Part shown: in pieces, positions 1 to 64,000 of the stretch
How the letters are laid out: every line of letters starts with the position of its first letter
How positions within the stretch are numbered: the first letter of the stretch is position 1
Source of the DNA: an uncultured Ruminococcus sp.
GTDB taxonomy: Bacteria; Bacillota; Clostridia; Oscillospirales; Ruminococcaceae
Direction of reading: 5' to 3'
DNA length: 64,000 nt
Assembly: GCF_947301925.1 (NCBI RefSeq)
Contig: NZ_CAMYUE010000002.1
Span: forward strand, 124,001 to 188,000
Translations under genes and position numbers: made by a program
Notes under the pieces: generated by a model
The model's input: only the letters and a program-made list of their open reading frames with translations
Told to the model about the DNA's origin: nothing
Databases searched by the model: none

Positions 1-555
1 CCTTACCTGCTCCGCCGCCTCTGCCGATGAGGGACTTTCGTTTTTCATTGCGCCGAACTCTGCAAACAGAGCCATCATCTCAAGGCTGAGACCGCTTTCC
101 TCCTCCGCAGAACGTCCGCCGTGCTTTTCGGAATACTCCCTGTATTCGGGAGTATCCCCCCACTGTTTTTTTGCCTTTTCGGCATATTCTTCGAGCTTTG
201 ACTTGTCAAATGCAGAAAAATCCACTGCTCTCACTCCTAACATCTTTATTCCGCGAGCGAAGCCGATGAGGTCCTCAAGGTGCTGCTTTTTCAGTTCAAG
301 AAGCTCTATCTGCTGTTCAAGAGCCTTTTCGCGGTCGAAATCCGCGGCTCCCATTATGCGGATAATATCCTTCAGTGGGAATTCCAGCTCCCTGAACAGG
401 AGTATCTGCTGCAATCTTTCCAGCGCTGCATAGTCATACAGCCTGTAGCCTCCCTCGGTGTGACCCGACGGACTCAGCAGCCCTATCCTGTCATAGTATC
501 TGAGAGTGCGTATACTCACTCCCGCAAGCTCGCTTACCTGTCTGACTGTCATCAT
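1..555 (-). CDS. MerR-family regulator, TipA-like (3' end cut by window edge)
   Basis: DNA-binding transcription activator. The reading frame starts at ATG 555 (an alternative ATG is the next codon) behind a GAGGAGG ribosome site and stays open to base 1, so only about 185 residues are visible. The N-terminus has the MerR winged-helix signature (VSELAGVSIRTLRYYDRIGL, then SGYRLYDY-like GGYRLYDYAAL) and a dimerisation helix rich in Glu/Leu/Gln. Beyond residue about 120 the sequence (Trp-Gly-Asp-Thr-Pro-Glu-Tyr, EYSEKHGG) resembles the start of a TipAS ligand-binding domain, which in TipA and SkgA relatives binds drugs or other ligands. The gene has its own MerR-type promoter, so autoregulation is likely. 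Ligand unknown. Confidence 0.88.
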   Translation of the reverse strand, partial: MMTVRQVSELAGVSIRTLRYYDRIGLLSPSGHTEGGYRLYDYAALERLQQILLFRELEFPLKDIIRIMGAADFDREKALEQQIELLELKKQHLEDLIGFARGIKMLGVRAVDFSAFDKSKLEEYAEKAKKQWGDTPEYREYSEKHGGRSAEEESGLSLEMMALFAEFGAMKNESPSSAEAAEQVR

Positions 556-582
556 AAATATGACCTCCTCTCGTGTGATATC

Positions 583-613
583 AGTATAGACCATGACGCA
601 GCGTCAGAGTCAA
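583..613 (-). promoter_or_regulatory. MerR-type promoter with 19-bp spacer and operator dyad
   Basis: Reading the minus strand, the -35 TTGACT (613-608) and -10 TATACT (588-583) are separated by 19 bp, the over-long spacing that MerR activators correct by twisting DNA. The spacer contains a perfect dyad TGACGC-A-GCGTCA at 594-606. It lies directly upstream of the MerR gene, so it is probably the regulator's own operator. Confidence 0.8.
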
Positions 614-670
614 TACTGTTTTCTGATCTTTGTAGGAATGCACAAAAAACAGTTTGTGAAATTATAAAAT

Positions 671-696
671 ATGCACCCGACCTGGATCGGGTGCAT
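671..696 (-). terminator. Rho-independent terminator of the LRR-protein gene
   Basis: A 10-bp inverted repeat (ATGCACCCGA / TCGGGTGCAT, 6-base loop) is followed on the minus strand by an AT-rich tract with TTTT. It sits just after the stop of the leucine-rich-repeat gene. Confidence 0.7.
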
Positions 697-738
697 AATA
701 TCATATATTTCTCATGTTTTCAGAATGACCGCTACCGA

Positions 739-1626
739 TCAATAAATACCATGAAGTGCGTTGTAGTAAGACATATACATCTTTACATTGTCGTTGTAAA
801 GAGTTGTCTCATAGGGAGTTACATAATCCCTGATCCACTGGTGGATATAGGGCTGACCAGCCTTTGTAGCCCAGATACGGAAACCGTTGAGTTTATCAAG
901 GTTGCTTGCGCCTCTGAAGCCGTGATGGCTGAAAGCGTATGTGAGGTTTGAATACTCTGTATCAATGTTTAACAGATTCTCACAGCCGCTGAATGCATCG
1001 GAATTGATCCTCCATGTGCCGGGGAGTGATACTTCACTGAAGTTATGGCAGTTAAGGAACGCATTTGAGCCGATAGTCCTTGTGCCGCTGATAGCATAAG
1101 GAATATTGAACGAAGAGATATTGCTGTTTTCAAAAGCATTTGCACCGACAGTCGTAAGGCCTGTGGGAATGTAGAAGGAAATAAGGCTGTTTGTATTCTT
1201 GAACGCTCTTGCACCGATAGATGTTACGCCGGGTGAGAGTGTCATGTACTTGAGATTGCTGCAGTTCATGCAGAACTCAGAAGGTACAGAACCGATGCCT
1301 CTGGGGATAGTAAGGCTTACAAGCTGACCCTGGTTCTTGAAAGCACCTGAGCCGAAGCTTGTAACTGAATGGCTGTCGATAGCCTCGGGAACGATAACGG
1401 TTGATTCATTTCCGAGATACTTTGTTACCCTGCAGGTATAAGTGCTTGTAAATTCGATCCTCCATTTTCCGTCACTTGATACATGATCAGCTGCGGAAGC
1501 AGAAATTGTATTTGTGGGGATGATCTTGCTGATAACGTTTGAACCTGCACCTGCTGTTGCAGATGTGATAAGTGTAAGTGCCATTAAAGATGATACGATC
1601 TTTTTTGATTTGATGCTAAAACTCAT
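739..1626 (-). CDS. Secreted leucine-rich-repeat (BspA-type, LRR_5) protein
   Basis: A 295-residue exported protein. Residues 1-46 form a signal peptide (basic start, hydrophobic stretch, Ala-Ser-Ala-Ala end). About residues 75-230 carry BspA-type repeats of roughly 23 residues with the recurring pattern IGxxAFxNxxxLxxFxIPxG (for example at SIGARAFKN and TVGANAFEN). Such repeats mediate binding to surfaces or host matrix in BspA relatives; no catalytic domain is visible. The C-terminal 60 residues (rich in Tyr, His, Trp) do not look like repeats and I do not recognise them. There is no sortase motif or dockerin, so it is probably released or held by unknown means. It is monocistronic, with a consensus promoter and terminator. 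Confidence 0.85.
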   Translation of the reverse strand: MSFSIKSKKIVSSLMALTLITSATAGAGSNVISKIIPTNTISASAADHVSSDGKWRIEFTSTYTCRVTKYLGNESTVIVPEAIDSHSVTSFGSGAFKNQGQLVSLTIPRGIGSVPSEFCMNCSNLKYMTLSPGVTSIGARAFKNTNSLISFYIPTGLTTVGANAFENSNISSFNIPYAISGTRTIGSNAFLNCHNFSEVSLPGTWRINSDAFSGCENLLNIDTEYSNLTYAFSHHGFRGASNLDKLNGFRIWATKAGQPYIHQWIRDYVTPYETTLYNDNVKMYMSYYNALHGIY

Positions 1627-1666
1627 TATTATATTCTCCTTGTAAAGTTACTGTCGCGACAAGCAT

Positions 1667-1695
1667 ATCATACCATAGTTTTCGTAATTTGTCAA
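1667..1695 (-). promoter_or_regulatory. Sigma-A promoter of the LRR-protein gene
   Basis: Minus strand TTGACA (1695-1690), 17-bp spacer, TATGAT (1672-1667). A 10-bp perfect palindrome TGTCGCGACA (1652-1661) overlaps the expected transcription start and could be an operator. Confidence 0.85.
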
Positions 1696-1840
1696 GTATT
1701 TTTTACAAAAAGTATAAAAGTTAACTTGCACATAATTAGGTCTTATTTAACGCAATGGGTTATAAAACTGCTCCACAGCACCGTGATCCGCCTATCTCTT
1801 CATCATACTGTGTCAGACAAATGAAAAAAATTCAAAGCGA

Positions 1841-1869
1841 TTGACCTGTATCCGCTTTGATGATATAAT
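1841..1869 (+). promoter_or_regulatory. Sigma-A promoter of the alarmone synthetase gene
   Basis: TTGACC (1841-1846), 17 bp, TATAAT (1864-1869), about 34 bases before the start codon. Confidence 0.85.
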
Positions 1870-1902
1870 AAAGATACCATAAGAAAACAAAGGGGATAGA
1901 CC

Positions 1903-2598
1903 ATGAATAACAACACCGATATAATACGAACGCTCCACGAGCTGGCGGAGGCGGATATGTCAGAGGCAGAATTCCTTCAGTCCGTGGAAAACAATATGGT
2001 GCCCATGCAGCAGTTCTTCACCTATTACAAGTGTGCCATAATGGAGATAGAGACCAAGTTCCGCGTGCTCAACGAGCAGTTCTCCCTTAACGGAGAGAGC
2101 AATCCCATTGAGTTCATACAGTCCAGGATAAAAAGCTATTCAAGCATTTTCCGCAAGATCATGACAAGGCACATTCCACGCAACATAGAGGCAGTTGCCC
2201 GTGATATCAACGATATCGCAGGCATAAGGGTGGTGTGCTCGTTCGTGCAGGACATATACCGTCTCGCGGACTGCTTCCTTCAGCAGGAAGATATCACCCT
2301 CATCGAAAAAAAGGACTACATAAAGGAACCCAAGCCCAACGGCTACAGGAGCCTCCACCTCATCGTAGCGGTGCCCATCTTCCTTGAAAACGAGAAGCGT
2401 CTTGTGAAGGCCGAGGTGCAGCTCCGCACCATTGCCATGGACTTCTGGGCAAGCCTTGAGCATAAGCTGCGCTACAAGAAGGACCTTCCGCCATACAAGC
2501 TTGACCTGCTCACCGACGACCTGAAAAGATGCGCCGATCAGAGCGCCGAGTGGGACAGCCGTATGCAGGACATAAAAAACATACTTGAAAGCGACTGA
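1903..2598 (+). CDS. Small alarmone synthetase (RelQ/YjbM-like GTP pyrophosphokinase)
   Basis: Cytoplasmic (p)ppGpp synthetase of the small, single-domain class. At 231 residues it has only the RelA_SpoT synthetase domain; the hydrolase, TGS and ACT domains of long Rel are absent. Visible hallmarks are the R-x-K-S-Y-S-S substrate loop near residues 69-75, the IAGIRVVCSF strand, the EPKPNGYRSLHL G-loop/active-site motif, and EVQLRTIAMDFWASLEHKLRYKK with the catalytic Glu and Gln. RelQ proteins make (p)ppGpp when their gene is induced by cell-wall or other stress. It is preceded by AAAGGGG and its own promoter and followed by a terminator, so it is monocistronic. Confidence 0.92.
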   Translation: MNNNTDIIRTLHELAEADMSEAEFLQSVENNMVPMQQFFTYYKCAIMEIETKFRVLNEQFSLNGESNPIEFIQSRIKSYSSIFRKIMTRHIPRNIEAVARDINDIAGIRVVCSFVQDIYRLADCFLQQEDITLIEKKDYIKEPKPNGYRSLHLIVAVPIFLENEKRLVKAEVQLRTIAMDFWASLEHKLRYKKDLPPYKLDLLTDDLKRCADQSAEWDSRMQDIKNILESD

Positions 2599-2603
2599 GC
2601 TTC

Positions 2604-2646
2604 GCCCCCGTTCTTTAGCAGAGTGGGGGCTTTTTTGGTAAAATCC
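2604..2646 (+). terminator. Terminator of the alarmone synthetase gene
   Basis: Stem GCCCCC (2604-2609) / GGGGGC (2635-2640) followed by six T (2641-2646). Confidence 0.85.
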
Positions 2647-2699
2647 TGTCATTAATTCCCTCACAGCGCCAAAAATACACCTTATCTTTAATTTTTCTG

Positions 2700-2728
2700 T
2701 TGCATTCCATGCTTTTTTATGATATATT
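2700..2728 (+). promoter_or_regulatory. Promoter of the GH2 beta-galactosidase gene
   Basis: TTGCAT (2700-2705), 17 bp, TATATT (2723-2728), about 83 bases before the start codon. Confidence 0.65.
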
Positions 2729-2766
2729 AGACATAATAAGAGGATACACTCCGCAAAAACATATAA

Positions 2767-7095
<4,329 letters not shown>

Positions 7096-7106
7096 CAGCA
7101 ATATCA

Positions 7107-7140
7107 GCCCCGATGCACGGAAAGCATCGGGGCTTGCTTT
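7107..7140 (+). terminator. Terminator of the GH2 gene
   Basis: Perfect 10-bp stem GCCCCGATGC / GCATCGGGGC (7107-7116 / 7124-7133) followed by TTGCTTT. Confidence 0.88.
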
Positions 7141-7184
7141 ACACCGCCGCTGAAATATGCTACAATATATCCGAGGTGATATCC

Positions 7185-7538
7185 ATGAACATCGAATACA
7201 TACACGAGCCTACCGACCTCCAGTGTGGACAGGCCGTTCTGGCAATGGTGCTGGGTAAAACTCCCGAATACATCTGTGAGCTGCTGGATAACGACCGCGA
7301 GACCGACCTGAAGGAGATGAAACGTACTTTCCGTTCCCACGGGGTATGGATATCCGACGAGAGAAAACAGGCACAGTCAAAAGCCGACCTTCCTCCCCTT
7401 GCGCTCCTCAGCCTGGAAACTCCCCGCTGCTGGCACTGGTCCCTGTACTGCGAGGGCACCTTCTACGATCCCGAGCACGGCGTACTTGACGATTTCCCTC
7501 AGTGCAGCAGGAAATACTACTGGGAGCTGAAGCTGTGA
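7185..7538 (+). CDS. Mini C39-like cysteine peptidase domain protein
   Basis: A 117-residue cytoplasmic protein with no signal peptide. It resembles the peptidase C39 / papain-like fold. A Cys-box DLQCGQAVLAMVLG gives Cys14, and HWSLY-x6-YDPEHGV gives His84 and Asp95, the expected triad order. In ABC bacteriocin exporters such a domain trims leader peptides; here it stands alone, with no transporter or precursor peptide nearby, so its substrate is unknown. Start ATG 7185 is chosen because GAGGTGAT precedes it at the right distance; an earlier in-frame ATG (7113) lies inside the terminator of the previous gene. An extended -10 (TGCTACAAT, 7158-7166) lies just upstream. Confidence 0.7.
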   Translation: MNIEYIHEPTDLQCGQAVLAMVLGKTPEYICELLDNDRETDLKEMKRTFRSHGVWISDERKQAQSKADLPPLALLSLETPRCWHWSLYCEGTFYDPEHGVLDDFPQCSRKYYWELKL

Positions 7539-7588
7539 CCGTTCTCACAGCCGACTGTCAATTTATCTGAACTGTAATAATATATTTA

Positions 7589-7617
7589 TTGACAGCTTAC
7601 GTCAAAAGTGGTAAAAT
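7589..7617 (+). promoter_or_regulatory. Sigma-A promoter of the lipoprotein-radA pair
   Basis: TTGACA (7589-7594), 17 bp, TAAAAT (7612-7617), followed by a GGGAGG ribosome site before ATG 7650. Confidence 0.82.
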
Positions 7618-7649
7618 AATCATATGCAGATATTTGGGAGGAAACAACA

Positions 7650-8711
7650 ATGAAACTAAACAGAATTCTATCGGTACTTGCGGCAGGAGCTGTTCTGACT
7701 GCCTGTGCCGGATGCAGTAATACAAAGAAATCAGTAAGCTCGGAGGTTGATCCTCTCGCTCCCAAGACCGCTCCCCAGAACGTTACCTTCGACTGGCAGG
7801 AGCCCTTTGAGACCGTTATAATGGCGTTCAAGACCTCCGACAGATGCACTGACACTTCCATGTTCGAGATACGCGACCTTACAGGCGACGACATTCCCGA
7901 GCTGATAATCTCCCCCTCCGATGACGTTGCTTCAAAGTGCGAGGTATACCGTCTCATCGGAAGCAGAGCCGACCTTATCACCAATGCAGGCTCCTACGGC
8001 ACTCTGGACTATATCCCCTCGGAGAACGCTATCGGCTTCTCATACGAGGGCGAGGGCTTCACAATGGGAGAATACCAGACCTATCAGGACGGCAGCTTCT
8101 CCACAGCCGTAAGCTTCTACACGAACGCAGGCAGCGCCGCTTCGGGAGCCGTTATCTTCTACAAGATAAACGACGAGGACGTTACCCTTGCCAAGTATCA
8201 GGAGGCCCTTATCCCCTATCAGGACGTATTCACCGTAAAGGTAGGCAGAAAGTATTCTCTTGGCACCAACGCCGTGAATTATGCCATCCGCCGCAGCAAG
8301 TGCTGGAACGATGTGCTCACGGACGAGCAGAAGCAGCTCTACAAAGACAAGCTCACGGAGATAATGAACAGCTCAGACCTCCACGACGCAGCCTTTGAGA
8401 TAGTAGACCTTGATCTCAACGAGCTTCCCGAGATAGTGGTATCAACAGGTCTCCTCAACGATTCCGAGACACGCATACTCTACCTGGACACCGACGGCGT
8501 AAAGGAGCTAACGGTAACATCTGACGCCGATGGCGGAATACAGTTCGATGTGAACTCCAAGATATTCTTTGCTTCGGATTACTACGGATCAATACAGTGC
8601 TGGTCAATGGCAGGCTCGGATATCAGCAGCTTCCAGCCCTCAGACAGCACCCTGCGCTGCGGCAGAGAGTTCAACCTCAACGCAGAAAACATAGAAAAGG
8701 CCTTGCTCTGA
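7650..8711 (+). CDS. Lipoprotein of unknown function with FG-GAP-like acidic motifs
   Basis: A 353-residue exported lipoprotein: basic start, hydrophobic core, and a lipobox with candidate Cys19 (LTAC) or Cys22. The mature part has two halves. Each begins with an acidic, calcium-loop-like stretch typical of FG-GAP/VCBS-like repeats (DLTGDDIPELIIS near residue 74, and VDLDLNELPEIVVS near residue 252). These suggest a beta-propeller-like or calcium-binding fold, but I cannot name a function. It ends 11 bases before radA, whose ribosome site follows its stop, so the two are probably co-transcribed; a functional link is not evident. Confidence 0.75.
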   Translation: MKLNRILSVLAAGAVLTACAGCSNTKKSVSSEVDPLAPKTAPQNVTFDWQEPFETVIMAFKTSDRCTDTSMFEIRDLTGDDIPELIISPSDDVASKCEVYRLIGSRADLITNAGSYGTLDYIPSENAIGFSYEGEGFTMGEYQTYQDGSFSTAVSFYTNAGSAASGAVIFYKINDEDVTLAKYQEALIPYQDVFTVKVGRKYSLGTNAVNYAIRRSKCWNDVLTDEQKQLYKDKLTEIMNSSDLHDAAFEIVDLDLNELPEIVVSTGLLNDSETRILYLDTDGVKELTVTSDADGGIQFDVNSKIFFASDYYGSIQCWSMAGSDISSFQPSDSTLRCGREFNLNAENIEKALL

Positions 8712-8722
8712 TGAGGTAAAAT

Positions 8723-10099
8723 ATGGCAAGATCAAAATATATCTACACCTGTAACCAATGCGGATATGAAAGCTCCAAATGGAACGGAAAATGCCCTTCC
8801 TGCGGCGCGTGGAACAGCTTTGAGGAGGATATCGCAGATATCTCTCCCTCAGGGGGACGCGGCGCTGCTTCACAGGGAGGCGCCGCCGACCTGTCCGACA
8901 ATATCCTCGAACTGGAGGATATCGGAGCCGACAGCGATATCCGCTACGACACAGGTATCGGAGAGCTGAACAGGGTACTCGGCGGAGGGCTTGTGAAAGG
9001 CTCTCTTGTTCTTCTCGGCGGCGAGCCGGGCATCGGAAAAAGCACCATACTCCTTCAGATATGCCAGTTTCTCGGCGAGGAGCACTCGGTACTGTATATA
9101 TCGGGAGAGGAATCCGCAAGGCAGATAAAGCTCCGCGCCAGGCGCCTGGGCGTTGACACGGAGAATCTGTATATCCTTACCGCCACCGACGCAGAGGCGG
9201 TATCGCAGACCATCGCCTCCAGCGCTCCCGATATCGCCATAATAGACTCCATACAGACCATGAGCATAGGAAGGATAACCTCCAGCCCCGGAAGCCTTAC
9301 GCAGGTAAGGGAATGTACCAATCTTTTCATGCATACCGCCAAGGATCAGGAGATCCCCATAATCATAGTAGGCCACGTCAACAAGGACGGCGCTATCGCA
9401 GGTCCCAAGGTCATGGAGCACATCGTTGACGCGGTGCTCTACTTTGAGGGCGAGCGCCACCAGAGCTACCGTATACTCCGAGCGGTCAAGAACCGTTTCG
9501 GCTCCACCAACGAGATAGGCGTGTTCGAGATGCTGGACAAGGGGCTCCGCGAGGTATCAAACCCCTCACAGATGCTTCTTGAAGGACGTCCACATAACGT
9601 ATCGGGCACCTGTGTGGCCTGCGTCATGGAGGGCAGCAGACCTATACTTGCGGAGGTGCAGGCTCTTGCGGCCAAGACCAGCTATTCCGCTCCGAGACGT
9701 ATGGCCACGGGCTTTGACTTCAACAGGCTCAGCATAATCATAGCCGTGCTGGAAAAGCGTCTGGGCATATATATGGGAACTCTTGACGTATACCTGAACA
9801 TCGTAGGCGGCTTCCGTCTGGACGAGCCCGCAGGCGATCTTCCCGTTGCAATGGCTCTGTATTCGGGAATAATGGACAAGCAGATAGACGAGCAGCTCAT
9901 AGCCTTCGGGGAGATAGGTCTGGGCGGCGAGATACGCTCGGTATCGCATATAGTTCAGCGTATCCGCGAGGCAGAACGCATGGGCTTCCGCACCTGCATA
10001 GTGCCGAAGCAGTCCATGTCCTCCATAGACCCGGGGGACTACGATATAGACATCATACCCGCAGCCACTCTGAAGCAGGCCTTTGCGGTGATAAAATAG
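8723..10099 (+). CDS. radA: DNA repair protein RadA (Sms)
   Basis: Cytoplasmic RecA-like ATPase that drives branch migration in recombinational repair. At 458 residues it has the family length and full architecture: an N-terminal C4 zinc finger (Cys10, Cys13, Cys24, Cys27); a RecA-type core with Walker A GGEPGIGKST (99-108); the RadA-specific KNRFG motif followed by STNEIG; and a C-terminal Lon-protease-like domain (VGGFRLDEPAGDLPVAMAL) without proteolytic function in known homologues. Start ATG 8723 follows a GATGAGGT site. It is the second gene after the lipoprotein and ends at a clear terminator. Confidence 0.97.
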   Translation: MARSKYIYTCNQCGYESSKWNGKCPSCGAWNSFEEDIADISPSGGRGAASQGGAADLSDNILELEDIGADSDIRYDTGIGELNRVLGGGLVKGSLVLLGGEPGIGKSTILLQICQFLGEEHSVLYISGEESARQIKLRARRLGVDTENLYILTATDAEAVSQTIASSAPDIAIIDSIQTMSIGRITSSPGSLTQVRECTNLFMHTAKDQEIPIIIVGHVNKDGAIAGPKVMEHIVDAVLYFEGERHQSYRILRAVKNRFGSTNEIGVFEMLDKGLREVSNPSQMLLEGRPHNVSGTCVACVMEGSRPILAEVQALAAKTSYSAPRRMATGFDFNRLSIIIAVLEKRLGIYMGTLDVYLNIVGGFRLDEPAGDLPVAMALYSGIMDKQIDEQLIAFGEIGLGGEIRSVSHIVQRIREAERMGFRTCIVPKQSMSSIDPGDYDIDIIPAATLKQAFAVIK

Positions 10100-10104
10100 C
10101 CTTT

Positions 10105-10134
10105 AAAGATGATACCGGGTGTATCATCTTTTTT
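10105..10134 (+). terminator. Terminator of radA
   Basis: Perfect 11-bp stem AAAGATGATAC / GTATCATCTTT (10105-10115 / 10121-10131) running into a T tract. Confidence 0.88.
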
Positions 10135-10135
10135 G

Positions 10136-10164
10136 TTGCTATTTGTCGGTCATTATGCTATAAT
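10136..10164 (+). promoter_or_regulatory. Promoter of the GH43-like gene
   Basis: TTGCTA (10136-10141), 17 bp, TATAAT (10159-10164) with an extended TGC just before the -10. It begins inside the tail of the radA terminator. Confidence 0.7.
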
Positions 10165-10206
10165 TAGGGTAACAGCATCGTTATTAAAATATAAAGGAGG
10201 CAAAAT

Positions 10207-12750
10207 ATGAAAATAAGTTCAAGGATACTGTCCCTTGCCGCAGCTGCGGCACTGCTGTTTTCGGCCGCTCCCCTGCTCCCCGATAACGCACGGGCAGCAG
10301 GACAGAGCCCCTCGTCATCTGTATCCGACGAGATAGGTCTGGCGGGGAACCTATACACCATATCCGACAGCGGCAGAGCCGATCACGCGGAGCTGCAATG
10401 GGCGACCACACTTTCCGCACAGAGCTATGTGCTGTACCGCTCCACAGACAAGAGCAGCGGCTTCGTACCCGTATACGAGGGCACAGGCACCTCATGGCAG
10501 GACAACGACATGGCCATAGGTCAGACCTACTACTATCAGCTGAAGGTAAAGGACAAGAACGGAGAGAGCTTCTCCTCCGTAAAGGAGCTTGCTCCCTGTG
10601 CACTCCCGTCGGGACTGAGCACCTACGACAACCAGAAGGGCAGCAATCTCGTCTATGAGACAAGCGGCTACAAGGTAGGCGACACCTACTACAGCTATTC
10701 CCTGAAAAAGCACGCAGGCAAGGACGACATATACCTTGCGGAGACCACCTCAAAGGACGGAAAATGGTTCTCCAACGAGAAAAATGTGGCGGACAGCTCC
10801 CAGAATTCGGCACTGGCAAGCTGTAAGATTGAGTCCGTTCACATCGACTATATCCCCGCTAAGAACAAGGTAGTCGTATGGGCGCACTGGGAAAAGCCCA
10901 GCGGCTACAGCGACGGAAAGGCACTGGTCATCACAGGCACTCCCGGCGGACAGTTCACGGTGCATCACGTTTACAATCCGCTGGATATACAGGTGCGGGA
11001 TATGGCCATCTTCTTTGACGACGACGGCACGGGCTATCTCATAGCCGCCGCCAACAAGGAGGGACAGGGCGCAAACGCCACCATGTACATCTTCCGTATG
11101 AACGAGGACTACAGCGACGTCACCAAGGTAGTGAAAACGCTGTTTGAGGATCAGTACAGGGAGTTCCCCAACCTTATCAAGAAGGACGGCTACTACTTCC
11201 TGTTCACATCACAGGCAGCAGGCTGGTATCCCAGCAGCGGCGCCTACAGCGTCGCCACCGATATCGCAGGCGAATGGAGCGGCCTGCGCAGCATAGGAAA
11301 CAGCTCCACATTCTCCTCACAGTCGGGCTGGATAGTGAATATGCAGGACAGGAACTACCTCATGCACGCCTACCGCTGGCTGAGAGCCTCGGAGACCAGC
11401 GGCACCACGCTTTGCCCGCTGTACTTCGACAAGGGCTTTGCATTCTATAACTACTATCCATACTTCAAGTACAACACCTCTACGGGAGACCTCTTCCCCG
11501 TTCAGCAGGGACAGCTTCTCTCGCAGGACAGGCCTGCCTCCTCATCACTGGCGGCAAAGGGCGGAAGCGCCCCTGCGCAGGCAGTGGACGGCTCATATCA
11601 GTCCTCCTTCAACGCTATCGGCGACTATAAGAAATGGCCGTTCTATTTGCAGGTGGACCTGGAACAGGTCTGCGACCTTGCGAATATACAGACCTCATGG
11701 TACATATGCAAGGGCTCAGAGGGCTACTATACCTATACCGTGGAGGGCAGCACCGACGGCATAAACTGGACGCAGTTCCTCGACCATACCAACAAGAGCA
11801 GCGAGACCGTCAGCAAGACCTACGGCTTCAACAGCGATATGCTCAAGGGCAGGGCAAGATATGTCAGGCTCAATGTAAAGGGAGCGACTCTCCAGAACAA
11901 TCCCGACAACAACTGGTACAATCCCCAGATATACGAGATGAAGATATTCGGCACCCCCGTCACCGATGCGGAAAGGCCGTCGCCCTATATCGACCTGAAC
12001 TTTGAAGGCGATACGGGCAACCTCTATCTCGGCAGCGGAGCTTCCGTAAAACAGGACGCACAGAAGGGCGGAGTCCTTTACCTCGACGGAAGCGACGGCT
12101 CATATGCGGAGCTTCCCGCAGGTATGCTGGACGGCTGCCGCGACTACACCGTAAGTATGGATATAAAGTCAGAGTCCGAGGGCAATTTCTTCACCTTTGC
12201 CGCAGGACAGAACGACGAGAAGTATGTATTCTTCCGCGTTGCACAGGATAAGTTCAGATTTGCGGCAACTACCGATTCATGGCGTGACGAGACCGTAATT
12301 GAACGCAACGCAGACGGTACGCAGTGGCACAATTACACCATGGTGTTCAGCGGCGCTGCAACAAAGCTGTATATTGACGGGGAATTCGTCACCGGGACTA
12401 CCGGGACACACGGACAGATAGCGGATATGGGCTCGGGAAACACCTGCTATATCGGTAAGTCATACTACAAAGACGATACCTGCTTCAAGGGATATATCGA
12501 CAACCTGAAGATATACAAGCAGGCTCTCACCGACGCGGAGATAAGGGGCGGAGAAGCTCATCCTCAGCCTGTGAAGGGCGATGTCAACAACGACGGCTCG
12601 CTCAGGGTCTCAGACCTTGTGGCCATGCAGAGCTTCCTGCTTGGCAAAGGCAGTCTTGAAGCTCCCATGAACGGCGACTTCTGCGAGGACGGCGTCATAG
12701 ATGTATTCGATCTGACAGCCATGAGGAAGTATATGCTCCGCATGAGCTGA
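10207..12750 (+). CDS. Secreted GH43-like glycosidase with FN3, CBM32, LamG and dockerin modules
   Basis: An 847-residue secreted modular enzyme. Order: signal peptide (1-31); a fibronectin III-like module (about 58-128); a GH43-type five-bladed propeller (about 140-430), with MAIFFDDDGTGYLIAA and REFPNLIKKDGYYFLFTS, blocks that resemble GH43 subfamilies 24/34 (exo-beta-1,3-galactanases and arabinan-active enzymes); an F5/8 type C (CBM32-like) module (about 440-588); a LamG-like module (about 595-785); and a C-terminal dockerin (791-847). I cannot fix the catalytic triad with certainty, so the substrate is inferred. Its dockerin (GDVNNDGSLRVSDLVAMQ) belongs to a different sequence group from the other three dockerins here, which may mean a different cohesin partner. 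Confidence 0.83.
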   Translation: MKISSRILSLAAAAALLFSAAPLLPDNARAAGQSPSSSVSDEIGLAGNLYTISDSGRADHAELQWATTLSAQSYVLYRSTDKSSGFVPVYEGTGTSWQDNDMAIGQTYYYQLKVKDKNGESFSSVKELAPCALPSGLSTYDNQKGSNLVYETSGYKVGDTYYSYSLKKHAGKDDIYLAETTSKDGKWFSNEKNVADSSQNSALASCKIESVHIDYIPAKNKVVVWAHWEKPSGYSDGKALVITGTPGGQFTVHHVYNPLDIQVRDMAIFFDDDGTGYLIAAANKEGQGANATMYIFRMNEDYSDVTKVVKTLFEDQYREFPNLIKKDGYYFLFTSQAAGWYPSSGAYSVATDIAGEWSGLRSIGNSSTFSSQSGWIVNMQDRNYLMHAYRWLRASETSGTTLCPLYFDKGFAFYNYYPYFKYNTSTGDLFPVQQGQLLSQDRPASSSLAAKGGSAPAQAVDGSYQSSFNAIGDYKKWPFYLQVDLEQVCDLANIQTSWYICKGSEGYYTYTVEGSTDGINWTQFLDHTNKSSETVSKTYGFNSDMLKGRARYVRLNVKGATLQNNPDNNWYNPQIYEMKIFGTPVTDAERPSPYIDLNFEGDTGNLYLGSGASVKQDAQKGGVLYLDGSDGSYAELPAGMLDGCRDYTVSMDIKSESEGNFFTFAAGQNDEKYVFFRVAQDKFRFAATTDSWRDETVIERNADGTQWHNYTMVFSGAATKLYIDGEFVTGTTGTHGQIADMGSGNTCYIGKSYYKDDTCFKGYIDNLKIYKQALTDAEIRGGEAHPQPVKGDVNNDGSLRVSDLVAMQSFLLGKGSLEAPMNGDFCEDGVIDVFDLTAMRKYMLRMS

Positions 12751-12756
12751 AGGCAG

Positions 12757-12785
12757 AACGCGCTCTGAAAACGAGCGCGTTTTGT
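12757..12785 (+). terminator. Terminator of the GH43-like gene
   Basis: Perfect 9-bp stem AACGCGCTC / GAGCGCGTT (12757-12765 / 12773-12781) followed by TTGTT. Confidence 0.82.
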
Positions 12786-12893
12786 TATGTCACCAGCTTA
12801 CTATAAATCAGTCCATTTTGCTATATTTTTTCACTGCAAAAAGTTATAATAATGCCATAAGATATCAACTACTATCCTCAAGGAGGACCAAAC

Positions 12894-14294
12894 ATGAAAA
12901 AGATCAAGGCATTATCCTTAATTGCTGCAATGACAATGATCGCAGGTGCGGCAGGCTGCGCAAACAATAACGGCGGCTCCGTTTCCGAAAACGGGAATGC
13001 TTCGGAGACAACAACGGAAGCAGTTGACGTACCCGAGATAGAGGGCTACGACCTGCTGTGGAACGACGAGTTCAGCGGAAGCGAAATGGACGAGAGCAAG
13101 TGGAACTACGAGCCCCACGAGCCCGGCTGGACCAATCAGGAGCTCCAGGAATACACCACTTCTACCGATAACGTTTTCGTCCGCGACGGAAAGCTTGTGA
13201 TAAAGGCCATAAAGACCGACAAGAACGGCAGGGACTACTATACCTCGGGCAAGGTAACAGGTCAGAACAAGACCGACTTCACCTACGGAAAAGTCGTAGT
13301 CAGCGCAAAGGTACCCGAGGGTCAGGGACTCTGGCCTGCTATATGGATGATGCCCAAGGAGGAGGGACACTACGGACAGTGGCCCAAGTGCGGCGAGATA
13401 GATATTATGGAGGTGCTGGGCAACGACGTTTCCACAGCCTACGGCACTCTCCACTTCGGTGAGCCCCACGGCGAGGTACAGGGCACATGGGGACTCACAG
13501 GCCAGACCTACGCAGACAGCTTCCATGAGTATTCTGTGGAGTGGGAACCAGGCGAGATACGCTGGTATATCGACGGCAACCTCTACAATACCGCCAACGA
13601 CTGGTTCACAGCGGAAAGCGGCGGCGACGAAAAGCCATACCCCGCGCCCTTCGATCAGCCCTTCTTCGTACAGATGAACCTTGCTGTAGGCGGCTCATGG
13701 CCCGGCAATCCCGACGAGACCACCGACTTTGACAAGGCAGAATTCGAGATAGACTATGTAAGAGTATATCAGAAGCCCGAATATGACACCAATGTCAAGA
13801 AGCCCGAAAAGGTATTCCGCGAGCCCCTTGAGGACGGCAACTTCATATTCAACGGCGACTTCTCCGAGGCCGAGGATCTCACCGACGACGTAAACTGGAA
13901 ATTCCTCCTCTTCAACGGCGGCGAGGGCTCCGCAGAGATCAGGGACAATATGATAGTCATAGAGTCTCAGGCAGAGGGCACAGAGGACTACTCGGTACAG
14001 CTGGTACAGCCCGATCTCCCCATGATAAAGGGCAAGAAGTACCGTGCCACCTTTGACGCCTACTCCGACGAGGAGCGCGATATCGTGGTATGCGTTTCGG
14101 CTCCATCAGCAGGCTGGATACGCTACCTGAAGGATACAAAGCTCACTGTGACTCCCGAGAAGCAGACCTTCATCTACGACTTCGAGATGAAGGAAAAGGA
14201 CGACAACAACGGCCGTCTTGAGTTCAATCTGGGACACAGAGGATCCACCGCAACAGTTTATATCTCCAACGTAAGAGTTGAAGAGATAAAATAA
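12894..14294 (+). CDS. GH16 endo-beta-glucanase lipoprotein with C-terminal CBM4/9-like module
   Basis: A 466-residue lipoprotein (lipobox AGAAGC, Cys22) with a GH16 laminarinase/lichenase domain at about residues 50-300. The signature EIDIMEVLG gives nucleophile Glu168, Asp170 and acid/base Glu173. The spacing E-x-D-x-x-E with an extra residue (bulged form) is the laminarinase-like subtype, so beta-1,3- or mixed-linkage glucans are the probable substrate. Residues about 315-466 look like a jelly-roll carbohydrate-binding module (CBM4/9). Unlike its neighbours it has no dockerin; the lipid anchor should hold it on the cell surface, so it may act beside rather than within a cellulosome. A TATAAT (12845-12850) and AAGGAGG site precede it. 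Confidence 0.92.
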   Translation: MKKIKALSLIAAMTMIAGAAGCANNNGGSVSENGNASETTTEAVDVPEIEGYDLLWNDEFSGSEMDESKWNYEPHEPGWTNQELQEYTTSTDNVFVRDGKLVIKAIKTDKNGRDYYTSGKVTGQNKTDFTYGKVVVSAKVPEGQGLWPAIWMMPKEEGHYGQWPKCGEIDIMEVLGNDVSTAYGTLHFGEPHGEVQGTWGLTGQTYADSFHEYSVEWEPGEIRWYIDGNLYNTANDWFTAESGGDEKPYPAPFDQPFFVQMNLAVGGSWPGNPDETTDFDKAEFEIDYVRVYQKPEYDTNVKKPEKVFREPLEDGNFIFNGDFSEAEDLTDDVNWKFLLFNGGEGSAEIRDNMIVIESQAEGTEDYSVQLVQPDLPMIKGKKYRATFDAYSDEERDIVVCVSAPSAGWIRYLKDTKLTVTPEKQTFIYDFEMKEKDDNNGRLEFNLGHRGSTATVYISNVRVEEIK

Positions 14295-14316
14295 GATTTT
14301 TACCCCCCCTCACAAG

Positions 14317-14350
14317 AGTCAGCCGATACCAAGGTACGGCTGACTTTTTT
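14317..14350 (+). terminator. Terminator of the GH16 gene
   Basis: Stem AGTCAGCCG / CGGCTGACT (14317-14325 / 14337-14345) followed by six T. Confidence 0.88.
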
Positions 14351-14391
14351 GCTGTAAAGCCAATGTTTTCACAAGTATCTCTCCTCAGCTA

Positions 14392-14420
14392 TTGATTTTT
14401 TTGTCTGTTTGTGCTATAAT
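14392..14420 (+). promoter_or_regulatory. Promoter of the sensor diguanylate cyclase gene
   Basis: TTGATT (14392-14397), 17 bp, TATAAT (14415-14420) with an extended TGC. Because the -35 covers an in-frame ATG at 14392, translation must start downstream, at 14458. Confidence 0.8.
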
Positions 14421-14457
14421 ATGGTATCATTCATACTTCTGCAAGGAGGGACTCACC

Positions 14458-16377
14458 ATGAAAAAAACTGTTGAGATAGCAGTCATCGTCGCAGGCATCG
14501 ACGAGGAATACCAGAACAGTATACTCGACGGCATAATCAGATGTGCCAGGCTTTCCCATGCGAATATATCCTGCTTCTGCGCCTTTGGTGGAGTCATCTC
14601 CAGCAACAAATTCGATATAGGCGAATACAATATCTACTCGCTCATAAACTATGAGAAGTTCGACGGCGTCATACTTCTGACCAATACCATCAGCGACCCC
14701 GCCGAAAAGGAGAAGATACTTCAGAGCGTAAAAAACTCGGGACTTCCCGTCACAGTGCTTGACTGCGATGACTATCCCGAATTCTATAACGTCAGCATCG
14801 ACAACTTCAAAGCCATGAAAGAGCTGGTGGATCATGTCATAACCGTTCATGACGCAAAGCTCATAAACTACATCTCGGGTCCCCTTACAAATCCCGAGGC
14901 CGCAGACCGCTACAGAGCCTTCCTTGAAGCCCTGTCGGAGCACGGCCTCAGCACGGATACCGACCGCATATACTTCGGCGAATTCCGTCCCTCAGACGGC
15001 ATAAAAGCCGTAGCCAGGTTCATAAGCTCGGGCAAGCCACGTCCCCAGGCCATAATATGCGCCAACGACGCAATGGCTCTGGCAGCTGTTGAGGAGCTTG
15101 GCAATTTCGGCTACAGGGTCCCCGACGATATCATAGTCACAGGCTTTGACAACACCTACAACGCAAGGCACCATCTGCCTGCGCTGACCACTGTATCCCG
15201 TCCCCTTGACGAGGCCGGCTACAAGGCCTGCAGTATACTCATAGACCTCATCGGCGGCAAGGAGCACCCCAGGACCACCACTCTGGAGGCCTCCCCTGTA
15301 TTTGCGGAGAGCTGCGGCTGCACCGCCGTCAACAGAGCAGATATCACAGAGTATCTCTCGTCCATATACAAGCTGCTGAACAGCTGCAGAACGGACATCT
15401 CCGTCATAAACCGCATGACCACTGAGCTTGCGGAAAATGACGACTCGGAATCCAACCTGAGAACTATCGCCCGCTTCATCAACGAGATAAAATGTGAGAG
15501 GTTCTGTCTCTGCCTGTGTACAAACTGGGACAAGGTGCTGATGGACGAGCAGCGCGGAAACCCTGACGCCGTGATACAGATACAGGGATACACAAGCAAG
15601 ATGAAGGCTCCCATCGTACTTGAAGGCGGCGTAAACTCACCCACAGAGCTTTTCGACACCGCAGATATGCAGCCAGCTCCGCTGAAAAACGGCGGCAACG
15701 TCAGCTACTTCCTGCCGCTGCACTTCCGCGAGCAGTGTCTGGGCTACTATATATTCACAAACAGCCTTTTCCCCACAAAGAGCCTGCTGTGTCACACACT
15801 GCTGCTGAACATAAGCAACTCCGTGGAGAATATACGCAAGCTGCTCCACCTGAGCAGCGTCATAAACGAGCTTGACAGGCTATACGTCATCGATCCCCTG
15901 TGCGACATCTATAACCGAAACGGCTTTATCCGTTCTGCCGACGCTCTGTTCAGGAAATGCAAGGCAAACGGCGAAAAGCTGCTTGTATCCTTTATTGATA
16001 TGGACGGTCTGAAGCTCATTAACGACAACTTCGGCCACAAGGAGGGAGATTTCGCCCTTCAGCGCCTTGCCGCAGTAATAACAGACTGCTGCAGGGAGGG
16101 CATGATATGCGCACGCTTCGGCGGCGACGAGTTCATCATAATCGGCAGCAGCGACTCCGAGGACGATATATCCGCCGTTGAGTCCACCTTCTATTCAAGA
16201 CTGGACGGTATCAATGCCGTTATAAAAAAGCCCTACACCATATCCGCAAGCATAGGCACCATAGTTACAGAGATATCGGAAGGCAAGAATCTTTTCAACC
16301 TTATAACGCAGGCTGACGAGATAATGTACGAAAAGAAGAAGCGCAAAAAGACCTCCAGATATCTCCGTCACGATTAA
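14458..16377 (+). CDS. LacI-type ligand-sensor fused to a GGDEF diguanylate cyclase
   Basis: A 639-residue cytoplasmic protein without signal peptide or membrane segment. Residues 1-290 match a periplasmic-binding-protein-like sensor of the LacI/GalR family (IICANDAMALAAVEELG, PDDIIVTGFDNT), but the LacI helix-turn-helix is absent. Residues about 300-470 form a linker region that may be GAF-like (inferred). Residues about 480-635 are a GGDEF domain with intact GGDEF at 555-559, so it should make cyclic-di-GMP. The inhibitory I-site is incomplete: Arg546 is present but the Asp position is Met549. A sugar-binding fold directly controlling a cyclase would couple carbohydrate sensing to c-di-GMP, which fits the glycosidases upstream. 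Start chosen by AAGGAGGG. Confidence 0.87.
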   Translation: MKKTVEIAVIVAGIDEEYQNSILDGIIRCARLSHANISCFCAFGGVISSNKFDIGEYNIYSLINYEKFDGVILLTNTISDPAEKEKILQSVKNSGLPVTVLDCDDYPEFYNVSIDNFKAMKELVDHVITVHDAKLINYISGPLTNPEAADRYRAFLEALSEHGLSTDTDRIYFGEFRPSDGIKAVARFISSGKPRPQAIICANDAMALAAVEELGNFGYRVPDDIIVTGFDNTYNARHHLPALTTVSRPLDEAGYKACSILIDLIGGKEHPRTTTLEASPVFAESCGCTAVNRADITEYLSSIYKLLNSCRTDISVINRMTTELAENDDSESNLRTIARFINEIKCERFCLCLCTNWDKVLMDEQRGNPDAVIQIQGYTSKMKAPIVLEGGVNSPTELFDTADMQPAPLKNGGNVSYFLPLHFREQCLGYYIFTNSLFPTKSLLCHTLLLNISNSVENIRKLLHLSSVINELDRLYVIDPLCDIYNRNGFIRSADALFRKCKANGEKLLVSFIDMDGLKLINDNFGHKEGDFALQRLAAVITDCCREGMICARFGGDEFIIIGSSDSEDDISAVESTFYSRLDGINAVIKKPYTISASIGTIVTEISEGKNLFNLITQADEIMYEKKKRKKTSRYLRHD

Positions 16378-16388
16378 AAGGAGCATAT

Positions 16389-16940
16389 ATGCACCATACA
16401 GGAACAGTTGAACTTGAAACAAAGCGCCTCATACTGAGGCGCTTTGGATATAATGACGCAGAAGCGGCTTTCAGGAACTGGACAAGCGATCCGCAGGTAA
16501 CAGAGTACCTCCGCTGGAAGCACCATACAGATATATCCATGACCCGCAGCACAGCGGACTACTGGAACGAAAAATACCATGATATCCGCTGGTATCACTG
16601 GGCCATAGTCCCCAGGGACTCAGTGGAGCCCATAGGGACTATATCCGCATCACGCGTGGACGACAGCACCGACACCGTGGAGGTCGGCTACTGTATCGGC
16701 AGGAAATTCTGGAACAAGGGCTATGTCACCGAGGCTCTCACCGAGGTGATACGCTTTTTCTTCACCACAGTTGGAGCCTGCCGCATAGAAGCAAAACACG
16801 ACCCGCGCAATCCTGCGTCGGGCCGTGTCATGGAAAAATGCGGTATGACCTACGAGGGCACCCTTCGCCGCTCAGTGCGCTCCAACAAGGGCGTAGTGGA
16901 CGTAAGGGTGTACAGTATCCTCGCAGAGGAATTCTCTTAA
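16389..16940 (+). CDS. GNAT acetyltransferase, RimJ/RimL type
   Basis: A 183-residue cytoplasmic acetyltransferase. It shows the RimJ/RimL family start (ELETKRLILRRFGYNDAEA), the acetyl-CoA loop region (VEVGYCIGRKFWNKGYVTEAL) and the closing block (NPASGRVMEKCGMTYEGTLR). Members acetylate ribosomal-protein N-termini, other amines or antibiotics; the substrate cannot be told. It begins 11 bases after the cyclase gene with its own AAAAGGAG, so it is probably co-transcribed. Its stop codon overlaps the stop codon of the convergent cardiolipin synthase gene on the other strand, with no terminator between. Confidence 0.88.
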   Translation: MHHTGTVELETKRLILRRFGYNDAEAAFRNWTSDPQVTEYLRWKHHTDISMTRSTADYWNEKYHDIRWYHWAIVPRDSVEPIGTISASRVDDSTDTVEVGYCIGRKFWNKGYVTEALTEVIRFFFTTVGACRIEAKHDPRNPASGRVMEKCGMTYEGTLRRSVRSNKGVVDVRVYSILAEEFS

Positions 16941-18469
16941 AGCAACGGAGCAAACATATTAAGCAGCGCACCTGCCACCTTTCTGAATACAGGTCTGGCA
17001 GCGCACTCCTCCGCAGTGACAAGATGAGATACCGCAGCAGTCTTTTCAAAGTCGCGGACTATCTCCTTTATTACGGAGCAGTCATATAGCACCGAACCGC
17101 ACTCAAAATGAAGATAAAAGCTGCGGTAATCGAAATTGATAGTGCCCACCACAGCTGTCCTGCCGTCTGCGACACAGGTCTTTGCATGAATGAAACCGGG
17201 AGTATACTCGTATATCTTCACGCCCATTTCCGTAAGGGTGGCATAATTGTTCCACGCTATCATGTGGACATACCATTTATCGGGGATATGGGGCGTGATT
17301 ATGCGCACGTCCACGCCCTTCTTTGCGGCAAAGCCGAGAGCATTTGTCATCTCCTCGTCAAGTATGAGATAAGGCGTGGTTATGCAGACATATTCGCGGG
17401 CATTATTGATAAGCTCCATATACACTCTCTTGCCCACGGGCTCCTCATCGAGAGGAGAATCGGAAAAGGGCTGTATGAAGCCGTCGGTGCCAAGGAAAGA
17501 GTACACATCCGGAACAGGAGGCTGATACTTCAGCATCTCGCTGCTCTCCGCCTTTGACCATAGCTGAAGGAACATGACAGTGTAGTTCCACACAGCCTTT
17601 CCGCGGATCATTATGGCCGTATCCTTCCAGTGTCCGAAGCGCACCTTGCGGTTGATATACTCATCGGCCAGATTTGTGCCGCCGTTGAAGGCTGTATGAC
17701 CGTCGATCACCACTATCTTACGGTGGTCACGATTATTCTGAACAGAGGATATCATGGGACGGAAGGGGTTGAACACCTTGCACTTCACGCCTCCCTCTGC
17801 AAGTATGCGGAAGGGCTTGACGGAATTCAGCATACCTGTGCCGATACCGTCGTACATGAGGCGGACGTCCACCCCTGCCTTTGCCTTGCGGATAAGGAGC
17901 TCGCTCATAACATCGAACATATACCCCTCTGTGATAATAAAGAACTCAAGGAATATGAAATGCCTGGCAGTTTCCAGCTCCGCTACCAGCTTTTCAAACT
18001 GCAATTCGCCCAGAGCGAAGTATTCGGTGCCTGTATTCTCATACACGGGATACAGGCCGTATTCCGTTACATAATGAGCAAGGTTATAGGAATCGGGACA
18101 GCTGAGCTTCAGCTCCTCCATTATCTTTTCGTCCTGCACAAGGAGCTCCCTGCTCTGCTTCTGATTGCGGACGTCCACCGATTTCGGAAGCTGCTGGGTA
18201 AGCTTGATGAACAGGTATGACACTCCTCCCAGAAGCGGGAAGATACTGATAATTATTATCCACGAGACTCGGTATGAAAGAGGATCGTTCTTATTGGTAA
18301 GATAGATGGCAAGTACGATATCCAGGATTATGAGAGCGATGTACACGAATACGAACCGCTCCCCGAGGGTCATCACAGCCAGCATGAGGAAGCCTATCTG
18401 CAACAGCAGAAGGATAACAAAGGCTGCATTTGTACTGAGTATGCTGCTTAGTAATTTTTTGATCTTCAT
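16937..18469 (-). CDS. cls: Cardiolipin synthase
   Basis: A membrane enzyme of 510 residues that joins phosphatidylglycerol molecules into cardiolipin. Two N-terminal transmembrane helices (about 12-30 and 36-55) and a third nearby are followed by two phospholipase-D HKD motifs: His249-x-Lys251-x4-Asp256 (HRKIVVID) and His428-x-Lys430-x4-Asp435 (HAKTCVAD), each followed by the usual Gly-rich stretch. Length and order match bacterial ClsA-type synthases. ATG 18469 has GGAGGTGAG upstream. It is transcribed from a bidirectional promoter shared with the thioesterase gene. Confidence 0.95.
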   Translation of the reverse strand: MKIKKLLSSILSTNAAFVILLLLQIGFLMLAVMTLGERFVFVYIALIILDIVLAIYLTNKNDPLSYRVSWIIIISIFPLLGGVSYLFIKLTQQLPKSVDVRNQKQSRELLVQDEKIMEELKLSCPDSYNLAHYVTEYGLYPVYENTGTEYFALGELQFEKLVAELETARHFIFLEFFIITEGYMFDVMSELLIRKAKAGVDVRLMYDGIGTGMLNSVKPFRILAEGGVKCKVFNPFRPMISSVQNNRDHRKIVVIDGHTAFNGGTNLADEYINRKVRFGHWKDTAIMIRGKAVWNYTVMFLQLWSKAESSEMLKYQPPVPDVYSFLGTDGFIQPFSDSPLDEEPVGKRVYMELINNAREYVCITTPYLILDEEMTNALGFAAKKGVDVRIITPHIPDKWYVHMIAWNNYATLTEMGVKIYEYTPGFIHAKTCVADGRTAVVGTINFDYRSFYLHFECGSVLYDCSVIKEIVRDFEKTAAVSHLVTAEECAARPVFRKVAGALLNMFAPLL

Positions 18470-18483
18470 ACCTCACCTCCGTA

Positions 18484-18536
18484 TTGATAAGCATATACGA
18501 TAAGGCTATTATAACACAAAAAAGCTGAAAAATCAA
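18484..18536. promoter_or_regulatory. Bidirectional promoter with shared -10 region
   Basis: Plus strand: TTGATA (18484-18489), 17 bp, TATTAT (18507-18512). Minus strand: TTGATT (18536-18531), 17 bp, TATAAT (18513-18508). The two -10 elements lie on the same bases on opposite strands, so cls and the thioesterase gene are fired from one symmetric site. Confidence 0.8.
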
Positions 18537-18580
18537 CGTCAGCAGGAATAAGATCACATTTTTCAGAAAGGAAGATACTA

Positions 18581-19015
18581 TTGAACAGGATCAGACCATA
18601 TGAAAGAAAGGTTTTTTACTACGAGACCGACAAGATGAGCATAATGCACCACTCCAACTACATACGCATTTTTGAGGAGACCCGTGTCCATTATCTTAAC
18701 GAGGCTGGAATGCCCTTTGAGGAGATAGAAGCGGCAGGAGTTCTCATGCCCGTGCTTTCGGTGGAGTGCAGCTATAAGCGTCCCCTGACCTTTGACGAGC
18801 CCTTTGCGGTGTACCCGAAGATAACGAAATTCAACGGCACCACCCTGCACCTGTCATACAGGATAGTCAGCAGGAAAACGGGAGAGCTCTGCGCCGAGGG
18901 AAGCTCCTCCCACTGCTTCACCGATCTTGATATGAAGCCTCTGCGAACAAAGAACAAATACCCCGATATATACAAGATATTTGCCGACTATCTGAACTAT
19001 GAGATAGAAGAATGA
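18581..19015 (+). CDS. Hotdog-fold acyl-CoA thioesterase (YbgC/FadM type)
   Basis: A 144-residue cytoplasmic hotdog enzyme that hydrolyses acyl-CoA or acyl-carrier thioesters. The hallmark is the N-terminal block YYETDKMSIMHHSNYIRIFEE, in which the Asp and the His-x-Asn-Tyr of the 4-hydroxybenzoyl-CoA-thioesterase family are visible. Initiation appears to be at TTG 18581, since AAAGGAAG sits at a good distance and the first in-frame ATG would remove part of the first conserved strand. It shares a divergent promoter with cls and ends in a bidirectional terminator. The physiological acyl substrate is unknown. Confidence 0.88.
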   Translation: MNRIRPYERKVFYYETDKMSIMHHSNYIRIFEETRVHYLNEAGMPFEEIEAAGVLMPVLSVECSYKRPLTFDEPFAVYPKITKFNGTTLHLSYRIVSRKTGELCAEGSSSHCFTDLDMKPLRTKNKYPDIYKIFADYLNYEIEE

Positions 19016-19019
19016 AATG

Positions 19020-19049
19020 AAAAAGCTGCACGATGATGTGCAGCTTTTT
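19020..19049. terminator. Bidirectional terminator
   Basis: Stem AAAAAGCTGCAC / GTGCAGCTTTTT (19020-19031 / 19038-19049, 6-base loop) with A and T tracts on both sides. It can end both the plus-strand thioesterase and the minus-strand GH26 transcripts. Confidence 0.88.
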
Positions 19050-19068
19050 CTATGTTAGGAGGTCTTTA

Positions 19069-21168
19069 TCATTTTTCGGGATCAAGAGACGCTCTCTTGT
19101 TCAGCAGATATTCCTGTATGAACAGTGCGTCATTGGAGGTAAGCCCCTCAACGGACTTATCCACATCTCCGTTGAGCTTTCCCTGCTCGGTGAGATGCTT
19201 TTCATATGTACCCTTCACACCGTATTTATTGGGATTTGCAAGAGCCTGCATGATAAGGATAGCGTCAGCCAGCTCCACCTTTGTATCGCAGTTGGTATCG
19301 CCGTAAACTATATCCTCATGGGGTGCAGTTGTTGATGTAGTCGTGGTTGTTGTGGGCCCTGGAGCGGTAGTCGTAGTAGTTATCGGCTGTGACGAGCCGC
19401 CTTTGTACAGATCCTTTGGAAGCTCCGAAAGAGTGATACAGAAGTCGCTGGTATAAAGCTCCTTGAGAGTATCGGGATCCTGATAGTCCTCACCGCAGAG
19501 GAAGTGAGCCTGCTCGGAGTCATACCACGGGCAGAAGTACAGCCAGTAAGCGTGCTCCACAGTCATATTTGTAAGGCTGGGAACGGAGTCATTCTCGGGC
19601 ATGGATACCATTTTCTTCCCCTTGACGAACTTGTTGAGGGTATAGAATATCCCTGCCTCAGCGTCCTCATTGGGAACGCCCTGCTGCTTGCCGTCGTGGC
19701 GGTTGTACTGGCAGTTGTACTTATCAAAGCCGACTATATCCACTCTGTCATCGCCGGAATACCACTTTGCCGAGGCGTCAGACCAGGCATAGAGATTCTG
19801 CTCCCAGATAAGGTTATGGAGACCGTACTCATTGTTGAGAGTGTCCTGGAGGAAGTTCCAGAGCTGATTGTATACCACAGCACCCTCCTTAGACCACCAG
19901 AACCACGCTCCCGAGCCGTCAATAGGATCATTGGTGCGGCTGGGGTTGCCCTCGGCCTCGTGGAAGGGACGGAATATAACAGGAACGCCTGCGTCCTGGA
20001 GCTTTTTCAGCTCCGCCGCAAGATTTTTCATACAAAGCTGGAAGTAATCGTACTCCATAGTGCCCTTGACCATGCAGTTCTTGGTGACGAAATCGGTCTT
20101 TTCGGTATATGTGGTCTTTTCAAAGGCCAGAGGCTCGCCAAGAGTATAATCCGCCTTTTGAGTGGGGACATTAACGTGCCATGAAGCCGTGCATATACCG
20201 TTCTTGTTTTTGGTCCAGTCGATCATGCGCTGAGCCACGCCGTCGTCCCAGGCATAGCAGGGGCAGTAGCTTCCGAAGTCAAATCCGCGGATAGCGGGCT
20301 CCTCTCCTGTGAGGCCCTTGATATATCTCACCTCATAGTCGTAATCGTTGTAGGTGTAATTGCGGTTCTGAGTGCTGTAGGTATAGACCTGTCCGTCGGG
20401 ACCCGTACAGTGCCAGGGGAACTTCTCGCCCTGCTCCGTCTTGTCCCAGCTGTCCTGATCGATGACGTATTCCACGCCGTCGGAGTCCACACATTTATCT
20501 GCATTTGCGTCATAGCGGATAGTGGTCTGTACACTGTGGCCGCCGCCGTATATCTCCTGCTGGCCGGAGAGGATATTCTTCCCGTAAACGCTTTTCAGAT
20601 AGGCCATCAGCGCCTTTGTCTCGGGAGTAGCGTCGGGATCAACAGGAGTTCCGTCCGCTAAAGACAGATCAGGGAACTTCGCATTGTCCACAGTAACGGT
20701 ATCCATGGCCAGATAGCCGTATTCGCTTATAAACTCAATAGTATTCTCGCCCTTGTTCATTCTTACCATACCAAAATCATAATCAGTCCACTCTTCTGAA
20801 TACGCAGCATAGGTTGTATACTTTACACCGTTTATCTTCACAGCCTGCTGTCTGCCTTCCTCGTTGAGTATCTGCGCTCCCCTTACGACTATGGAGTACA
20901 TACCGTCCTCGGGAACAGTCACCTTGAATGAAGCGGGATTTGCTGTGAGATAGAAGAAGCCCTCTCCCGAATACCCGGGTATCTCCCTCTGATAGATATC
21001 CTTCCAGAGATCTGCGCCCTTCATGTCCTCGCCCTCTATGACATAGGGAAATGCAGTCTCATCTGCGGCATCGGTGGTAAACGCCCCCGACGCTCCGCAC
21101 TGAACAGCCGCCATTACACCCGCAGCTGCCGCAGCCAATGCTTTTTTCAGTTTTCTGTTCATTTTCAT
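19069..21168 (-). CDS. Secreted GH26 beta-mannanase with N-terminal CBM and dockerin
   Basis: A 699-residue secreted enzyme that cleaves beta-1,4-mannans. Order: signal peptide (about 1-33); a CBM35-like beta-sandwich (about 38-178); a GH26 catalytic domain (about 185-590) with acid/base Glu404 in FRPFHEAEG and nucleophile Glu525 in SMPENDSVP; a Thr/Pro linker (about 597-618); and a type I dockerin (about 621-697). The dockerin is nearly identical to that of the GH2 enzyme ([18 protein letters not shown] shared), so both probably dock to the same cohesin type. AAGGAGGAT precedes the ATG, and a perfect consensus promoter lies upstream. It is divergent from another dockerin gene. Confidence 0.95.
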   Translation of the reverse strand: MKMNRKLKKALAAAAAGVMAAVQCGASGAFTTDAADETAFPYVIEGEDMKGADLWKDIYQREIPGYSGEGFFYLTANPASFKVTVPEDGMYSIVVRGAQILNEEGRQQAVKINGVKYTTYAAYSEEWTDYDFGMVRMNKGENTIEFISEYGYLAMDTVTVDNAKFPDLSLADGTPVDPDATPETKALMAYLKSVYGKNILSGQQEIYGGGHSVQTTIRYDANADKCVDSDGVEYVIDQDSWDKTEQGEKFPWHCTGPDGQVYTYSTQNRNYTYNDYDYEVRYIKGLTGEEPAIRGFDFGSYCPCYAWDDGVAQRMIDWTKNKNGICTASWHVNVPTQKADYTLGEPLAFEKTTYTEKTDFVTKNCMVKGTMEYDYFQLCMKNLAAELKKLQDAGVPVIFRPFHEAEGNPSRTNDPIDGSGAWFWWSKEGAVVYNQLWNFLQDTLNNEYGLHNLIWEQNLYAWSDASAKWYSGDDRVDIVGFDKYNCQYNRHDGKQQGVPNEDAEAGIFYTLNKFVKGKKMVSMPENDSVPSLTNMTVEHAYWLYFCPWYDSEQAHFLCGEDYQDPDTLKELYTSDFCITLSELPKDLYKGGSSQPITTTTTAPGPTTTTTTSTTAPHEDIVYGDTNCDTKVELADAILIMQALANPNKYGVKGTYEKHLTEQGKLNGDVDKSVEGLTSNDALFIQEYLLNKRASLDPEK

Positions 21169-21207
21169 ATCCTCCTTAATTGAGTAGGCAAATAATTCTT
21201 TAGCTTT

Positions 21208-21236
21208 ATTATAACGTCTTTTAAGTCCGATGTCAA
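21208..21236 (-). promoter_or_regulatory. Consensus promoter of the GH26 gene
   Basis: Minus strand TTGACA (21236-21231), 17 bp, TATAAT (21213-21208): both hexamers match consensus exactly. Confidence 0.9.
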
Positions 21237-21271
21237 GCTTTATAAGCTATCGGATATGTACAAAAAACGGC

Positions 21272-21298
21272 ATAATTTAAGTTGTTTGCTTAAATTAT
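21272..21298. promoter_or_regulatory. AT-rich inverted repeat in the divergent dockerin-gene spacer
   Basis: Perfect 10-bp inverted repeat ATAATTTAAG / CTTAAATTAT (21272-21281 / 21289-21298) between two divergent dockerin genes. It may be an operator. A second, imperfect repeat (AAACTC... / ...GAGAGTTT, about 21316-21352) follows in the leader of the plus-strand gene. No convincing -35/-10 pair was found for that gene. Confidence 0.5.
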
Positions 21299-21409
21299 CA
21301 CAATAACCATTGAAAACTCCCTCAAAAATTTTTTTGAAAAATGTGAGAGTTTCTTCAGCTTCATACGTCTAAGTTACAGAAAGCATGAAACAGTAAAGGA
21401 GGTATTTTT

Positions 21410-23446
21410 ATGCTGTTCAAAAAAATCTTATCATTCACACTTGCGGCTGCTCTTTCATCAACTATGATAGCAGCTGTACCCTCAGTTCCCACCGTTAGCT
21501 TCGGCAGCAATGTCAGCGCCGCCGCAGTGACTACAACCACTGTAGCAGGCGGGAACACCTTCGCTCTGCTCAGCACCTTCTACGAAGTGCAGGCAGGCGA
21601 GACCATCACTCTCAGACGCTGCGGCACAGCACTGCCCGATTCCTGGGAGATAGATAACGAGGATATCATCTCCATAGACTCCACAGGTCTTGAGATAACC
21701 GGCCTCGCAGAGGGTCTTGCCGTTATCACCTACCATACAGGAGATACAACCGTCAAGGTGAATATATCCGTGCAGGAAGGCACCACCACAGTCGATCCCT
21801 ACGACTTTCCCGTAACCACCACAACGACCACCACCGCACCGCCCGAAAGCTTTGCACTGATGTATAACACCTACACCGCAGTTGTCGGTGATGATATTTA
21901 CATCGCCATCTGCGGCACAGGCCGTCCCGATTCATGGACAGTTGACAACGAGGACGTTATCTCCGTCAACACCGCAGGAACCAAAGCAAAGGCTCTGAAA
22001 GCGGGCAAGGCGACCATAACCTACAAGTACTGCGGCATAGATATAAACGCCTATATAACCGTAACCGATCCCGCTTCCCAGGAGAAGGCTCCCTGCGCAA
22101 ACTGCGGCAAGGAATATCCGATGGCTGAGCTTACAAAAACAGACCTGGATAAGCTGGTCTGCCATGACTGCATAGACTGCTGCTGGAGCGGAACTATCAG
22201 CTCATGCCTCTTTGAGGATACCGTAACCGATATAGACGATACATACATCTGTTTCTCAAACCGCAGCAAATACTACTATACAAGAGCCGTAGAGACTCAG
22301 GAAGGCATGAAGCTGGCAGACCTCAGGGTAAATGACAGAGTGATCATCGGCTTCACAAGCTATGAGACCTATGACAGGTTTATCGACCATGTTGGAACGC
22401 TCCGTAGGGCAACAGGTATCACAACCTCATCGCAGACAACAGCCCCTGACCTTACCACCACTACCACCATGACCTCATATACTGCTATCTGCGACACCAC
22501 ACCCGTCACCTCTACCACTACAAAGCTGCCGGATCCAACACTTACCACCACATCAACGGAACCCGAGGTCTGGATGTGGATGACAGGCGTGGATCACTTC
22601 GACAGCATTAAGACTCTCCCCACAAAGGTGATATACAACGAGGGCGAGGAGCTTGATCTCAGCGGCCTTGTGATAAACGCATATCATCTGGCAGACAAAT
22701 TCTCAAACAAAGGCAACTTCATGTCTGTAAGGACCGACTATGTATGGGAGATAGAGAGTATTGATCCCAAGTATATCACAATAGAAGACCTCAGCGGTAC
22801 AGTTGTGGCCTCCGACGGCGATATAAGCAAGCTCCGCGGCAAAGAAGCCTATACGCTGGTCATCGGCGGCGGAAAGGTCATGCAGCTCAAAACAAAGAAC
22901 GATCAGTATGAAAAGACCCTGTACGACACAAACGAGTTCAGGTTCAGGATATACATTTCTCCCAAGGACGGCGCAGGCAAGTTCATAGCCATTGACAACG
23001 CGGAGGTCGAGTCTTTCAGCTACGGATACAATAATAAGGGCTTCAGACTGAAAGAATACGGCGAATACTCTGTTGATATGGATTCCATCGGTGTGAACGC
23101 AGGTTATAATTTCGACAGCCGCATCATGAAGGGCGATATCGTTTCCGGAGTCCTCTACGTCAGCACAAAGGACAACTATGTATGCTTCGGAGACCTTGAG
23201 ATAGTTGATTCTCTTCTCGGCAACGGCGATACCAACTGCGATGGAAAGGTGGAACTTGCCGACGCAATACTCATCATGCAGGCACTTGCCAACCCCAACA
23301 AGTACAATGTAGGCGGCACATACGAGCACTGCCTTACAGCGGCAGGAAAGGCCAATGCAGATGTAAACGGCGGCGGAATGACAGTAGATGACGCTCTTGA
23401 CATACAGCTTCATCTGCTCAACATCACCCACCTGAGAAAGCTCTGA
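21410..23446 (+). CDS. Secreted dockerin protein with tandem Ig-like domains and a zinc-ribbon-like module
   Basis: A 678-residue exported protein of unknown function. After a signal peptide (about 1-37) come two Ig-like (BIG2-type) domains that are clear duplicates about 97 residues apart (FALLSTFYEVQAGE... and FALMYNTYTAVVGD..., each with CGTxxPDSW). Next is a zinc-ribbon-like knuckle pair (Cys229/Cys232 and Cys251/Cys254) followed by a possible small beta-barrel, Thr-rich linkers (about 385-420), a beta-rich unrecognised region (about 425-600) and a type I dockerin (606-678). No glycosidase signature is visible. The dockerin predicts cellulosome attachment, so it may be a structural or binding subunit. 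A Cys-rich zinc ribbon outside the cell is odd. AAGGAGG precedes the ATG. Confidence 0.8.
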   Translation: MLFKKILSFTLAAALSSTMIAAVPSVPTVSFGSNVSAAAVTTTTVAGGNTFALLSTFYEVQAGETITLRRCGTALPDSWEIDNEDIISIDSTGLEITGLAEGLAVITYHTGDTTVKVNISVQEGTTTVDPYDFPVTTTTTTTAPPESFALMYNTYTAVVGDDIYIAICGTGRPDSWTVDNEDVISVNTAGTKAKALKAGKATITYKYCGIDINAYITVTDPASQEKAPCANCGKEYPMAELTKTDLDKLVCHDCIDCCWSGTISSCLFEDTVTDIDDTYICFSNRSKYYYTRAVETQEGMKLADLRVNDRVIIGFTSYETYDRFIDHVGTLRRATGITTSSQTTAPDLTTTTTMTSYTAICDTTPVTSTTTKLPDPTLTTTSTEPEVWMWMTGVDHFDSIKTLPTKVIYNEGEELDLSGLVINAYHLADKFSNKGNFMSVRTDYVWEIESIDPKYITIEDLSGTVVASDGDISKLRGKEAYTLVIGGGKVMQLKTKNDQYEKTLYDTNEFRFRIYISPKDGAGKFIAIDNAEVESFSYGYNNKGFRLKEYGEYSVDMDSIGVNAGYNFDSRIMKGDIVSGVLYVSTKDNYVCFGDLEIVDSLLGNGDTNCDGKVELADAILIMQALANPNKYNVGGTYEHCLTAAGKANADVNGGGMTVDDALDIQLHLLNITHLRKL

Positions 23447-23457
23447 TAATACAAGAC

Positions 23458-23479
23458 AAGGCTCCCCGCGGGGAGCCTT
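23458..23479 (+). terminator. Terminator of the dockerin/Ig-like gene
   Basis: Stem AAGGCTCCCC / GGGGAGCCTT (23458-23467 / 23470-23479). The T tract is weak, but the hairpin is very stable. Confidence 0.7.
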
Positions 23480-23493
23480 CCTTATTAATATAC

Positions 23494-23520
23494 AAAAAAG
23501 CTCCGCAAGAAGCGGAGCTT
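23494..23520 (-). terminator. Terminator of the HU / Lys-rich protein operon
   Basis: Stem AAGCTCCGC / GCGGAGCTT (23498-23506 / 23512-23520). On the minus strand it runs into a U tract (A run at 23494-23499). Confidence 0.85.
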
Positions 23521-23528
23521 CATAATTC

Positions 23529-24035
23529 TCAGAACAGATCGAAATTGCCGAATGTGTTATCGTCGATAACATAGTAAACCTTGTTGATCTCGGGTCTAAC
23601 GTATACAACAACACTCTTAGCAGACTTTACCTTGGCGTCAGCCTTAGCCTTGTCGATAAGAGCTGTACCAGCTATCTCAGCACCGTTGTACTGGATAACA
23701 ACCTTTCTCTCCTCAACAGCAGCAGTCTTCTTTGCTGCGGGCTTCTTAGCAGCTGTAGCCTTCTTCTCAGCAGGCTTCTTAGCAGCAGTTGCCTTCTTCT
23801 CAGCAGGCTTCTTAGCAGCAGTTGCCTTCTTCTCAGCGGGCTTCTTAGCAGCTGTAGCCTTCTTCTCAGCAGGCTTCTTAGCAGCAGCCTTCTTCTCAGC
23901 GGGCTTCTTAGCAGCAGTTGCCTTCTTTTCAGCAGGCTTCTTAGCAGCGGGAGCCTTCTTAGCGGCAGCCTTCTTCTCCACAGCAGGAGCAGCAGCTGTC
24001 TCTACTACCTTTGTTTCTGCATTCTTCTCCGGCAT
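23529..24035 (-). CDS. Lys/Ala-rich histone-H1-like repeat protein with DUF6465-type C-terminus
   Basis: A 168-residue, very basic protein. Residues about 32-106 are about seven copies of an 11-residue unit (KKPAEKKATAA), like the tails of histone H1 and of bacterial nucleoid proteins. The C-terminal 60 residues form a small alpha/beta domain (KVVIQYNGAEIAGTALIDKAKA, then YVRPEINKVYYVIDD) that I take for DUF6465. It lies 19 bases downstream of HU on the same strand, with its own GGAGGAT site and a shared terminator. Nucleic-acid binding together with HU is therefore likely, but this is inference from charge and context. Confidence 0.8.
   Translation of the reverse strand: MPEKNAETKVVETAAAPAVEKKAAAKKAPAAKKPAEKKATAAKKPAEKKAAAKKPAEKKATAAKKPAEKKATAAKKPAEKKATAAKKPAEKKATAAKKPAAKKTAAVEERKVVIQYNGAEIAGTALIDKAKADAKVKSAKSVVVYVRPEINKVYYVIDDNTFGNFDLF
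23718..23942 (-). repeat. 33-bp coding tandem repeat (KKPAEKKATAA units)
   Basis: Roughly seven in-frame copies of a 33-bp unit; one is shortened to 30 bp and the last is diverged. The copies are close to identical at the DNA level, so the copy number could change by slippage or recombination. Confidence 0.85.
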
Positions 24036-24054
24036 GATTGTATCCTCCTTAGAA

Positions 24055-24330
24055 TTACTTGTTTACAGCGTTCTTGAGAGCCTGACCAGCCTTGAATGCG
24101 GGAGCCTTTGAAGCAGGAGCAGTCATCATCTTCTTAGTCTGGGGATTGATAACCTGCTTCTCCTTACGGTCACGAACCTCAAAAGTACCAAAACCAACGA
24201 TAGAAACCTTCTCGCCGCCTGCGAGTGCTTCTGTGATCGTAGAAATGATTGCATTTACAGCTGTTTCTGCGTTCTTCTTAGTGAAGTCAGCCTTCTCAGC
24301 TACTGCACTGATTAATTCGGTCTTTGTCAT
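24055..24330 (-). CDS. HU-family DNA-binding protein
   Basis: A 91-residue histone-like protein that bends and compacts DNA as a dimer. The whole fold is visible: MTKTELISAVAEKADFTKKNAE helices, the VSIVGFGTFEVRDR beta-region, and the DNA-binding arm containing INPQTKK and the closing FKAGQALKNAV. ATG 24330 is preferred to the in-frame ATG at 24345 because the latter is part of the ribosome site itself (ATGGAGG) and the shorter form has the family length. It is the first gene of an operon with the Lys/Ala-rich protein and has a perfect consensus promoter, in keeping with abundant expression. Confidence 0.97.
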   Translation of the reverse strand: MTKTELISAVAEKADFTKKNAETAVNAIISTITEALAGGEKVSIVGFGTFEVRDRKEKQVINPQTKKMMTAPASKAPAFKAGQALKNAVNK

Positions 24331-24366
24331 AGTATTATCCTCCATAAAATAAGATTTTACAATTGA

Positions 24367-24395
24367 ATTATATACCCTTTATAACGATTTGTCAA
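24367..24395 (-). promoter_or_regulatory. Consensus promoter of the HU operon
   Basis: Minus strand TTGACA (24395-24390), 17 bp, TATAAT (24372-24367): both hexamers match consensus exactly. Confidence 0.92.
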
Positions 24396-24723
24396 GTTAT
24401 TCCCGAAAAAATGACAAATCCACCTATATTTGGGTATTTACAGCCTGTTTTTTATTCAAATCATCTATAGAATTTGCCTATTTTCCGTTGACATTAATTC
24501 GAAGGCGGTGATTTTTGTTTACTATTTGTATAAAACAGGCGTTTTATTCCGAAATATACAGTTTTCCGCCCTCCTTCTCATTTATAAATAGTCCCTTTAC
24601 ATTATTTATCCTGCACAAATACAGCCGCATTATTTGTGCACATCTACAAAGATGAAAAATTCCTTTTTCTTATTCAACTGTTTCCGTTTGAATCCCCCTT
24701 TTCCGCCCCTTTTACAGAGGGAC
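24396..24723. other. AT-rich gene-free spacer with two inverted-repeat pairs
   Basis: No convincing gene is seen between the ClpB terminator and the HU promoter. The stretch holds a perfect 10-bp inverted repeat TGCACAAATA / TATTTGTGCA (24612-24621 / 24631-24640) and a distant 9-bp pair GCCTGTTTT / AAAACAGGC (24443-24451 / 24532-24540) that could close an RNA domain of about 98 nt. No promoter was recognised for an independent transcript. Confidence 0.4.
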
Positions 24724-24760
24724 AAAAATCAGGAGGGAAGCCCAGACGTCTCCCCTCCTG
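24724..24760 (-). terminator. Terminator of clpB
   Basis: Stem CAGGAGGG / CCCTCCTG (24730-24737 / 24753-24760), followed on the minus strand by ATTTTTG. Confidence 0.8.
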
Positions 24761-24770
24761 CACTGATCTA

Positions 24771-27368
24771 TTATTCTGCTGTGAGTTTTCCGTTGATATC
24801 CAGGTCTATATCTATAACATCGCCTGCGGCAAGATTGCCGCCGATGATACGTTTAGCCGCAAGGGTCTCAACATTGCGCTGTATGAACCTTCTCAGAGGT
24901 CTTGCACCGAAGTTGGGATCATAGCCGCAGTCCACGATGTAGTTCTTTGCGGCCTCGCTGACATTTATGCGGATATGCTTGTCGTCCAGACGCTTCTGGA
25001 GATCCGCCAGCATCAGATCGACTATCTTCATGATATTATCCTTTGTGAGCGGCTTATAGAAGATTATCTCGTCAAGACGGTTGAGGAACTCAGGCCTGAA
25101 CTGTGTTTTCAGCAGTCCCTCCACCTGAGCCCGTGCCTCGTCGGTTATCTCGCCATTTTCGTCGATACCCTCCAGGATATAGGGTGAACCCAGATTTGAT
25201 GTGAGTATGATGATAGTGTTCTTGAAGTCTACCGTCCTGCCCTGTGAATCGGTGATACGGCCGTCGTCCAGCACCTGAAGCAGGATATTGAACACATCAG
25301 GGTGAGCCTTTTCAATCTCGTCAAAGAGAATTACCGAATAGGGCTTTCTGCGCACAGCTTCCGTGAGCTGACCGCCCTCGTCATAGCCGACGTATCCGGG
25401 AGGCGCTCCTATAAGACGGCTTACGCTGAACTTCTCCATGTATTCGCTCATGTCGATACGGATGATATTTCTCTCGTCATCGAACAGTATCTCCGAGAGA
25501 GCCTTTGCCAGCTCTGTTTTACCAACGCCCGTAGGACCTAAGAACAGGAAGGAGCCTATAGGCCTGTCAGGAGCCTGTATGCCTGCCCTTGAACGGAGTA
25601 TGGCCTCGCTGACCTTTGTAACGGCCTCGTCCTGGCCGATGACTCTCTTGTGGAGCAGTCCTTCCAGACCGAGTATCTTTTCCTTTTCGCCCTCCATGAG
25701 CTTTGAAACGGGGATACCCGTCCAGCGGCAGACTATCTTGGCAATCTCGTCCTCTGTGACCTTGTCGCGGAGGAGCCTGCCGTTCTCCACGTCATGCTCG
25801 GCCTGCTTTTCCAGCTCCTCCAGTTCCTTCTGAAGCTGAGGAAGCTTGCCGTATTTCAGCTCTGCGGCCTTGTTGAGGTCGTACTCGCGTTCTGCCTTGT
25901 CTATCTCTCCGCCTGTGCGCTCTATCTCCTCGCGGAGCTTCTGAACTGCGGATATATCGTTCTTCTCGTTTTCCCACTTGGCTTTCATGCCGCTGAATTT
26001 ATCGCGGAGCTCCGCAAGCTCCTTCTGTATCTCCTCAAGGTGCTCCTGAGAGATATTGTCGCTTTCCTTTTTCAGAGCCGCTTCTTCGATCTCCAGCTGA
26101 ACTATCTTGCGGGAGATCACGTCCAGCTCGGTAGGCATTGAGTCCATCTCGGTGCGGATAGTAGCGCAGGCCTCATCAATGAGGTCGATAGCCTTATCGG
26201 GGAGGAACCTGTCGGTGATGTATCTGTTGGAGAGCACAGCCGCAGAAATAAGCGCGTTATCGCTTATCTTGACGCCGTGGAATACTTCATAACGCTCCTT
26301 GAGTCCGCGGAGTATGGATATGGTGTCCTCAACGCTGGGCTCGTCAACCATTACGGGCTGGAAACGACGCTCCAGAGCAGGGTCCTTTTCGATGTACTGA
26401 CGGTACTCGTTAAGGGTGGTCGCTCCGATACAGTGGAGCTCGCCCCTTGCCAGCATAGGCTTCAGCAGGTTGCCTGCGTCCATAGCGCCGTCGGTCTTGC
26501 CTGCGCCTACGATAGTATGGAGCTCATCTATAAACAGGAGTATCTGTCCGTTGCTGTTCTTTATCTCATTGAGGACAGCTTTCAGACGCTCCTCGAATTC
26601 ACCTCTGTACTTGGCGCCTGCCACGAGAGCTCCCATATCCAGCGAGAAGACCTTGCGGTCCTTGAGGCTGTCGGGAACGTCTCCGGCCACGATACGCAGG
26701 GCAAGGCCCTCCGCAATGGCAGTTTTTCCCACGCCCGGCTCACCGATGAGCACAGGGTTGTTTTTCGTCTTTCTTGACAGTATGCGGATAACGTTGCGTA
26801 TCTCGCTGTCACGTCCGATAACGGGGTCGAGCTTGTTGCGCCTGGCAAGACCCACCAGCTCCTGACCGTACTTGGCAAGGACGTCGTAGGTATCCTCGGG
26901 ATTTTCGCTGGTGACTCTGGTATTGCCCCTGACGGACATAAGAGCGCTGAGAAAGCTGTCCCTGCTTATATTGAATGTATTCAGCAGCTGTGAAACGTCC
27001 CTGTCCTTGCTGTCAATAAGGGCAAGCATCAGGTGCTCAACGGACACGAACTCGTCCTTCATATTCGAGGCTATACCCTCAGCCGCAGTGAGAACGCGGT
27101 CGCATTCTGCGGATATACCGAGATTGCTGCTCCTTCCGCTACCCGTGACCTTTGGGAGTCCGTTCAGCTTCTTCTCAACCTCGCCGTCGAAAATATCCTC
27201 ATCTATATTCATCTTCTTCAGGAGCTGCGGAATGAGGCCGTTCTCCTGGCGCACAAGACCTGCAAGGAGATGTATGGGCTCGATAACAGAATTCGACTGC
27301 ATAACAGCGATACTCTGAGCCTTCCTTACAGCGTCAATGGATTTCTGTGTAAGCTTCTCTGCATTCAT
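24771..27368 (-). CDS. clpB: ATP-dependent disaggregase ClpB
   Basis: A cytoplasmic AAA+ chaperone of 865 residues that, with DnaK, pulls proteins out of aggregates. Order: Clp N-domain (about 1-145); AAA1 with Walker A GEPGVGKT (209-216); the long middle coiled-coil that distinguishes ClpB from ClpC/ClpA (about 395-525, Lys/Glu-rich); AAA2 with Walker A GPTGVGKT (611-618); and the small C-terminal domain. ATG 27368 is preferred over ATG 27383, which is part of the GGAGG ribosome site. No CIRCE element or CtsR box is seen. The gene follows a ribbon-helix-helix protein by 50 bases without an intervening promoter, so both are probably one transcript. Confidence 0.97.
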
Positions 27369-27418
27369 AATAATATCCTCCATTCTTCATTTTTCACATT
27401 TATCCTTTATTCCTGTGA

Positions 27419-28063
27419 CTAAACTATATACCTTCCAAGCAGTGCCCGATATGCCTTTTCAAGTACGGGAGCATTCTCCCCGAAGGCCTCCGGCGCAGCA
27501 AAATAAGTCTTTACCGCGCGGTCGAGATCCTTGATATACTCGCCTATGGCCTCGCCTGCCTGTTCCTCTGTAAGAGCACCCGTGTTTATGAGCCGCCGCG
27601 AAAAGCTGCCGTCGCCTATCTCGAAGCTGTACCCCTCAACGCCCAGCCCCGCAAGGTAGCTGTGCTCCAGCTTTGCCCTGTAGGCGAAAAAGCTGTGGAA
27701 CATATCTATAAGAGCGGCGCTCTGGGTGCGGATATTCACTCTCAGGGTACCAAGATACTGCTGAGGGACTCTTTCCAGCTCCACCTTATAGCTTATAGTG
27801 GGACGGTACTTGTATTCCAGCGCGGTCTTAACCGTCATAAGGGAGGGCGACCGCTGCTCCTGTATTCGGAAGCTGCTGTTCATCAGCTCGGCTATCTGGC
27901 CGAATATCTCTCTCATGCGCATTTCGGGAGTCACGCAGGACAGCCTTTCCGCAAGTATCTGGTTTATGAGGTTGGAGCGGCTGGTGCCCAGTCTGTAGGC
28001 CTGCTCGTCAACAGCCTTTATAACGTCGTCCATGAGGACGAGGCTGTACACGCTTTTTTTCAT
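27419..28063 (-). CDS. Ribbon-helix-helix domain protein upstream of clpB
   Basis: A 214-residue protein. Residues 1-45 look like a CopG/Arc-type ribbon-helix-helix (SVYSLVLMDDVIKAVDEQAYRLGTS in pattern, then RSNLINQILAERL), usually a dimeric DNA-binding domain. The remaining 165 residues are a soluble alpha/beta region that I do not recognise (blocks around PTISYKVELERVP and LDRAVKTYFAAPEAF). It is the first gene of a probable operon with clpB and has a consensus promoter with a perfect palindrome just upstream, so it could be an autoregulator that also sets clpB expression. This is inference; it might instead be a non-regulatory RHH protein. Confidence 0.65.
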   Translation of the reverse strand: MKKSVYSLVLMDDVIKAVDEQAYRLGTSRSNLINQILAERLSCVTPEMRMREIFGQIAELMNSSFRIQEQRSPSLMTVKTALEYKYRPTISYKVELERVPQQYLGTLRVNIRTQSAALIDMFHSFFAYRAKLEHSYLAGLGVEGYSFEIGDGSFSRRLINTGALTEEQAGEAIGEYIKDLDRAVKTYFAAPEAFGENAPVLEKAYRALLGRYIV

Positions 28064-28093
28064 GGCGGATCACTTCCCTTCTCTGTTATATTC

Positions 28094-28138
28094 ATCTTAG
28101 CACGGATTATAGAATTTGTCAAGCAGATTATATAATCT
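28094..28138 (-). promoter_or_regulatory. Promoter and palindromic operator candidate of the RHH-clpB operon
   Basis: Minus strand TTGACA (28122-28117), 17 bp, TAAGAT (28099-28094). A perfect 14-bp palindrome AGATTATATAATCT (28125-28138) abuts the -35. Confidence 0.78.
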
Positions 28139-28159
28139 TTCACGCAAATTTCACAATGC

Positions 28160-28186
28160 AAAAAAAGTCCGCTCACAGGGAGCGGA
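28160..28186 (-). terminator. Strong terminator of the putative small RNA
   Basis: Stem TCCGCTC / GAGCGGA (28168-28174 / 28180-28186), followed on the minus strand by a run of seven U (28166-28160). Confidence 0.88.
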
Positions 28187-28414
28187 TAATTCGGCCCAAA
28201 CGGCTTTCACCGTTTAGCACTGTGGACCGAGCCATAGACAATAAGTTAAAAAAAGTTATTGAGAATAGAAAACATGAAAAAATTACAAATGAAAGGGGTT
28301 AGTTTTATTACTTGACAAAACTATTTCTATGGCGTGCAAGTGAACTAATACTCAGTATCAAGCACATGAGAGGGGAGGGTACTTGATATTGAATACCAAT
28401 AATCTTCATTTGCT
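28160..28414 (-). ncRNA. Putative structured small RNA with anti-Shine-Dalgarno C-rich stretches
   Basis: A 255-nt minus-strand transcript is predicted from a good promoter (28449-28421), with start near 28414 and an excellent terminator at 28186-28160. No open frame of note lies inside. Domain 1 (28414-28286) is closed by CAAATGAA (28412-28405) / TTCATTTG (28293-28286) right at the predicted 5' end. It contains a long hairpin whose 13-nt apical C-rich loop includes CCCTCCCCTC (28379-28370), and a possible H-type pseudoknot from ACTTG / CAAGT crossed with TAGTTTT / AAAACTA. A second C-rich segment AACCCCTTTCAT (28300-28289) lies near its end. After a T6 run, domain 2 holds TCGGTCC / GGGCCGA enclosing AACGG / CCGTT. 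Both C-rich stretches are complementary to ribosome-binding-site sequence. It matches no family I know (not tmRNA, SRP, RNase P or T-box). It could also be a 3' UTR of the upstream gene. Confidence 0.6.
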
Positions 28415-28420
28415 GATATT

Positions 28421-28449
28421 ATTATATTGCAAAACTGCCCGTTTGTAAA
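28421..28449 (-). promoter_or_regulatory. Promoter of the putative small RNA
   Basis: Minus strand TTTACA (28449-28444), 17 bp, TATAAT (28426-28421). An inverted repeat GTACAC / GTGTAC (28459-28464 / 28479-28484) lies just upstream. Confidence 0.72.
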
Positions 28450-28577
28450 TATACATTTGTACACCAAAATATAATAATGTGTACTTTTCTCAGTTTTTTG
28501 CGATTTTTTATTGTCAATTTTTTATAAATTTGTTTTCTGTTCTTACATATTTACATCTTATTTATAAAAAATCTTTG

Positions 28578-29960
28578 TTATTTTAATTTAAACAGGTTTT
28601 GTCCCGCGGATACGTTGAATTCCTCGCTGTCGTTTCCGTTTATAACTGTGTAGAAATTTGAACCCTCATGTATATCGGGTGAGAGCATCATCAGACAGCG
28701 GAAGTCAATGTGTGGTTCCATAGTCACAACCTGTGTTCCGTCCAGCACCATCTCCACAGAGCTGCCGCCGCTTACGGTCTCTCCCAGATCAACAACTATG
28801 AACGGGTGGTCGGCATACTTGGGAGTAGAAACTAAAGTACCTGCCGCATAGAGATAGCCTGATTTGTAGCTGAAGTTGCCTGCGGAATAGACAGAGTTCT
28901 TCTCCTCCTTATTGCCGTTTCCGCCCCGTATAACTGTATAGCCGCCATTGATATTCATAGTTCCCTGCGACTTGATACCGTTGGTACCTGCCGTAACATT
29001 TATGTTTCCATCGTCTATTGTAACATCAGTGTTGGCGATGATACCTGATTTACGGGAGTCTATATTATATGTACCGCTCTCAAAAACAATATCGTCATCG
29101 CTGTTTATACCGTGGGAGGCAGTTGCCGTAACGTTAAGTTCGCCGTTGCCCTTGAACTTGATAGTATCATTTGAGAATATTGCTCCCGTTTCGTGGATAT
29201 CCTTTTTCGCAACGCCGCTGGAAACGTAGTTTACCGTGCCTTCCTTTGACTTGATAGTGCAGCGCTTCGCCTCATCTATATAAATAGCAGGTGCAGATGA
29301 ATTGGATATGTCAACGCCGTTGAGGACTATCGTTACCTTGTCCTCTGTAGCTGCTTCGCCTGTCCTTACAACGATCTGTCCCTCTGAAACACTGCCCGTG
29401 AACAGGTAATCGCCTTCGGCTGTTACAATGACCTTAGAGCCCTCAACAGTAACATTGCTTCCCGTTACCTTGGGACTGCTTCCCAGTGTTATCTCCGCAG
29501 TGTACTCCTTGACTTCCTCGCCGCCGTTTCCGCCCGAGCCGCTTCCCGTACCGCTTCCGCCGCCCGATGACGAACCGCCCCCATTGGAACTTCCGCCGCC
29601 AGAATTATTGTCCGAGCCGCCGCCCGATGACGAGCCGCCGCCATTGGAGCTTCCGCCGCCATTCTTTGCGGTTGTGGTGGTCGCAGCCTTCTTGTCCCCT
29701 GCCTTCGTTGTAGTCGTATCCTTTTCCTTGCCGTCCTTTGCCGCTGTGGTGACTTCCTTGCCGTCCTTGTCGGTGGTCTTTTCGGCAGTCTCCTTTTCGC
29801 TTCCGCTCTTATCAGAGGACTCTCCCGATCCTGCGGAGTCAGATGTGGATGTCTGACTGTCAGTTACCTCAGATGAGCTTTTCTTGTCCTTTCCGCATGA
29901 GCAGACCGATGTCATTACCGTAAGAGCTGCAAATGCTGCCAATATCCTTCTATATTTCAT
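28578..29960 (-). CDS. Carbohydrate-binding lipoprotein, Cthe_2159-type beta-helix
   Basis: A 460-residue lipoprotein (candidate lipid-bearing Cys22 in the Cys-Ser-Cys at the end of the hydrophobic stretch). Residues about 25-150 are low-complexity: Ser/Asp/Lys/Thr, then Gly/Ser, a flexible surface linker. Residues about 155-400 form a right-handed beta-helix of the Cthe_2159 type, with repeating TIKSKEGT-, INSDDDIVFESG- and IDDGNINVTAGTNGIKSQG-like rungs. The founding protein binds polygalacturonate and calcium, so pectin binding is a reasonable guess. ATG 29960 is preferred to the GTG at 29969 because AAAGGAG fits it. It lies downstream of VTC and DUF4956 genes, a recurrent neighbourhood for this family. 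Confidence 0.8.
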   Translation of the reverse strand: MKYRRILAAFAALTVMTSVCSCGKDKKSSSEVTDSQTSTSDSAGSGESSDKSGSEKETAEKTTDKDGKEVTTAAKDGKEKDTTTTKAGDKKAATTTTAKNGGGSSNGGGSSSGGGSDNNSGGGSSNGGGSSSGGGSGTGSGSGGNGGEEVKEYTAEITLGSSPKVTGSNVTVEGSKVIVTAEGDYLFTGSVSEGQIVVRTGEAATEDKVTIVLNGVDISNSSAPAIYIDEAKRCTIKSKEGTVNYVSSGVAKKDIHETGAIFSNDTIKFKGNGELNVTATASHGINSDDDIVFESGTYNIDSRKSGIIANTDVTIDDGNINVTAGTNGIKSQGTMNINGGYTVIRGGNGNKEEKNSVYSAGNFSYKSGYLYAAGTLVSTPKYADHPFIVVDLGETVSGGSSVEMVLDGTQVVTMEPHIDFRCLMMLSPDIHEGSNFYTVINGNDSEEFNVSAGQNLFKLK

Positions 29961-29989
29961 AATATACACTCCTTTTTCCCTCCATATAC

Positions 29990-30032
29990 AAAATTTGCCA
30001 GACCTGTGATCAAATCAAGCCTGACAAATTTT
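29990..30032 (-). terminator. Hairpin after the DUF4956 gene
   Basis: Minus-strand stem AAAATTTGTCAG / CTGGCAAATTTT (30032-30021 / 30001-29990, one G-U pair) with a U-rich 3' arm, between the DUF4956 gene and the beta-helix lipoprotein gene. It could terminate or attenuate. Confidence 0.55.
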
Positions 30033-30068
30033 TATGTAAGAGGGTGGTACTTTCTTATTTATTTCTAT

Positions 30069-30809
30069 TTAGTTTTCGTAGATCTTATCATCGTACTTGA
30101 AGAATACGAGGTTTATGGTCATATTGCCGTTAAGTGCGCGAAGCTCGTCAACGAACTTCTTCTGATCCACATTTTCGAGAACGTCAACGCTGTAGATAAG
30201 CTCGAACAGTGTTCCGAAGTTTGTGGTCTTTACTCTCCTGAGCTTGTGATATGTGGTATATCTTGAGAGTACGGGCTCGAAAACGCCCTGATAATCGAGG
30301 TTTTCGGGAATAGCTATCTTCAGGGTCATGTGTCTCTTCTTGCAGCCGCCGAAGTCGGTCTCGCTGAGAATGAACATCACGATGCCGAGAATTATGAAGA
30401 ATACGATAGCAAAGCCGATATATCCGATACCGCAGGCAACACCTGCTGCCATTGCGAAGAAGATATACGCGATATCCTTCGGATCGCCCGCCACGCTTCG
30501 GAACCTGACAAGTGTGAACGCACCTGCAAGACTGAGAGCGCCTGCCGTGGTATTAATGAGAAGAAGTATCAGCGATACTATTGTCGGGAGCATTATCATT
30601 GTAAGAACATAGCTCTGCGAATAGCCTTCTTTTCTGTGAGTAACGATGTATATAAGGCTTATGAGGAAGCCTATAAGAAGTGCAGCGCCCACGCAGAAGA
30701 AGAATTCCCCCGGCTTTATGGTGCTGAGATCCGAACCGTTGCTTATCACCGAGTCACCGTTTTCATAATACTTTGAAAGTACATTTCCGAAAAAACCGTG
30801 TTCAAACAT
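30069..30809 (-). CDS. DUF4956 membrane protein
   Basis: A 246-residue integral membrane protein with about four transmembrane helices between residues 37 and 150 (for example CVGAALLIGFLISLIYIV and IGFAIVFFIILGIVMFIL). The highly conserved DUF4956 block TLVRFRSVAGDPKDIAYIFFAMA lies between helices, and the cytoplasmic C-terminal domain is about 90 residues. The function of the family is not established. It starts 4 bases after the VTC-domain gene, and the two are almost certainly co-translated; this pairing is common in Firmicutes, which points to a shared polyphosphate- or surface-related role. Confidence 0.9.
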   Translation of the reverse strand: MFEHGFFGNVLSKYYENGDSVISNGSDLSTIKPGEFFFCVGAALLIGFLISLIYIVTHRKEGYSQSYVLTMIMLPTIVSLILLLINTTAGALSLAGAFTLVRFRSVAGDPKDIAYIFFAMAAGVACGIGYIGFAIVFFIILGIVMFILSETDFGGCKKRHMTLKIAIPENLDYQGVFEPVLSRYTTYHKLRRVKTTNFGTLFELIYSVDVLENVDQKKFVDELRALNGNMTINLVFFKYDDKIYEN

Positions 30810-30813
30810 AAAA

Positions 30814-31626
30814 TCATACGCTCCTGTTCATAATGATGTTGTGGTTTACCATTGAGATCCCCGATATATATATACGTGGCCTGCCTCCCGACGCCTGCTG
30901 AGCGCCCTCTACCTGACTTTTAACGAAGTTCTGGTAGGCTCTGCCGTACTTGGAGAAGCTGGTCTTGTAGATCTCAAGCTCGGACAGCTTGTTCACCAGC
31001 CAGTCGGGTATCGCATTGGAAACCTTGACCTCCATGAGTCTCTGGTCAGCACCGATTATGTAGTTGCCGTAGCTCTCGTAGTTGAGTCCCAGGTCGTATC
31101 TGCGTTCTGTGATCTTTCTGTCGAAGGTAAGGCGGAAGTCTCCGTCGTCCTTTCCGAAAAAGGCCTCGCGCTGATAGCTGATGTACTGCTTGGGAGCAAT
31201 GGGGTAGTTGTCAAGGAATGCGTCAAGCTCTCTGAATACCTGCTCGGTGATGTACTTTGTACACTCGGGCTTGGAGCGGTCGCGCAGGTAAGCGTCGGAC
31301 TCCGCAAGAGTCATTGATACACGTCTCTTAGTAACGATGCCGCCGATCTTCTTTTTTATCTCAAGGAATACAGTGTCATCGGGTGCAGCGGGAGAATAAT
31401 AGCTGCGGAGCCTTATCTTTTCCTTGTAGTAAGGCTTTGACAGGGATTCCCTTATAAGATAGTCGTCAGGGGTGTCGTAGTAGATGTTGTATATGCCGTA
31501 TTCCTTGCCGCCTATGCAGTACTTATCGGGGTTCATATACTGTGATATGACTTCCATGAGTCCGTGATACTGATCCATATTGAGCAAAAACTTGATTTCT
31601 TTACGAGCGAATGTATTAATAGCCAT
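30814..31626 (-). CDS. VTC-domain protein (polyphosphate polymerase-like)
   Basis: A cytoplasmic protein of about 270 residues with the VTC fold of eukaryotic polyphosphate polymerase Vtc4. Visible are the start RKEIKFLLN, YNIYYDTPDDYLIRES, the basic strand EKIRLRSYY, FLEIKKKIGGIVTKRR with Lys/Arg of the tunnel, LTFDRKITERRYD, and the metal-site Glu in LMEVKVSNAIPDW. Nucleotide-triphosphate polymerisation into polyphosphate is possible but not proven for bacterial members. I prefer ATG 31626 (AAGGTGATT before it, and homologues start here); a longer form from ATG 31680 lacks a ribosome site. Tandem TATAAT sequences lie at 31684-31694, but no -35 is clear. Confidence 0.85.
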   Translation of the reverse strand: MAINTFARKEIKFLLNMDQYHGLMEVISQYMNPDKYCIGGKEYGIYNIYYDTPDDYLIRESLSKPYYKEKIRLRSYYSPAAPDDTVFLEIKKKIGGIVTKRRVSMTLAESDAYLRDRSKPECTKYITEQVFRELDAFLDNYPIAPKQYISYQREAFFGKDDGDFRLTFDRKITERRYDLGLNYESYGNYIIGADQRLMEVKVSNAIPDWLVNKLSELEIYKTSFSKYGRAYQNFVKSQVEGAQQASGGRPRIYISGISMVNHNIIMNRSV

Positions 31627-31694
31627 AATCACCTTCGCAGCGGTCACTGCCGCCCGAAGCTCACACTCCTTTCGTATCATTTGATTATATTATA

Positions 31695-32112
31695 GAATCG
31701 TTTTCTTAAAATAGTCTTAAGTTTGCTAAAAAGTCACCAAAAAAGCAACTTTCCGCCGCAATTTTTTCATGTTGCGGGAATTCGGCTGTATTACGTTGTT
31801 TAGAGAGACTGTTAATGTGATTTTCAGTGCTTGTAACGACTTGATATAAGTTTTTTACCATTTAAATTCGCTGTTTTTTTGTTTAGTTTTTACTATTTCA
31901 ACACATGTTTAGTGTTGATTTTTAATATTAATCACTCCCTCGATCCATTATTATAGCAATTTTTGAACAAAGCTGCGCAATAAATGACGCAAACGCCCTT
32001 TTTTCGGAGCTTATCAGCTCTTTCCGAGCAGTACAATAATGATATTGTCAGCTCTGATGTTATATGCCTCGTCATGCTCAGACTCGTTTCACGCACGGAG
32101 CGCTGCCTGCCT
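31695..32112. other. Gene-free AT-rich spacer
   Basis: No gene is supported in these roughly 420 bases. A 7-bp inverted repeat TCAACAC / GTGTTGA (31898-31904 / 31912-31918) with T5 after it on the plus strand looks like a terminator facing the plus direction, yet no plus-strand gene precedes it. The start of the VTC-gene leader lies at the left end, and the 3' region of the AAG glycosylase gene at the right. Confidence 0.4.
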
Positions 32113-32637
32113 TCACTGCTGCTCATCGCAGGCGATAAAGCGCCACTCAACATCCTTCCAGTACTCCCCCGCGTAGTCTATGCCTACTCTCGGAGCAGTC
32201 CTGATAACCGGCCGATAGCCGTCGTCCTCGAACCATATCTCACCGCAGCTGCGGAGATCGGCTCCGTTAAAGCTTCCGTCGATCTTCATATTCTTTGTCA
32301 GCTTTGCAGGCCCGTCGTATCTGACCCCTGCACGGAGAAGCAGTCCCTGGGGCTGATCCTTCTCCCCTGTTATTATATTCATGAGCCAGTGCATACCGTA
32401 GCACAGGTATACATATATGACACCGCTTTCGCCGTAGAGCAGCTCCGTGCGCCCGGTGCGCCCCTTTGCCGCGTGGCAGCCCTTGTCCTCCTCGCCGCGG
32501 TAGGCCTCGGTCTCGGCGATCCTCTCGCGGAGCTCGGTGCCGTCGGGCAGGCGGTGTACAAGTATCTTCCCCACAAGGTCGGGAGCCGCTTCAAGTACGT
32601 CGCGGTGGAAAAAACCGGGATCTATCCTCTTGTTCAT
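32113..32637 (-). CDS. DNA-3-methyladenine glycosylase (AAG/MPG family)
   Basis: A 174-residue base-excision repair enzyme that removes alkylated purines such as 3-methyladenine. The AAG family pattern is visible: the start FFHRDVLEAAPDLVGKILVH, the catalytic region IAETEAYRGEEDKGCHAAKGRTGRT in pattern (Glu acting on water), VYLCYGMHWLMNI, and GLLLRAG. It is slightly short compared with the usual 190-200 residues. It begins one base after the stop of the RqcH-like gene, so it is the second gene of that operon. No clear terminator follows. Confidence 0.92.
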   Translation of the reverse strand: MNKRIDPGFFHRDVLEAAPDLVGKILVHRLPDGTELRERIAETEAYRGEEDKGCHAAKGRTGRTELLYGESGVIYVYLCYGMHWLMNIITGEKDQPQGLLLRAGVRYDGPAKLTKNMKIDGSFNGADLRSCGEIWFEDDGYRPVIRTAPRVGIDYAGEYWKDVEWRFIACDEQQ

Positions 32638-32638
32638 A

Positions 32639-34390
32639 TCATACCCTCAGACTTTTTTCAAGCTCTGCGTCGGGCTTCACGAAAGCGGTCTTATAGTTTG
32701 TGAATATGACCTTTCCGGGCTTTGCGCCGGCAGGCTTCTTCACATACCTTGCAAGGCAGTAATCCACGGGCACAAGTCCCGAATCCCTGCCGCTGCTGTT
32801 TACCGCAGCTATGACAGCCGCCTCCTCGATAGTCTTATCGGGAGGAGTCTCCCCGTCTGTGAGTATCAGCACATGGGAGCCCGTGATGAGCTGGGTGTGC
32901 AGCCATATATCCGTCTTTTCCGCGAACTTCAGGCTGAGCTGGTCGTTCTGTTTGTTGTTACGGCCTACCAGTATGGTAAATCCGTCGCTTGACTTGTATT
33001 CTATGGGCGGCAGAGCCTTGGGCGGCTTAGCCTTTCCGCCTGCATAGCGGACATAGCCCTGTTCCTTCAGCTCAAGTCTCAGCTGTATTATATCATTCTC
33101 CGAGGAGGCTCTGGTAAGTGAGTCGAACACGCTTTCAAGGTACTGAAGCTCCTCCTCGCCCTTCTGTATCTGCTCGGCCAGCTTTTCCTCGGCAGTGACC
33201 GATTTCTTGTACTCGCTGTAGTAATGCTGGGCATTCTGTGCAGGTGTCTTTCTCACGTCCAGAGGAATGGTCACAACAGGACACTCCTCATCGTAGAAAT
33301 TCTCCACGGCAGCCGAGCTGTCGCCCTTCTGTATGCGGTACATATTGGCGGAGATAAGGTCTCCCCACAGCTTTGCCCTGTCCTTGTCGGCGCAGGCTGC
33401 AAGCTCCTCCTTCTGGGCAGCTATACGCCTTGCGGTCCTGTCGGTCAGGTTCATGAGCAGCTTGAAGAGGTCGTTTGCACGCTGCTTTGTACGGGCAGCT
33501 CTGTCACGCTCCGCATAGAAATAGTCCAGAAGCTCGGATGCGCCTCCCAGCTCCTTTGTGTACATAAGGGTACCGAACTGGGAAAGACGTACAAAGGAGA
33601 AGTCCTTCAGCTGTCCCTCCTTGTCGCTTACCGCAGAGAAGCAGCACTCGCCGCTTTCAAGCTGTTCACGGGTGCGCTTTATGGTAAAGAGCAGCCTGTC
33701 AAGCTGGTCATCGGTAATGGTATCGCTTTCGATATGGGCTCCTCTCCCCGCAAAAAACGCCCACTCACGGGCAAGTATGGGAGATATGCCCTCAAATATC
33801 CGTATCAGTGCCTTGGAAAGCTCCTTCGGCTGCGTTTCGCGGAGCCTTTCCCTGATAACGTCAGGCTCTGCTGTCAGGAAATTCAGCCTGTCGTCTCTCG
33901 GCGGCAGGGTGTATTCCATTCCCGGGAGCACAATTCTCTCGCGGGACATCTCCTCGTCAACGCGCTTGATACTGTCGATGACCCTGCCCTCCCCGTTTAT
34001 CATTATAAGGTTGGAGCAGCGTCCCATTATCTCGCAGGCCAGAGTTACTGTGACTATGTCCCCCAGCTCGTTGACGCACTCAAAATCAAGGAAGAGTATA
34101 CGCTCCAGGCCGTCCTGACGGATATCTATGAGCTTTCCGCTACCCAGACGCTTCCTCATCAGCATACAGAACATGGGCGGAGTCTGTGGGTTATCCACGC
34201 TGTTTTCCGTGATGTGGACTCTCGCGCTTCCTGCATTTGCCGATATATAAAGCTTTTTGCTGCCGCTCCTCAGACGTATGGAGATGATGATCTCCTCGCG
34301 GGAGGGCTGGTGTATCTTTTCCACTCTGCCGCCTATTAGGGGCATGAGTTCCTGTTTCACTGCATATAAAAACGCTCCGTCCAGAGCCAT
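32639..34390 (-). CDS. rqcH: RqcH-like NFACT protein (formerly fibronectin-binding FbpA)
   Basis: A 583-residue cytoplasmic protein of the NFACT family. In Bacillus, RqcH recruits tRNA-Ala to stalled large ribosomal subunits and adds alanine tails to incomplete chains, marking them for degradation. The order is as expected: NFACT-N (start MALDGAFLYAVKQELMPLIG, truncated here), helix-hairpin-helix, a long coiled coil (about 280-440) and C-terminal NFACT-R (FTILVGRNNKQNDQLS, DIWLHTQ, GSHVLI). The older fibronectin-binding label is unlikely to describe the main role. It has its own promoter and is followed at 1 base by the AAG glycosylase gene. Confidence 0.92.
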   Translation of the reverse strand: MALDGAFLYAVKQELMPLIGGRVEKIHQPSREEIIISIRLRSGSKKLYISANAGSARVHITENSVDNPQTPPMFCMLMRKRLGSGKLIDIRQDGLERILFLDFECVNELGDIVTVTLACEIMGRCSNLIMINGEGRVIDSIKRVDEEMSRERIVLPGMEYTLPPRDDRLNFLTAEPDVIRERLRETQPKELSKALIRIFEGISPILAREWAFFAGRGAHIESDTITDDQLDRLLFTIKRTREQLESGECCFSAVSDKEGQLKDFSFVRLSQFGTLMYTKELGGASELLDYFYAERDRAARTKQRANDLFKLLMNLTDRTARRIAAQKEELAACADKDRAKLWGDLISANMYRIQKGDSSAAVENFYDEECPVVTIPLDVRKTPAQNAQHYYSEYKKSVTAEEKLAEQIQKGEEELQYLESVFDSLTRASSENDIIQLRLELKEQGYVRYAGGKAKPPKALPPIEYKSSDGFTILVGRNNKQNDQLSLKFAEKTDIWLHTQLITGSHVLILTDGETPPDKTIEEAAVIAAVNSSGRDSGLVPVDYCLARYVKKPAGAKPGKVIFTNYKTAFVKPDAELEKSLRV

Positions 34391-34419
34391 AAGATCATTC
34401 CTTTGCTATTGTATTGCTC

Positions 34420-34447
34420 ATTATAGTATACGGCGGGGCTCCGACAA
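34420..34447 (-). promoter_or_regulatory. Promoter of the rqcH-like gene
   Basis: Minus strand TTGTCG (34447-34442), 16 bp, TATAAT (34425-34420). Confidence 0.65.
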
Positions 34448-34502
34448 AAACTGCATAATATTTTCTACATATATTATAACATTTTGTGCGCAATACTTCC
34501 AA

Positions 34503-35321
34503 TCAATTATTGCGATAAACAAGGAGCTCAAAGTCAGCTTTTGTTGTAAGCTGCTGAAGCTCCGCAAGCCTCTCCTGCTGCTCCCTGCCTGTACGGTAGT
34601 AATAGGGAGTCATGGAGAAAAGTGCCGTTATATCCTCTGAGGAGCCAAGCTCCATTGTATATGTGACCCTCTTTGCAGACACAAAGGTGAAGCCTTCCAG
34701 CTCGTATGGCTTTACCTCGTTCCTGTAGGGGGTATCATATACCGCCTGTTTCAGCTCCCACAGGTGGTCTGCCGACGGGATAGCCATTATCATTACCCCG
34801 TCCTTTTTCAGTACCCTGCGGAACTCCTCGCCGCAATACGGCGCAAACAGCGTCACCAGCATATCGCAGGAGCTGTCTGCCGCAGGTATGTGGAACACGC
34901 TTGCCACGGCAAGCTCCGCCTCTCTGCACCTCTTTGCGCAGTATTCCACCGCCGCCTTTGATATATCTATGCCGCAGACCTTCGCCGCAATATCCTGCGA
35001 CTTCAGTCGGTCGATAATTGCGCTTGTGTAATAGCCCTCGCCGCAGCCTGCGTCAATAATCGCCCCGCCTTCAAGGTTCTCCGCGACAGCGTCACAGAGG
35101 GCGTCACACAGTGGCTTATAGTAGCCCTTGTCGAGAAAGCGCCGCCGTGCCTGCACCATGAGCTTGTTGTCGCCGTGGACCGTCTTGCCCATGTGCTTTG
35201 AAAGCAGCAGGTTCACATAGCCGCTCTTTGCTTTGTCGAAGCTGTGACGCTTCGGGCAGATGTAGCTGTTCCCCGATATTTCCAGCCGTTCGCCGCATAC
35301 GGGGCATACGAATATACTCAT
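34503..35321 (-). CDS. 23S rRNA (guanine-N1)-methyltransferase RlmA family
   Basis: A 272-residue SAM-dependent enzyme that methylates G745 or G748 of 23S rRNA near the macrolide tunnel (RlmA-I / RlmA-II, TlrB). The N-terminal zinc site is complete: Cys6, Cys9, Cys22, His26 (CPVCGERL ... CPKRHSFD). The Rossmann motif AIIDAGCGEGYYT (about 87-99), acidic VCGIDISKAAVE and LVTLFAPYC follow. Which of the two guanines it modifies cannot be told. It follows the TrmK-Nif3 fusion by 9 bases on the same strand, so the two are likely co-transcribed as an RNA-modification pair. Confidence 0.92.
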   Translation of the reverse strand: MSIFVCPVCGERLEISGNSYICPKRHSFDKAKSGYVNLLLSKHMGKTVHGDNKLMVQARRRFLDKGYYKPLCDALCDAVAENLEGGAIIDAGCGEGYYTSAIIDRLKSQDIAAKVCGIDISKAAVEYCAKRCREAELAVASVFHIPAADSSCDMLVTLFAPYCGEEFRRVLKKDGVMIMAIPSADHLWELKQAVYDTPYRNEVKPYELEGFTFVSAKRVTYTMELGSSEDITALFSMTPYYYRTGREQQERLAELQQLTTKADFELLVYRNN

Positions 35322-35330
35322 AGCCTCACC

Positions 35331-36788
35331 TCAGACATATTCGCAGGGATCAACAGAGGATTCCGCTATCTCGATATCCAGCTGAGGGAATCTTTCCTCC
35401 AGTACGCGGCGGAGCTCCCACAGCACAAGGTTCTCGGTGTGGAAGTGTCCGCAGTCCAGCAGCGCCATGCCGCGGTTGTTGGCGTCTATCCACACATCAT
35501 GCTTCACATCGCCTGTAATAAGAGCGTCGCAGCCCTTTTCCGCCGCAAGCTCCAGCATTGAACCGCCTGAGCCCGAACAGAAGGCTATGCGCCTTATCTC
35601 CATGTCCGCGCAGTGGGACGTCCTTACCCTTTCGCAGCCGAATATCTCCTTGCAGAGCTCCGCAAGAGCCCTTCCCGTAATGCGCTCACGAAGTTCAATT
35701 ATCCAGCCCAGACTGTTTCCGCCCCCCAGCTCCTCAAATGGCTGAGGCTCGCCTTCAATGCCGAGCTTTTCGCGGAGCTTCCCAAGAATAACGCCGTTTA
35801 TGCCGCCTGCGGCTATATCCAGATTGGTGTGGAGACAAACCGCGCCTATGCCGCTCTCGATGAGTGTGTAGACGGGATCATCCCGCATCAGGCGCTTACG
35901 GGGCTCAAATATAACGGGGTGATGGGAGATCATGAGCTCCGCGCATTTGATATCCGCCTCAGCTACCGCTTCATTTGTTATATCAAGACTGAGCAGTAAC
36001 TTGCAGCATTCCTGTTCCGAGCTCTCCACCAGATAGCCTGAATTGTCCCATTTTTCCTGAGCTGCAAAGGGATACAGCCCGTCAAGGAAGTCTACGATAT
36101 CGCTTATCTTCTCAAAGCCTATACCCTTTTCCGTCTTTTTCGCAAGAGCGCGGAAATGCTGCGCTTCGCACTCCCTGCCTGCTTTTCCCAGGTTCTCGGC
36201 GACTCTTTCAAGGCGCTGCGCCTCCCTTGCTCTGTACCTGCTGGCAGTCTCGTCATTCTCGTCAAACTCACCGCACAGCGCCTCGGCCTCGGTGAGTCTC
36301 CGCGGGAAGGGACAGTATTCCGCTGTCATGATGACATACATCTTGTCTCCGTCCTCAACAGCATACTCGTCGGTTATGGCAAGGTCGTACTCATACAGCT
36401 TCCTGCGCAGCACCTCGGGCTTTGTCATGGGCTGAAGTATCCAGCGTATATCTATATTCTCCTGAGCTCTTGTGTCAACGGCTCCGATTATCTCCGCAAT
36501 GGTCTCGCCGCCCATGCCTGCGATAACGACATCGGACACGCCATCAAGGGGAACATTTTCCAGACCGTCGGAGAGTATCAGCTCCACCTTATCCTGTATG
36601 CCGAACCTCTCAACGGTATTGCGAGCCGACTCCAGAGGTCCCTCCTTCACATCGGAGGCTATTACCCTGCTGCACTTTCCGCTGTTTATAAGCTCCGCGG
36701 CAAGATAAGCGTGGTCGGTACCAACGTCAACGGCGACGCCCTCTCCGCTTACCAGGGCGGCTATCTTTTCAAGTCTTTTATCAAGCAT
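35331..36788 (-). CDS. TrmK-Nif3 fusion: tRNA (adenine-22-N1)-methyltransferase plus Nif3-like metal protein
   Basis: A 485-residue bifunctional-looking protein. Residues 1 to about 215 match TrmK (YqfN), which methylates A22 of tRNA: VAVDVGTDHAYLAAELI, the SDGLENVP block, VIAGMGGETI, WILQPM. Residues about 225-485 match Nif3/YqfO-type dinuclear-metal proteins: WDNSGYLVE, LMISHHPVIF with the metal His pair, CLHTNLDIAAGGIN, and C-terminal CGHFHTENLVLWELRRVL. In most Firmicutes these are two adjacent genes; here a single uninterrupted frame joins them. ATG 36788 is chosen because the upstream in-frame ATG lies in its GAGGTG ribosome site. Confidence 0.9.
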   Translation of the reverse strand: MLDKRLEKIAALVSGEGVAVDVGTDHAYLAAELINSGKCSRVIASDVKEGPLESARNTVERFGIQDKVELILSDGLENVPLDGVSDVVIAGMGGETIAEIIGAVDTRAQENIDIRWILQPMTKPEVLRRKLYEYDLAITDEYAVEDGDKMYVIMTAEYCPFPRRLTEAEALCGEFDENDETASRYRAREAQRLERVAENLGKAGRECEAQHFRALAKKTEKGIGFEKISDIVDFLDGLYPFAAQEKWDNSGYLVESSEQECCKLLLSLDITNEAVAEADIKCAELMISHHPVIFEPRKRLMRDDPVYTLIESGIGAVCLHTNLDIAAGGINGVILGKLREKLGIEGEPQPFEELGGGNSLGWIIELRERITGRALAELCKEIFGCERVRTSHCADMEIRRIAFCSGSGGSMLELAAEKGCDALITGDVKHDVWIDANNRGMALLDCGHFHTENLVLWELRRVLEERFPQLDIEIAESSVDPCEYV

Positions 36789-36802
36789 ATTGCACCTCAT
36801 TC

Positions 36803-36832
36803 AAAAAATAGCGCACTGCCGAAACAGTACGC
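36803..36832 (-). terminator. Second of two tandem terminators after the zinc-ribbon gene
   Basis: Minus-strand stem GCGTACTG / CAGTGCGC (36832-36825 / 36818-36811), followed by TATTTTTTG. Confidence 0.8.
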
Positions 36833-36844
36833 ATAAACAAAACC

Positions 36845-36870
36845 AAGCACAGCCGTTTCCGACTGTGCTT
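36845..36870 (-). terminator. First of two tandem terminators after the zinc-ribbon gene
   Basis: Minus-strand stem AAGCACAG / CTGTGCTT (36870-36863 / 36852-36845), followed by GGTTTTGTTT. Confidence 0.82.
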
Positions 36871-36883
36871 TCGGTCTCATTAA

Positions 36884-37159
36884 TTATGCCTCGTTCATCT
36901 TTGCAAAGCAATCGCTGCAATAAACAGCTCTTCCTTCCTTGGGCTCGAAAGGAACCTTTGCTTCGCCGCCGCATGAAGCACATACAGCTGTGTACATTAC
37001 GCGCTCAGCCTTTCCTGCGTTCTTTCTGGCGTCACGACATGATTTGCATCTCTGGGGCTCGTTCACGAAGCCTTTCTCTGCATAAAATTCCTGTTCGCCT
37101 GCGGAGAAAATAAACTCCTGTCCGCACTCCTTGCAAACTAATGTCTTGTCTTCGTACAT
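36884..37159 (-). CDS. Double zinc-ribbon small protein
   Basis: A 91-residue cytoplasmic protein with two C4 zinc ribbons: CKECG ... CKSC in the first half and CASCG ... YCSDC in the second, with the VPF-x-P-x4-R-x-VYC pattern of the CxxC-20-CxxC family. Such proteins are common in Clostridia and of unknown function; RNA, DNA or protein binding is possible. It follows the sigma-factor gene and the tRNA-like element on the same strand, and two terminators in a row end the unit. GAGGT precedes the ATG. Confidence 0.85.
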   Translation of the reverse strand: MYEDKTLVCKECGQEFIFSAGEQEFYAEKGFVNEPQRCKSCRDARKNAGKAERVMYTAVCASCGGEAKVPFEPKEGRAVYCSDCFAKMNEA

Positions 37160-37186
37160 AGTACAATACCTCGCTTAAATTTTTTC

Positions 37187-37251
37187 GACCACGGTCGGAT
37201 TTACACCCACATCTTTGTAAAACAACGCTCTCTGGGTTGAGCTACACGGTC
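37187..37251 (-). pseudogene. Degenerate tRNA-like element overlapping a sigma-factor stop codon
   Basis: A 65-nt minus-strand cloverleaf-like sequence. The acceptor arms GACCGTG and CGTGGTC (37251-37245 / 37193-37187) pair over 7 bp, with two G-U pairs. TA-GCTC ... GAGC is a normal D-stem. GGTGTAAATCC resembles a T-arm, but its loop lacks the usual T-T-C, and the D-loop lacks the Gly-pair GG. The region between D- and T-arms is about 7 nt short and cannot form a 5-bp, 7-nt anticodon arm (only TTGT/ACAA). No CCA is encoded. Its first bases are the TGA stop of the sigma-factor gene. I judge it a tRNA remnant or tRNA mimic, not a working tRNA. Confidence 0.5.
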
Positions 37252-37852
37252 ATATTTCATTTGTATCGTGCATCACTGCACGGATCTTCCTTCTTGCACG
37301 CTGCATGGCGTTATCCACCGCCTTCTCAGTCATGCCCAGCTTTTCAGCCGCACTTCTGTAGCTGAGTCCCTGAACGCACAGCGTCAGGACATTGAGCTCT
37401 GTGAGAGACAGCACCGAGCATATATTCTTCCACATCTCGGAAAAGAACTCCTTATAGAAGTAGATGCTCTCGGGAGTTTCCTCCCCTGATATGATATCCT
37501 CCGCCTCGTCGCCGATGCTTTCCGTGAACGTCATATCCTTCACCGTTTTACGGGAGAGAGTCCTCATCCTGTTGACGATACATACCTCGGCAAAGGTGGA
37601 GAACTTCACGCCCTTTTTCGGATCGAAGGCGTCGATAGCCTTCAGAAGGCTCATCATGCCCTCCTGATGGAGGTCCTCGCAGTCCGTTTCTGAGCCTGCA
37701 AAGATCTCGGATTTAATAAATACGAGCCTTGAAAAGCGCGATATCAGTACAGCGGCAGCTGTCTTGTCGGTCTTGCCGAGCACGGCCAGTTCCTCGTCTG
37801 TTTTGCTGTTAAGTTCATTGAGATCGTGATCAAAATCAAGCAAGATATCCAC
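37250..37852 (-). CDS. RNA polymerase sigma factor, SigH-like (sigma-70 family)
   Basis: A 200-residue sigma factor. Region 2 is clear (DLHQEGMMSLLKAIDAF, then GVKFSTFAEVCIVNRM), as is region 4 with its helix-turn-helix (LTELNVLTLCVQGLSYRSAAEKLGMTEKAVDNAMQRARRK in pattern). There is no region 1 or 3. Overall it resembles the sporulation/competence factor SigH more than ECF factors. The start is uncertain: GTG 37852 gives the full N-terminus but has no ribosome site, while TTG 37843 has GGGTGG close before it. It is downstream of the DivIVA-like gene, separated by a strong hairpin. Confidence 0.88.
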   Translation of the reverse strand: MDILLDFDHDLNELNSKTDEELAVLGKTDKTAAAVLISRFSRLVFIKSEIFAGSETDCEDLHQEGMMSLLKAIDAFDPKKGVKFSTFAEVCIVNRMRTLSRKTVKDMTFTESIGDEAEDIISGEETPESIYFYKEFFSEMWKNICSVLSLTELNVLTLCVQGLSYRSAAEKLGMTEKAVDNAMQRARRKIRAVMHDTNEI

Positions 37853-37889
37853 CCAACAATCCGCAGTTTATCATACAAGCGTTTTATTT

Positions 37890-37922
37890 CCGGCTCCCCG
37901 GAGATCTCTCCCCGGGAGCCGG
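37890..37922 (-). terminator. Stable hairpin after the DivIVA-like gene
   Basis: Stem CCGGCTCCC / GGGAGCCGG (37890-37898 / 37914-37922) with further internal pairing. On the minus strand it is followed by A-rich rather than U-rich sequence, so it may stabilise or attenuate rather than fully terminate. Confidence 0.55.
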
Positions 37923-37934
37923 ATAACAATGATC

Positions 37935-39467
37935 TTAGTTTTCCTTAGCGGCTTCTTCCTCGGCAGCCTTGAGAAGCTCTGCCATATCGAAGTTGAAGTT
38001 TGCGCTCTTGTTGCCCTGTGCAGGCTTGTTCTGCTGCTGATTCTGAGCAGGTGCCTGAACGGGCTTGTTATTGATATTATTATTGTTGTTGTTATTATTG
38101 TTGCTCTTGTTGGCGTTATTGAAGTTGCCTACATTTGCAAAGGGATCGCTGACAGCAGCGGGCTTTGCGGAGGCAAGGTCTGAAAGATCAGCCTTGGGAG
38201 CCTTTGAAGGATTGAATTCAGCTCTGGGAGCCTCTGCCTTCTTTACGCTGTTATCTGACTTTGCAACATCGACTGTCTTGCGAGCCTCGCCGATGATGTT
38301 CTGAGCTTCGTTCATTCTGCTTGAGCACTGACCTGTAAGGTTATTGAGTACAGAAGCGATATCTGTGAACTTGCTGTTTACGCTCTCGATCTCTGTGAGG
38401 AGCATCTCGCGTACTGTCTTGGACATAGCGTTGACCTTATCGGCGTGTGTATTAGCCTCGTCAACTGTGTTCTTAGCCTGATCGTTGGCTTCCTTTATGC
38501 AGGCCTCGGCAGCAGCATTTGCGTTTGCGATAGCCTTTTCAGCCTCAACGTTAGCGTCCTTGAGGATCTGTGCAGCCTTGTCGTTAGCTTCCTTGGTAAC
38601 AGCGTCAGCGTCAGCCTTAGCCTGATTCTTGATCTGGTTAACGTTCTTCTGAGCCTCTGCGAACATTGCGCCCATCTGAGCGATAGGATCGGTATTCTCT
38701 TCCTTGAGCTTTGTGATCTGCTCGTTGAGTGACTTGATCTCCTCGTCCTTCTTAGCGATCTCAGCGCTGATCTTGGAGGAATCGTCGCCCTTCTTAACAA
38801 GCTCTGCTATCTTGCTGTCCTTATCTGCAAGCTCCTTGGTCTTTGCAGCAAGGTCCTTATTCTTTGCATTGAGCTCTTCTGTGATCTTAGCAAGCTCCTG
38901 TCTGATCTTGGCAACTTCGCCGTCAGCAGCTGCGGCACCTGCGGCATTGCCTGCTGAAGCAGCCTTTACCTCTGCGGCCTTGAGACGGTTCCTGAGATCC
39001 TCGATCTCCTTCTTGGCAGCCTCGAGAGCGGCAGTAGTCTGAGCATTTGCCTGTGCATTATTGCCTGAAGCAGCGATCTTGGCCTCTGAAGCCTTGAGCT
39101 GCTCCTTGAGAGTTTCTATTTCCTTCTTTGCAGCCTCAAGTGCAGCAGCAGCCTGAGCGCTTCCTGCGGCTCCGCCAGCAGCCTTGAGCTGTGCAATAGT
39201 TTTCTGGAGTTCTTCGTTTTCCTTCTTAGCCTGTCTGAGTGCATTATTGGAGGTATTGAGCTTCTCCTGAAGATTCTCCACCTGATTCCTGTACTTTATA
39301 ACTTCCTGAGGGTCTGAAGGACCGTTCTCCTTTGAAGCTTTAAGCTCGTCCTCAAGAGCTACGATCTTGGAATTGAGTTCGTCGAGGTAAGTAATAACGT
39401 CTTCCTTTACGAAGCCTCTCTGACCCATCTTGGTTTCTCTTAATACTGTTGGTGACTGTTCGCCCAT
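37935..39467 (-). CDS. DivIVA-like long coiled-coil protein
   Basis: A 510-residue cytoplasmic protein. The N-terminal 40 residues match the DivIVA/GpsB start (MGQRGFVKEDVITYLDELN), the part that binds curved membrane. A very long Lys/Glu/Ala coiled coil (about 25-400) follows, with two similar segments (LEAAKKEIETLKEQLKASEAK and LEAAKKEIEDLRNRLKAAEVK in pattern). The C-terminal tail is Pro/Asn-rich with a run of nine Asn before a short acidic helix. The likely role is pole or septum organisation. ATG 39467 fits the GGAGAG site; an upstream ATG at 39479 overlaps that site. Its leader RNA is long and folded. Confidence 0.83.
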   Translation of the reverse strand: MGEQSPTVLRETKMGQRGFVKEDVITYLDELNSKIVALEDELKASKENGPSDPQEVIKYRNQVENLQEKLNTSNNALRQAKKENEELQKTIAQLKAAGGAAGSAQAAAALEAAKKEIETLKEQLKASEAKIAASGNNAQANAQTTAALEAAKKEIEDLRNRLKAAEVKAASAGNAAGAAAADGEVAKIRQELAKITEELNAKNKDLAAKTKELADKDSKIAELVKKGDDSSKISAEIAKKDEEIKSLNEQITKLKEENTDPIAQMGAMFAEAQKNVNQIKNQAKADADAVTKEANDKAAQILKDANVEAEKAIANANAAAEACIKEANDQAKNTVDEANTHADKVNAMSKTVREMLLTEIESVNSKFTDIASVLNNLTGQCSSRMNEAQNIIGEARKTVDVAKSDNSVKKAEAPRAEFNPSKAPKADLSDLASAKPAAVSDPFANVGNFNNANKSNNNNNNNNNINNKPVQAPAQNQQQNKPAQGNKSANFNFDMAELLKAAEEEAAKEN

Positions 39468-39482
39468 GGTACTCTCCATTCC

Positions 39483-39614
39483 CCTCGGTAGGACCGAGGT
39501 AAAAAATTAAGGAATAAGAACCCATACTCAGCTCATGTGAAGGCTGTTTTTGGTGATGTTGCATATAAAAGAGCCTTCACAGCCCATGAATACAGGTTCT
39601 GATGATTACGCCTT
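39483..39614 (-). promoter_or_regulatory. Structured 5' leader of the DivIVA-like gene (candidate cis-regulatory RNA)
   Basis: The predicted transcript starts near 39614, giving a leader of about 147 nt. Its first part folds into one long arm, from outside in: AGAACC / GGTTCT (39600-39595 / 39522-39517), ATTCA / TGAGT, and a perfect 9-bp GTGAAGGCT / AGCCTTCAC (39580-39572 / 39545-39537) with a 26-nt loop. A U6 tract follows, then a tight hairpin CCTCGGT / ACCGAGG (39499-39483) ends a few bases before the ribosome site. I recognise no riboswitch family. Confidence 0.6.
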
Positions 39615-39620
39615 ACATAA

Positions 39621-39649
39621 ATTATATCATAATTATTATATTATTTCAA
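39621..39649 (-). promoter_or_regulatory. Promoter of the DivIVA-like gene
   Basis: Minus strand TTGAAA (39649-39644), 17 bp, TATAAT (39626-39621). Confidence 0.85.
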
Positions 39650-39851
39650 CTATTGAAATGTAGAAAATTTGGATTGATTTTAGTGCAATTTACTATAAAA
39701 ACGGGCAAAATTATACCACCCGTTAATAATGCAGTCAACTCCTTTATCATAATACGTTATATCAGCTCATTAAGTTACAATTTGTAAACATAAAAACTAT
39801 ACGAAATATGCTTTTTTCATATCCATTGAAAATTGCCGGAGGATATTCACT

Positions 39852-40475
39852 TCAAATCCAAAAATATCCCCGACTCTCCAGAAACAGGACGAAAAATACG
39901 ATAAATTCCACCACCAGGCCTATACCTAAAACCAAAGCCAGAGTCAGAATATATTTCTTTTTCAAGCCCTTTCGCTTTTCGAGCTCCTTTGCCTTTTCGA
40001 TGTCATCGAGAGTTTCGCCGTTCATGAACGCAATGACCTCGCGATAAGTCTGAACGTCGTTCTCCATCTGCATTTTACCCATTTTATGAAATGCTATATA
40101 TGCGGCTACCAGAAACGCACCGGTAAGCATCGCAAACAACAATCTCAGCGGCTCGGCGTTCAGTACAGAAGCAAGCACTGCCGATGCAAGAGCTGCAAGT
40201 GTTACCATACCTGCAAGATTATAAAGCTTTTTCATTTCTTTTCCGTCATTCTTTGTAACAGTCTCTTTCATAGTATCAACATCTCCTTTGATAAGTTCGT
40301 CAAGAGAAACGCCGAATACATCGCTCAGGATAAGCAGACTGTGGACATCGGGATAGCTCTTTTCAGTCTCCCAGTTGGATATGGTCTGGCGGCTGACATA
40401 CGCGCGTTCTGCCAGTGTCTCCTGTGACCAGCCTTTTTCCGTTCTCAGTTCTTTTATCCTTTTGCTCAGTTCCAT
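39852..40475 (-). CDS. XRE-family regulator with C-terminal membrane anchor
   Basis: A 207-residue protein. Residues 3-58 are a Cro/C1-type helix-turn-helix (LSKRIKELRTEKGWSQETLA, then RAYVSRQTISNWETEKSYPD). Three hydrophobic segments follow (about 88-106, 111-133 and 178-203), separated by a charged stretch. This layout, DNA-binding head plus membrane domain, is common in Firmicutes and may sense envelope state. ATG 40475 is chosen because AAAGGAG lies 8 bases upstream. It has its own promoter and a palindromic site upstream. Confidence 0.88.
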   Translation of the reverse strand: MELSKRIKELRTEKGWSQETLAERAYVSRQTISNWETEKSYPDVHSLLILSDVFGVSLDELIKGDVDTMKETVTKNDGKEMKKLYNLAGMVTLAALASAVLASVLNAEPLRLLFAMLTGAFLVAAYIAFHKMGKMQMENDVQTYREVIAFMNGETLDDIEKAKELEKRKGLKKKYILTLALVLGIGLVVEFIVFFVLFLESRGYFWI

Positions 40476-40519
40476 ACGTTTCACTCCTTTCCGCAGGGGC
40501 ATCTCCCCTGTCTGAGCTC

Positions 40520-40548
40520 ATCATAGCAGATGCAGCCAGGTTATGCAA
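40520..40548 (-). promoter_or_regulatory. Promoter of the membrane-anchored XRE regulator
   Basis: Minus strand TTGCAT (40548-40543), 17 bp, TATGAT (40525-40520) with an extended TGC. Confidence 0.75.
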
Positions 40549-40579
40549 CCAAATGCCTTTTACAAGATACAGAATACGC

Positions 40580-40597
40580 TGTCAAATGTCTTTGACA
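40580..40597. promoter_or_regulatory. Palindromic operator candidate upstream of the XRE gene
   Basis: Perfect inverted repeat TGTCAAA / TTTGACA with a 4-bp centre, about 32 bp upstream of the -35 of the XRE gene. Confidence 0.5.
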
Positions 40598-40635
40598 CGT
40601 CTGTATTATGCCATTTGAAGCCTCTGTTGTATATA

Positions 40636-40661
40636 ACAAAAGCGGCCCCGCAGGACCGCTT
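40636..40661 (-). terminator. Terminator of ftsZ
   Basis: Minus-strand stem AAGCGGTCC / GGGCCGCTT (40661-40653 / 40648-40640, one G-U pair), followed by TTTGTT. Confidence 0.8.
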
Positions 40662-40670
40662 ATATTACTA

Positions 40671-41801
40671 TTAGTTGCCGAGCATCTTGAAGATATCATC
40701 AAGGTCGTAATCCTGGCTTGATGATGAGGGCTTTGCAGCAGCGTTGCCGCCGAAGCCGAGACCGTCAATGAGAGGATTGTCGATAGGAATGATGTCCTCC
40801 TCGGGATTTGACTCCTCAATAGTTGTGGAAGCAGGAGCATCGTCATCGTCGAAGCCGGCTGCGATAACCGTAATGGTCATCTCATCCTGCATATCCTCCT
40901 TGAACGCTGTACCGAAGATGAACTCAACGCCCTCAGCAGCTGTATCTGTGATCATCTTTGTAGCTGCATCCACATCGGAAGAAAGGATATCCTCGGACAT
41001 AGCGATATTGATAAGGAGTCTCTTTGCGCCCGAGATAGATGTCTCGAGAAGCGGGCTGGAGATAACTGCGTTTGCAGCGTCTCTTGCCTTGTCCTTGCCT
41101 GTACCGTGACCGATAGCCATGTGAGCATAGCCAGCGTCCTTCATGATGGTGGAAACGTCTGCGAAGTCCAGGTTTATGTAGCCTTCCTCAACGATAAGGT
41201 CGGAAATGCTCTTTACACCTGTCTTGAGAACGTCGTCCGAAAGTGCGAAGCTCTGCATCATTGTAAGGGGCTTATCGAGGCCTACGAGAAGTCTCTCGTT
41301 AGGGATAACGATAAGTGAATCAACATACTTTCTCAGCTCTGCGATACCTCTCTCAGCCTGAGCCATCTTCTGCTCTCTCTCGAAGAGGAAGGGCTTTGTA
41401 ACGACTGCAACTGTGAGTATATCCATTTCCTTTGCTATCTTTGCAACTACGGGAGCAGCACCTGTACCAGTTCCGCCGCCCATACCTGCTGTAATGAAGA
41501 TCATGTCGGCACCCTTGAGGTGTGTCTCGATCTCGTCGCGGTTCTCCTCGGCGCTGCGCTGACCGATCTCGGGCTTGTTGCCTGCGCCTCTGCCCTTTGT
41601 GAGCTTGGCACCGATCGGTATCCTTGTTGTGGCCTTGGACTTGTTGAGAGCCTTTGCGTCTGTGTTGATAGCGATATATTCTATATTATTGACACCCGAA
41701 TCTACCATGCAGTTAACAGCGTTTCCGCCGCCGCCGCCGACACCGATGACCTTTATATTAACATCGGGTTCGAGTGTTTCCTCATAATTGAAATCTGACA
41801 T
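40671..41801 (-). CDS. ftsZ: Cell division protein FtsZ
   Basis: Tubulin-like GTPase that forms the division ring. At 376 residues it shows the nucleotide-binding [11 protein letters not shown] near residue 20, the tubulin signature GGGTGTG (108-114), the T7 region, and a conserved C-terminal tail ([11 protein letters not shown]) that binds partners. The linker is short. It has a GGAGGAG site and its own promoter in the 182-base gap after ftsQ, so it can be expressed separately from the dcw operon. ftsA does not precede it, unlike in many bacteria. Confidence 0.98.
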
Positions 41802-41872
41802 TTGAACTCCTCCTACTATTTAATTATCCTTATTTTATCAATATTATATATTACTCTATAAATACACTTTAT

Positions 41873-41901
41873 ATTTTAGCATATAGGAGCATTTTTTTCA
41901 A
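41873..41901 (-). promoter_or_regulatory. Promoter of ftsZ
   Basis: Minus strand TTGAAA (41901-41896), 17 bp, TAAAAT (41878-41873) with an extended TGC before the -10. Confidence 0.8.
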
Positions 41902-41983
41902 GTGCATACAAAAATTTTTTTATTTTCAGCATAATTAACAATTACAGAATAGCTGATATTGCCATTTTGCACATATATATCAG

Positions 41984-43069
41984 TCACCACTGAGTATTTT
42001 CGTAGCCTTCGCCGTATCCGTTATCGATATAGCCCCCGTCGGAATAGCCGCCGTAATCGCCCCACTGGCTGCCGTCGTCGTAGCCGCCGTTATAGTCCGT
42101 ATCGCCGCTCCATTCCGTTACAGCCTCGGTAACTGTGGTAACTATGGTAGTTGTACGGCTGTTGTTTATCTCGCTGAATTTTGCCTCCATATCGGGATCC
42201 TGCTCGCTGATCTCGTCTATAGGATTGCCGTATTCGTCGGTCTTCGGAGCTGTTGTGGGCTCGATTATACCGGGTACCGCAGCGGGAGAATCGCTGTCCC
42301 TGAAGCTGCACTGGTTGGTGCCTATCATGGTGAGATAACCCTTCTTGCCCTTTACGTTCTCGTCGTTCATGACGGTATTGGCAAGATCGAGCTTATACTC
42401 AACGTCGCTCCAGTTGCCCATCTTGAAGATCATATCGTTCTTGTAGTTGACTATTATGGCGTACTCGTCGCTGAGGTCAACGGACATGATATTATTGTAG
42501 CCCTTTTCGATCATGCTGGTTATGAGGGCGGTAAAGGCTTCGTTCTTGTGCTCGTTTTCGGAGGCCACCATTTTTCCCGCCTCCGTCTCGGCAGGCTCAA
42601 GGCCGTAGATTATGGGAAGTCCGTCGGTGATAAAGCCGTTGTCCGCAAGTATCTTGCCCTTTTTGCTGACAAGGAGCGTTCCTCCGCTGTACTGCACGTT
42701 GAAGGCAGGTATGCACTTGGTAACGGTAATGCTCAAAGTGGAGGGAAAGTCGCGCTCCACCTTTGCCGTCTCCACATAAAGGAGCTGATCGAGTATCATC
42801 TGCTCGCTCTTTCCGCAGTCCAGCCTCAGAAGATTGTCGCCCTCGTTTATGCCCGAGGCCAGAACTATCTCCTCAGCCGAATACATATCGGATTCGCCCG
42901 ATACCCTTATCTCGTTTATGTTGAAGAGGAAAGTATAGCTTATGGTTATAACAGCCGTTGCCACAAGGAGGATAACTACCAGACCGTAGACATTCCTCAT
43001 TCTGTTGCGCCGCCTTATGCGCTTGCGGCTGTTCTTCCTTTCCACACTTGTTTTCTCGACGTCTTTCAT
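41984..43069 (-). CDS. ftsQ: Cell division protein FtsQ/DivIB
   Basis: A 361-residue bitopic membrane protein of the divisome. A basic cytoplasmic start (SRKRIRRRNRMRN) is followed by one transmembrane helix (about 27-50), then a POTRA domain (FNINEIRVSGESDMYSAEEI in pattern) and the FtsQ/DivIB beta-domain (TITKC-like VTKCIPAFNV, GLPIIYGLEP). The last 90 residues are an unusual Thr-, Asp-, Gly- and Tyr-rich tail (DYGGYSDGGY-like), longer than in typical DivIB, and probably disordered outside the membrane. It lies 22 bases after murA in the dcw operon. Confidence 0.88.
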   Translation of the reverse strand: MKDVEKTSVERKNSRKRIRRRNRMRNVYGLVVILLVATAVITISYTFLFNINEIRVSGESDMYSAEEIVLASGINEGDNLLRLDCGKSEQMILDQLLYVETAKVERDFPSTLSITVTKCIPAFNVQYSGGTLLVSKKGKILADNGFITDGLPIIYGLEPAETEAGKMVASENEHKNEAFTALITSMIEKGYNNIMSVDLSDEYAIIVNYKNDMIFKMGNWSDVEYKLDLANTVMNDENVKGKKGYLTMIGTNQCSFRDSDSPAAVPGIIEPTTAPKTDEYGNPIDEISEQDPDMEAKFSEINNSRTTTIVTTVTEAVTEWSGDTDYNGGYDDGSQWGDYGGYSDGGYIDNGYGEGYENTQW

Positions 43070-43091
43070 ACCTTCTCCAATTCTTTCAGCC

Positions 43092-44351
43092 TTATGCCCG
43101 GCGCATATCCCCGCCCAGCATTCTTACGGCTTCCTCCATTTTTTCATATCCTCTGTCTATATGACAGATGCGTGTCATTTCCGTTGTGCCCTCGGCACAC
43201 AGCGCAGCTATCACCATTGCAGCACCGCCGCGCAGGTCCGTCGCCTCAACAGAGGCCCCCCTCAAAGAGGACACGCCCCTGACTACTGCCACCTTGCCTA
43301 GCACATCTATATCGGCTCCCATTTTTATGAGAGCCTCCGCGTGACGGTAACGGCAGTCGAAGATGTTCTCCTCGAATATGCTGGTGCCGTCAGCCACTGA
43401 AAGCGCAGCCATAAGCACCGCCTGAGCGTCTGTGGGGAAGCCCGGATGGGGCATTGTCCTTATCCGCTCCTTTACCGCAGTAAGCCTTGCGCCGCTGCGC
43501 AGATATATTTTATTGTCGGATGTATACACACTGCATCCCGTCTGTTCCAGCACCGATAAAAAGGGCTCCATTTCGGGAACGCAGGCATTAGTAAGTATAA
43601 GCTCGCCCTTAGCCGCGGCAGCCATTGAAAGATAGGTGGCTCCCACTATCCTGTCGGGCATTATTGTATATTCACAGCCGTGAAGCTGTTTTTTTCCGTT
43701 TACTGTGATACGGCTGCCGCCGTCGCCTTTTATATCCGCTCCGCAGGCTCTGAGGAATCCGCAGAGGTCGCATATCTCTGGCTCTCTGGCAGCATTGTTC
43801 ACCACGGTCTCGCCGTCGGCTGTGACCGCGCAGAGGATTATGTTCTCGGTGGCTCCCACAGAGGGAAAGGCAAGTGATATCCTTGCTCCCTTTGCTCTGC
43901 CGCCCGCGGCCTTACAGATTATGCTGCCTCCGCTCTCACGGATATCCACGCCCATTTTCCTCAGCGCCGCAAGGTGCATATCTATGGGCCTCGGTCCAAG
44001 CTCGCAGCCCCCCGGGACGCTGACTACGCACTCCCCCGCTCTGCCGAGCATGGCTCCCATGAAGATTATTGAGGAGCGCATCTCGCGCATAAGGCATTCG
44101 GATATTTCTGTCCTGCCGATGAACTCCGAGCTTATCACAGCCGTATTGTCGGAAAAGCTGCATTTGCAGCCAACCCAGTTCAGTATCCTGGAAGCGGCAT
44201 ACACATCTGTGAGCCTCGGACAGCTGTGCAGCGTACACTCCCCTTTGCAGAGCAGTGCCGCCGCCATTATCGGCAGCGAGCTGTTCTTGCTGCCCTGAAG
44301 GGCAAGCTCGCCTCTCAGCCGCCTGCCGCCGTTTATAATGAATTTCTGCAT
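43092..44351 (-). CDS. murA: UDP-N-acetylglucosamine 1-carboxyvinyltransferase MurA
   Basis: First committed step of peptidoglycan synthesis: transfer of enolpyruvate from PEP to UDP-GlcNAc in the cytoplasm. The 420-residue form from ATG 44351 (GGGGTGAT upstream) has the family length; an in-frame ATG at 44444 would add an unlikely extension overlapping the hydrolase gene. The two-domain EPSP-synthase-like fold shows the start KFIINGGRRLRGELALQGSKN in pattern and the active-site loop with Cys116 (PGGCELGPRPIDMHL), the residue alkylated by fosfomycin in relatives. Bacteria of this group often have two murA copies; this one is in the dcw cluster. Confidence 0.93.
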   Translation of the reverse strand: MQKFIINGGRRLRGELALQGSKNSSLPIMAAALLCKGECTLHSCPRLTDVYAASRILNWVGCKCSFSDNTAVISSEFIGRTEISECLMREMRSSIIFMGAMLGRAGECVVSVPGGCELGPRPIDMHLAALRKMGVDIRESGGSIICKAAGGRAKGARISLAFPSVGATENIILCAVTADGETVVNNAAREPEICDLCGFLRACGADIKGDGGSRITVNGKKQLHGCEYTIMPDRIVGATYLSMAAAAKGELILTNACVPEMEPFLSVLEQTGCSVYTSDNKIYLRSGARLTAVKERIRTMPHPGFPTDAQAVLMAALSVADGTSIFEENIFDCRYRHAEALIKMGADIDVLGKVAVVRGVSSLRGASVEATDLRGGAAMVIAALCAEGTTEMTRICHIDRGYEKMEEAVRMLGGDMRRA

Positions 44352-44403
44352 TTCATCACCCCACAGCATTTTTATGTATATTATGCTGTAAGGTGAGCTT
44401 ATG

Positions 44404-45282
44404 TTACTCTGCGCCCATGCCGTGCGCAGCAAGGAATTTTTCAAAGGTATCCGCCATTTCGCCGGGAATGGCTGTGTACATCATGTGTCCCCTGTCGGAG
44501 AGATGTACCTCGGCGCCGCATTTCTCTGCGTATTCCAGACCTGCCTGACGCCATGTTTTCTTTTTGCTCATGCCCTTCATGTCGCTTATATAGAAGCAGC
44601 AGGGGCAGCGAAGATATCCTGTGCCAACGGCCGCTGCCGCATTTGCGGTCATGAGCCGCGACTCCTCGATATACTCCCGGTTTGCTATGTTCTTGTAGAA
44701 GTATTCGCGGTAGAGCTGCTTTTCCTCGTCGGTGAGCTCGTTTCCTGCGATCAGTCCCGAGACGTTCTCCGTCCTGTTCTTCAGCAGCCTTGCCAGCAGT
44801 CCTCTTTTTGCTATGAGCTTCAGCAGCTTATGCTGCTTTGCAAGGAGTCTGTCCCTCTTTTCATCGGGGACCTCCTCGGCCTGCAATAACGCATAGTCGG
44901 GTATGCCCATATCCATGCTGAGCACCGCCTTTACCTCGTCGGGGTATGTATTGGCCCAGTAAACAGCCTCCAGTCCCGAATAGGAATGTGCCGCAAGAAC
45001 ATAGGGCGGCTCAATGCCTGCCCTGCGAAGCGCCTCTCTGTCCTCGCCGACAAGGTTTTCAATAGTTCTCGGAGTCTTCGCACTGCCGCTGAGACCGTAG
45101 CCTGCCTTCTCAACAACTGCTATGCGGTACTTCTGCGACATCCTTCTGTATATGGGCTTGTATTCCAGCACGGGAAGAGTGACTCCCCCTCCCGACATGA
45201 ATACTATGGTAACAGGACCGCTGCCCTCGGTGTATACGTTAAGGGAAGTGCCGCCGACTTCCACTTTCTTACCTTTTTCCAT
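44404..45282 (-). CDS. Alpha/beta hydrolase inserted in the dcw cluster
   Basis: A protein of about 292 residues with an alpha/beta-hydrolase fold: oxyanion region FMSGGGVTLP, strand VEKAGYGLSGS, nucleophile elbow AAHSYSG with Ser100 (the usual Gly-x-Ser-x-Gly here reads A-H-S-Y-S-G), and catalytic His266 in SDRGHMMY. The substrate is unknown; lipases, esterases and proline iminopeptidases share the fold. The start is uncertain: ATG 45282 overlaps the end of murG by 14 bases, while GTG 45264 (with AAAAAGG before it) does not. Such a gene between murG and murA is not part of the classical cluster. Confidence 0.82.
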   Translation of the reverse strand: MEKGKKVEVGGTSLNVYTEGSGPVTIVFMSGGGVTLPVLEYKPIYRRMSQKYRIAVVEKAGYGLSGSAKTPRTIENLVGEDREALRRAGIEPPYVLAAHSYSGLEAVYWANTYPDEVKAVLSMDMGIPDYALLQAEEVPDEKRDRLLAKQHKLLKLIAKRGLLARLLKNRTENVSGLIAGNELTDEEKQLYREYFYKNIANREYIEESRLMTANAAAAVGTGYLRCPCCFYISDMKGMSKKKTWRQAGLEYAEKCGAEVHLSDRGHMMYTAIPGEMADTFEKFLAAHGMGAE

Positions 45283-46411
45283 TATCGCTTTTTGCAAACA
45301 GCTTTGCCACCACATTGAGGATACGGTCATTTGTATCCGTCAGGTGGAGCTTAGCCGCATTTCCGGACATTTCCTTCACCTTTTCGCTGTCGCTGTAGAG
45401 CTTTTCGATCTCTGCGATCATCTTTTCGTTGGTGACGTCCTTCTGTTCGATGACTACTGCCGCCCCTGCGTTGCCCAGCACCATTGCATTGTGGTACTGG
45501 TGATTTCCCGCAACTATTGGCGACGGGATAAGTATGGAGGCCTTTCCCGCGGCTTCAAGCTCCGCAAGAGTTGAGGCTCCCGAACGGCATATAACAAGGT
45601 CTGCCGCCGCAAGACAAACGTCCATATCGTTTATATACTCGGTAATGCGGAGCCTGTCAGACTTCAGGGGTATGCCTGCCGCCTTCATGGCCCGTGGGAA
45701 GGTATCCTTGCCCATTCCGCCGTAGCCGTGTATATGGTTTATGGGGAGCTTCTTCCCCGTATGCCACTTTATGACCTCTGTCATGGTCTCGTTGATACAG
45801 CCTGCGCCCAGACTGCCGCCGAAGGAAAGAATGGTGAAGCTGTCGTCGAAGCCCAGCTTCTTCCTTGCCTCCTCACGGCTCATGGTATTTATATTGCTGC
45901 GCACGGGAAGTCCCGTAACGCTGTACTCGAATTTGCTCTTGTCCATGAACTTCAGGGCTTCCTCCACGGTGAGCATAACGTAGTCCACTTCCTTGGAGAG
46001 GAGCTTGTTTGTAACTCCCGGATAGGCGTTCTGCTCATGTATGGCCGTAGGTATACCCATTCTTGCCGCCTTGCGGATAACGGGACCTGCCGCATAGCCG
46101 CCAGTTCCGATGGCTATATCGGGCCTGAAGCCCTCTATTATCTGCTTCGCCCTCCTGCCCGATGTGGCAAGATATGCAAGAGCCTTGGCGTTCCTGCCGA
46201 TATTCTCAAGGGATATCTTCCTCTGAAAGCCTGCCACCTTTATGGTCTCAAGCCTGTATCCTGCCTTGGGCACCAGCTTTGCCTCCATGCCCTTTGGAGT
46301 GCCAGCAAAGAGGAACTCCGTATCGGGATACTCGTCTTTTATTATATCCGCTATGGCCAGACCCGGATTTATGTGTCCGCCTGTGCCTCCGCAGGCAATC
46401 AATACTCTCAT
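45269..46411 (-). CDS. murG: MurG, undecaprenyl-PP-MurNAc-pentapeptide GlcNAc transferase
   Basis: Membrane-associated glycosyltransferase that adds GlcNAc to lipid I to make lipid II. At 380 residues it has the GT-B fold with the N-terminal GGTGGHINPGLAIA loop, GTGGYAAGPV, the middle SFGGSLGA motif, and SGASTLAELEAAGKASILIP for UDP-GlcNAc. Its ATG overlaps the stop of ftsW (ATGA), typical of translational coupling. Confidence 0.97.
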   Translation of the reverse strand: MRVLIACGGTGGHINPGLAIADIIKDEYPDTEFLFAGTPKGMEAKLVPKAGYRLETIKVAGFQRKISLENIGRNAKALAYLATSGRRAKQIIEGFRPDIAIGTGGYAAGPVIRKAARMGIPTAIHEQNAYPGVTNKLLSKEVDYVMLTVEEALKFMDKSKFEYSVTGLPVRSNINTMSREEARKKLGFDDSFTILSFGGSLGAGCINETMTEVIKWHTGKKLPINHIHGYGGMGKDTFPRAMKAAGIPLKSDRLRITEYINDMDVCLAAADLVICRSGASTLAELEAAGKASILIPSPIVAGNHQYHNAMVLGNAGAAVVIEQKDVTNEKMIAEIEKLYSDSEKVKEMSGNAAKLHLTDTNDRILNVVAKLFAKSDNGKR

Positions 46412-47694
46412 GCTGATTCTCCTTCAGGCTTTGGTGTTTTTTTCGCTTTGGACTGTTTTTTCTTCTTTTTCTCCTTTGACTTCTCGTCGGGATAGTATCT
46501 GTGCTGCGATATGTTCAGCATTATGCCCATTTCCGCCAGCTGCATGATAAGGGCTGTGCCTCCGTAGCTGAAGAAGGGCAGGCTGATACCTGTATTGGGT
46601 ATCAGATTGCTTACAACGGCAAGGTTGAGGATAGTCTGTATGCCTATCTGTGTGGTTATACCGACCGCAATGAGCATACCGAAGCGGTCCTTGCAGCGCA
46701 CAGCTATGGAATAGCCCTCTACTATGAGAAGGAAGAATACGATGATTATTGCCAGAGCTCCCACGAAGCCCAGTTCCTCGCAGACTATGGGGAAAACGAA
46801 GTCGTTCTTGGTCTCGGGGAGATAGAGATACTTCTGACGGGAGTTGCCCAGTCCCAGGCCGAAAAGTCCGCCCGAGCCTATGGCGATAAGCGAGTTTGCG
46901 GTCTGCCATGTGTCGCCAAGCTTGTCGGCAAAGGGATTCTGCCACGACTTGATACGGACGGCAACGTAGCTTCCCGGCACCTGTGCCTGCCATGAGATAT
47001 AGGCTATGGCAAGGCCGAGAGCTCCTGCGCCCAGGGCGATGAAATGCTTCTTGTTCACGCCGCCGCAGAGTATCATTGCCACGGCGATGGTGCCTATGAG
47101 TATGATACCGGAGATGTGCTTCTCCAGCGCGATAAGCAGGACGTAAACGCCCAGTATCACTGCATACTTCACAATGCCTGTGGTGAAGTTGTTCATCTTC
47201 TGGCCGTCGCGCTCCATGCTGTAGGCAAAGAAGATTATCAGCGCCAGCTTCGCCACCTCTGAGGGCTGGAGGTTTAGAGGACCGATGTCGATCCATCGTC
47301 TCGCGCCCATGGAACCGCCCTCGTCGTTACCGATGAGGAGAACGGCGATAAGCAGCACAGCTCCCAGTATATAGAGCAGGCTTGCGATATTCAGTTTTTT
47401 GAGCACGGGCAACTTCAGGTTCTTGAAGTTGTGATAGTCCATCTTCATGAAAAAAACCATGGCAACGAAGCCGATAAGGGCATTCTTTGCCTGATTCTTT
47501 GCGTAGTAAAGTCCGTCTCCCCCGTGCTCGCTGTACGCCCATGCATAGCTTGCGGACGACATCATGACTATGCCGACTACCAGCAGTATCATGACATACG
47601 CAAAGAAAGACAGACTTATATCACCGCGCCTGCCTCCCGAAAAGGGATTCGGGATAGCAGGACGCTTCTTTTTTTCGGTTTTGCTTGCTGCCAT
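46408..47694 (-). CDS. ftsW: FtsW, SEDS-family peptidoglycan glycosyltransferase
   Basis: A polytopic membrane protein of 428 residues with about ten transmembrane helices. SEDS proteins polymerise glycan from lipid II together with a partner class B PBP, here the one encoded upstream. Characteristic blocks are LQPSEVAKLALIIFFAYSM, the periplasmic loop with WQNPFAD, and SLPFFSYGGTALIMQLAEMG. The C-terminus is a basic Lys-rich tail. It starts with GGAGGAAAA before the ATG, 34 bases after mraY. Confidence 0.95.
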   Translation of the reverse strand: MAASKTEKKKRPAIPNPFSGGRRGDISLSFFAYVMILLVVGIVMMSSASYAWAYSEHGGDGLYYAKNQAKNALIGFVAMVFFMKMDYHNFKNLKLPVLKKLNIASLLYILGAVLLIAVLLIGNDEGGSMGARRWIDIGPLNLQPSEVAKLALIIFFAYSMERDGQKMNNFTTGIVKYAVILGVYVLLIALEKHISGIILIGTIAVAMILCGGVNKKHFIALGAGALGLAIAYISWQAQVPGSYVAVRIKSWQNPFADKLGDTWQTANSLIAIGSGGLFGLGLGNSRQKYLYLPETKNDFVFPIVCEELGFVGALAIIIVFFLLIVEGYSIAVRCKDRFGMLIAVGITTQIGIQTILNLAVVSNLIPNTGISLPFFSYGGTALIMQLAEMGIMLNISQHRYYPDEKSKEKKKKKQSKAKKTPKPEGESA

Positions 47695-47728
47695 TTTTCC
47701 TCCTTAAAGACCTTCGGCTCACGCCTTA

Positions 47729-48766
47729 TCAGAATACCAGCAGTGTAATTATTCCCAGAACTCCGAAAATAATGCCGCAGAGCGAAAAAGTTATGACGAT
47801 CTTGTACTCGCTGAAGCCGCTCATCTCGAAGTGGTGGTGGATAGGTGTCATCTTGAAGATACGCTTGCCCTCTCCCGTCTTTTTCTTGGTGTACTTGAAG
47901 TAGCTCACCTGTATCACTACGGAGAGCGCCTCGATTATGTATACCATTGCAACGAGGAGTATGAGCAGATGCTTGTGGAGTATAAGTCCCACGCCTGTAA
48001 CGGCTGCTCCCAGGAACATTGAGCCCGTATCGCCCATGAAGCACTTGGCAGGGTTCAGGTTCCACAGCAGGAATCCCAGACAACCGCCTGCCAGAGCCAT
48101 TGTGAAGCAGGTCATCTCTCTCTGTCCGAGTATTGAGCAGCATACCGTGAATATCAGCATGGCGACGAATGTCACCGAGCCGCAGAGGCCGTCAACGCCG
48201 TCTGTGAGGTTCACCGCATTGGTGAGGTAGATTATCACGGGTATCATCAGTATATAGTAGAATATCCCCAGTGAGGGAGATCTCCAGAAGCCCAGGTCAA
48301 TGCAGGTAGAGCCGTCGCCGAAGAAGTGAACGGCTGCCAGGAAGCCCACGGAGAATACCAGCTGAAGCGCTATCTTCTGCCAGGGGGTGAGTCCGTCGTT
48401 CTTCTTCCTTGCCACCTTGGTATAATCGTCTATGAAGCCTATAAGTCCGAAGGACGCCGAGAAAAGCACACAGCTCAGCAGCATATAGAAGGGCTTGAAG
48501 CTGTCCTTGTCAGTGGTGTCAATGCCTGTTTTCCACCTGTATATCCAGTAGCCGACTATGGCGGTGATAACAGTGGATATGATGAACATGAAACCGCCCA
48601 TGGTGGGAGTTCCCTGCTTCTTGGCGTGCCACTTGGGTCCGTCTTCGGTCTTTATGGGCTGACCGAATTTTATCCTGTGGAGGAAGGGTACAAGGAATAT
48701 ACCCGACACTCCCGCGATAACGAATGACAAAAGTGCTGATACAAGATCGATTATCCAGAATGACAT
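47729..48766 (-). CDS. mraY: MraY, phospho-MurNAc-pentapeptide transferase
   Basis: Integral membrane enzyme of 345 residues that transfers phospho-MurNAc-pentapeptide to undecaprenyl phosphate, giving lipid I. Family landmarks are visible: KEDGP-like TEDGPKWHAKKQGTPTMGG, IGFIDDYTKV with the Asp pair, NAVNLTDGVDGL, FLLWNLNPAKCFMGDTGSM, and TPIHHHFEMSGFSE. About ten transmembrane helices. It lies between murE and ftsW; murF and murD, often found here, are absent. Confidence 0.97.
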   Translation of the reverse strand: MSFWIIDLVSALLSFVIAGVSGIFLVPFLHRIKFGQPIKTEDGPKWHAKKQGTPTMGGFMFIISTVITAIVGYWIYRWKTGIDTTDKDSFKPFYMLLSCVLFSASFGLIGFIDDYTKVARKKNDGLTPWQKIALQLVFSVGFLAAVHFFGDGSTCIDLGFWRSPSLGIFYYILMIPVIIYLTNAVNLTDGVDGLCGSVTFVAMLIFTVCCSILGQREMTCFTMALAGGCLGFLLWNLNPAKCFMGDTGSMFLGAAVTGVGLILHKHLLILLVAMVYIIEALSVVIQVSYFKYTKKKTGEGKRIFKMTPIHHHFEMSGFSEYKIVITFSLCGIIFGVLGIITLLVF

Positions 48767-48788
48767 TTTATTCCAACAACTCCAGTTT

Positions 48789-50228
48789 TTAATTCTCGAG
48801 GAGCCTGAGCCCCTCAGCTACCACTTCGCGCTCGTCGAAGCGGATATGCTTCATGCCGGCAAGGATCTGATAATCCTCATGTCCCTTGCCCGCAAGAACT
48901 ATTATATCACCTTTTTCAGCAATTTTCAAGGCATGATATATAGCTTCCCGTCTGTCTGTGACAACATCATAGTTGACGGGCTTATCCTCAACGCCTGTGA
49001 GTATGTCCCTGATGATAGCCTCGGGGTCCTCATTGCGGGGATTATCGGAGGTTATTATCAGCTTATCAGCGTACTTTGCAGCCGCCGCAGCCATTTTCGG
49101 GCGCTTTGCCGCGTCACGGTTTCCGCCGCAGCCGAAAAGGCAGATAAGATCGTTTTCCGTGTACTCCTTAACGCTTCTGAGGATATTTTCCAGAGCGTCC
49201 GGAGTGTGGGCGTAGTCGCAGATAACGGTGAAGTCCCTTCCGGTGGGAATGACCTCGCAGCGTCCCTTGACTCCGTTATAGTCCTCGATGGCGGGGATTA
49301 TGCTCTCAATGGCGAGCCCCTCCTCAAGGCAGGCGGCTATTGCCGCAGTAATATTCGATACATTGAACAGTCCCGGCATCCTTGTCTTTATAAAGTGGGA
49401 CTTGTCGCCGCAGCACAGCCAGAAGCTTGAGCCCGTGGACTTTATCTTTATGCCGTCGGCATAGTAGTCGGCGTTGCCCTTTACGCTGAAGCTGCGCTTA
49501 TCACAGTTTATCTCGCCGAAAAGACGTCTGCCGTAGTCGTCATCGGAGTTTATCACGGCACAGTCGCAGATGTCAAAGAGCATCTTCTTTGCCTGATAGT
49601 AATCCTCCATATCCTTGTGGTAGTCCAGATGATCCTGTGTGAGGTTGGTGAACACCGCCACATCAAAGTGGGAAGCTCCTATCCTGTACTGGCAGAGGCC
49701 GAAGGAGGACACCTCCATCACCACATACTCACAGCCCGCGTCTGCCATTCTGGCAAGAAGTCCCATGAATTCATAGGTCAGGGGCGTGGTATTGTCGGTG
49801 TGAAGCACCTCATCGCCTATCTCGTTCTGTATCGTTCCCACAAGACCTGTCTTGTGACCGTTTCTTGTGAGTATATGCTTGATAACGTTGGTTATGGTGG
49901 TCTTTCCGTTGGTGCCCGTAACGCCGATGAGCTTCATTCTGCGCTCGGGATGTCCGAACCATGCGGAGCATATCTGTCCGTAGAGCTTTCTGGAATTGTC
50001 CGTAAGTATCTGTCTGTCGCCCAGCCCCAGATCACGCTCACACACCACTGCCGCAGCACCCTTTTCAAGCATTTCCGCAGCTGCGGTATGTCCGTCGAAG
50101 CTGCCGCCCTTTACGCAGACAAAGAGGCTGCCCTCAGTCACCTTGCGCGTATCGTCGGTCACGGAGCTTATTTCGGTGTCGCCTATTGCTGTAACGGCAT
50201 TATCTTCGATAAGATCCCGTAATTTCAT
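48789..50228 (-). CDS. murE: MurE, UDP-MurNAc-tripeptide synthetase (meso-DAP type)
   Basis: Cytoplasmic Mur ligase of 479 residues that adds the third amino acid to UDP-MurNAc-L-Ala-D-Glu. The ATP-binding GVTGTNGKTT loop and YAHTPDALENILR are present. The DNPR motif (TSDNPRNEDP), known to mark enzymes that use meso-diaminopimelate rather than lysine, is present. The cell wall should therefore be mDAP-based. AGGAGG lies before the ATG. Confidence 0.97.
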   Translation of the reverse strand: MKLRDLIEDNAVTAIGDTEISSVTDDTRKVTEGSLFVCVKGGSFDGHTAAAEMLEKGAAAVVCERDLGLGDRQILTDNSRKLYGQICSAWFGHPERRMKLIGVTGTNGKTTITNVIKHILTRNGHKTGLVGTIQNEIGDEVLHTDNTTPLTYEFMGLLARMADAGCEYVVMEVSSFGLCQYRIGASHFDVAVFTNLTQDHLDYHKDMEDYYQAKKMLFDICDCAVINSDDDYGRRLFGEINCDKRSFSVKGNADYYADGIKIKSTGSSFWLCCGDKSHFIKTRMPGLFNVSNITAAIAACLEEGLAIESIIPAIEDYNGVKGRCEVIPTGRDFTVICDYAHTPDALENILRSVKEYTENDLICLFGCGGNRDAAKRPKMAAAAAKYADKLIITSDNPRNEDPEAIIRDILTGVEDKPVNYDVVTDRREAIYHALKIAEKGDIIVLAGKGHEDYQILAGMKHIRFDEREVVAEGLRLLEN

Positions 50229-50267
50229 TTTTTGTCTGCCTCCTGTCTTTTTCTCTTTTTATATGCG

Positions 50268-52694
50268 TCAGTCGTTGAACTGCTGCGCTTTGAACTTTAC
50301 CTCGATGGTGGTTCCCTTGGGCACCATTGAGCCGCCCTCTATGTTCTGGGACTCAACGTAGGCGTCCTCCTGCATACCGACGATGTTCTTGGACACATAG
50401 TTCAGCTCATAGCCGTACAGTGTCTGGTTCACCGCCTCGGGAGAATAGCCTGTAAGGTCGGGCACCATTACCATCTCGCTTGTGTTGCCCTTTTCAGTAT
50501 AAAGGTATACATAGCCATCCTTGGAGATGGACTGTCCCGTCTGGGGAGACTGCTCCACTACCTCGATACCGCTGCCTATTACCTTTATATTGTCCTGTAA
50601 TACGCCGATGCCTGCAAGAGTCCTCTTTGCGTCGTCTATGGAAGCGCCCTTTACAAGCGGCACCTTTATGTCAAGGTTCTGGAGCTCCAGCTCGCTGTAC
50701 TCGGGGCTCTTGTCCATGTATTCCAGTACGTCCTCAAGTATATTTCCCGCACAGGGAACCGCGCACTTGCTTCCGTAGTACTGATCGTTGGTCTTGTCGG
50801 GCATATCCGCAAGAACAAGAAGTATCAGGTCGGGATCCTCCGCAGGTGTGAAGCATATATATGAAGCTCCGTACTCCTGCTGCTCCGCTCTCTCCTGCTT
50901 GTTCTCGTCGAGAGTCTGCTTTGTCTCGCTGAGTCGCTGAGAGGTTCCCGATTTGCCGCCGATGGCATAGCCCTTGATGTTTACGTTGCCTGTCTGGTTC
51001 TCTATAACTACGTTTTCCAGAGCCTTGCGCATCTTTGCGGAGGTGTCCTCTGAGATGACCTGACGTCTTACGGTGCGGTCATTCTTCAGGATTATATTTC
51101 CGTCGCTGTCAACTACTCTGTCCACCACATAGGGCTGGAGCAGATAGCCGCCGTTCACAACTGCGCTGCAGGCAGTTATGAGCTCAAGGGGAGTAACGGT
51201 CTCGCACTGTCCGAAGGAGGAAAGCGCAAGGTCGATATTGGTCATTGCGTTTCTCTCGGGAGTTGCCACAACAGGAGGCACATCGCCCTTCATCTCCGCA
51301 GGCAGGTCTATTCCCGTTTTCTCCTCGAAGCCGAATGCGTCGAAGTACCTGTGGAAGTTCTCGATGCCCAGCGCCCTGCCTATAGCCATGAAGGAGGGGT
51401 TGCAGGAATCGGTGAGAGCCTTCTGGAAGGACTCGGGACCGTGTCCGTCAAGCTTGTGACAGTTGATGGTGATAGGTACGTCCGTACCGTCGTCAAGGGT
51501 CTCATGGCCCGAGCATACATATGAGAATTTATTGATGTCTATAGCCTTTTCCTCAATGGCAGAGGCGGCTGTGATTATCTTGAATACCGAACCGGGCTCA
51601 TAGCGCTCGCTGACGCACTTGTTGCGCCACTGACGCTCACGCGCCTCGGGAGTATATTCCTCTATGTCCTTTTCCGTCGGCTCGGTGATCTCCTTTTCGG
51701 TGAATATCTTGTTGAGGAGCATACCGTCGTCCGCCAGCTTCATGGGCTGGTTGAGGTCGAAGCTGGGATAGGTGGCCATTGCAAGAACTGCTCCTGTCTT
51801 GGGATTCATGAGAATGGCACAGGATCTGTTCTTTACGCCGTGATCCACCGACATCTCCTGAAGACGCTTTTCAAGTATGAACTGGAGCTCTCTGTCGATA
51901 GTCAGGTATACATCGGCGCCGTCCTTTGGCTCGAAGGTCTTGGAATACCTGTAGGGCAGTTCCTTGCCGTTGGAGTCAACGGCGGATACTGTTCTGCCGT
52001 CAACGCCCGAGAGGTAATCGTCGTAGTAGGCCTCCACACCGTAGGCGACGTTTCCCGTAGTAAAGCCCACCACCTGCGCAGCCAGCTCGTTCTGGGGATA
52101 ATAGCGCTTTGTATCCTCCTTGGTACCTATGGATATGAAGCCCATATCCGCGAAATACTTCTGTATATCGTCCGCCACGGGCTTTTCCACCTGACGGGCG
52201 AACTCTACATAGCGGCTGTCGTCGGCCATGGCCTCCTTCACCTTCTCCGAGGTGAGGTTGAGCTTTGAGGCAAGGAAGCCTGCGGCTCTGTCCCTGAACT
52301 CATCGGACGAAGCGGGAAGCACGTTCATCTCGTTGCCGGCCTCGTCATAGACGGGAGTGTATGTACCGTTGGCCTTCTCGGCGTTGCGCTTGTCTATGAG
52401 CTTCTGGAGGGACTTCAGATCCTCATTGAAGCTCTGGGGGTCGATATAGATCTTGTACACCGTGGCGCTCTTGGCAAAGGTATAGCCGTTGGCGTCGTAT
52501 ATCGAGCCTCTGTGGGCCGATATGCTTATGGAACCGAAGTGCTGGTTGTTTGCCATGGTCTGATACTTCTTGTTATCGAGCACCGATATCCTGAAGAAGT
52601 TTGCAGCTATGGCTATAAAAAGCAGGCTGAAAACAGCCGTCATAACTATCTTGCTCCGAAACCTCATGGCGTTGGATGGATTGGTATTTATCAC
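50268..52694 (-). CDS. Class B penicillin-binding protein with two PASTA domains (PBP2x/SpoVD-like)
   Basis: A division transpeptidase of 808 residues with one N-terminal membrane helix (about 15-36). It has the PBP dimerisation domain, then the transpeptidase with Ser369-x-x-Lys372 (EPGSVFKIITA), SCN (DSCNPSF) and KSGT (GGKSGTSQ). Two C-terminal PASTA modules (about 675-805, VPLVKGASIDDAKRTL and VPDLTGYSPEAVNQTL) bind peptidoglycan in relatives. It should be the partner of FtsW. GTG 52694 is chosen because AAAGGAAG lies 8 bases before it and the first ATG (52667) has no ribosome site. Confidence 0.94.
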   Translation of the reverse strand: MINTNPSNAMRFRSKIVMTAVFSLLFIAIAANFFRISVLDNKKYQTMANNQHFGSISISAHRGSIYDANGYTFAKSATVYKIYIDPQSFNEDLKSLQKLIDKRNAEKANGTYTPVYDEAGNEMNVLPASSDEFRDRAAGFLASKLNLTSEKVKEAMADDSRYVEFARQVEKPVADDIQKYFADMGFISIGTKEDTKRYYPQNELAAQVVGFTTGNVAYGVEAYYDDYLSGVDGRTVSAVDSNGKELPYRYSKTFEPKDGADVYLTIDRELQFILEKRLQEMSVDHGVKNRSCAILMNPKTGAVLAMATYPSFDLNQPMKLADDGMLLNKIFTEKEITEPTEKDIEEYTPEARERQWRNKCVSERYEPGSVFKIITAASAIEEKAIDINKFSYVCSGHETLDDGTDVPITINCHKLDGHGPESFQKALTDSCNPSFMAIGRALGIENFHRYFDAFGFEEKTGIDLPAEMKGDVPPVVATPERNAMTNIDLALSSFGQCETVTPLELITACSAVVNGGYLLQPYVVDRVVDSDGNIILKNDRTVRRQVISEDTSAKMRKALENVVIENQTGNVNIKGYAIGGKSGTSQRLSETKQTLDENKQERAEQQEYGASYICFTPAEDPDLILLVLADMPDKTNDQYYGSKCAVPCAGNILEDVLEYMDKSPEYSELELQNLDIKVPLVKGASIDDAKRTLAGIGVLQDNIKVIGSGIEVVEQSPQTGQSISKDGYVYLYTEKGNTSEMVMVPDLTGYSPEAVNQTLYGYELNYVSKNIVGMQEDAYVESQNIEGGSMVPKGTTIEVKFKAQQFND

Positions 52695-52721
52695 GCAAGG
52701 ATCTTCCTTTCTGTGAAAAAG

Positions 52722-53011
52722 TCATCTATAAATAAATAAGGCAGGGTTTTCATGTGCCCCGCCTCTGAACATCTTATTTTTTTCTGGGATGTCCTCTTGT
52801 ACTGATACGACGAAGGATTTATCGCTATTCAAGCGTGGGACTGCCGCTCCCGGGCTTCTTTTCCGCCCAAAGCCCGGGAACTGCAATTCCGTTATTCCGA
52901 TCACCCGCTGTATCTCCGTGTTCTACATATAACTTCGGCATATATATTTTTTCGTTGCCGATAGTGTTCATTTTAATAACAGGCAGTCCATGTGTTATAT
53001 TTATATTGGTA
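52722..53011 (-). other. Gene-free spacer inside the dcw operon with two hairpins
   Basis: About 300 bases between the ftsL-like gene and the PBP gene, unusual inside an otherwise tight operon. It holds a strong hairpin CCCGGGCTT / AAGCCCGGG (52849-52857 / 52870-52878) and a smaller one TCGGCA / TGCCGA (about 52936-52962). A 60-codon frame here has no ribosome site and is not called. No clear promoter was found. Confidence 0.45.
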
Positions 53012-53509
53012 CTACCCTCTGAAATATTCCACGCATTTATCGAAAAGGGACTTTATTTTCGCGATCACGCCCTTTTCCTGCTCCGGAATAGTCACGACAT
53101 CGCCTGTCTGAATCTTCTTGTAAGTGATCTGCGAGGAATTGAGTTTTACCATTCCAAGCGACTGCGCATATTCTTCTATGTTCTTTGCGGACATCTTACT
53201 GTCAAGTTCAGACTGGAGTCTTACGTTTTCGGCTTCGGCGCTATCCAGCTTCTCGTTCATTGCGGACACCTTGTTGTACATGGTGTTTCGCTTGTCAAGG
53301 GAATAGATAACCGAGCCCAGCAGCGCGGCAGCCAGCAGAGATACGAATAATATGGTGAGTATGGAACCGCTTCTTGCTTCGTTCTTACTCATTTCGATCT
53401 CGGGCTTCTGCTCAGAACCGTTCTGCACTACGCCGTCAACATCGGTTGTCTCATCTGTGTCGGCGTCGTAGCTTTCGTCGTTATAATAGCGTACAGTGTT
53501 TTCAGCCAT
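53012..53509 (-). CDS. ftsL: FtsL-like divisome protein
   Basis: A bitopic protein of 165 residues: an acidic cytoplasmic region (1-48), one transmembrane helix (about 49-70), and a leucine-zipper-like coiled coil (about 75-112) followed by AQSLGMVKLNSSQITY, the pattern seen in FtsL/DivIC proteins. Assignment rests on this layout and on its place between rsmH and the division PBP, as FtsL sequences diverge greatly. ATG 53509 overlaps the last 8 bases of rsmH; the in-frame GTG at 53521 is inside the GGAG site and is rejected. Confidence 0.85.
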   Translation of the reverse strand: MAENTVRYYNDESYDADTDETTDVDGVVQNGSEQKPEIEMSKNEARSGSILTILFVSLLAAALLGSVIYSLDKRNTMYNKVSAMNEKLDSAEAENVRLQSELDSKMSAKNIEEYAQSLGMVKLNSSQITYKKIQTGDVVTIPEQEKGVIAKIKSLFDKCVEYFRG

Positions 53510-54443
53510 TGCTTTCCGCACTCCTTTCTATTATTCTGAGCTTAGCGCTTCTGCTTCTGTTGTTTCTTTCGAGTTCCTGTTCTTTAGCCTCTAACGGCTT
53601 TCTGTTTACAAGTTTCCCCTGCGGCTTGTGTCCGCATACACACTGGGGGAAGTCCGGTGGACATATACAGCCCCTGCACCATTCCGCGAATTTCTGTTTG
53701 ACTATTCTGTCTTCAAGGGAATGGAAGGTTATGACTGCAAGGCGTCCGCCTGCCCTCAGGCTGTGGAAGGCATCGTCGAGGCCCTTTGAAAGGTGCTCGA
53801 ACTCTCCGTTTACCGCTATCCTTATTGCCTGAAAGGTCTTTTTGCATGGGTTCTTTTCGCGTCTCGCCTTCTGAGGAACACTTTCTCTTATTATATCGGC
53901 AAGCTGCATAGTAGTTTCTACGGGAGCGCTTTCTCTTGCTCTGACTATATTCGACGCTATTCTGCGGGAGAATTTTTCCTCTCCGTACTCGAATATTATC
54001 CTTGCGAGCTCCTGCTCCGTGTAGGTATTGACTATATCGGCTGCGCTCATGCCCTCCTTGCTCATACGCATATCCAGCGGAGCGTCGGAGTGGTAGGAGA
54101 AGCCTCTGCTTCCCTCGTCGAGCTGGAATGAAGAAACGCCGAGATCCATAAGGATCCCATCGACGTGATCGATCTCAAGTTCATCGAGGACCGCTCTTAT
54201 TTCCGAATAGTTCCTGTGGAACACCTTCGCGTTTTTGTAGACCGAGAGCCTTTCCGTCGCAACTGCGACAGCATCGGGATCTCTGTCAAGAGCGATGAGC
54301 CTGCCCTGTGCATTAAGGCGGGCTGCTATTGCAGAGGAGTGACCTGCACCGCCTGCGGTACCGTCAACATAGATACCGTCCGGACGGATATTGAGTCCTT
54401 CGATACATTCCTCGAGCATAACAGGTATATGGCTGAATTCCAT
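53502..54443 (-). CDS. rsmH: RsmH, 16S rRNA (cytosine-1402-N4)-methyltransferase
   Basis: SAM-dependent enzyme of 313 residues that methylates C1402 in the decoding centre. Family blocks are visible: start HIPVMLEECIEGL, GTAGGAGHSSAIA, LDRDPDAVAVA, GILMDLGVSSFQLDEGSRGFSY in pattern, RIAVNGEFEHL, and LAVITFHSLEDRIVKQKF. It is the second gene of the dcw operon, after mraZ. Confidence 0.97.
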   Translation of the reverse strand: MEFSHIPVMLEECIEGLNIRPDGIYVDGTAGGAGHSSAIAARLNAQGRLIALDRDPDAVAVATERLSVYKNAKVFHRNYSEIRAVLDELEIDHVDGILMDLGVSSFQLDEGSRGFSYHSDAPLDMRMSKEGMSAADIVNTYTEQELARIIFEYGEEKFSRRIASNIVRARESAPVETTMQLADIIRESVPQKARREKNPCKKTFQAIRIAVNGEFEHLSKGLDDAFHSLRAGGRLAVITFHSLEDRIVKQKFAEWCRGCICPPDFPQCVCGHKPQGKLVNRKPLEAKEQELERNNRSRSAKLRIIERSAESNG

Positions 54444-54500
54444 TTGCTAAAACTCTCCTTAATCCGACGGGTGTCGGAAACAAAGACAAAAACGTCCGTA

Positions 54501-54932
54501 TCAGAGAACGAGATCGGCAAGAACGCTGTTGATCTCTTCCTGAGAGATACTTCCGCTGAATTCTTCCCACTTTGCCTTATTCCATATCTCAGCTCTGTGA
54601 TTTGCGCCGATAACAACGACCTCGTCGGTGATACCTGCATGGTCTCTGAGCTGCTGGGTGATGAAGATACGACCCTGCTTATCGGGGGTCTGCTTATCCG
54701 CACCTGCAAGGAGCATACGTCTTATGTCGCTTCCCTGCTTACCGGGTATGGAATTGAGCTTGTTGCAGTATTCCTGAAATGCTTCAGGCGAGTAAACGGC
54801 GATGTAGGCGTCATCAGGTCCCTGACAAAGGAAAAACTCGGGTCCGAGGATCTCTCGGAGCTTGGTGGGAAAGCTCATACGGCCTTTCTGATCTATACTG
54901 GGGTAATATGTACCGCATAACAGATCTGCCAT
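54501..54932 (-). CDS. mraZ: MraZ, dcw-operon transcription regulator
   Basis: A 143-residue AbrB-like DNA-binding protein, two tandem swapped-hairpin halves (YYPSIDQKGRMSFPTKLRE and ADKQTPDKQGRIFITQQLRD). MraZ binds phased direct repeats before its own gene and controls the dcw cluster. Three such repeats with 10-bp phasing lie over the transcription start here, which fits repression. GAGGCGA precedes the ATG. Confidence 0.97.
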   Translation of the reverse strand: MADLLCGTYYPSIDQKGRMSFPTKLREILGPEFFLCQGPDDAYIAVYSPEAFQEYCNKLNSIPGKQGSDIRRMLLAGADKQTPDKQGRIFITQQLRDHAGITDEVVVIGANHRAEIWNKAKWEEFSGSISQEEINSVLADLVL

Positions 54933-54991
54933 TGAACTTCGCCTCGCTTTCCTTTGAAACTCAGGAATGATTTACCATTTTTTGGAAAATT

Positions 54992-55016
54992 TCACTTCCC
55001 ATCACCTTTTTTCACC
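54992..55016 (-). promoter_or_regulatory. Proximal MraZ operator: three 10-bp-phased boxes
   Basis: On the minus strand the boxes GGTGA (55016-55012), GGTGA (55006-55002) and AGTGA (54996-54992) are separated by 5 bp each. They start just downstream of the -10, over the expected transcription start. MraZ operators in other bacteria are three or more short direct repeats with this phasing. Confidence 0.75.
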
Positions 55017-55024
55017 CTAAAACT

Positions 55025-55053
55025 ATTTTATCATCATTCGGGGAGAATATCAA
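55025..55053 (-). promoter_or_regulatory. Promoter of the dcw operon (mraZ)
   Basis: Minus strand TTGATA (55053-55048), 17 bp, TAAAAT (55030-55025). Confidence 0.82.
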
Positions 55054-55181
55054 GATGGAGTATTAGACAATGATTAACACAGAAATCGCCTATTTTTTGT
55101 TGATTTTGTTCAATCATTAACCAAAGGATGTTCAGAAACGAAACAAACGTTTTTATTTTTGTTAAATTATTTTCTTGCAAA

Positions 55182-55249
55182 TCACCTTTTTTCACCTTTT
55201 TGGATGTTTTTCAGGTTTTTTTCACCTCTCGGCTTCACCTTTCATCACC
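55182..55249 (-). promoter_or_regulatory. Distal array of five GGTGA boxes upstream of mraZ
   Basis: GGTGA copies on the minus strand at 55182-55186, 55192-55196, 55222-55226, 55235-55239 and 55245-55249. Three are on a common 10-bp register (offsets 0, 10, 40) and two form another 10-bp pair. They match the proximal MraZ boxes and lie about 170-250 bp from them. Confidence 0.6.
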
Positions 55250-55315
55250 AAAAAGGAGAAATAAGTCTCCGGATATAGAGTGCCGTATCGTTCTCCTCTA
55301 TCCAAAGACTTATTT
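55250..55315 (-). terminator. Long-hairpin terminator of the SpoIID-like gene
   Basis: Perfect 10-bp outer stem AAATAAGTCT / AGACTTATTT (55259-55268 / 55306-55315) with an inner ATAGAG / CTCTAT helix. On the minus strand a T5 run (55254-55250) follows. Confidence 0.8.
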
Positions 55316-55357
55316 CTTTTGTTCTTCTTTTATCTGTTTGCAGCCTTCCGCTGCTCA

Positions 55358-56653
55358 TCAATCATATGTATATGTAAGATTGAATTTCGATGATTTAAGT
55401 CCCATCATCATTGAGAAGGGGTAGCCCTTTGCGTAGGTCTGTCCGTCAATGAGGACGTCGGTGACATAGCCTGTCTCGTCTGAGTATACAGGCTGGATCC
55501 AGTTGCCCGGATCATCGGAAAGGGTGATGTTGTAGGCTGTTTCCAGCTTCTTCTTCACGGTCTCCGCGCTCATATATGTAACTGTTCCCCAGTGGGGATC
55601 AAAGGCTGCGTCGTAATCGCTGGGCACGCTTCTGAGGTAGGGATAATCCGCATAGAACACCTCATAGCAGTTTGCCGAGCAGCCTCCGCTGGAAGCGGAG
55701 AATACGGTCAGCGCATAGTTGTCGTCGTAGTAAAGCGCCTCGCCAAGCACCTCCTCACAGGCGTCTATGACAACCTGGGGCGGATTGGGCTTGCCTCTGA
55801 GGTCCTTTGAGTCGTCGCCGTTATACTTTATATAAGTATATACCGCAACTGCCTGTGCCTTGATAGCCTCGTAGGAGAAGCTTCCTCCCACCTCTCTGTT
55901 GACTATCTCGGATACTACTTTAAGAGTATCGCCCGCAGGCTCGTGAGCTATGGTGAGCTCCTCCTCATCGGTGAGGCCTGTATTCATAAGATATGTTCCG
56001 GGATAATAGTGGAACAGGATATCCTGATATGTCCAGCCTGCATAGGCCGCATAGAAGTTGGCGCCGTTCTGGCTCATGCCGACTCCGTGTCCCCAGCCGT
56101 AGGTCACAAATGCGAACTCTCCGGGCTGTGCCGCTATGCTGGGATCGGGCTGCGACTCGGGGATATCTCCCACATAGGCGCCCGAGGTCTTGAGCTCGAC
56201 AGCCGTAGGCTCCTTGCTCCTGCTCTTTGCGGCATTCTTTGACAGAGTAGGCGTACCCTTTCTGAGTGCGCTCTTTTTCTTTGCGATCTCTTCCTCAAGA
56301 GCCTTGCGTTCCTCCTCGGAGAGACCCTTGAAGGGATCGGCGGGCTCGCCCACCTTTGCCATTTCAGGCGTTGCAAGCTCATAGCTTATAAGCGACAGAC
56401 TGGAATCGTATTCGCTGATATCAGCCTTCACCCAGTCCTCGGGCATCTGCTGCTCGTCCTCGGCCGTTTCGGCTCCGGCAGCGGAAGAAGCCTCCGTTTT
56501 ATCAGCTGCCGTGGTATCCTCCGCAGTTGCAGTTACCGCCGTGGTTTCCCCGGTATCGGTACTGTCCGCAGTTTTCATACCCGTTGTGCCCGAGATAACA
56601 AGTACTCCCGAGACAGCAGCTGCTGCGCGTTTAAGCAATTTCTGCTTTTCCAT
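55358..56653 (-). CDS. SpoIID/LytB-domain protein with circularly permuted block order
   Basis: A 431-residue exported protein. An N-terminal membrane segment (about 8-27) is followed by a Thr/Ala/Glu-rich linker (to about 165). SpoIID-type proteins are glycan hydrolases (lytic transglycosylases acting on peptidoglycan). All their conserved blocks are here, but out of order: GWGHGVGMSQNGA (His189) and HYYPGTYL, normally C-terminal, come first; then NREVGG with the probable catalytic Glu254, EAIKAQAVAVYTY, FSASSGGCSA, YPYLRSV and the final GLKSSKFNL. A permuted fold could still close. It is downstream of two sortases; no sorting signal is visible. Confidence 0.82.
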   Translation of the reverse strand: MEKQKLLKRAAAAVSGVLVISGTTGMKTADSTDTGETTAVTATAEDTTAADKTEASSAAGAETAEDEQQMPEDWVKADISEYDSSLSLISYELATPEMAKVGEPADPFKGLSEEERKALEEEIAKKKSALRKGTPTLSKNAAKSRSKEPTAVELKTSGAYVGDIPESQPDPSIAAQPGEFAFVTYGWGHGVGMSQNGANFYAAYAGWTYQDILFHYYPGTYLMNTGLTDEEELTIAHEPAGDTLKVVSEIVNREVGGSFSYEAIKAQAVAVYTYIKYNGDDSKDLRGKPNPPQVVIDACEEVLGEALYYDDNYALTVFSASSGGCSANCYEVFYADYPYLRSVPSDYDAAFDPHWGTVTYMSAETVKKKLETAYNITLSDDPGNWIQPVYSDETGYVTDVLIDGQTYAKGYPFSMMMGLKSSKFNLTYTYD

Positions 56654-56702
56654 AACGATCTCCTTTTAAAAACATAAGGTCAGTTCACTTTTACGGATAT
56701 AA

Positions 56703-57683
56703 TCAGTCGTTCTTTTGGGGCGTGTCATGCTCGGCTGCTTCTTTCTCTTTTTCCTGCTGAGCCTTCGTCCATGCCTCCGTGTGCTGTATAGTTGTCATGT
56801 CTCCTGCGACCTCGCCCTCCCTGAGTTTTCTTGCCACTACGAGGAAGCGTGAATTGTCCTCGTCCGCATAGCAGGTGGAAAGGGTAAGCAGCTGGTCGCC
56901 GTATTTTACGTCAACTCCCGTATCAAGCAGCTGTCTGCTGCGGCAGTTGTCAATGTAGAAATTGAATTCTTCCTCTGAATCCAGCTCCTCCATGTTCCAG
57001 TAATGGAAGTCTGTTGCATTGTAGCTTCCGCTGGTTATAAGGAAGGCGAAGATAACATAATCGTATTCCTTATAGTTGGAGCTGTACTGTATAAAGGGAC
57101 TTGCCTTGTAGAACTCGAAGTCCTGACGGTACCGTCTGAGGCAGCCCATCATATTGCCGTTCCACATGGCGTGTCCGTATATCACCTGATTTTCGGAGTG
57201 CATACTCTCGTCGCTTCCGAAATCATCACGGTAATCAAGGTAAAGGGTGCCCTCCTGGTCGTGGTTCCTGTACAGGTCATGATCCAGATAGAAGGCGTCG
57301 GGGATATAGCCCTCGGGACCGTAGTAGGGATCGTTTTCTGCGATCTCTCCCGGATCCTTGACAACGGGATAGTCCAGCTGGAGCCCGTCTATTTTAAGCC
57401 AGCCGACGATATCCTTGTTTTCTCTGAGCAGGGACTTTGCTCTCTCTGTCCTGCCGTCCTTGGACGGGGCATAGCCGATCTTGTCAGACCAGCCGAGAGG
57501 AAGGACTCCGCTCTGCTCGGTAGAGGGCTCGGCAGTCTCTGTGATACTGCTGACCGTGGGCACATCTTCACTGCCCTTGTTCAGCAGCAGAGCGTATCCG
57601 CCCAGTCCGAGAGCAGCCGCACAAACTGCGCAGGCTGTAATGGTTTTAACTTTTTTGCTCATTGGTGATTCATCTTCCTCCAT
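56703..57683 (-). CDS. Class B-like sortase (second of a pair)
   Basis: A membrane-anchored transpeptidase of about 327 residues: one N-terminal hydrophobic segment, then a sortase barrel with catalytic His171 (IYGHAM), Cys271 (TLSTC) and Arg279 (SRFLVVAR). The spacing and the long insert before the Cys fit class B. The start is uncertain: ATG 57683 overlaps the previous stop (TGATG, translational coupling), and ATG 57662 has GGAGG 14 bases away. Its C-terminal tail is Glu/Lys-rich and outside the barrel. No substrate with a sorting motif is seen nearby. Confidence 0.9.
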   Translation of the reverse strand: MEEDESPMSKKVKTITACAVCAAALGLGGYALLLNKGSEDVPTVSSITETAEPSTEQSGVLPLGWSDKIGYAPSKDGRTERAKSLLRENKDIVGWLKIDGLQLDYPVVKDPGEIAENDPYYGPEGYIPDAFYLDHDLYRNHDQEGTLYLDYRDDFGSDESMHSENQVIYGHAMWNGNMMGCLRRYRQDFEFYKASPFIQYSSNYKEYDYVIFAFLITSGSYNATDFHYWNMEELDSEEEFNFYIDNCRSRQLLDTGVDVKYGDQLLTLSTCYADEDNSRFLVVARKLREGEVAGDMTTIQHTEAWTKAQQEKEKEAAEHDTPQKND

Positions 57684-59389
57684 CAACCGTACGGAACGAA
57701 TTCTCCGTCAGGATCGTAGCGCTCATTGGGGTGAGCCTGATAGTACATAGTGGGCCACTTGATATTGGGGTTGGGTCTGCTGTTCTGTGTGCCCGCCTTT
57801 GGATCCTCGCCGTCCCTTACACGTCTTGCCATTATTATGAGACGGCCTGCCTCCTCGTCGGGGAGGGTGGTATTGCAGGTCGAAAGAGTTATGAGCGGAT
57901 CGCCGTACTTCACATCGACGTCGTTCCAGCCGAGAGACCTCTTCTTCGCCTCGTTCACAAAGCCGTAGAACTCGTTTTCGTCAGAGAACTCCAGCTCGTT
58001 CCAGCAGTCGTACTTTGTCTCGGACTCGTCTGTTGCGTCAAGAATGAAGTAAGCAAATATCTTATATGTGTACTTCTGGTAATTGGAGCTGAGATATATG
58101 ATCGGATGCTTGCTGTAGTAATCCGCGTGTCTCTGGTACCATTTAAGGCTTCCGAACATCTGCTCATCCAGCATATTGTGTCCGTATATAACAAGGTTTC
58201 CGGAATTGGGGCACTTGAGATAGCCGTCCTCGTCCACCTCGTCGAAATGGTTCCTGAAGTCAAGGAACAGCTCGCCTGCCCTGTTCTCGCTCATGTCGAA
58301 CTTCTTGTCCAGGTACTTTGTATTGTCCTCGGACTGCATAATGGGGTTATTTATGGGAGTATCGGGGATAGTGATGACTCCGACGATATCGTGGTTCTGA
58401 TCCCAGAGCTTGCGCGCTCCGTCCAGCATACCCGAAAATCTGATCCTTGTCTCTCCGTTCTCCTCAACAGCCTCAGTGGTGGCTTCCCTGTCCTCGTAGA
58501 TGTCGTATATTTCCATTATCTCCCTGGTCTTGTGCTTGCTTGCCCACAGCTCGTAGTAATAATCACCCACGAGATATCCGCATACGAATATGGCAGCGAC
58601 AGATCCCAGGAATACTATCTTTCTTATGCACTCAGGCACGCTGTCGCCCTTTTCGGGGAGAAGTCCGCGCAGCTTCTGTGCAAAGGTCTTTTTCTTCTTC
58701 TTTTTCTTCTTTTTTACGGGAGGCTTCTGTGAGACGCCCTCCTCCTGCGCAGCCCTCATAACGGGTGCAGGCTCAAGCTTCTGCTCCTCTTTCGGAGCAG
58801 CCTCCCCGGTGAAGCGCTTCACGGGAGTGAACACAACAGTATCCTCGGCGGCGTCAGCCCGTAAAATATCAGCTGCCGACTCTGTGTGTATCTCCTCTTT
58901 GCTGAAGCTCTCATCGTTTATATTGCTTTCAGCGGCATACTGCTCCTCAGCTGCGTGATCGTCAGCGAATACATCGCCTGTGTCCGCAGGGGGCTCCGAG
59001 AAATCCTCGGTTATCCTCTCCGCTATCTCATGAAGCTCCTCCTGTGCGGGAGACTCCATGGTAGGGATGATGTCCGAGATATCGGGACCTGCTTTTTCCG
59101 CAGCGGCGGCAGCTGCTCTGGCCTCCTCGGCCGCAAGTCTTGCAGCCTCCGCCTTTTCGTGGGCAATGGCCTCGTCCAGCTCGTCAAGTATATCAGCGGC
59201 AGTGGAACTGTGTCTCGGCTCGGTGCGTCTGAGCTGCCCCAGCTTCGCCTCGGCGCGTTCCGTATCCGCCTTGTTTTCGTATGTCGTCGGAGCGACTTCC
59301 GCTTCGCCGCGGATAGACCTTCTGATAGCTCTGATCTTTTCAGCTCTGCGCTGTGCCTCGGTCATTCCGTCGGTCATCTTCTCGCTCAT
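57683..59389 (-). CDS. Class B-like sortase with a long cytoplasmic N-terminal region
   Basis: A 568-residue protein. Residues 1-245 are an extended cytoplasmic region, rich in Ala/Glu with coiled-coil character (about 75-115), ending in a run of nine Lys (about 225-233). One transmembrane helix (about 250-272) follows, then a sortase domain with His404 (IYGHNM), Cys505 (TLSTC) and Arg516 (GRLIIMARR). Typical class B sortases are about 230-260 residues, so the N-terminal part is an addition of unknown role, perhaps binding a cytoplasmic partner. It overlaps cinA upstream (TGATG) and the second sortase downstream. Confidence 0.88.
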   Translation of the reverse strand: MSEKMTDGMTEAQRRAEKIRAIRRSIRGEAEVAPTTYENKADTERAEAKLGQLRRTEPRHSSTAADILDELDEAIAHEKAEAARLAAEEARAAAAAAEKAGPDISDIIPTMESPAQEELHEIAERITEDFSEPPADTGDVFADDHAAEEQYAAESNINDESFSKEEIHTESAADILRADAAEDTVVFTPVKRFTGEAAPKEEQKLEPAPVMRAAQEEGVSQKPPVKKKKKKKKKTFAQKLRGLLPEKGDSVPECIRKIVFLGSVAAIFVCGYLVGDYYYELWASKHKTREIMEIYDIYEDREATTEAVEENGETRIRFSGMLDGARKLWDQNHDIVGVITIPDTPINNPIMQSEDNTKYLDKKFDMSENRAGELFLDFRNHFDEVDEDGYLKCPNSGNLVIYGHNMLDEQMFGSLKWYQRHADYYSKHPIIYLSSNYQKYTYKIFAYFILDATDESETKYDCWNELEFSDENEFYGFVNEAKKRSLGWNDVDVKYGDPLITLSTCNTTLPDEEAGRLIIMARRVRDGEDPKAGTQNSRPNPNIKWPTMYYQAHPNERYDPDGEFVPYG

Positions 59390-59925
59390 CAGTCCGTCCT
59401 CGCCTCCAACAGTGTTTTTTCTACGGTCTCAAAGGCAAAAGCAGCGGCGCATCTTCTGATGTTTTCCCTGCTCATGTCGCTGAGCTTCCAAAGCTCGGGC
59501 AGACACACGAATTGCCTGCCGCAGATATCGAAGCCGATATATACCGTTCCCACGGGAGTCTCGGCAGTTCCGCCCGAAGGACCTGCGATACCCGTTACCG
59601 AAATGCATACATCCGCCCCCGAGCATTCCTTCAGTCCCCTGACCATGCTCAGAGCCGTCTCCCCGCTTACCACGCCGTACTTACTGATAGTTTCGGCAGG
59701 TACGCCAAGGAACCTGGTCTTTATGCGCTCGGAATAAGTACATATCCCCAGCTCAAAGACCGCAGACGCGCCCGATACTGATGTAATAAGCTCTGAAAGA
59801 AGTCCGCCTGTACAGCTTTCCGCCGTAGCAATGGTCAGACTTTTCCGTTCTAATAATTTTACAACATTACTGACCAATTTGTCAAGTTTTTCGGCATTAC
59901 ATTCAGAAAATTTACTGCTTACCAC
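59389..59925 (-). CDS. CinA C-terminal-domain protein (nicotinamide-nucleotide amidase-like)
   Basis: A 178-residue cytoplasmic protein equal to the C-terminal deamidase domain of CinA (PncC), which converts NMN to NaMN. The signature TIATAESCTGGLLSELIT (catalytic Ser/Thr region), YSERIKTRFLGV, and VTGIAGPSGGTAETPVGTVYIG are intact. The N-terminal MoCF-like domain of full CinA is absent. Start is GTG 59925 after AAGGA. Its stop overlaps the start of the long sortase, so it is the first gene of the sortase operon although no functional tie is known. Confidence 0.92.
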   Translation of the reverse strand: MVSSKFSECNAEKLDKLVSNVVKLLERKSLTIATAESCTGGLLSELITSVSGASAVFELGICTYSERIKTRFLGVPAETISKYGVVSGETALSMVRGLKECSGADVCISVTGIAGPSGGTAETPVGTVYIGFDICGRQFVCLPELWKLSDMSRENIRRCAAAFAFETVEKTLLEARTD

Positions 59926-59995
59926 TAAATCGCCATCCTTGCTTTAGTTAATATTGTACAAATATACTGTGATGATTTTGTGAGAAAATTAAGAA

Positions 59996-61174
59996 TTATT
60001 CTCCAAAATTAAAGGTTTTCATCTCTGTGTTTTCCACAGCCTTCCGGATAAGGGGCTCGAAATCGAAGCTGTTCTGAGCCTTTTCGATATCCGCAAGCTG
60101 AGGTCTCACCTTGGGATGACGTGGAGTAAACACCGTGCAGCAGTCCTCATAGGGCAGCACAGATGTATCGAATGTGTCTATTTTACGCGCGATCTCGATG
60201 ATCTCTGTCTTGTCCATGCCTACGCAGGGACGGAACACGGGGATACGGCACACTGCGTCGGTGCAGACCATGGCTGCCATAGTCTGGCTGGCCACCTGTC
60301 CCACGCTCTCGCCCGTAATAAGTGCAAGGCAGTTGTCCTTGGCCGCAATGCGCTGGGCTATCTCCATCATGAGTCTTCTCATTATAATAGTAAAGAACTC
60401 CTCGGGGCAGTTATCCTTGATAGCCTCCTGAAGCTCCGTAAAGGGCACGCAGTAGAATGCGATTCCGCCGCAGTAGTCCGTCAGCTTCTGACAGAGGGTC
60501 TCAACCTTGAGCTGTGCGCGGTCGGAGGTATAGGGCGGGCTCACATAGTGTATGGCTGCTATGTGTACTCCGCGCTTTGCCATCATGTAGCCTGCAACGG
60601 GACTGTCGATACCGCCAGAGAGAAGAAGCAGTGCCTTGCCGCTGCTTCCCACGGGAAGTCCGCCTGCTCCCTTGATATTTTCCGCGTGAACAAAGGCGTT
60701 CTCGTCGCGTATCTCAACTGTAACGGTGACCTCGGGGTTCTTGACGTCGACCTTCAGATGAGGGAACCTCTCCAGCAGCCTGCCGCCCAGCTCCATACAT
60801 ATCTCGGGAGACTTCATGGGGAAGGCCTTGTCGGAGCGCTTTGCGTTGACCTTGAAGGTCTTTGCGCAGCTCAGTACCTCCTCAAGGTATTCATAGCTCT
60901 TGCTGCATATGTCCTCGAAGTCCTTTTCGCACACGCAGGCGCGGCAGTAGGCGGCGATACCGAATATCTTGCCCACTCTGTCCGCCACCTCGCTGAGGTC
61001 GATATCGTCATCCAGGGGAGTTATATATGTTGTGGACTGAGCGCTGGTCAGCTGAAAATGCCCCAGGGGCTTCAGTCTGCGCTTGATGTTCTTTATGAGC
61101 ATATCCTCAAAGGTCTTTTTGTTGAGGCCCTTCAGTGCCATTTCACCGTATTTTACAAGTATCAGTTCTTTCAT
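59996..61174 (-). CDS. thiI: tRNA 4-thiouridine sulfurtransferase ThiI
   Basis: A 392-residue enzyme that inserts sulfur at U8 of tRNA, and in some bacteria also feeds thiazole synthesis. A ferredoxin-like/THUMP region (about 1-165) precedes the PP-loop ATP pyrophosphatase (LLLLSGGIDSPVAGYMMAKRG). The C-terminal rhodanese domain of enterobacterial ThiI is absent, as usual in Firmicutes, so a dedicated cysteine desulfurase must deliver sulfur; one is encoded two genes upstream. Confidence 0.96.
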   Translation of the reverse strand: MKELILVKYGEMALKGLNKKTFEDMLIKNIKRRLKPLGHFQLTSAQSTTYITPLDDDIDLSEVADRVGKIFGIAAYCRACVCEKDFEDICSKSYEYLEEVLSCAKTFKVNAKRSDKAFPMKSPEICMELGGRLLERFPHLKVDVKNPEVTVTVEIRDENAFVHAENIKGAGGLPVGSSGKALLLLSGGIDSPVAGYMMAKRGVHIAAIHYVSPPYTSDRAQLKVETLCQKLTDYCGGIAFYCVPFTELQEAIKDNCPEEFFTIIMRRLMMEIAQRIAAKDNCLALITGESVGQVASQTMAAMVCTDAVCRIPVFRPCVGMDKTEIIEIARKIDTFDTSVLPYEDCCTVFTPRHPKVRPQLADIEKAQNSFDFEPLIRKAVENTEMKTFNFGE

Positions 61175-61206
61175 TTTCTTCTCCTATACTATTATAAATA
61201 TAAACG

Positions 61207-61719
61207 TCAGCCGGTATATGTATCTCCCTCGGCAGCATTGTAGTAACCGAGAACCAGCTTGTCCTGCCTCAGAGGGTGCTCATTGCTCATTTCGATAAGC
61301 TCTGAACGGCTGTAATATCTGAGCTCGCTGTCCTTTATGGGGCGACGCGCCGCCCACGCTTCGCAGGCCTTGCCGTCCTCGAACTTTACCACCCAGCAGA
61401 TCTCATGGTCGTGGATGTACTTATTTGTCATGCTCTCCGCAAGCAGCTCGCAGGGATCGTTTACCGAGCCCTTTCCCCTGATGATGTACTCCTTGTCGGC
61501 AGGCACCTTCCCGCCGTTCTCCTTGTAATATTCCTCCACCTGGAGACTTACGGCATTGAAATAGGTCTTTGCCGTTGCGTTTCTGGAGCTGACCTTTGAA
61601 CCCGTGGTCATTTTCATCTCCGCGCACAGCAGCCAGAATCCTCCCGCTGCCAGCACGGCAAGTACCACAAGAACTATGATTATTTTTTTCAACGGGTTCT
61701 TCTTTTTTTCTTCTTCCAT
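61207..61719 (-). CDS. Single-span membrane protein of unknown function between nifS-like and thiI
   Basis: A 170-residue protein: a short basic cytoplasmic start (MEEEKKKNPLKK), one transmembrane helix (about 13-32), then an extracellular domain of about 135 residues with a helix (ATAKTYFNAVSLQVEEYY) reminiscent of pilin-like proteins and a mixed second half with Cys pairs (CELL, CWVV, CEAW). I recognise no family with confidence. It starts one base after the cysteine desulfurase stop and precedes thiI by 32 bases, so it is in that operon. Confidence 0.72.
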   Translation of the reverse strand: MEEEKKKNPLKKIIIVLVVLAVLAAGGFWLLCAEMKMTTGSKVSSRNATAKTYFNAVSLQVEEYYKENGGKVPADKEYIIRGKGSVNDPCELLAESMTNKYIHDHEICWVVKFEDGKACEAWAARRPIKDSELRYYSRSELIEMSNEHPLRQDKLVLGYYNAAEGDTYTG

Positions 61720-61720
61720 A

Positions 61721-62851
61721 TTAACCCCTTACCTTTTCCATACCCTCACGGAGAGCCTCGCAGAACATATCAAGCTCCGCCTCTGTAGTCTCCGCAGTCA
61801 TGCTTATACGAAGTGCGCTGTCCGCACGCTTATCCTTAATGCCGAACTGTCCCAGAACGCCGCTCTGCTGTCCTTTTGAACAGGCCGAACCGCTGGAAAC
61901 GTATATCTCTTTGCTTTCAAGGAAGTGGAGCATTATCTCCGAGCGCTTGCCCACCGCGGATATATTCACCACATAGGGCGAGCCGTCTTCGGGAGAGTTC
62001 ACGGTCACTCCCTCAATGCCGCTGAGTTTATCGAGCAGATACGCTTTAAGTCCGCTTACCTTCTCATAGCGCTCGGTGATAGTCGGAACGAGCTTCTTCA
62101 CAGCCGCTCCGAAGGCCGCTATGAGCGGAACGCTCTCGGTACCCGAGCGTATGCCCTTTTCCTGCTTGCCGCCCGTGATGACGGGAAGTACGCGGACACC
62201 CTTCTTTATGTAAAGAGCTCCCACACCCTTGACTCCGTGTACCTTATGGGCGCTGAGGGAAATGAGGTCGGCGCAGAGGGCGCTCGCCTTTACCGGCAGC
62301 TTCATGTAGGCCTGCACGCAGTCCGTATGGGTTATGATATCGGGGAAACGGCGCTTTACAGCGGAAAAAGTCTCCTTTACAGGCAGGATATAGCCTGTCT
62401 CGTTGTTGACGTACATCATGCTGATAAGACAGGTCTCATCATCGCAGGCGCTTACAAAGTCCGCCGCATAGAAGCGGCCGTCCTCACGGGGGGATACCCT
62501 TGTGACCTCAAAGCCCCTGCTCTCAAGGTCGGAGGCTGTCTCGTCAACAGAGGGGTGCTCCACGGAGGATATGACTATCTTCTTCCGCTTTCTGCCGTAG
62601 GCTGCGGAGGCTCCGCGGAGAGCCAGATTATTGCACTCTGTGGCTCCCGAAGTGAAGTATATGCAGCCGCTGTCAGCGCCCACGGAATCCGCTATGGTCT
62701 TTCTCGCCCCGTCCATAAGGAGCTGCGCCGCAAGACCTGCACGGTGCAGCGACGAGGGATTCCCGTATTTATCCGTCATGGCTTCCACGGCAGCCGCAGC
62801 TGCTTCCCCGCAGGGCTTTGTGGTCGCCGCGTTATCAAGGTAAACTTCCAT
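61721..62851 (-). CDS. Cysteine desulfurase (NifS/IscS family)
   Basis: A 376-residue PLP enzyme that takes sulfur from cysteine as a persulfide. It shows the start VYLDNAATTKPCGEA, TSGATECNNLAL, the PLP-lysine Lys203 in SAHKVHGVKGVG, and the persulfide-carrying Cys324 in SSGSACSKG. With ThiI in the same operon, it is probably the NifZ-like partner for tRNA thiolation rather than the general Fe-S cluster enzyme; no IscU or SufU is nearby. Confidence 0.94.
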   Translation of the reverse strand: MEVYLDNAATTKPCGEAAAAAVEAMTDKYGNPSSLHRAGLAAQLLMDGARKTIADSVGADSGCIYFTSGATECNNLALRGASAAYGRKRKKIVISSVEHPSVDETASDLESRGFEVTRVSPREDGRFYAADFVSACDDETCLISMMYVNNETGYILPVKETFSAVKRRFPDIITHTDCVQAYMKLPVKASALCADLISLSAHKVHGVKGVGALYIKKGVRVLPVITGGKQEKGIRSGTESVPLIAAFGAAVKKLVPTITERYEKVSGLKAYLLDKLSGIEGVTVNSPEDGSPYVVNISAVGKRSEIMLHFLESKEIYVSSGSACSKGQQSGVLGQFGIKDKRADSALRISMTAETTEAELDMFCEALREGMEKVRG

Positions 62852-62890
62852 TATCCGTCCCCTTCATTTCATTATAGTAACGTAACTTAT

Positions 62891-62919
62891 ATTATAACAT
62901 ATCTTTATTGTAAATGCAA
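62891..62919 (-). promoter_or_regulatory. Promoter of the cysteine desulfurase-thiI operon
   Basis: Minus strand TTGCAT (62919-62914), 17 bp, TATAAT (62896-62891). Confidence 0.82.
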
Positions 62920-62976
62920 GCTGTACGGGCAAAAGGGCAACTCAGCCGAAAAATCGAAAATATATTCTGTTTTTTG

Positions 62977-63005
62977 TTGCTTTTTATGAGTTTTTGTGAT
63001 ATAAT
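62977..63005 (+). promoter_or_regulatory. Promoter of the YfhO-type gene
   Basis: TTGCTT (62977-62982), 17 bp, TATAAT (63000-63005). Confidence 0.82.
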
Positions 63006-63041
63006 CAATTTGTATATCTATTTTTAACGGAGGAAGAAACA

Positions 63042-64000
63042 GTGAAGAAAAGGCCCCGTACCTCTGACTGTACCAAGGAAAAATACCTGCTCGCTTTTCT
63101 GCTGGGCTTCGGCACCATGCTGTTCACGGTACTGCCCATGATGGTCAGCGAACGCGGATATTTCATCTATTACGGCGATTACAACGCTCAGCAGATACCC
63201 TTCTACAGTCTCGCCAACGACGCTGTCCGCAGCGGCGGTCTCGGGTGGAACTGGTACACCGATCTGGGCTCGGACTTTTTCACCTCCTACTCCTTCTACC
63301 TCAGCGGAAGTCCCTTCTTCTGGCTGACGACGCTTCTCCCGAGAGGTCTGGTGCTGTACTCCATGCCTGTGATACTGGCTGTGAAGCACGGCGTGGCCTC
63401 GCTGACGGCCTACGCCTTCATCAGACGCTTCGTCCGCAGCAGGAACGCCGCGCTGACGGGAGCTCTCCTCTATGCCTTTTCCGGCTTTCAGGTATACAAC
63501 ATCTTCTTCAATCACTTTCAGGACGTTACGGCCCTGTTCCCACTTATGCTCATCGCCATGGAGGAGAACGTCAACCGCCGCCGCAGAGGCGTCTTTGCTC
63601 TGACCGTGGCGCTTATGGCCTGCGTGAACTACTACTTCTTCGCAGGTCAGGCCGTGTTCCTGATACTATACTACTTCTTCAGAATGAAATGCGGCGACTT
63701 CCACACATCATGGCGGAAGTTCTTCGGCCTTGTCCTTGAAGCTGTGCTGGGTACTCTTATGGCGGCATTTATACTGCTGCCCTCGGCTATGGCGCTTATG
63801 GGCAACTACAGGATAAGCGAAAGGCTCTACGGTACGGACATGACGGCCTATACCGACAAGACCCTGCTGCCGAGACTGGTGCAGTGCCTGTTCATGCCAG
63901 CCGATCCCCCAGCATACATCAACCTTTTCCCGTCGGAGTACGAGAAATGGGCCTCCATAGGCGCATACCTGCCGCTGTTCTCAATGGCTGGAGTTCTCTC
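63042..64000 (+). CDS. YfhO-type multi-spanning membrane protein (3' end cut by window edge)
   Basis: The frame opens at GTG 63042 (GGAGG 8 bases before) and runs off the right edge, so about 319 residues are seen. It is very hydrophobic with many transmembrane helices. The first loop has the YfhO pattern (RGYFIYYGDYNAQQIPFY, then GLGWNWYTDLGSDFF). YfhO proteins are GT-C-like membrane glycosyltransferases; in Bacillus YfhO helps glycosylate lipoteichoic acid. Function here is by analogy. It is divergent from the cysteine desulfurase gene. Confidence 0.85.
   Translation, partial: MKKRPRTSDCTKEKYLLAFLLGFGTMLFTVLPMMVSERGYFIYYGDYNAQQIPFYSLANDAVRSGGLGWNWYTDLGSDFFTSYSFYLSGSPFFWLTTLLPRGLVLYSMPVILAVKHGVASLTAYAFIRRFVRSRNAALTGALLYAFSGFQVYNIFFNHFQDVTALFPLMLIAMEENVNRRRRGVFALTVALMACVNYYFFAGQAVFLILYYFFRMKCGDFHTSWRKFFGLVLEAVLGTLMAAFILLPSAMALMGNYRISERLYGTDMTAYTDKTLLPRLVQCLFMPADPPAYINLFPSEYEKWASIGAYLPLFSMAGVL

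Follow-up and report, generated by a model that had tools for sequence, protein, structure and literature searches.

The window analyzed here is a stretch of 64,000 nucleotides from an uncultured Ruminococcus sp. The gene-free gap that an earlier note, made from the sequence alone, had named within it is present, and its minus strand holds a small RNA (sRNA) gene with a predicted transcript of 255 nt, running from about 28414 to 28160 (Table 1). Upstream of the sRNA lies a gene for a Cthe_2159-domain protein (28578–29969; Pfam PF14262), and downstream lies a gene (27419–28063) for a protein of 214 residues, whose ribbon-helix-helix match (PF01402, E 0.012) is below the cut-off. Elsewhere in the window, the minus strand at 23529–24035 encodes a DUF6465-domain protein that contains repeats of KKPAEKKATAA type. 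The names serS, clpB, plsY, LysR, aspartokinase, and HAD hydrolase were read by eye from the sequences.

Table 1. Positions of the sRNA gene, its parts and signals, and the duplicated unit of G020
Feature	Position	Strand	Remarks
sRNA gene	28160..28414	minus	predicted 5' end near 28414; predicted 3' end in U7 tract 28166-28160
Inverted repeat GTACAC...GTGTAC	28459..28484	minus	putative operator, just upstream of -35
Promoter TTTACA-17 bp-TATAAT	28421..28449	minus	11/12 consensus matches
P1, 5' domain	28336..28413	minus	long hairpin closed by GCAAATGAA/TTCACTTGC
Loop segment CCCUCUCAU	28366..28374	minus	near-invariant
P2 domain	28231..28333	minus	helix GCCATAGA/TCTATGGC around hairpin P3 and central stretch
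P3 hairpin TAGTTTT/AAAACTA	28300..28323	minus	weakly supported
Central stretch CCCCUUUCAUUUGUAAUUUUUUCAUGUUUUCUAUUCUCAAUAACUU...	28245..28298	minus	near-invariant, partly unpaired; proposed mRNA-pairing module
P4 hairpin CGGTCC/GGGCCG	28192..28229	minus	with inner stem
CAGUGCU bulge in P4	28216..28222	minus	near-invariant
Intrinsic terminator stem-loop	28168..28186	minus	7-pair stem, then U7; sequence varies among relatives
G020 duplicated unit	3204-3503 and 4279-4578 of C105	minus	

The -35/-10 pair with 17-bp spacing that the note had placed on the minus strand is borne out, and the context of this promoter, TATTG..AA...TTTGCaaTATAAT, is kept across 80 aligned upstream rows. The promoter call rests mainly on this conservation, because a scan of the region gives 5 promoter-like sites where 2.5 are expected. 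The predicted terminator with its U7 tract is likewise found, the T run following the stem directly; the terminator scan returns one site against 0.3 expected. The inverted repeat upstream of the promoter has the consensus AAgTAcAc.ata.T.tAgTTt.GTgtA in the 80 rows, and of the five places in 864 kb that match the looser pattern GTACA/TGTAC, this is the only one with the arms GTACAC...GTGTAC. Because the repeat before the promoter is conserved, switching of the sRNA by a transcription factor is suggested; as a speculation, that factor could be the ribbon-helix-helix neighbor.

Comparison of the flanks at 30 loci shows, at the level of sequence, a gene that keeps its own promoter and terminator while the genes around it change. 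The Cthe_2159-type gene is 5' of the sRNA in 23 of 30 loci, and L021, L023, and L027 have a DUF4956 gene there instead. None of the tested proteins is found upstream in L009, L024, L029, and L030, of which L009 is cut there by a contig end. On the 3' side, clpB is present in 30 of 30 loci and the 214-residue gene in 29, being absent in L023. The sRNA thus persists without its downstream gene and with a different upstream gene, which argues that it is independent of both. The constancy of the 3' side, on the same strand and in the same order, together with the terminator at the end of the RNA, could also fit a 5' leader, riboswitch-like or attenuator, of the ribbon-helix-helix gene and clpB. 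However, a promoter-like TTGACA-17-TAAGAT sits between the sRNA terminator and the ATG of the 214-residue gene, with the TTGAC conserved at 24 of the 30 loci in the alignment. The spacing from sRNA to gene is variable, L023 has the RNA without that gene, and conservation within the RNA is lowest in the terminator stem. We consider a leader function very unlikely.

The sRNA is widespread in the genus. In a DNA search of 60 genomes, 33 of the 36 from the genus, the source genome included, match strongly (E ≤ 3.2e-14), the exceptions being G003, G014, and G016; the 24 genomes from other genera of the order contain no comparable match, the two weak ones having E values of 0.0016 and 0.006. R1, a model that covers the center and the 3' part of the sRNA, matches 33 of 40 genus genomes, once each. 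It misses the same three genomes and also G428, G429, G431, and G030, the last of which retains other sRNA modules. Among 394 genomes of the order, R1 matched two, the source genome and a second one from its genus, in a search of limited sensitivity that scored the ten best candidates per genome, so that remote relatives could escape; it matched none of the 20 genomes listed from the family's other genera. An exact 26-base pattern retrieves 78 stretches from named genomes, two of which (L167 and L198) come from one metagenome-assembled genome (MAG). Seventy-five are labeled Ruminococcus, and the pattern is found in R. flavefaciens FD-1, 007c, ATCC 19208, MA2007, and ND2009; the other labels are Anaerotruncus sp. 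MC2020, an Alistipes MAG, and a Bacillota MAG. An RNA profile built from an alignment of 30 sRNA sequences (A1) matches all 78 stretches, in part only for L141 and L143 (from position 126 on), L148 (from 36 to 213), and L167 (cut by the contig end). The statement that the layout belongs to no named family holds in an Rfam 15 scan of the window, which gives no family at the gathering score; a permissive scan of the gap gives two matches, both to other families and at chance level, the better one with E 0.63.

The 255-nt transcript is predicted to fold with a minimum free energy of −73.8 kcal/mol (z −6.97), and none of 200 shuffles is as low. A 59-pair structure on A1 has 88.6% of cells paired and 26 pairs changed on both sides, in 71 such cells. 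Shuffles of A1 give 11.4 pairs and 20.2 cells, with 0 of 500 reaching the observed values, and slid controls give 13–25 pairs and 21–38 cells, with 29–40% of cells paired; the structure was derived by folding the same A1 sequences, which favors it over the slid versions. A second set comprises 83 distinct sequences, drawn from 81 nhmmer loci among other sources, with L167 (contig end) and rows sharing their first 200 bases with a kept row left out. In this set P4 has 90 both-side-changed cells, compared with 26.6 in shuffles and a slid maximum of 21, and 93.6% of its cells are paired; its inner stem has 44 (shuffled 17.5, slid maximum 7). The corresponding values are 29 for the closing part of P1 (shuffled 9.3, slid maximum 18), 53 for its lower stem (20.7 and 46), 38 for its upper stem (8.0 and 32), and 28 for P2 (10.6 and 22). 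P3 has 23 cells against 12.2 in shuffles, with a slid control higher, at 37, and 72.7% of cells paired.

The long hairpin with a C-rich loop, the second C-rich segment, and the second structured domain described in the note are all present, and the covariation check that it proposed finds the helices supported by compensatory changes in both the 30- and the 83-sequence sets. The closing helix that it had drawn, CAAATGAA/TTCATTTG, fares less well. It can form, with 89.5% of cells paired in the 83 sequences, but has 8 both-side-changed cells (shuffled 3.7, slid maximum 10), whereas its 5' strand co-varies better, with the 29 cells given above for the closing part of P1, with a local partner, TTCACTTGC (28344–28336). 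The distal closing helix may be an alternative state. Read by eye, a 9-codon frame, ATGTTTTCTATTCTCAATAACTTATTTTAA, is often intact, as is the frame ATGAAAAAATTACAAATGAAAGG of the opposite strand, which might be expected if the locus held conserved mini-ORFs or a DNA element and not an RNA. However, one missing T breaks the other-strand frame in L024, L028, and L030, and the 9-codon frame is changed or its stop lost in L021, L027, and L029 (both by eye); a Shine-Dalgarno sequence is not seen at the frames, and sequence changes follow base pairing. This reading can be practically dismissed. Occurrence in 33 of 36 genomes, the compensatory changes, and the Rfam result together support an independent structured sRNA gene outside Rfam, as the note had it, and we have very little doubt that the gene is real and, as far as searched, restricted to the genus.

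Conservation and accessibility coincide in several segments of this structure. In the 83 sequences, the mean majority-residue frequency is 0.94 for the loop, 0.94 for the CAGUGCU region, and 0.937 for the central stretch, which is about 50 nt long and U-rich, compared with 0.81 for the 5' strand of P1, 0.73 for P3, and 0.56 for the terminator. Predicted unpaired probabilities were taken for 78 of the 83 sequences, five with changed modules being left out. At a threshold of >0.7 all 78 have an open loop, whereas three segments of the central stretch are open in 43, 59, and 30 and the P4 bulge in 50. The motif [AT]CAGTGCT is present in 76 of 83 sequences. Conserved stems are thus accompanied by conserved accessible segments, fully for the loop and in part for the central segments. 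The second C-run varies among relatives (CCCC, TCCC, TTCC, or TCAT), and it is the long U-rich stretch 3' of it, not singled out by the note, that is conserved. The modules can be lost separately: L141 and L143 lack the 5' hairpin and keep the center and the 3' bulge, and L035 and L036 lack the central stretch and keep the loop and the bulge (TAGTGCT in L035, CAGTGCT in L036). At L141:3463-3731 and L143:6862-7130 the sequence that stands in place of the entire 5' hairpin domain looks unrelated to it. The sRNA variant at L034:1290-1629 (minus strand) carries additional insertions in both the 5' domain and the central region, which by eye resemble hairpins.

The two C-rich segments had been described as complementary to a G-run followed by ATG. 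Their complements are ATGAGAGGGGAGGG and AAATGAAAGGGG, so that ATG precedes the G-run and this part of the proposal does not hold. That both segments are active anti-Shine-Dalgarno parts is upheld in part: the loop is accessible and near-invariant, but the strongest antisense partners use the central U-rich stretch. We infer, with a probability of about two in three, that the sRNA acts as a trans-acting antisense RNA through its unpaired stretches. For the translation-blocking role that had been ascribed to it, specific antisense leaders in relatives and a multi-site unit in G020, both described below, speak in favor, whereas bulk enrichment of pairing at translation starts is absent.

That absence is seen for the 638 translation starts of G000 (864 kb), which pair with the loop or the central stretch no better than with 12 shuffles of each, and the target search with the loop that had been recommended is thus negative at this level. 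The loop antisense GAGAGGGGAGGG, with one mismatch, occurs at 8 places in G000, among them the sRNA gene itself and one ribosome-binding site (plsY-like by eye, L052), and its reversed control at 13. Long antisense patterns in G000 find the sRNA gene itself only. With up to three mismatches, AAAAAATTACAAATGAAAGG occurs at 81 places in 36 genomes, 31 of them at the sRNA gene and the remaining 50 to be set against 43 in the control, and a wobble-tolerant 19-mer has 4 matches beyond the sRNA and 6 in controls, one of the 4 being a credible gene start. Samples of G000, G008, and G024 contain 14 contiguous 18-base complements, two at sRNA genes and 12 outside; shuffles average 4.4, and 5 of 60 reach 12, which makes the excess borderline. 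The named stretches that surround the sRNA gene have no 18-base complement apart from the sRNA itself, and their reversed control has 6. Contiguous 16-base complements, real versus reversed, number 25 and 19 in G000, 9 and 4 in G008, 10 and 7 in G024, and 14 and 16 in the named stretches. In scans of viral sequences, neither of two long antisense stretches is matched exactly, and a 14-mer from the loop, too short to be meaningful, occurs in 90 stretches. In the species of the window itself, the candidate target searches established none.

A bulk signal that is not enriched would also be expected of an RNA acting mainly by protein binding, for example to a U-rich or C-rich single-strand binder, with the near-invariant stretches as binding sites and the antisense leaders incidental or lineage-specific. 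The central stretch, over its 50 or so U-rich nucleotides, is more constant than a seed requires and stays constant where no pairing-type leader of the kind described below is found, and CAGUGCU is without a known pairing partner here. Weighing against protein binding, long specific antisense partners top the sampled windows in two species, the G020 unit matches its own sRNA over 24 bases, and the modules are lost separately. As the main mode of action we consider it rather unlikely and return to antisense pairing.

The specific partners emerge from 12 secondary places in the 60-genome DNA search that were looked at (10 of 14 fetched stretches, with L039, L041, L046, and L048 left out, plus one place in L034). 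Six of these match a leader or start region in antisense (L037, L043, L047, L049, L044, and L042), two fall in the G020 unit, three overlap ORFs (L045, L050, and L034), and one is ambiguous (L040). L037, L043, and L047 have in common a TTTTTTAAGGTTATTTTAAG-like promoter box and a membrane protein of 32–40 residues. One of two peptides tested matches PF12664 (DUF3789) above the cut-off (E 1.8e-6) and the other weakly (E 0.022); searches with the promoter region and with a peptide alignment added further copies. In 30 windows upstream of members of this DUF3789-type family, some with approximate starts, the leaders of G004, G033, G008, G032, G001, and G024 have pairing energies with the central stretch of −30.5 to −39.6 kcal/mol (z −4.4 to −7.3), and the other 24 windows give −9.1 to −25.8 kcal/mol (z −2.5 to +2.0). 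The G008, G032, and G001 leaders were found through the antisense match itself, those of G033 and G004 also surfaced in a pattern search with three mismatches, and that of G024 was found without using pairing.

Genomic scans with 90-nt windows (step 45, both strands) place these leaders at the top. In G008 the DUF3789 leader ranks first at −38.8 among 17,720 windows of 400 kb (mean −12.4, sd 4.0), by a small margin over a second window, in coding sequence, at −35.6. In G024 it comes first after two windows of the sRNA gene, at −36.9 among 14,556 windows of 329 kb, the next being −33.0. The predicted duplexes cover the leader and the Shine-Dalgarno sequence of the mRNA. On a loose alignment of the leaders, a wobble count gives 28 changes kept and 93 broken. 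In G008, a LysR-like mRNA offers 19 contiguous paired bases, wobbles allowed, over its Shine-Dalgarno sequence and AUG, a single case with no counterpart in a G000 paralogue (47% identity). On balance, the DUF3789-type mRNA is a likely target in one group of species. DUF3789-type genes adjoin serS, in convergent orientation, in many genomes and are sometimes tandem (L199-L228; L269-L298). The TTTTTTAAGGTTATTTTAAG-like direct-repeat promoter box recurs at several places across the genus (L091-L096 and many matches to positions 34–59 of the promoter-region query) and resembles a response-regulator box.

A hydrophobic peptide of 32–40 residues, a direct-repeat promoter box of TTTAAGG type, and a complementary leader occur together in six genomes, a constellation that recalls an antitoxin RNA silencing a toxic small membrane peptide under a regulated promoter, in the manner of IstR and TisB. 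The sRNA is, however, far more widespread than this toxin-like partner: the pairing-type leader is found in those six genomes only, within one sub-group of DUF3789-type genes, and the near-invariance of the central stretch extends far beyond them. DUF3789-type paralogues commonly lack a pairing leader, and the promoter box also occurs with weaker pairing (−27.8 for L096 of G017, −22.8 for L216 of G012). An antitoxin is decidedly unlikely to be what the sRNA primarily represents.

A different kind of partner is found in G020, where a 300-nt non-coding unit on contig C105 (L377) is duplicated with 99% identity at a spacing of 1,075. Each copy has three antisense sites, TTATTGAGAA(T/C), two of which continue AGAAAACAT; a hairpin-plus-T run, terminator-like by eye, follows. 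A 114-residue ORF and an aspartokinase-like gene are located upstream of the units. Over 24 nt, site 1 is perfectly complementary to the sRNA of G020 itself, including AATAATTTT, where most relatives have AATAACTT and some others share the G020 form. The 14 best-pairing windows of the 26-kb contig are all in the units, at −35.8 to −29.4 against a mean of −13.6 (sd 4.2). We regard the unit as a lead for an sRNA sponge, a plausible identification though somewhat short of probable.

These observations can be joined into a working model. The sRNA would be transcribed independently, throughout the genus, from its own promoter to its own terminator. Its unpaired loop CCCUCUCAU and the central stretch UUUCAUUUGUAAUUUUUUCAUGUUUUCUAUUCUCAAUAA would pair with mRNA leaders, covering the Shine-Dalgarno sequence and sometimes the start codon, and thereby prevent ribosomes from loading or lead to decay of the mRNA. 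One target, in a single group of species, would be the mRNA of the DUF3789-type membrane protein beside serS, and in one species the non-coding unit with three antisense sites per copy may serve as a sponge. In its most developed form, the sRNA would be a hub with separable antisense modules (the loop CCCUCUCAU, the central UUUUUUCAUGUUUUCUAUUCUCAA, and the 3' CAGUGCU), the first two able to cover Shine-Dalgarno sequences and start codons, silencing a small membrane-protein mRNA in one lineage and countered in another by a purpose-built tandem three-site sponge RNA. We put forward this full picture tentatively, as a possibility and not as an expectation.

Among known systems, the sRNA presents a mixture of features. 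RsaE/RoxS are Firmicutes sRNAs with a C-rich unpaired loop able to mask Shine-Dalgarno sequences and with an intrinsic terminator. The loop and the terminator are common to both, but the Ruminococcus sRNA is much longer, is found here in one genus only, and has its best antisense partners in the U-rich central stretch; the covariance models, with no Rfam family at the gathering score in the window, do not assign it to RsaE/RoxS. Like 6S RNA (RF00013), it is structured, genus-wide, and present in one copy per genome where found. A 6S identity is rejected, the sRNA having no 6S match and G000 having a separate 6S RNA on another contig as its sole RF00013 match (G000:C1:206688-206872). IstR is a trans-encoded sRNA that keeps a small hydrophobic toxic peptide, TisB, silent. 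The likeness is that in six genomes the Ruminococcus sRNA, likewise encoded in trans, is complementary to an mRNA leader of a small membrane protein, but it is conserved without that partner and the peptide is only putatively toxin-like. The chbBC intergenic decoy is an sRNA sponge, and the G020 unit resembles it in being non-coding with its three antisense sites per copy; the G020 candidate, unlike the decoy, is found in one genome only.

Overall, the kind of RNA is known, and the family is absent from Rfam 15. Among the literature matches listed, none describes an sRNA of the genus Ruminococcus, although a shallow search makes this a weak test. The conserved segments ease annotation of the sRNA in further genomes. 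R. flavefaciens and its kin are important fiber-degrading gut bacteria, and a conserved sRNA with a candidate target and a candidate sponge offers a testable entry into post-transcriptional control in Ruminococcus.
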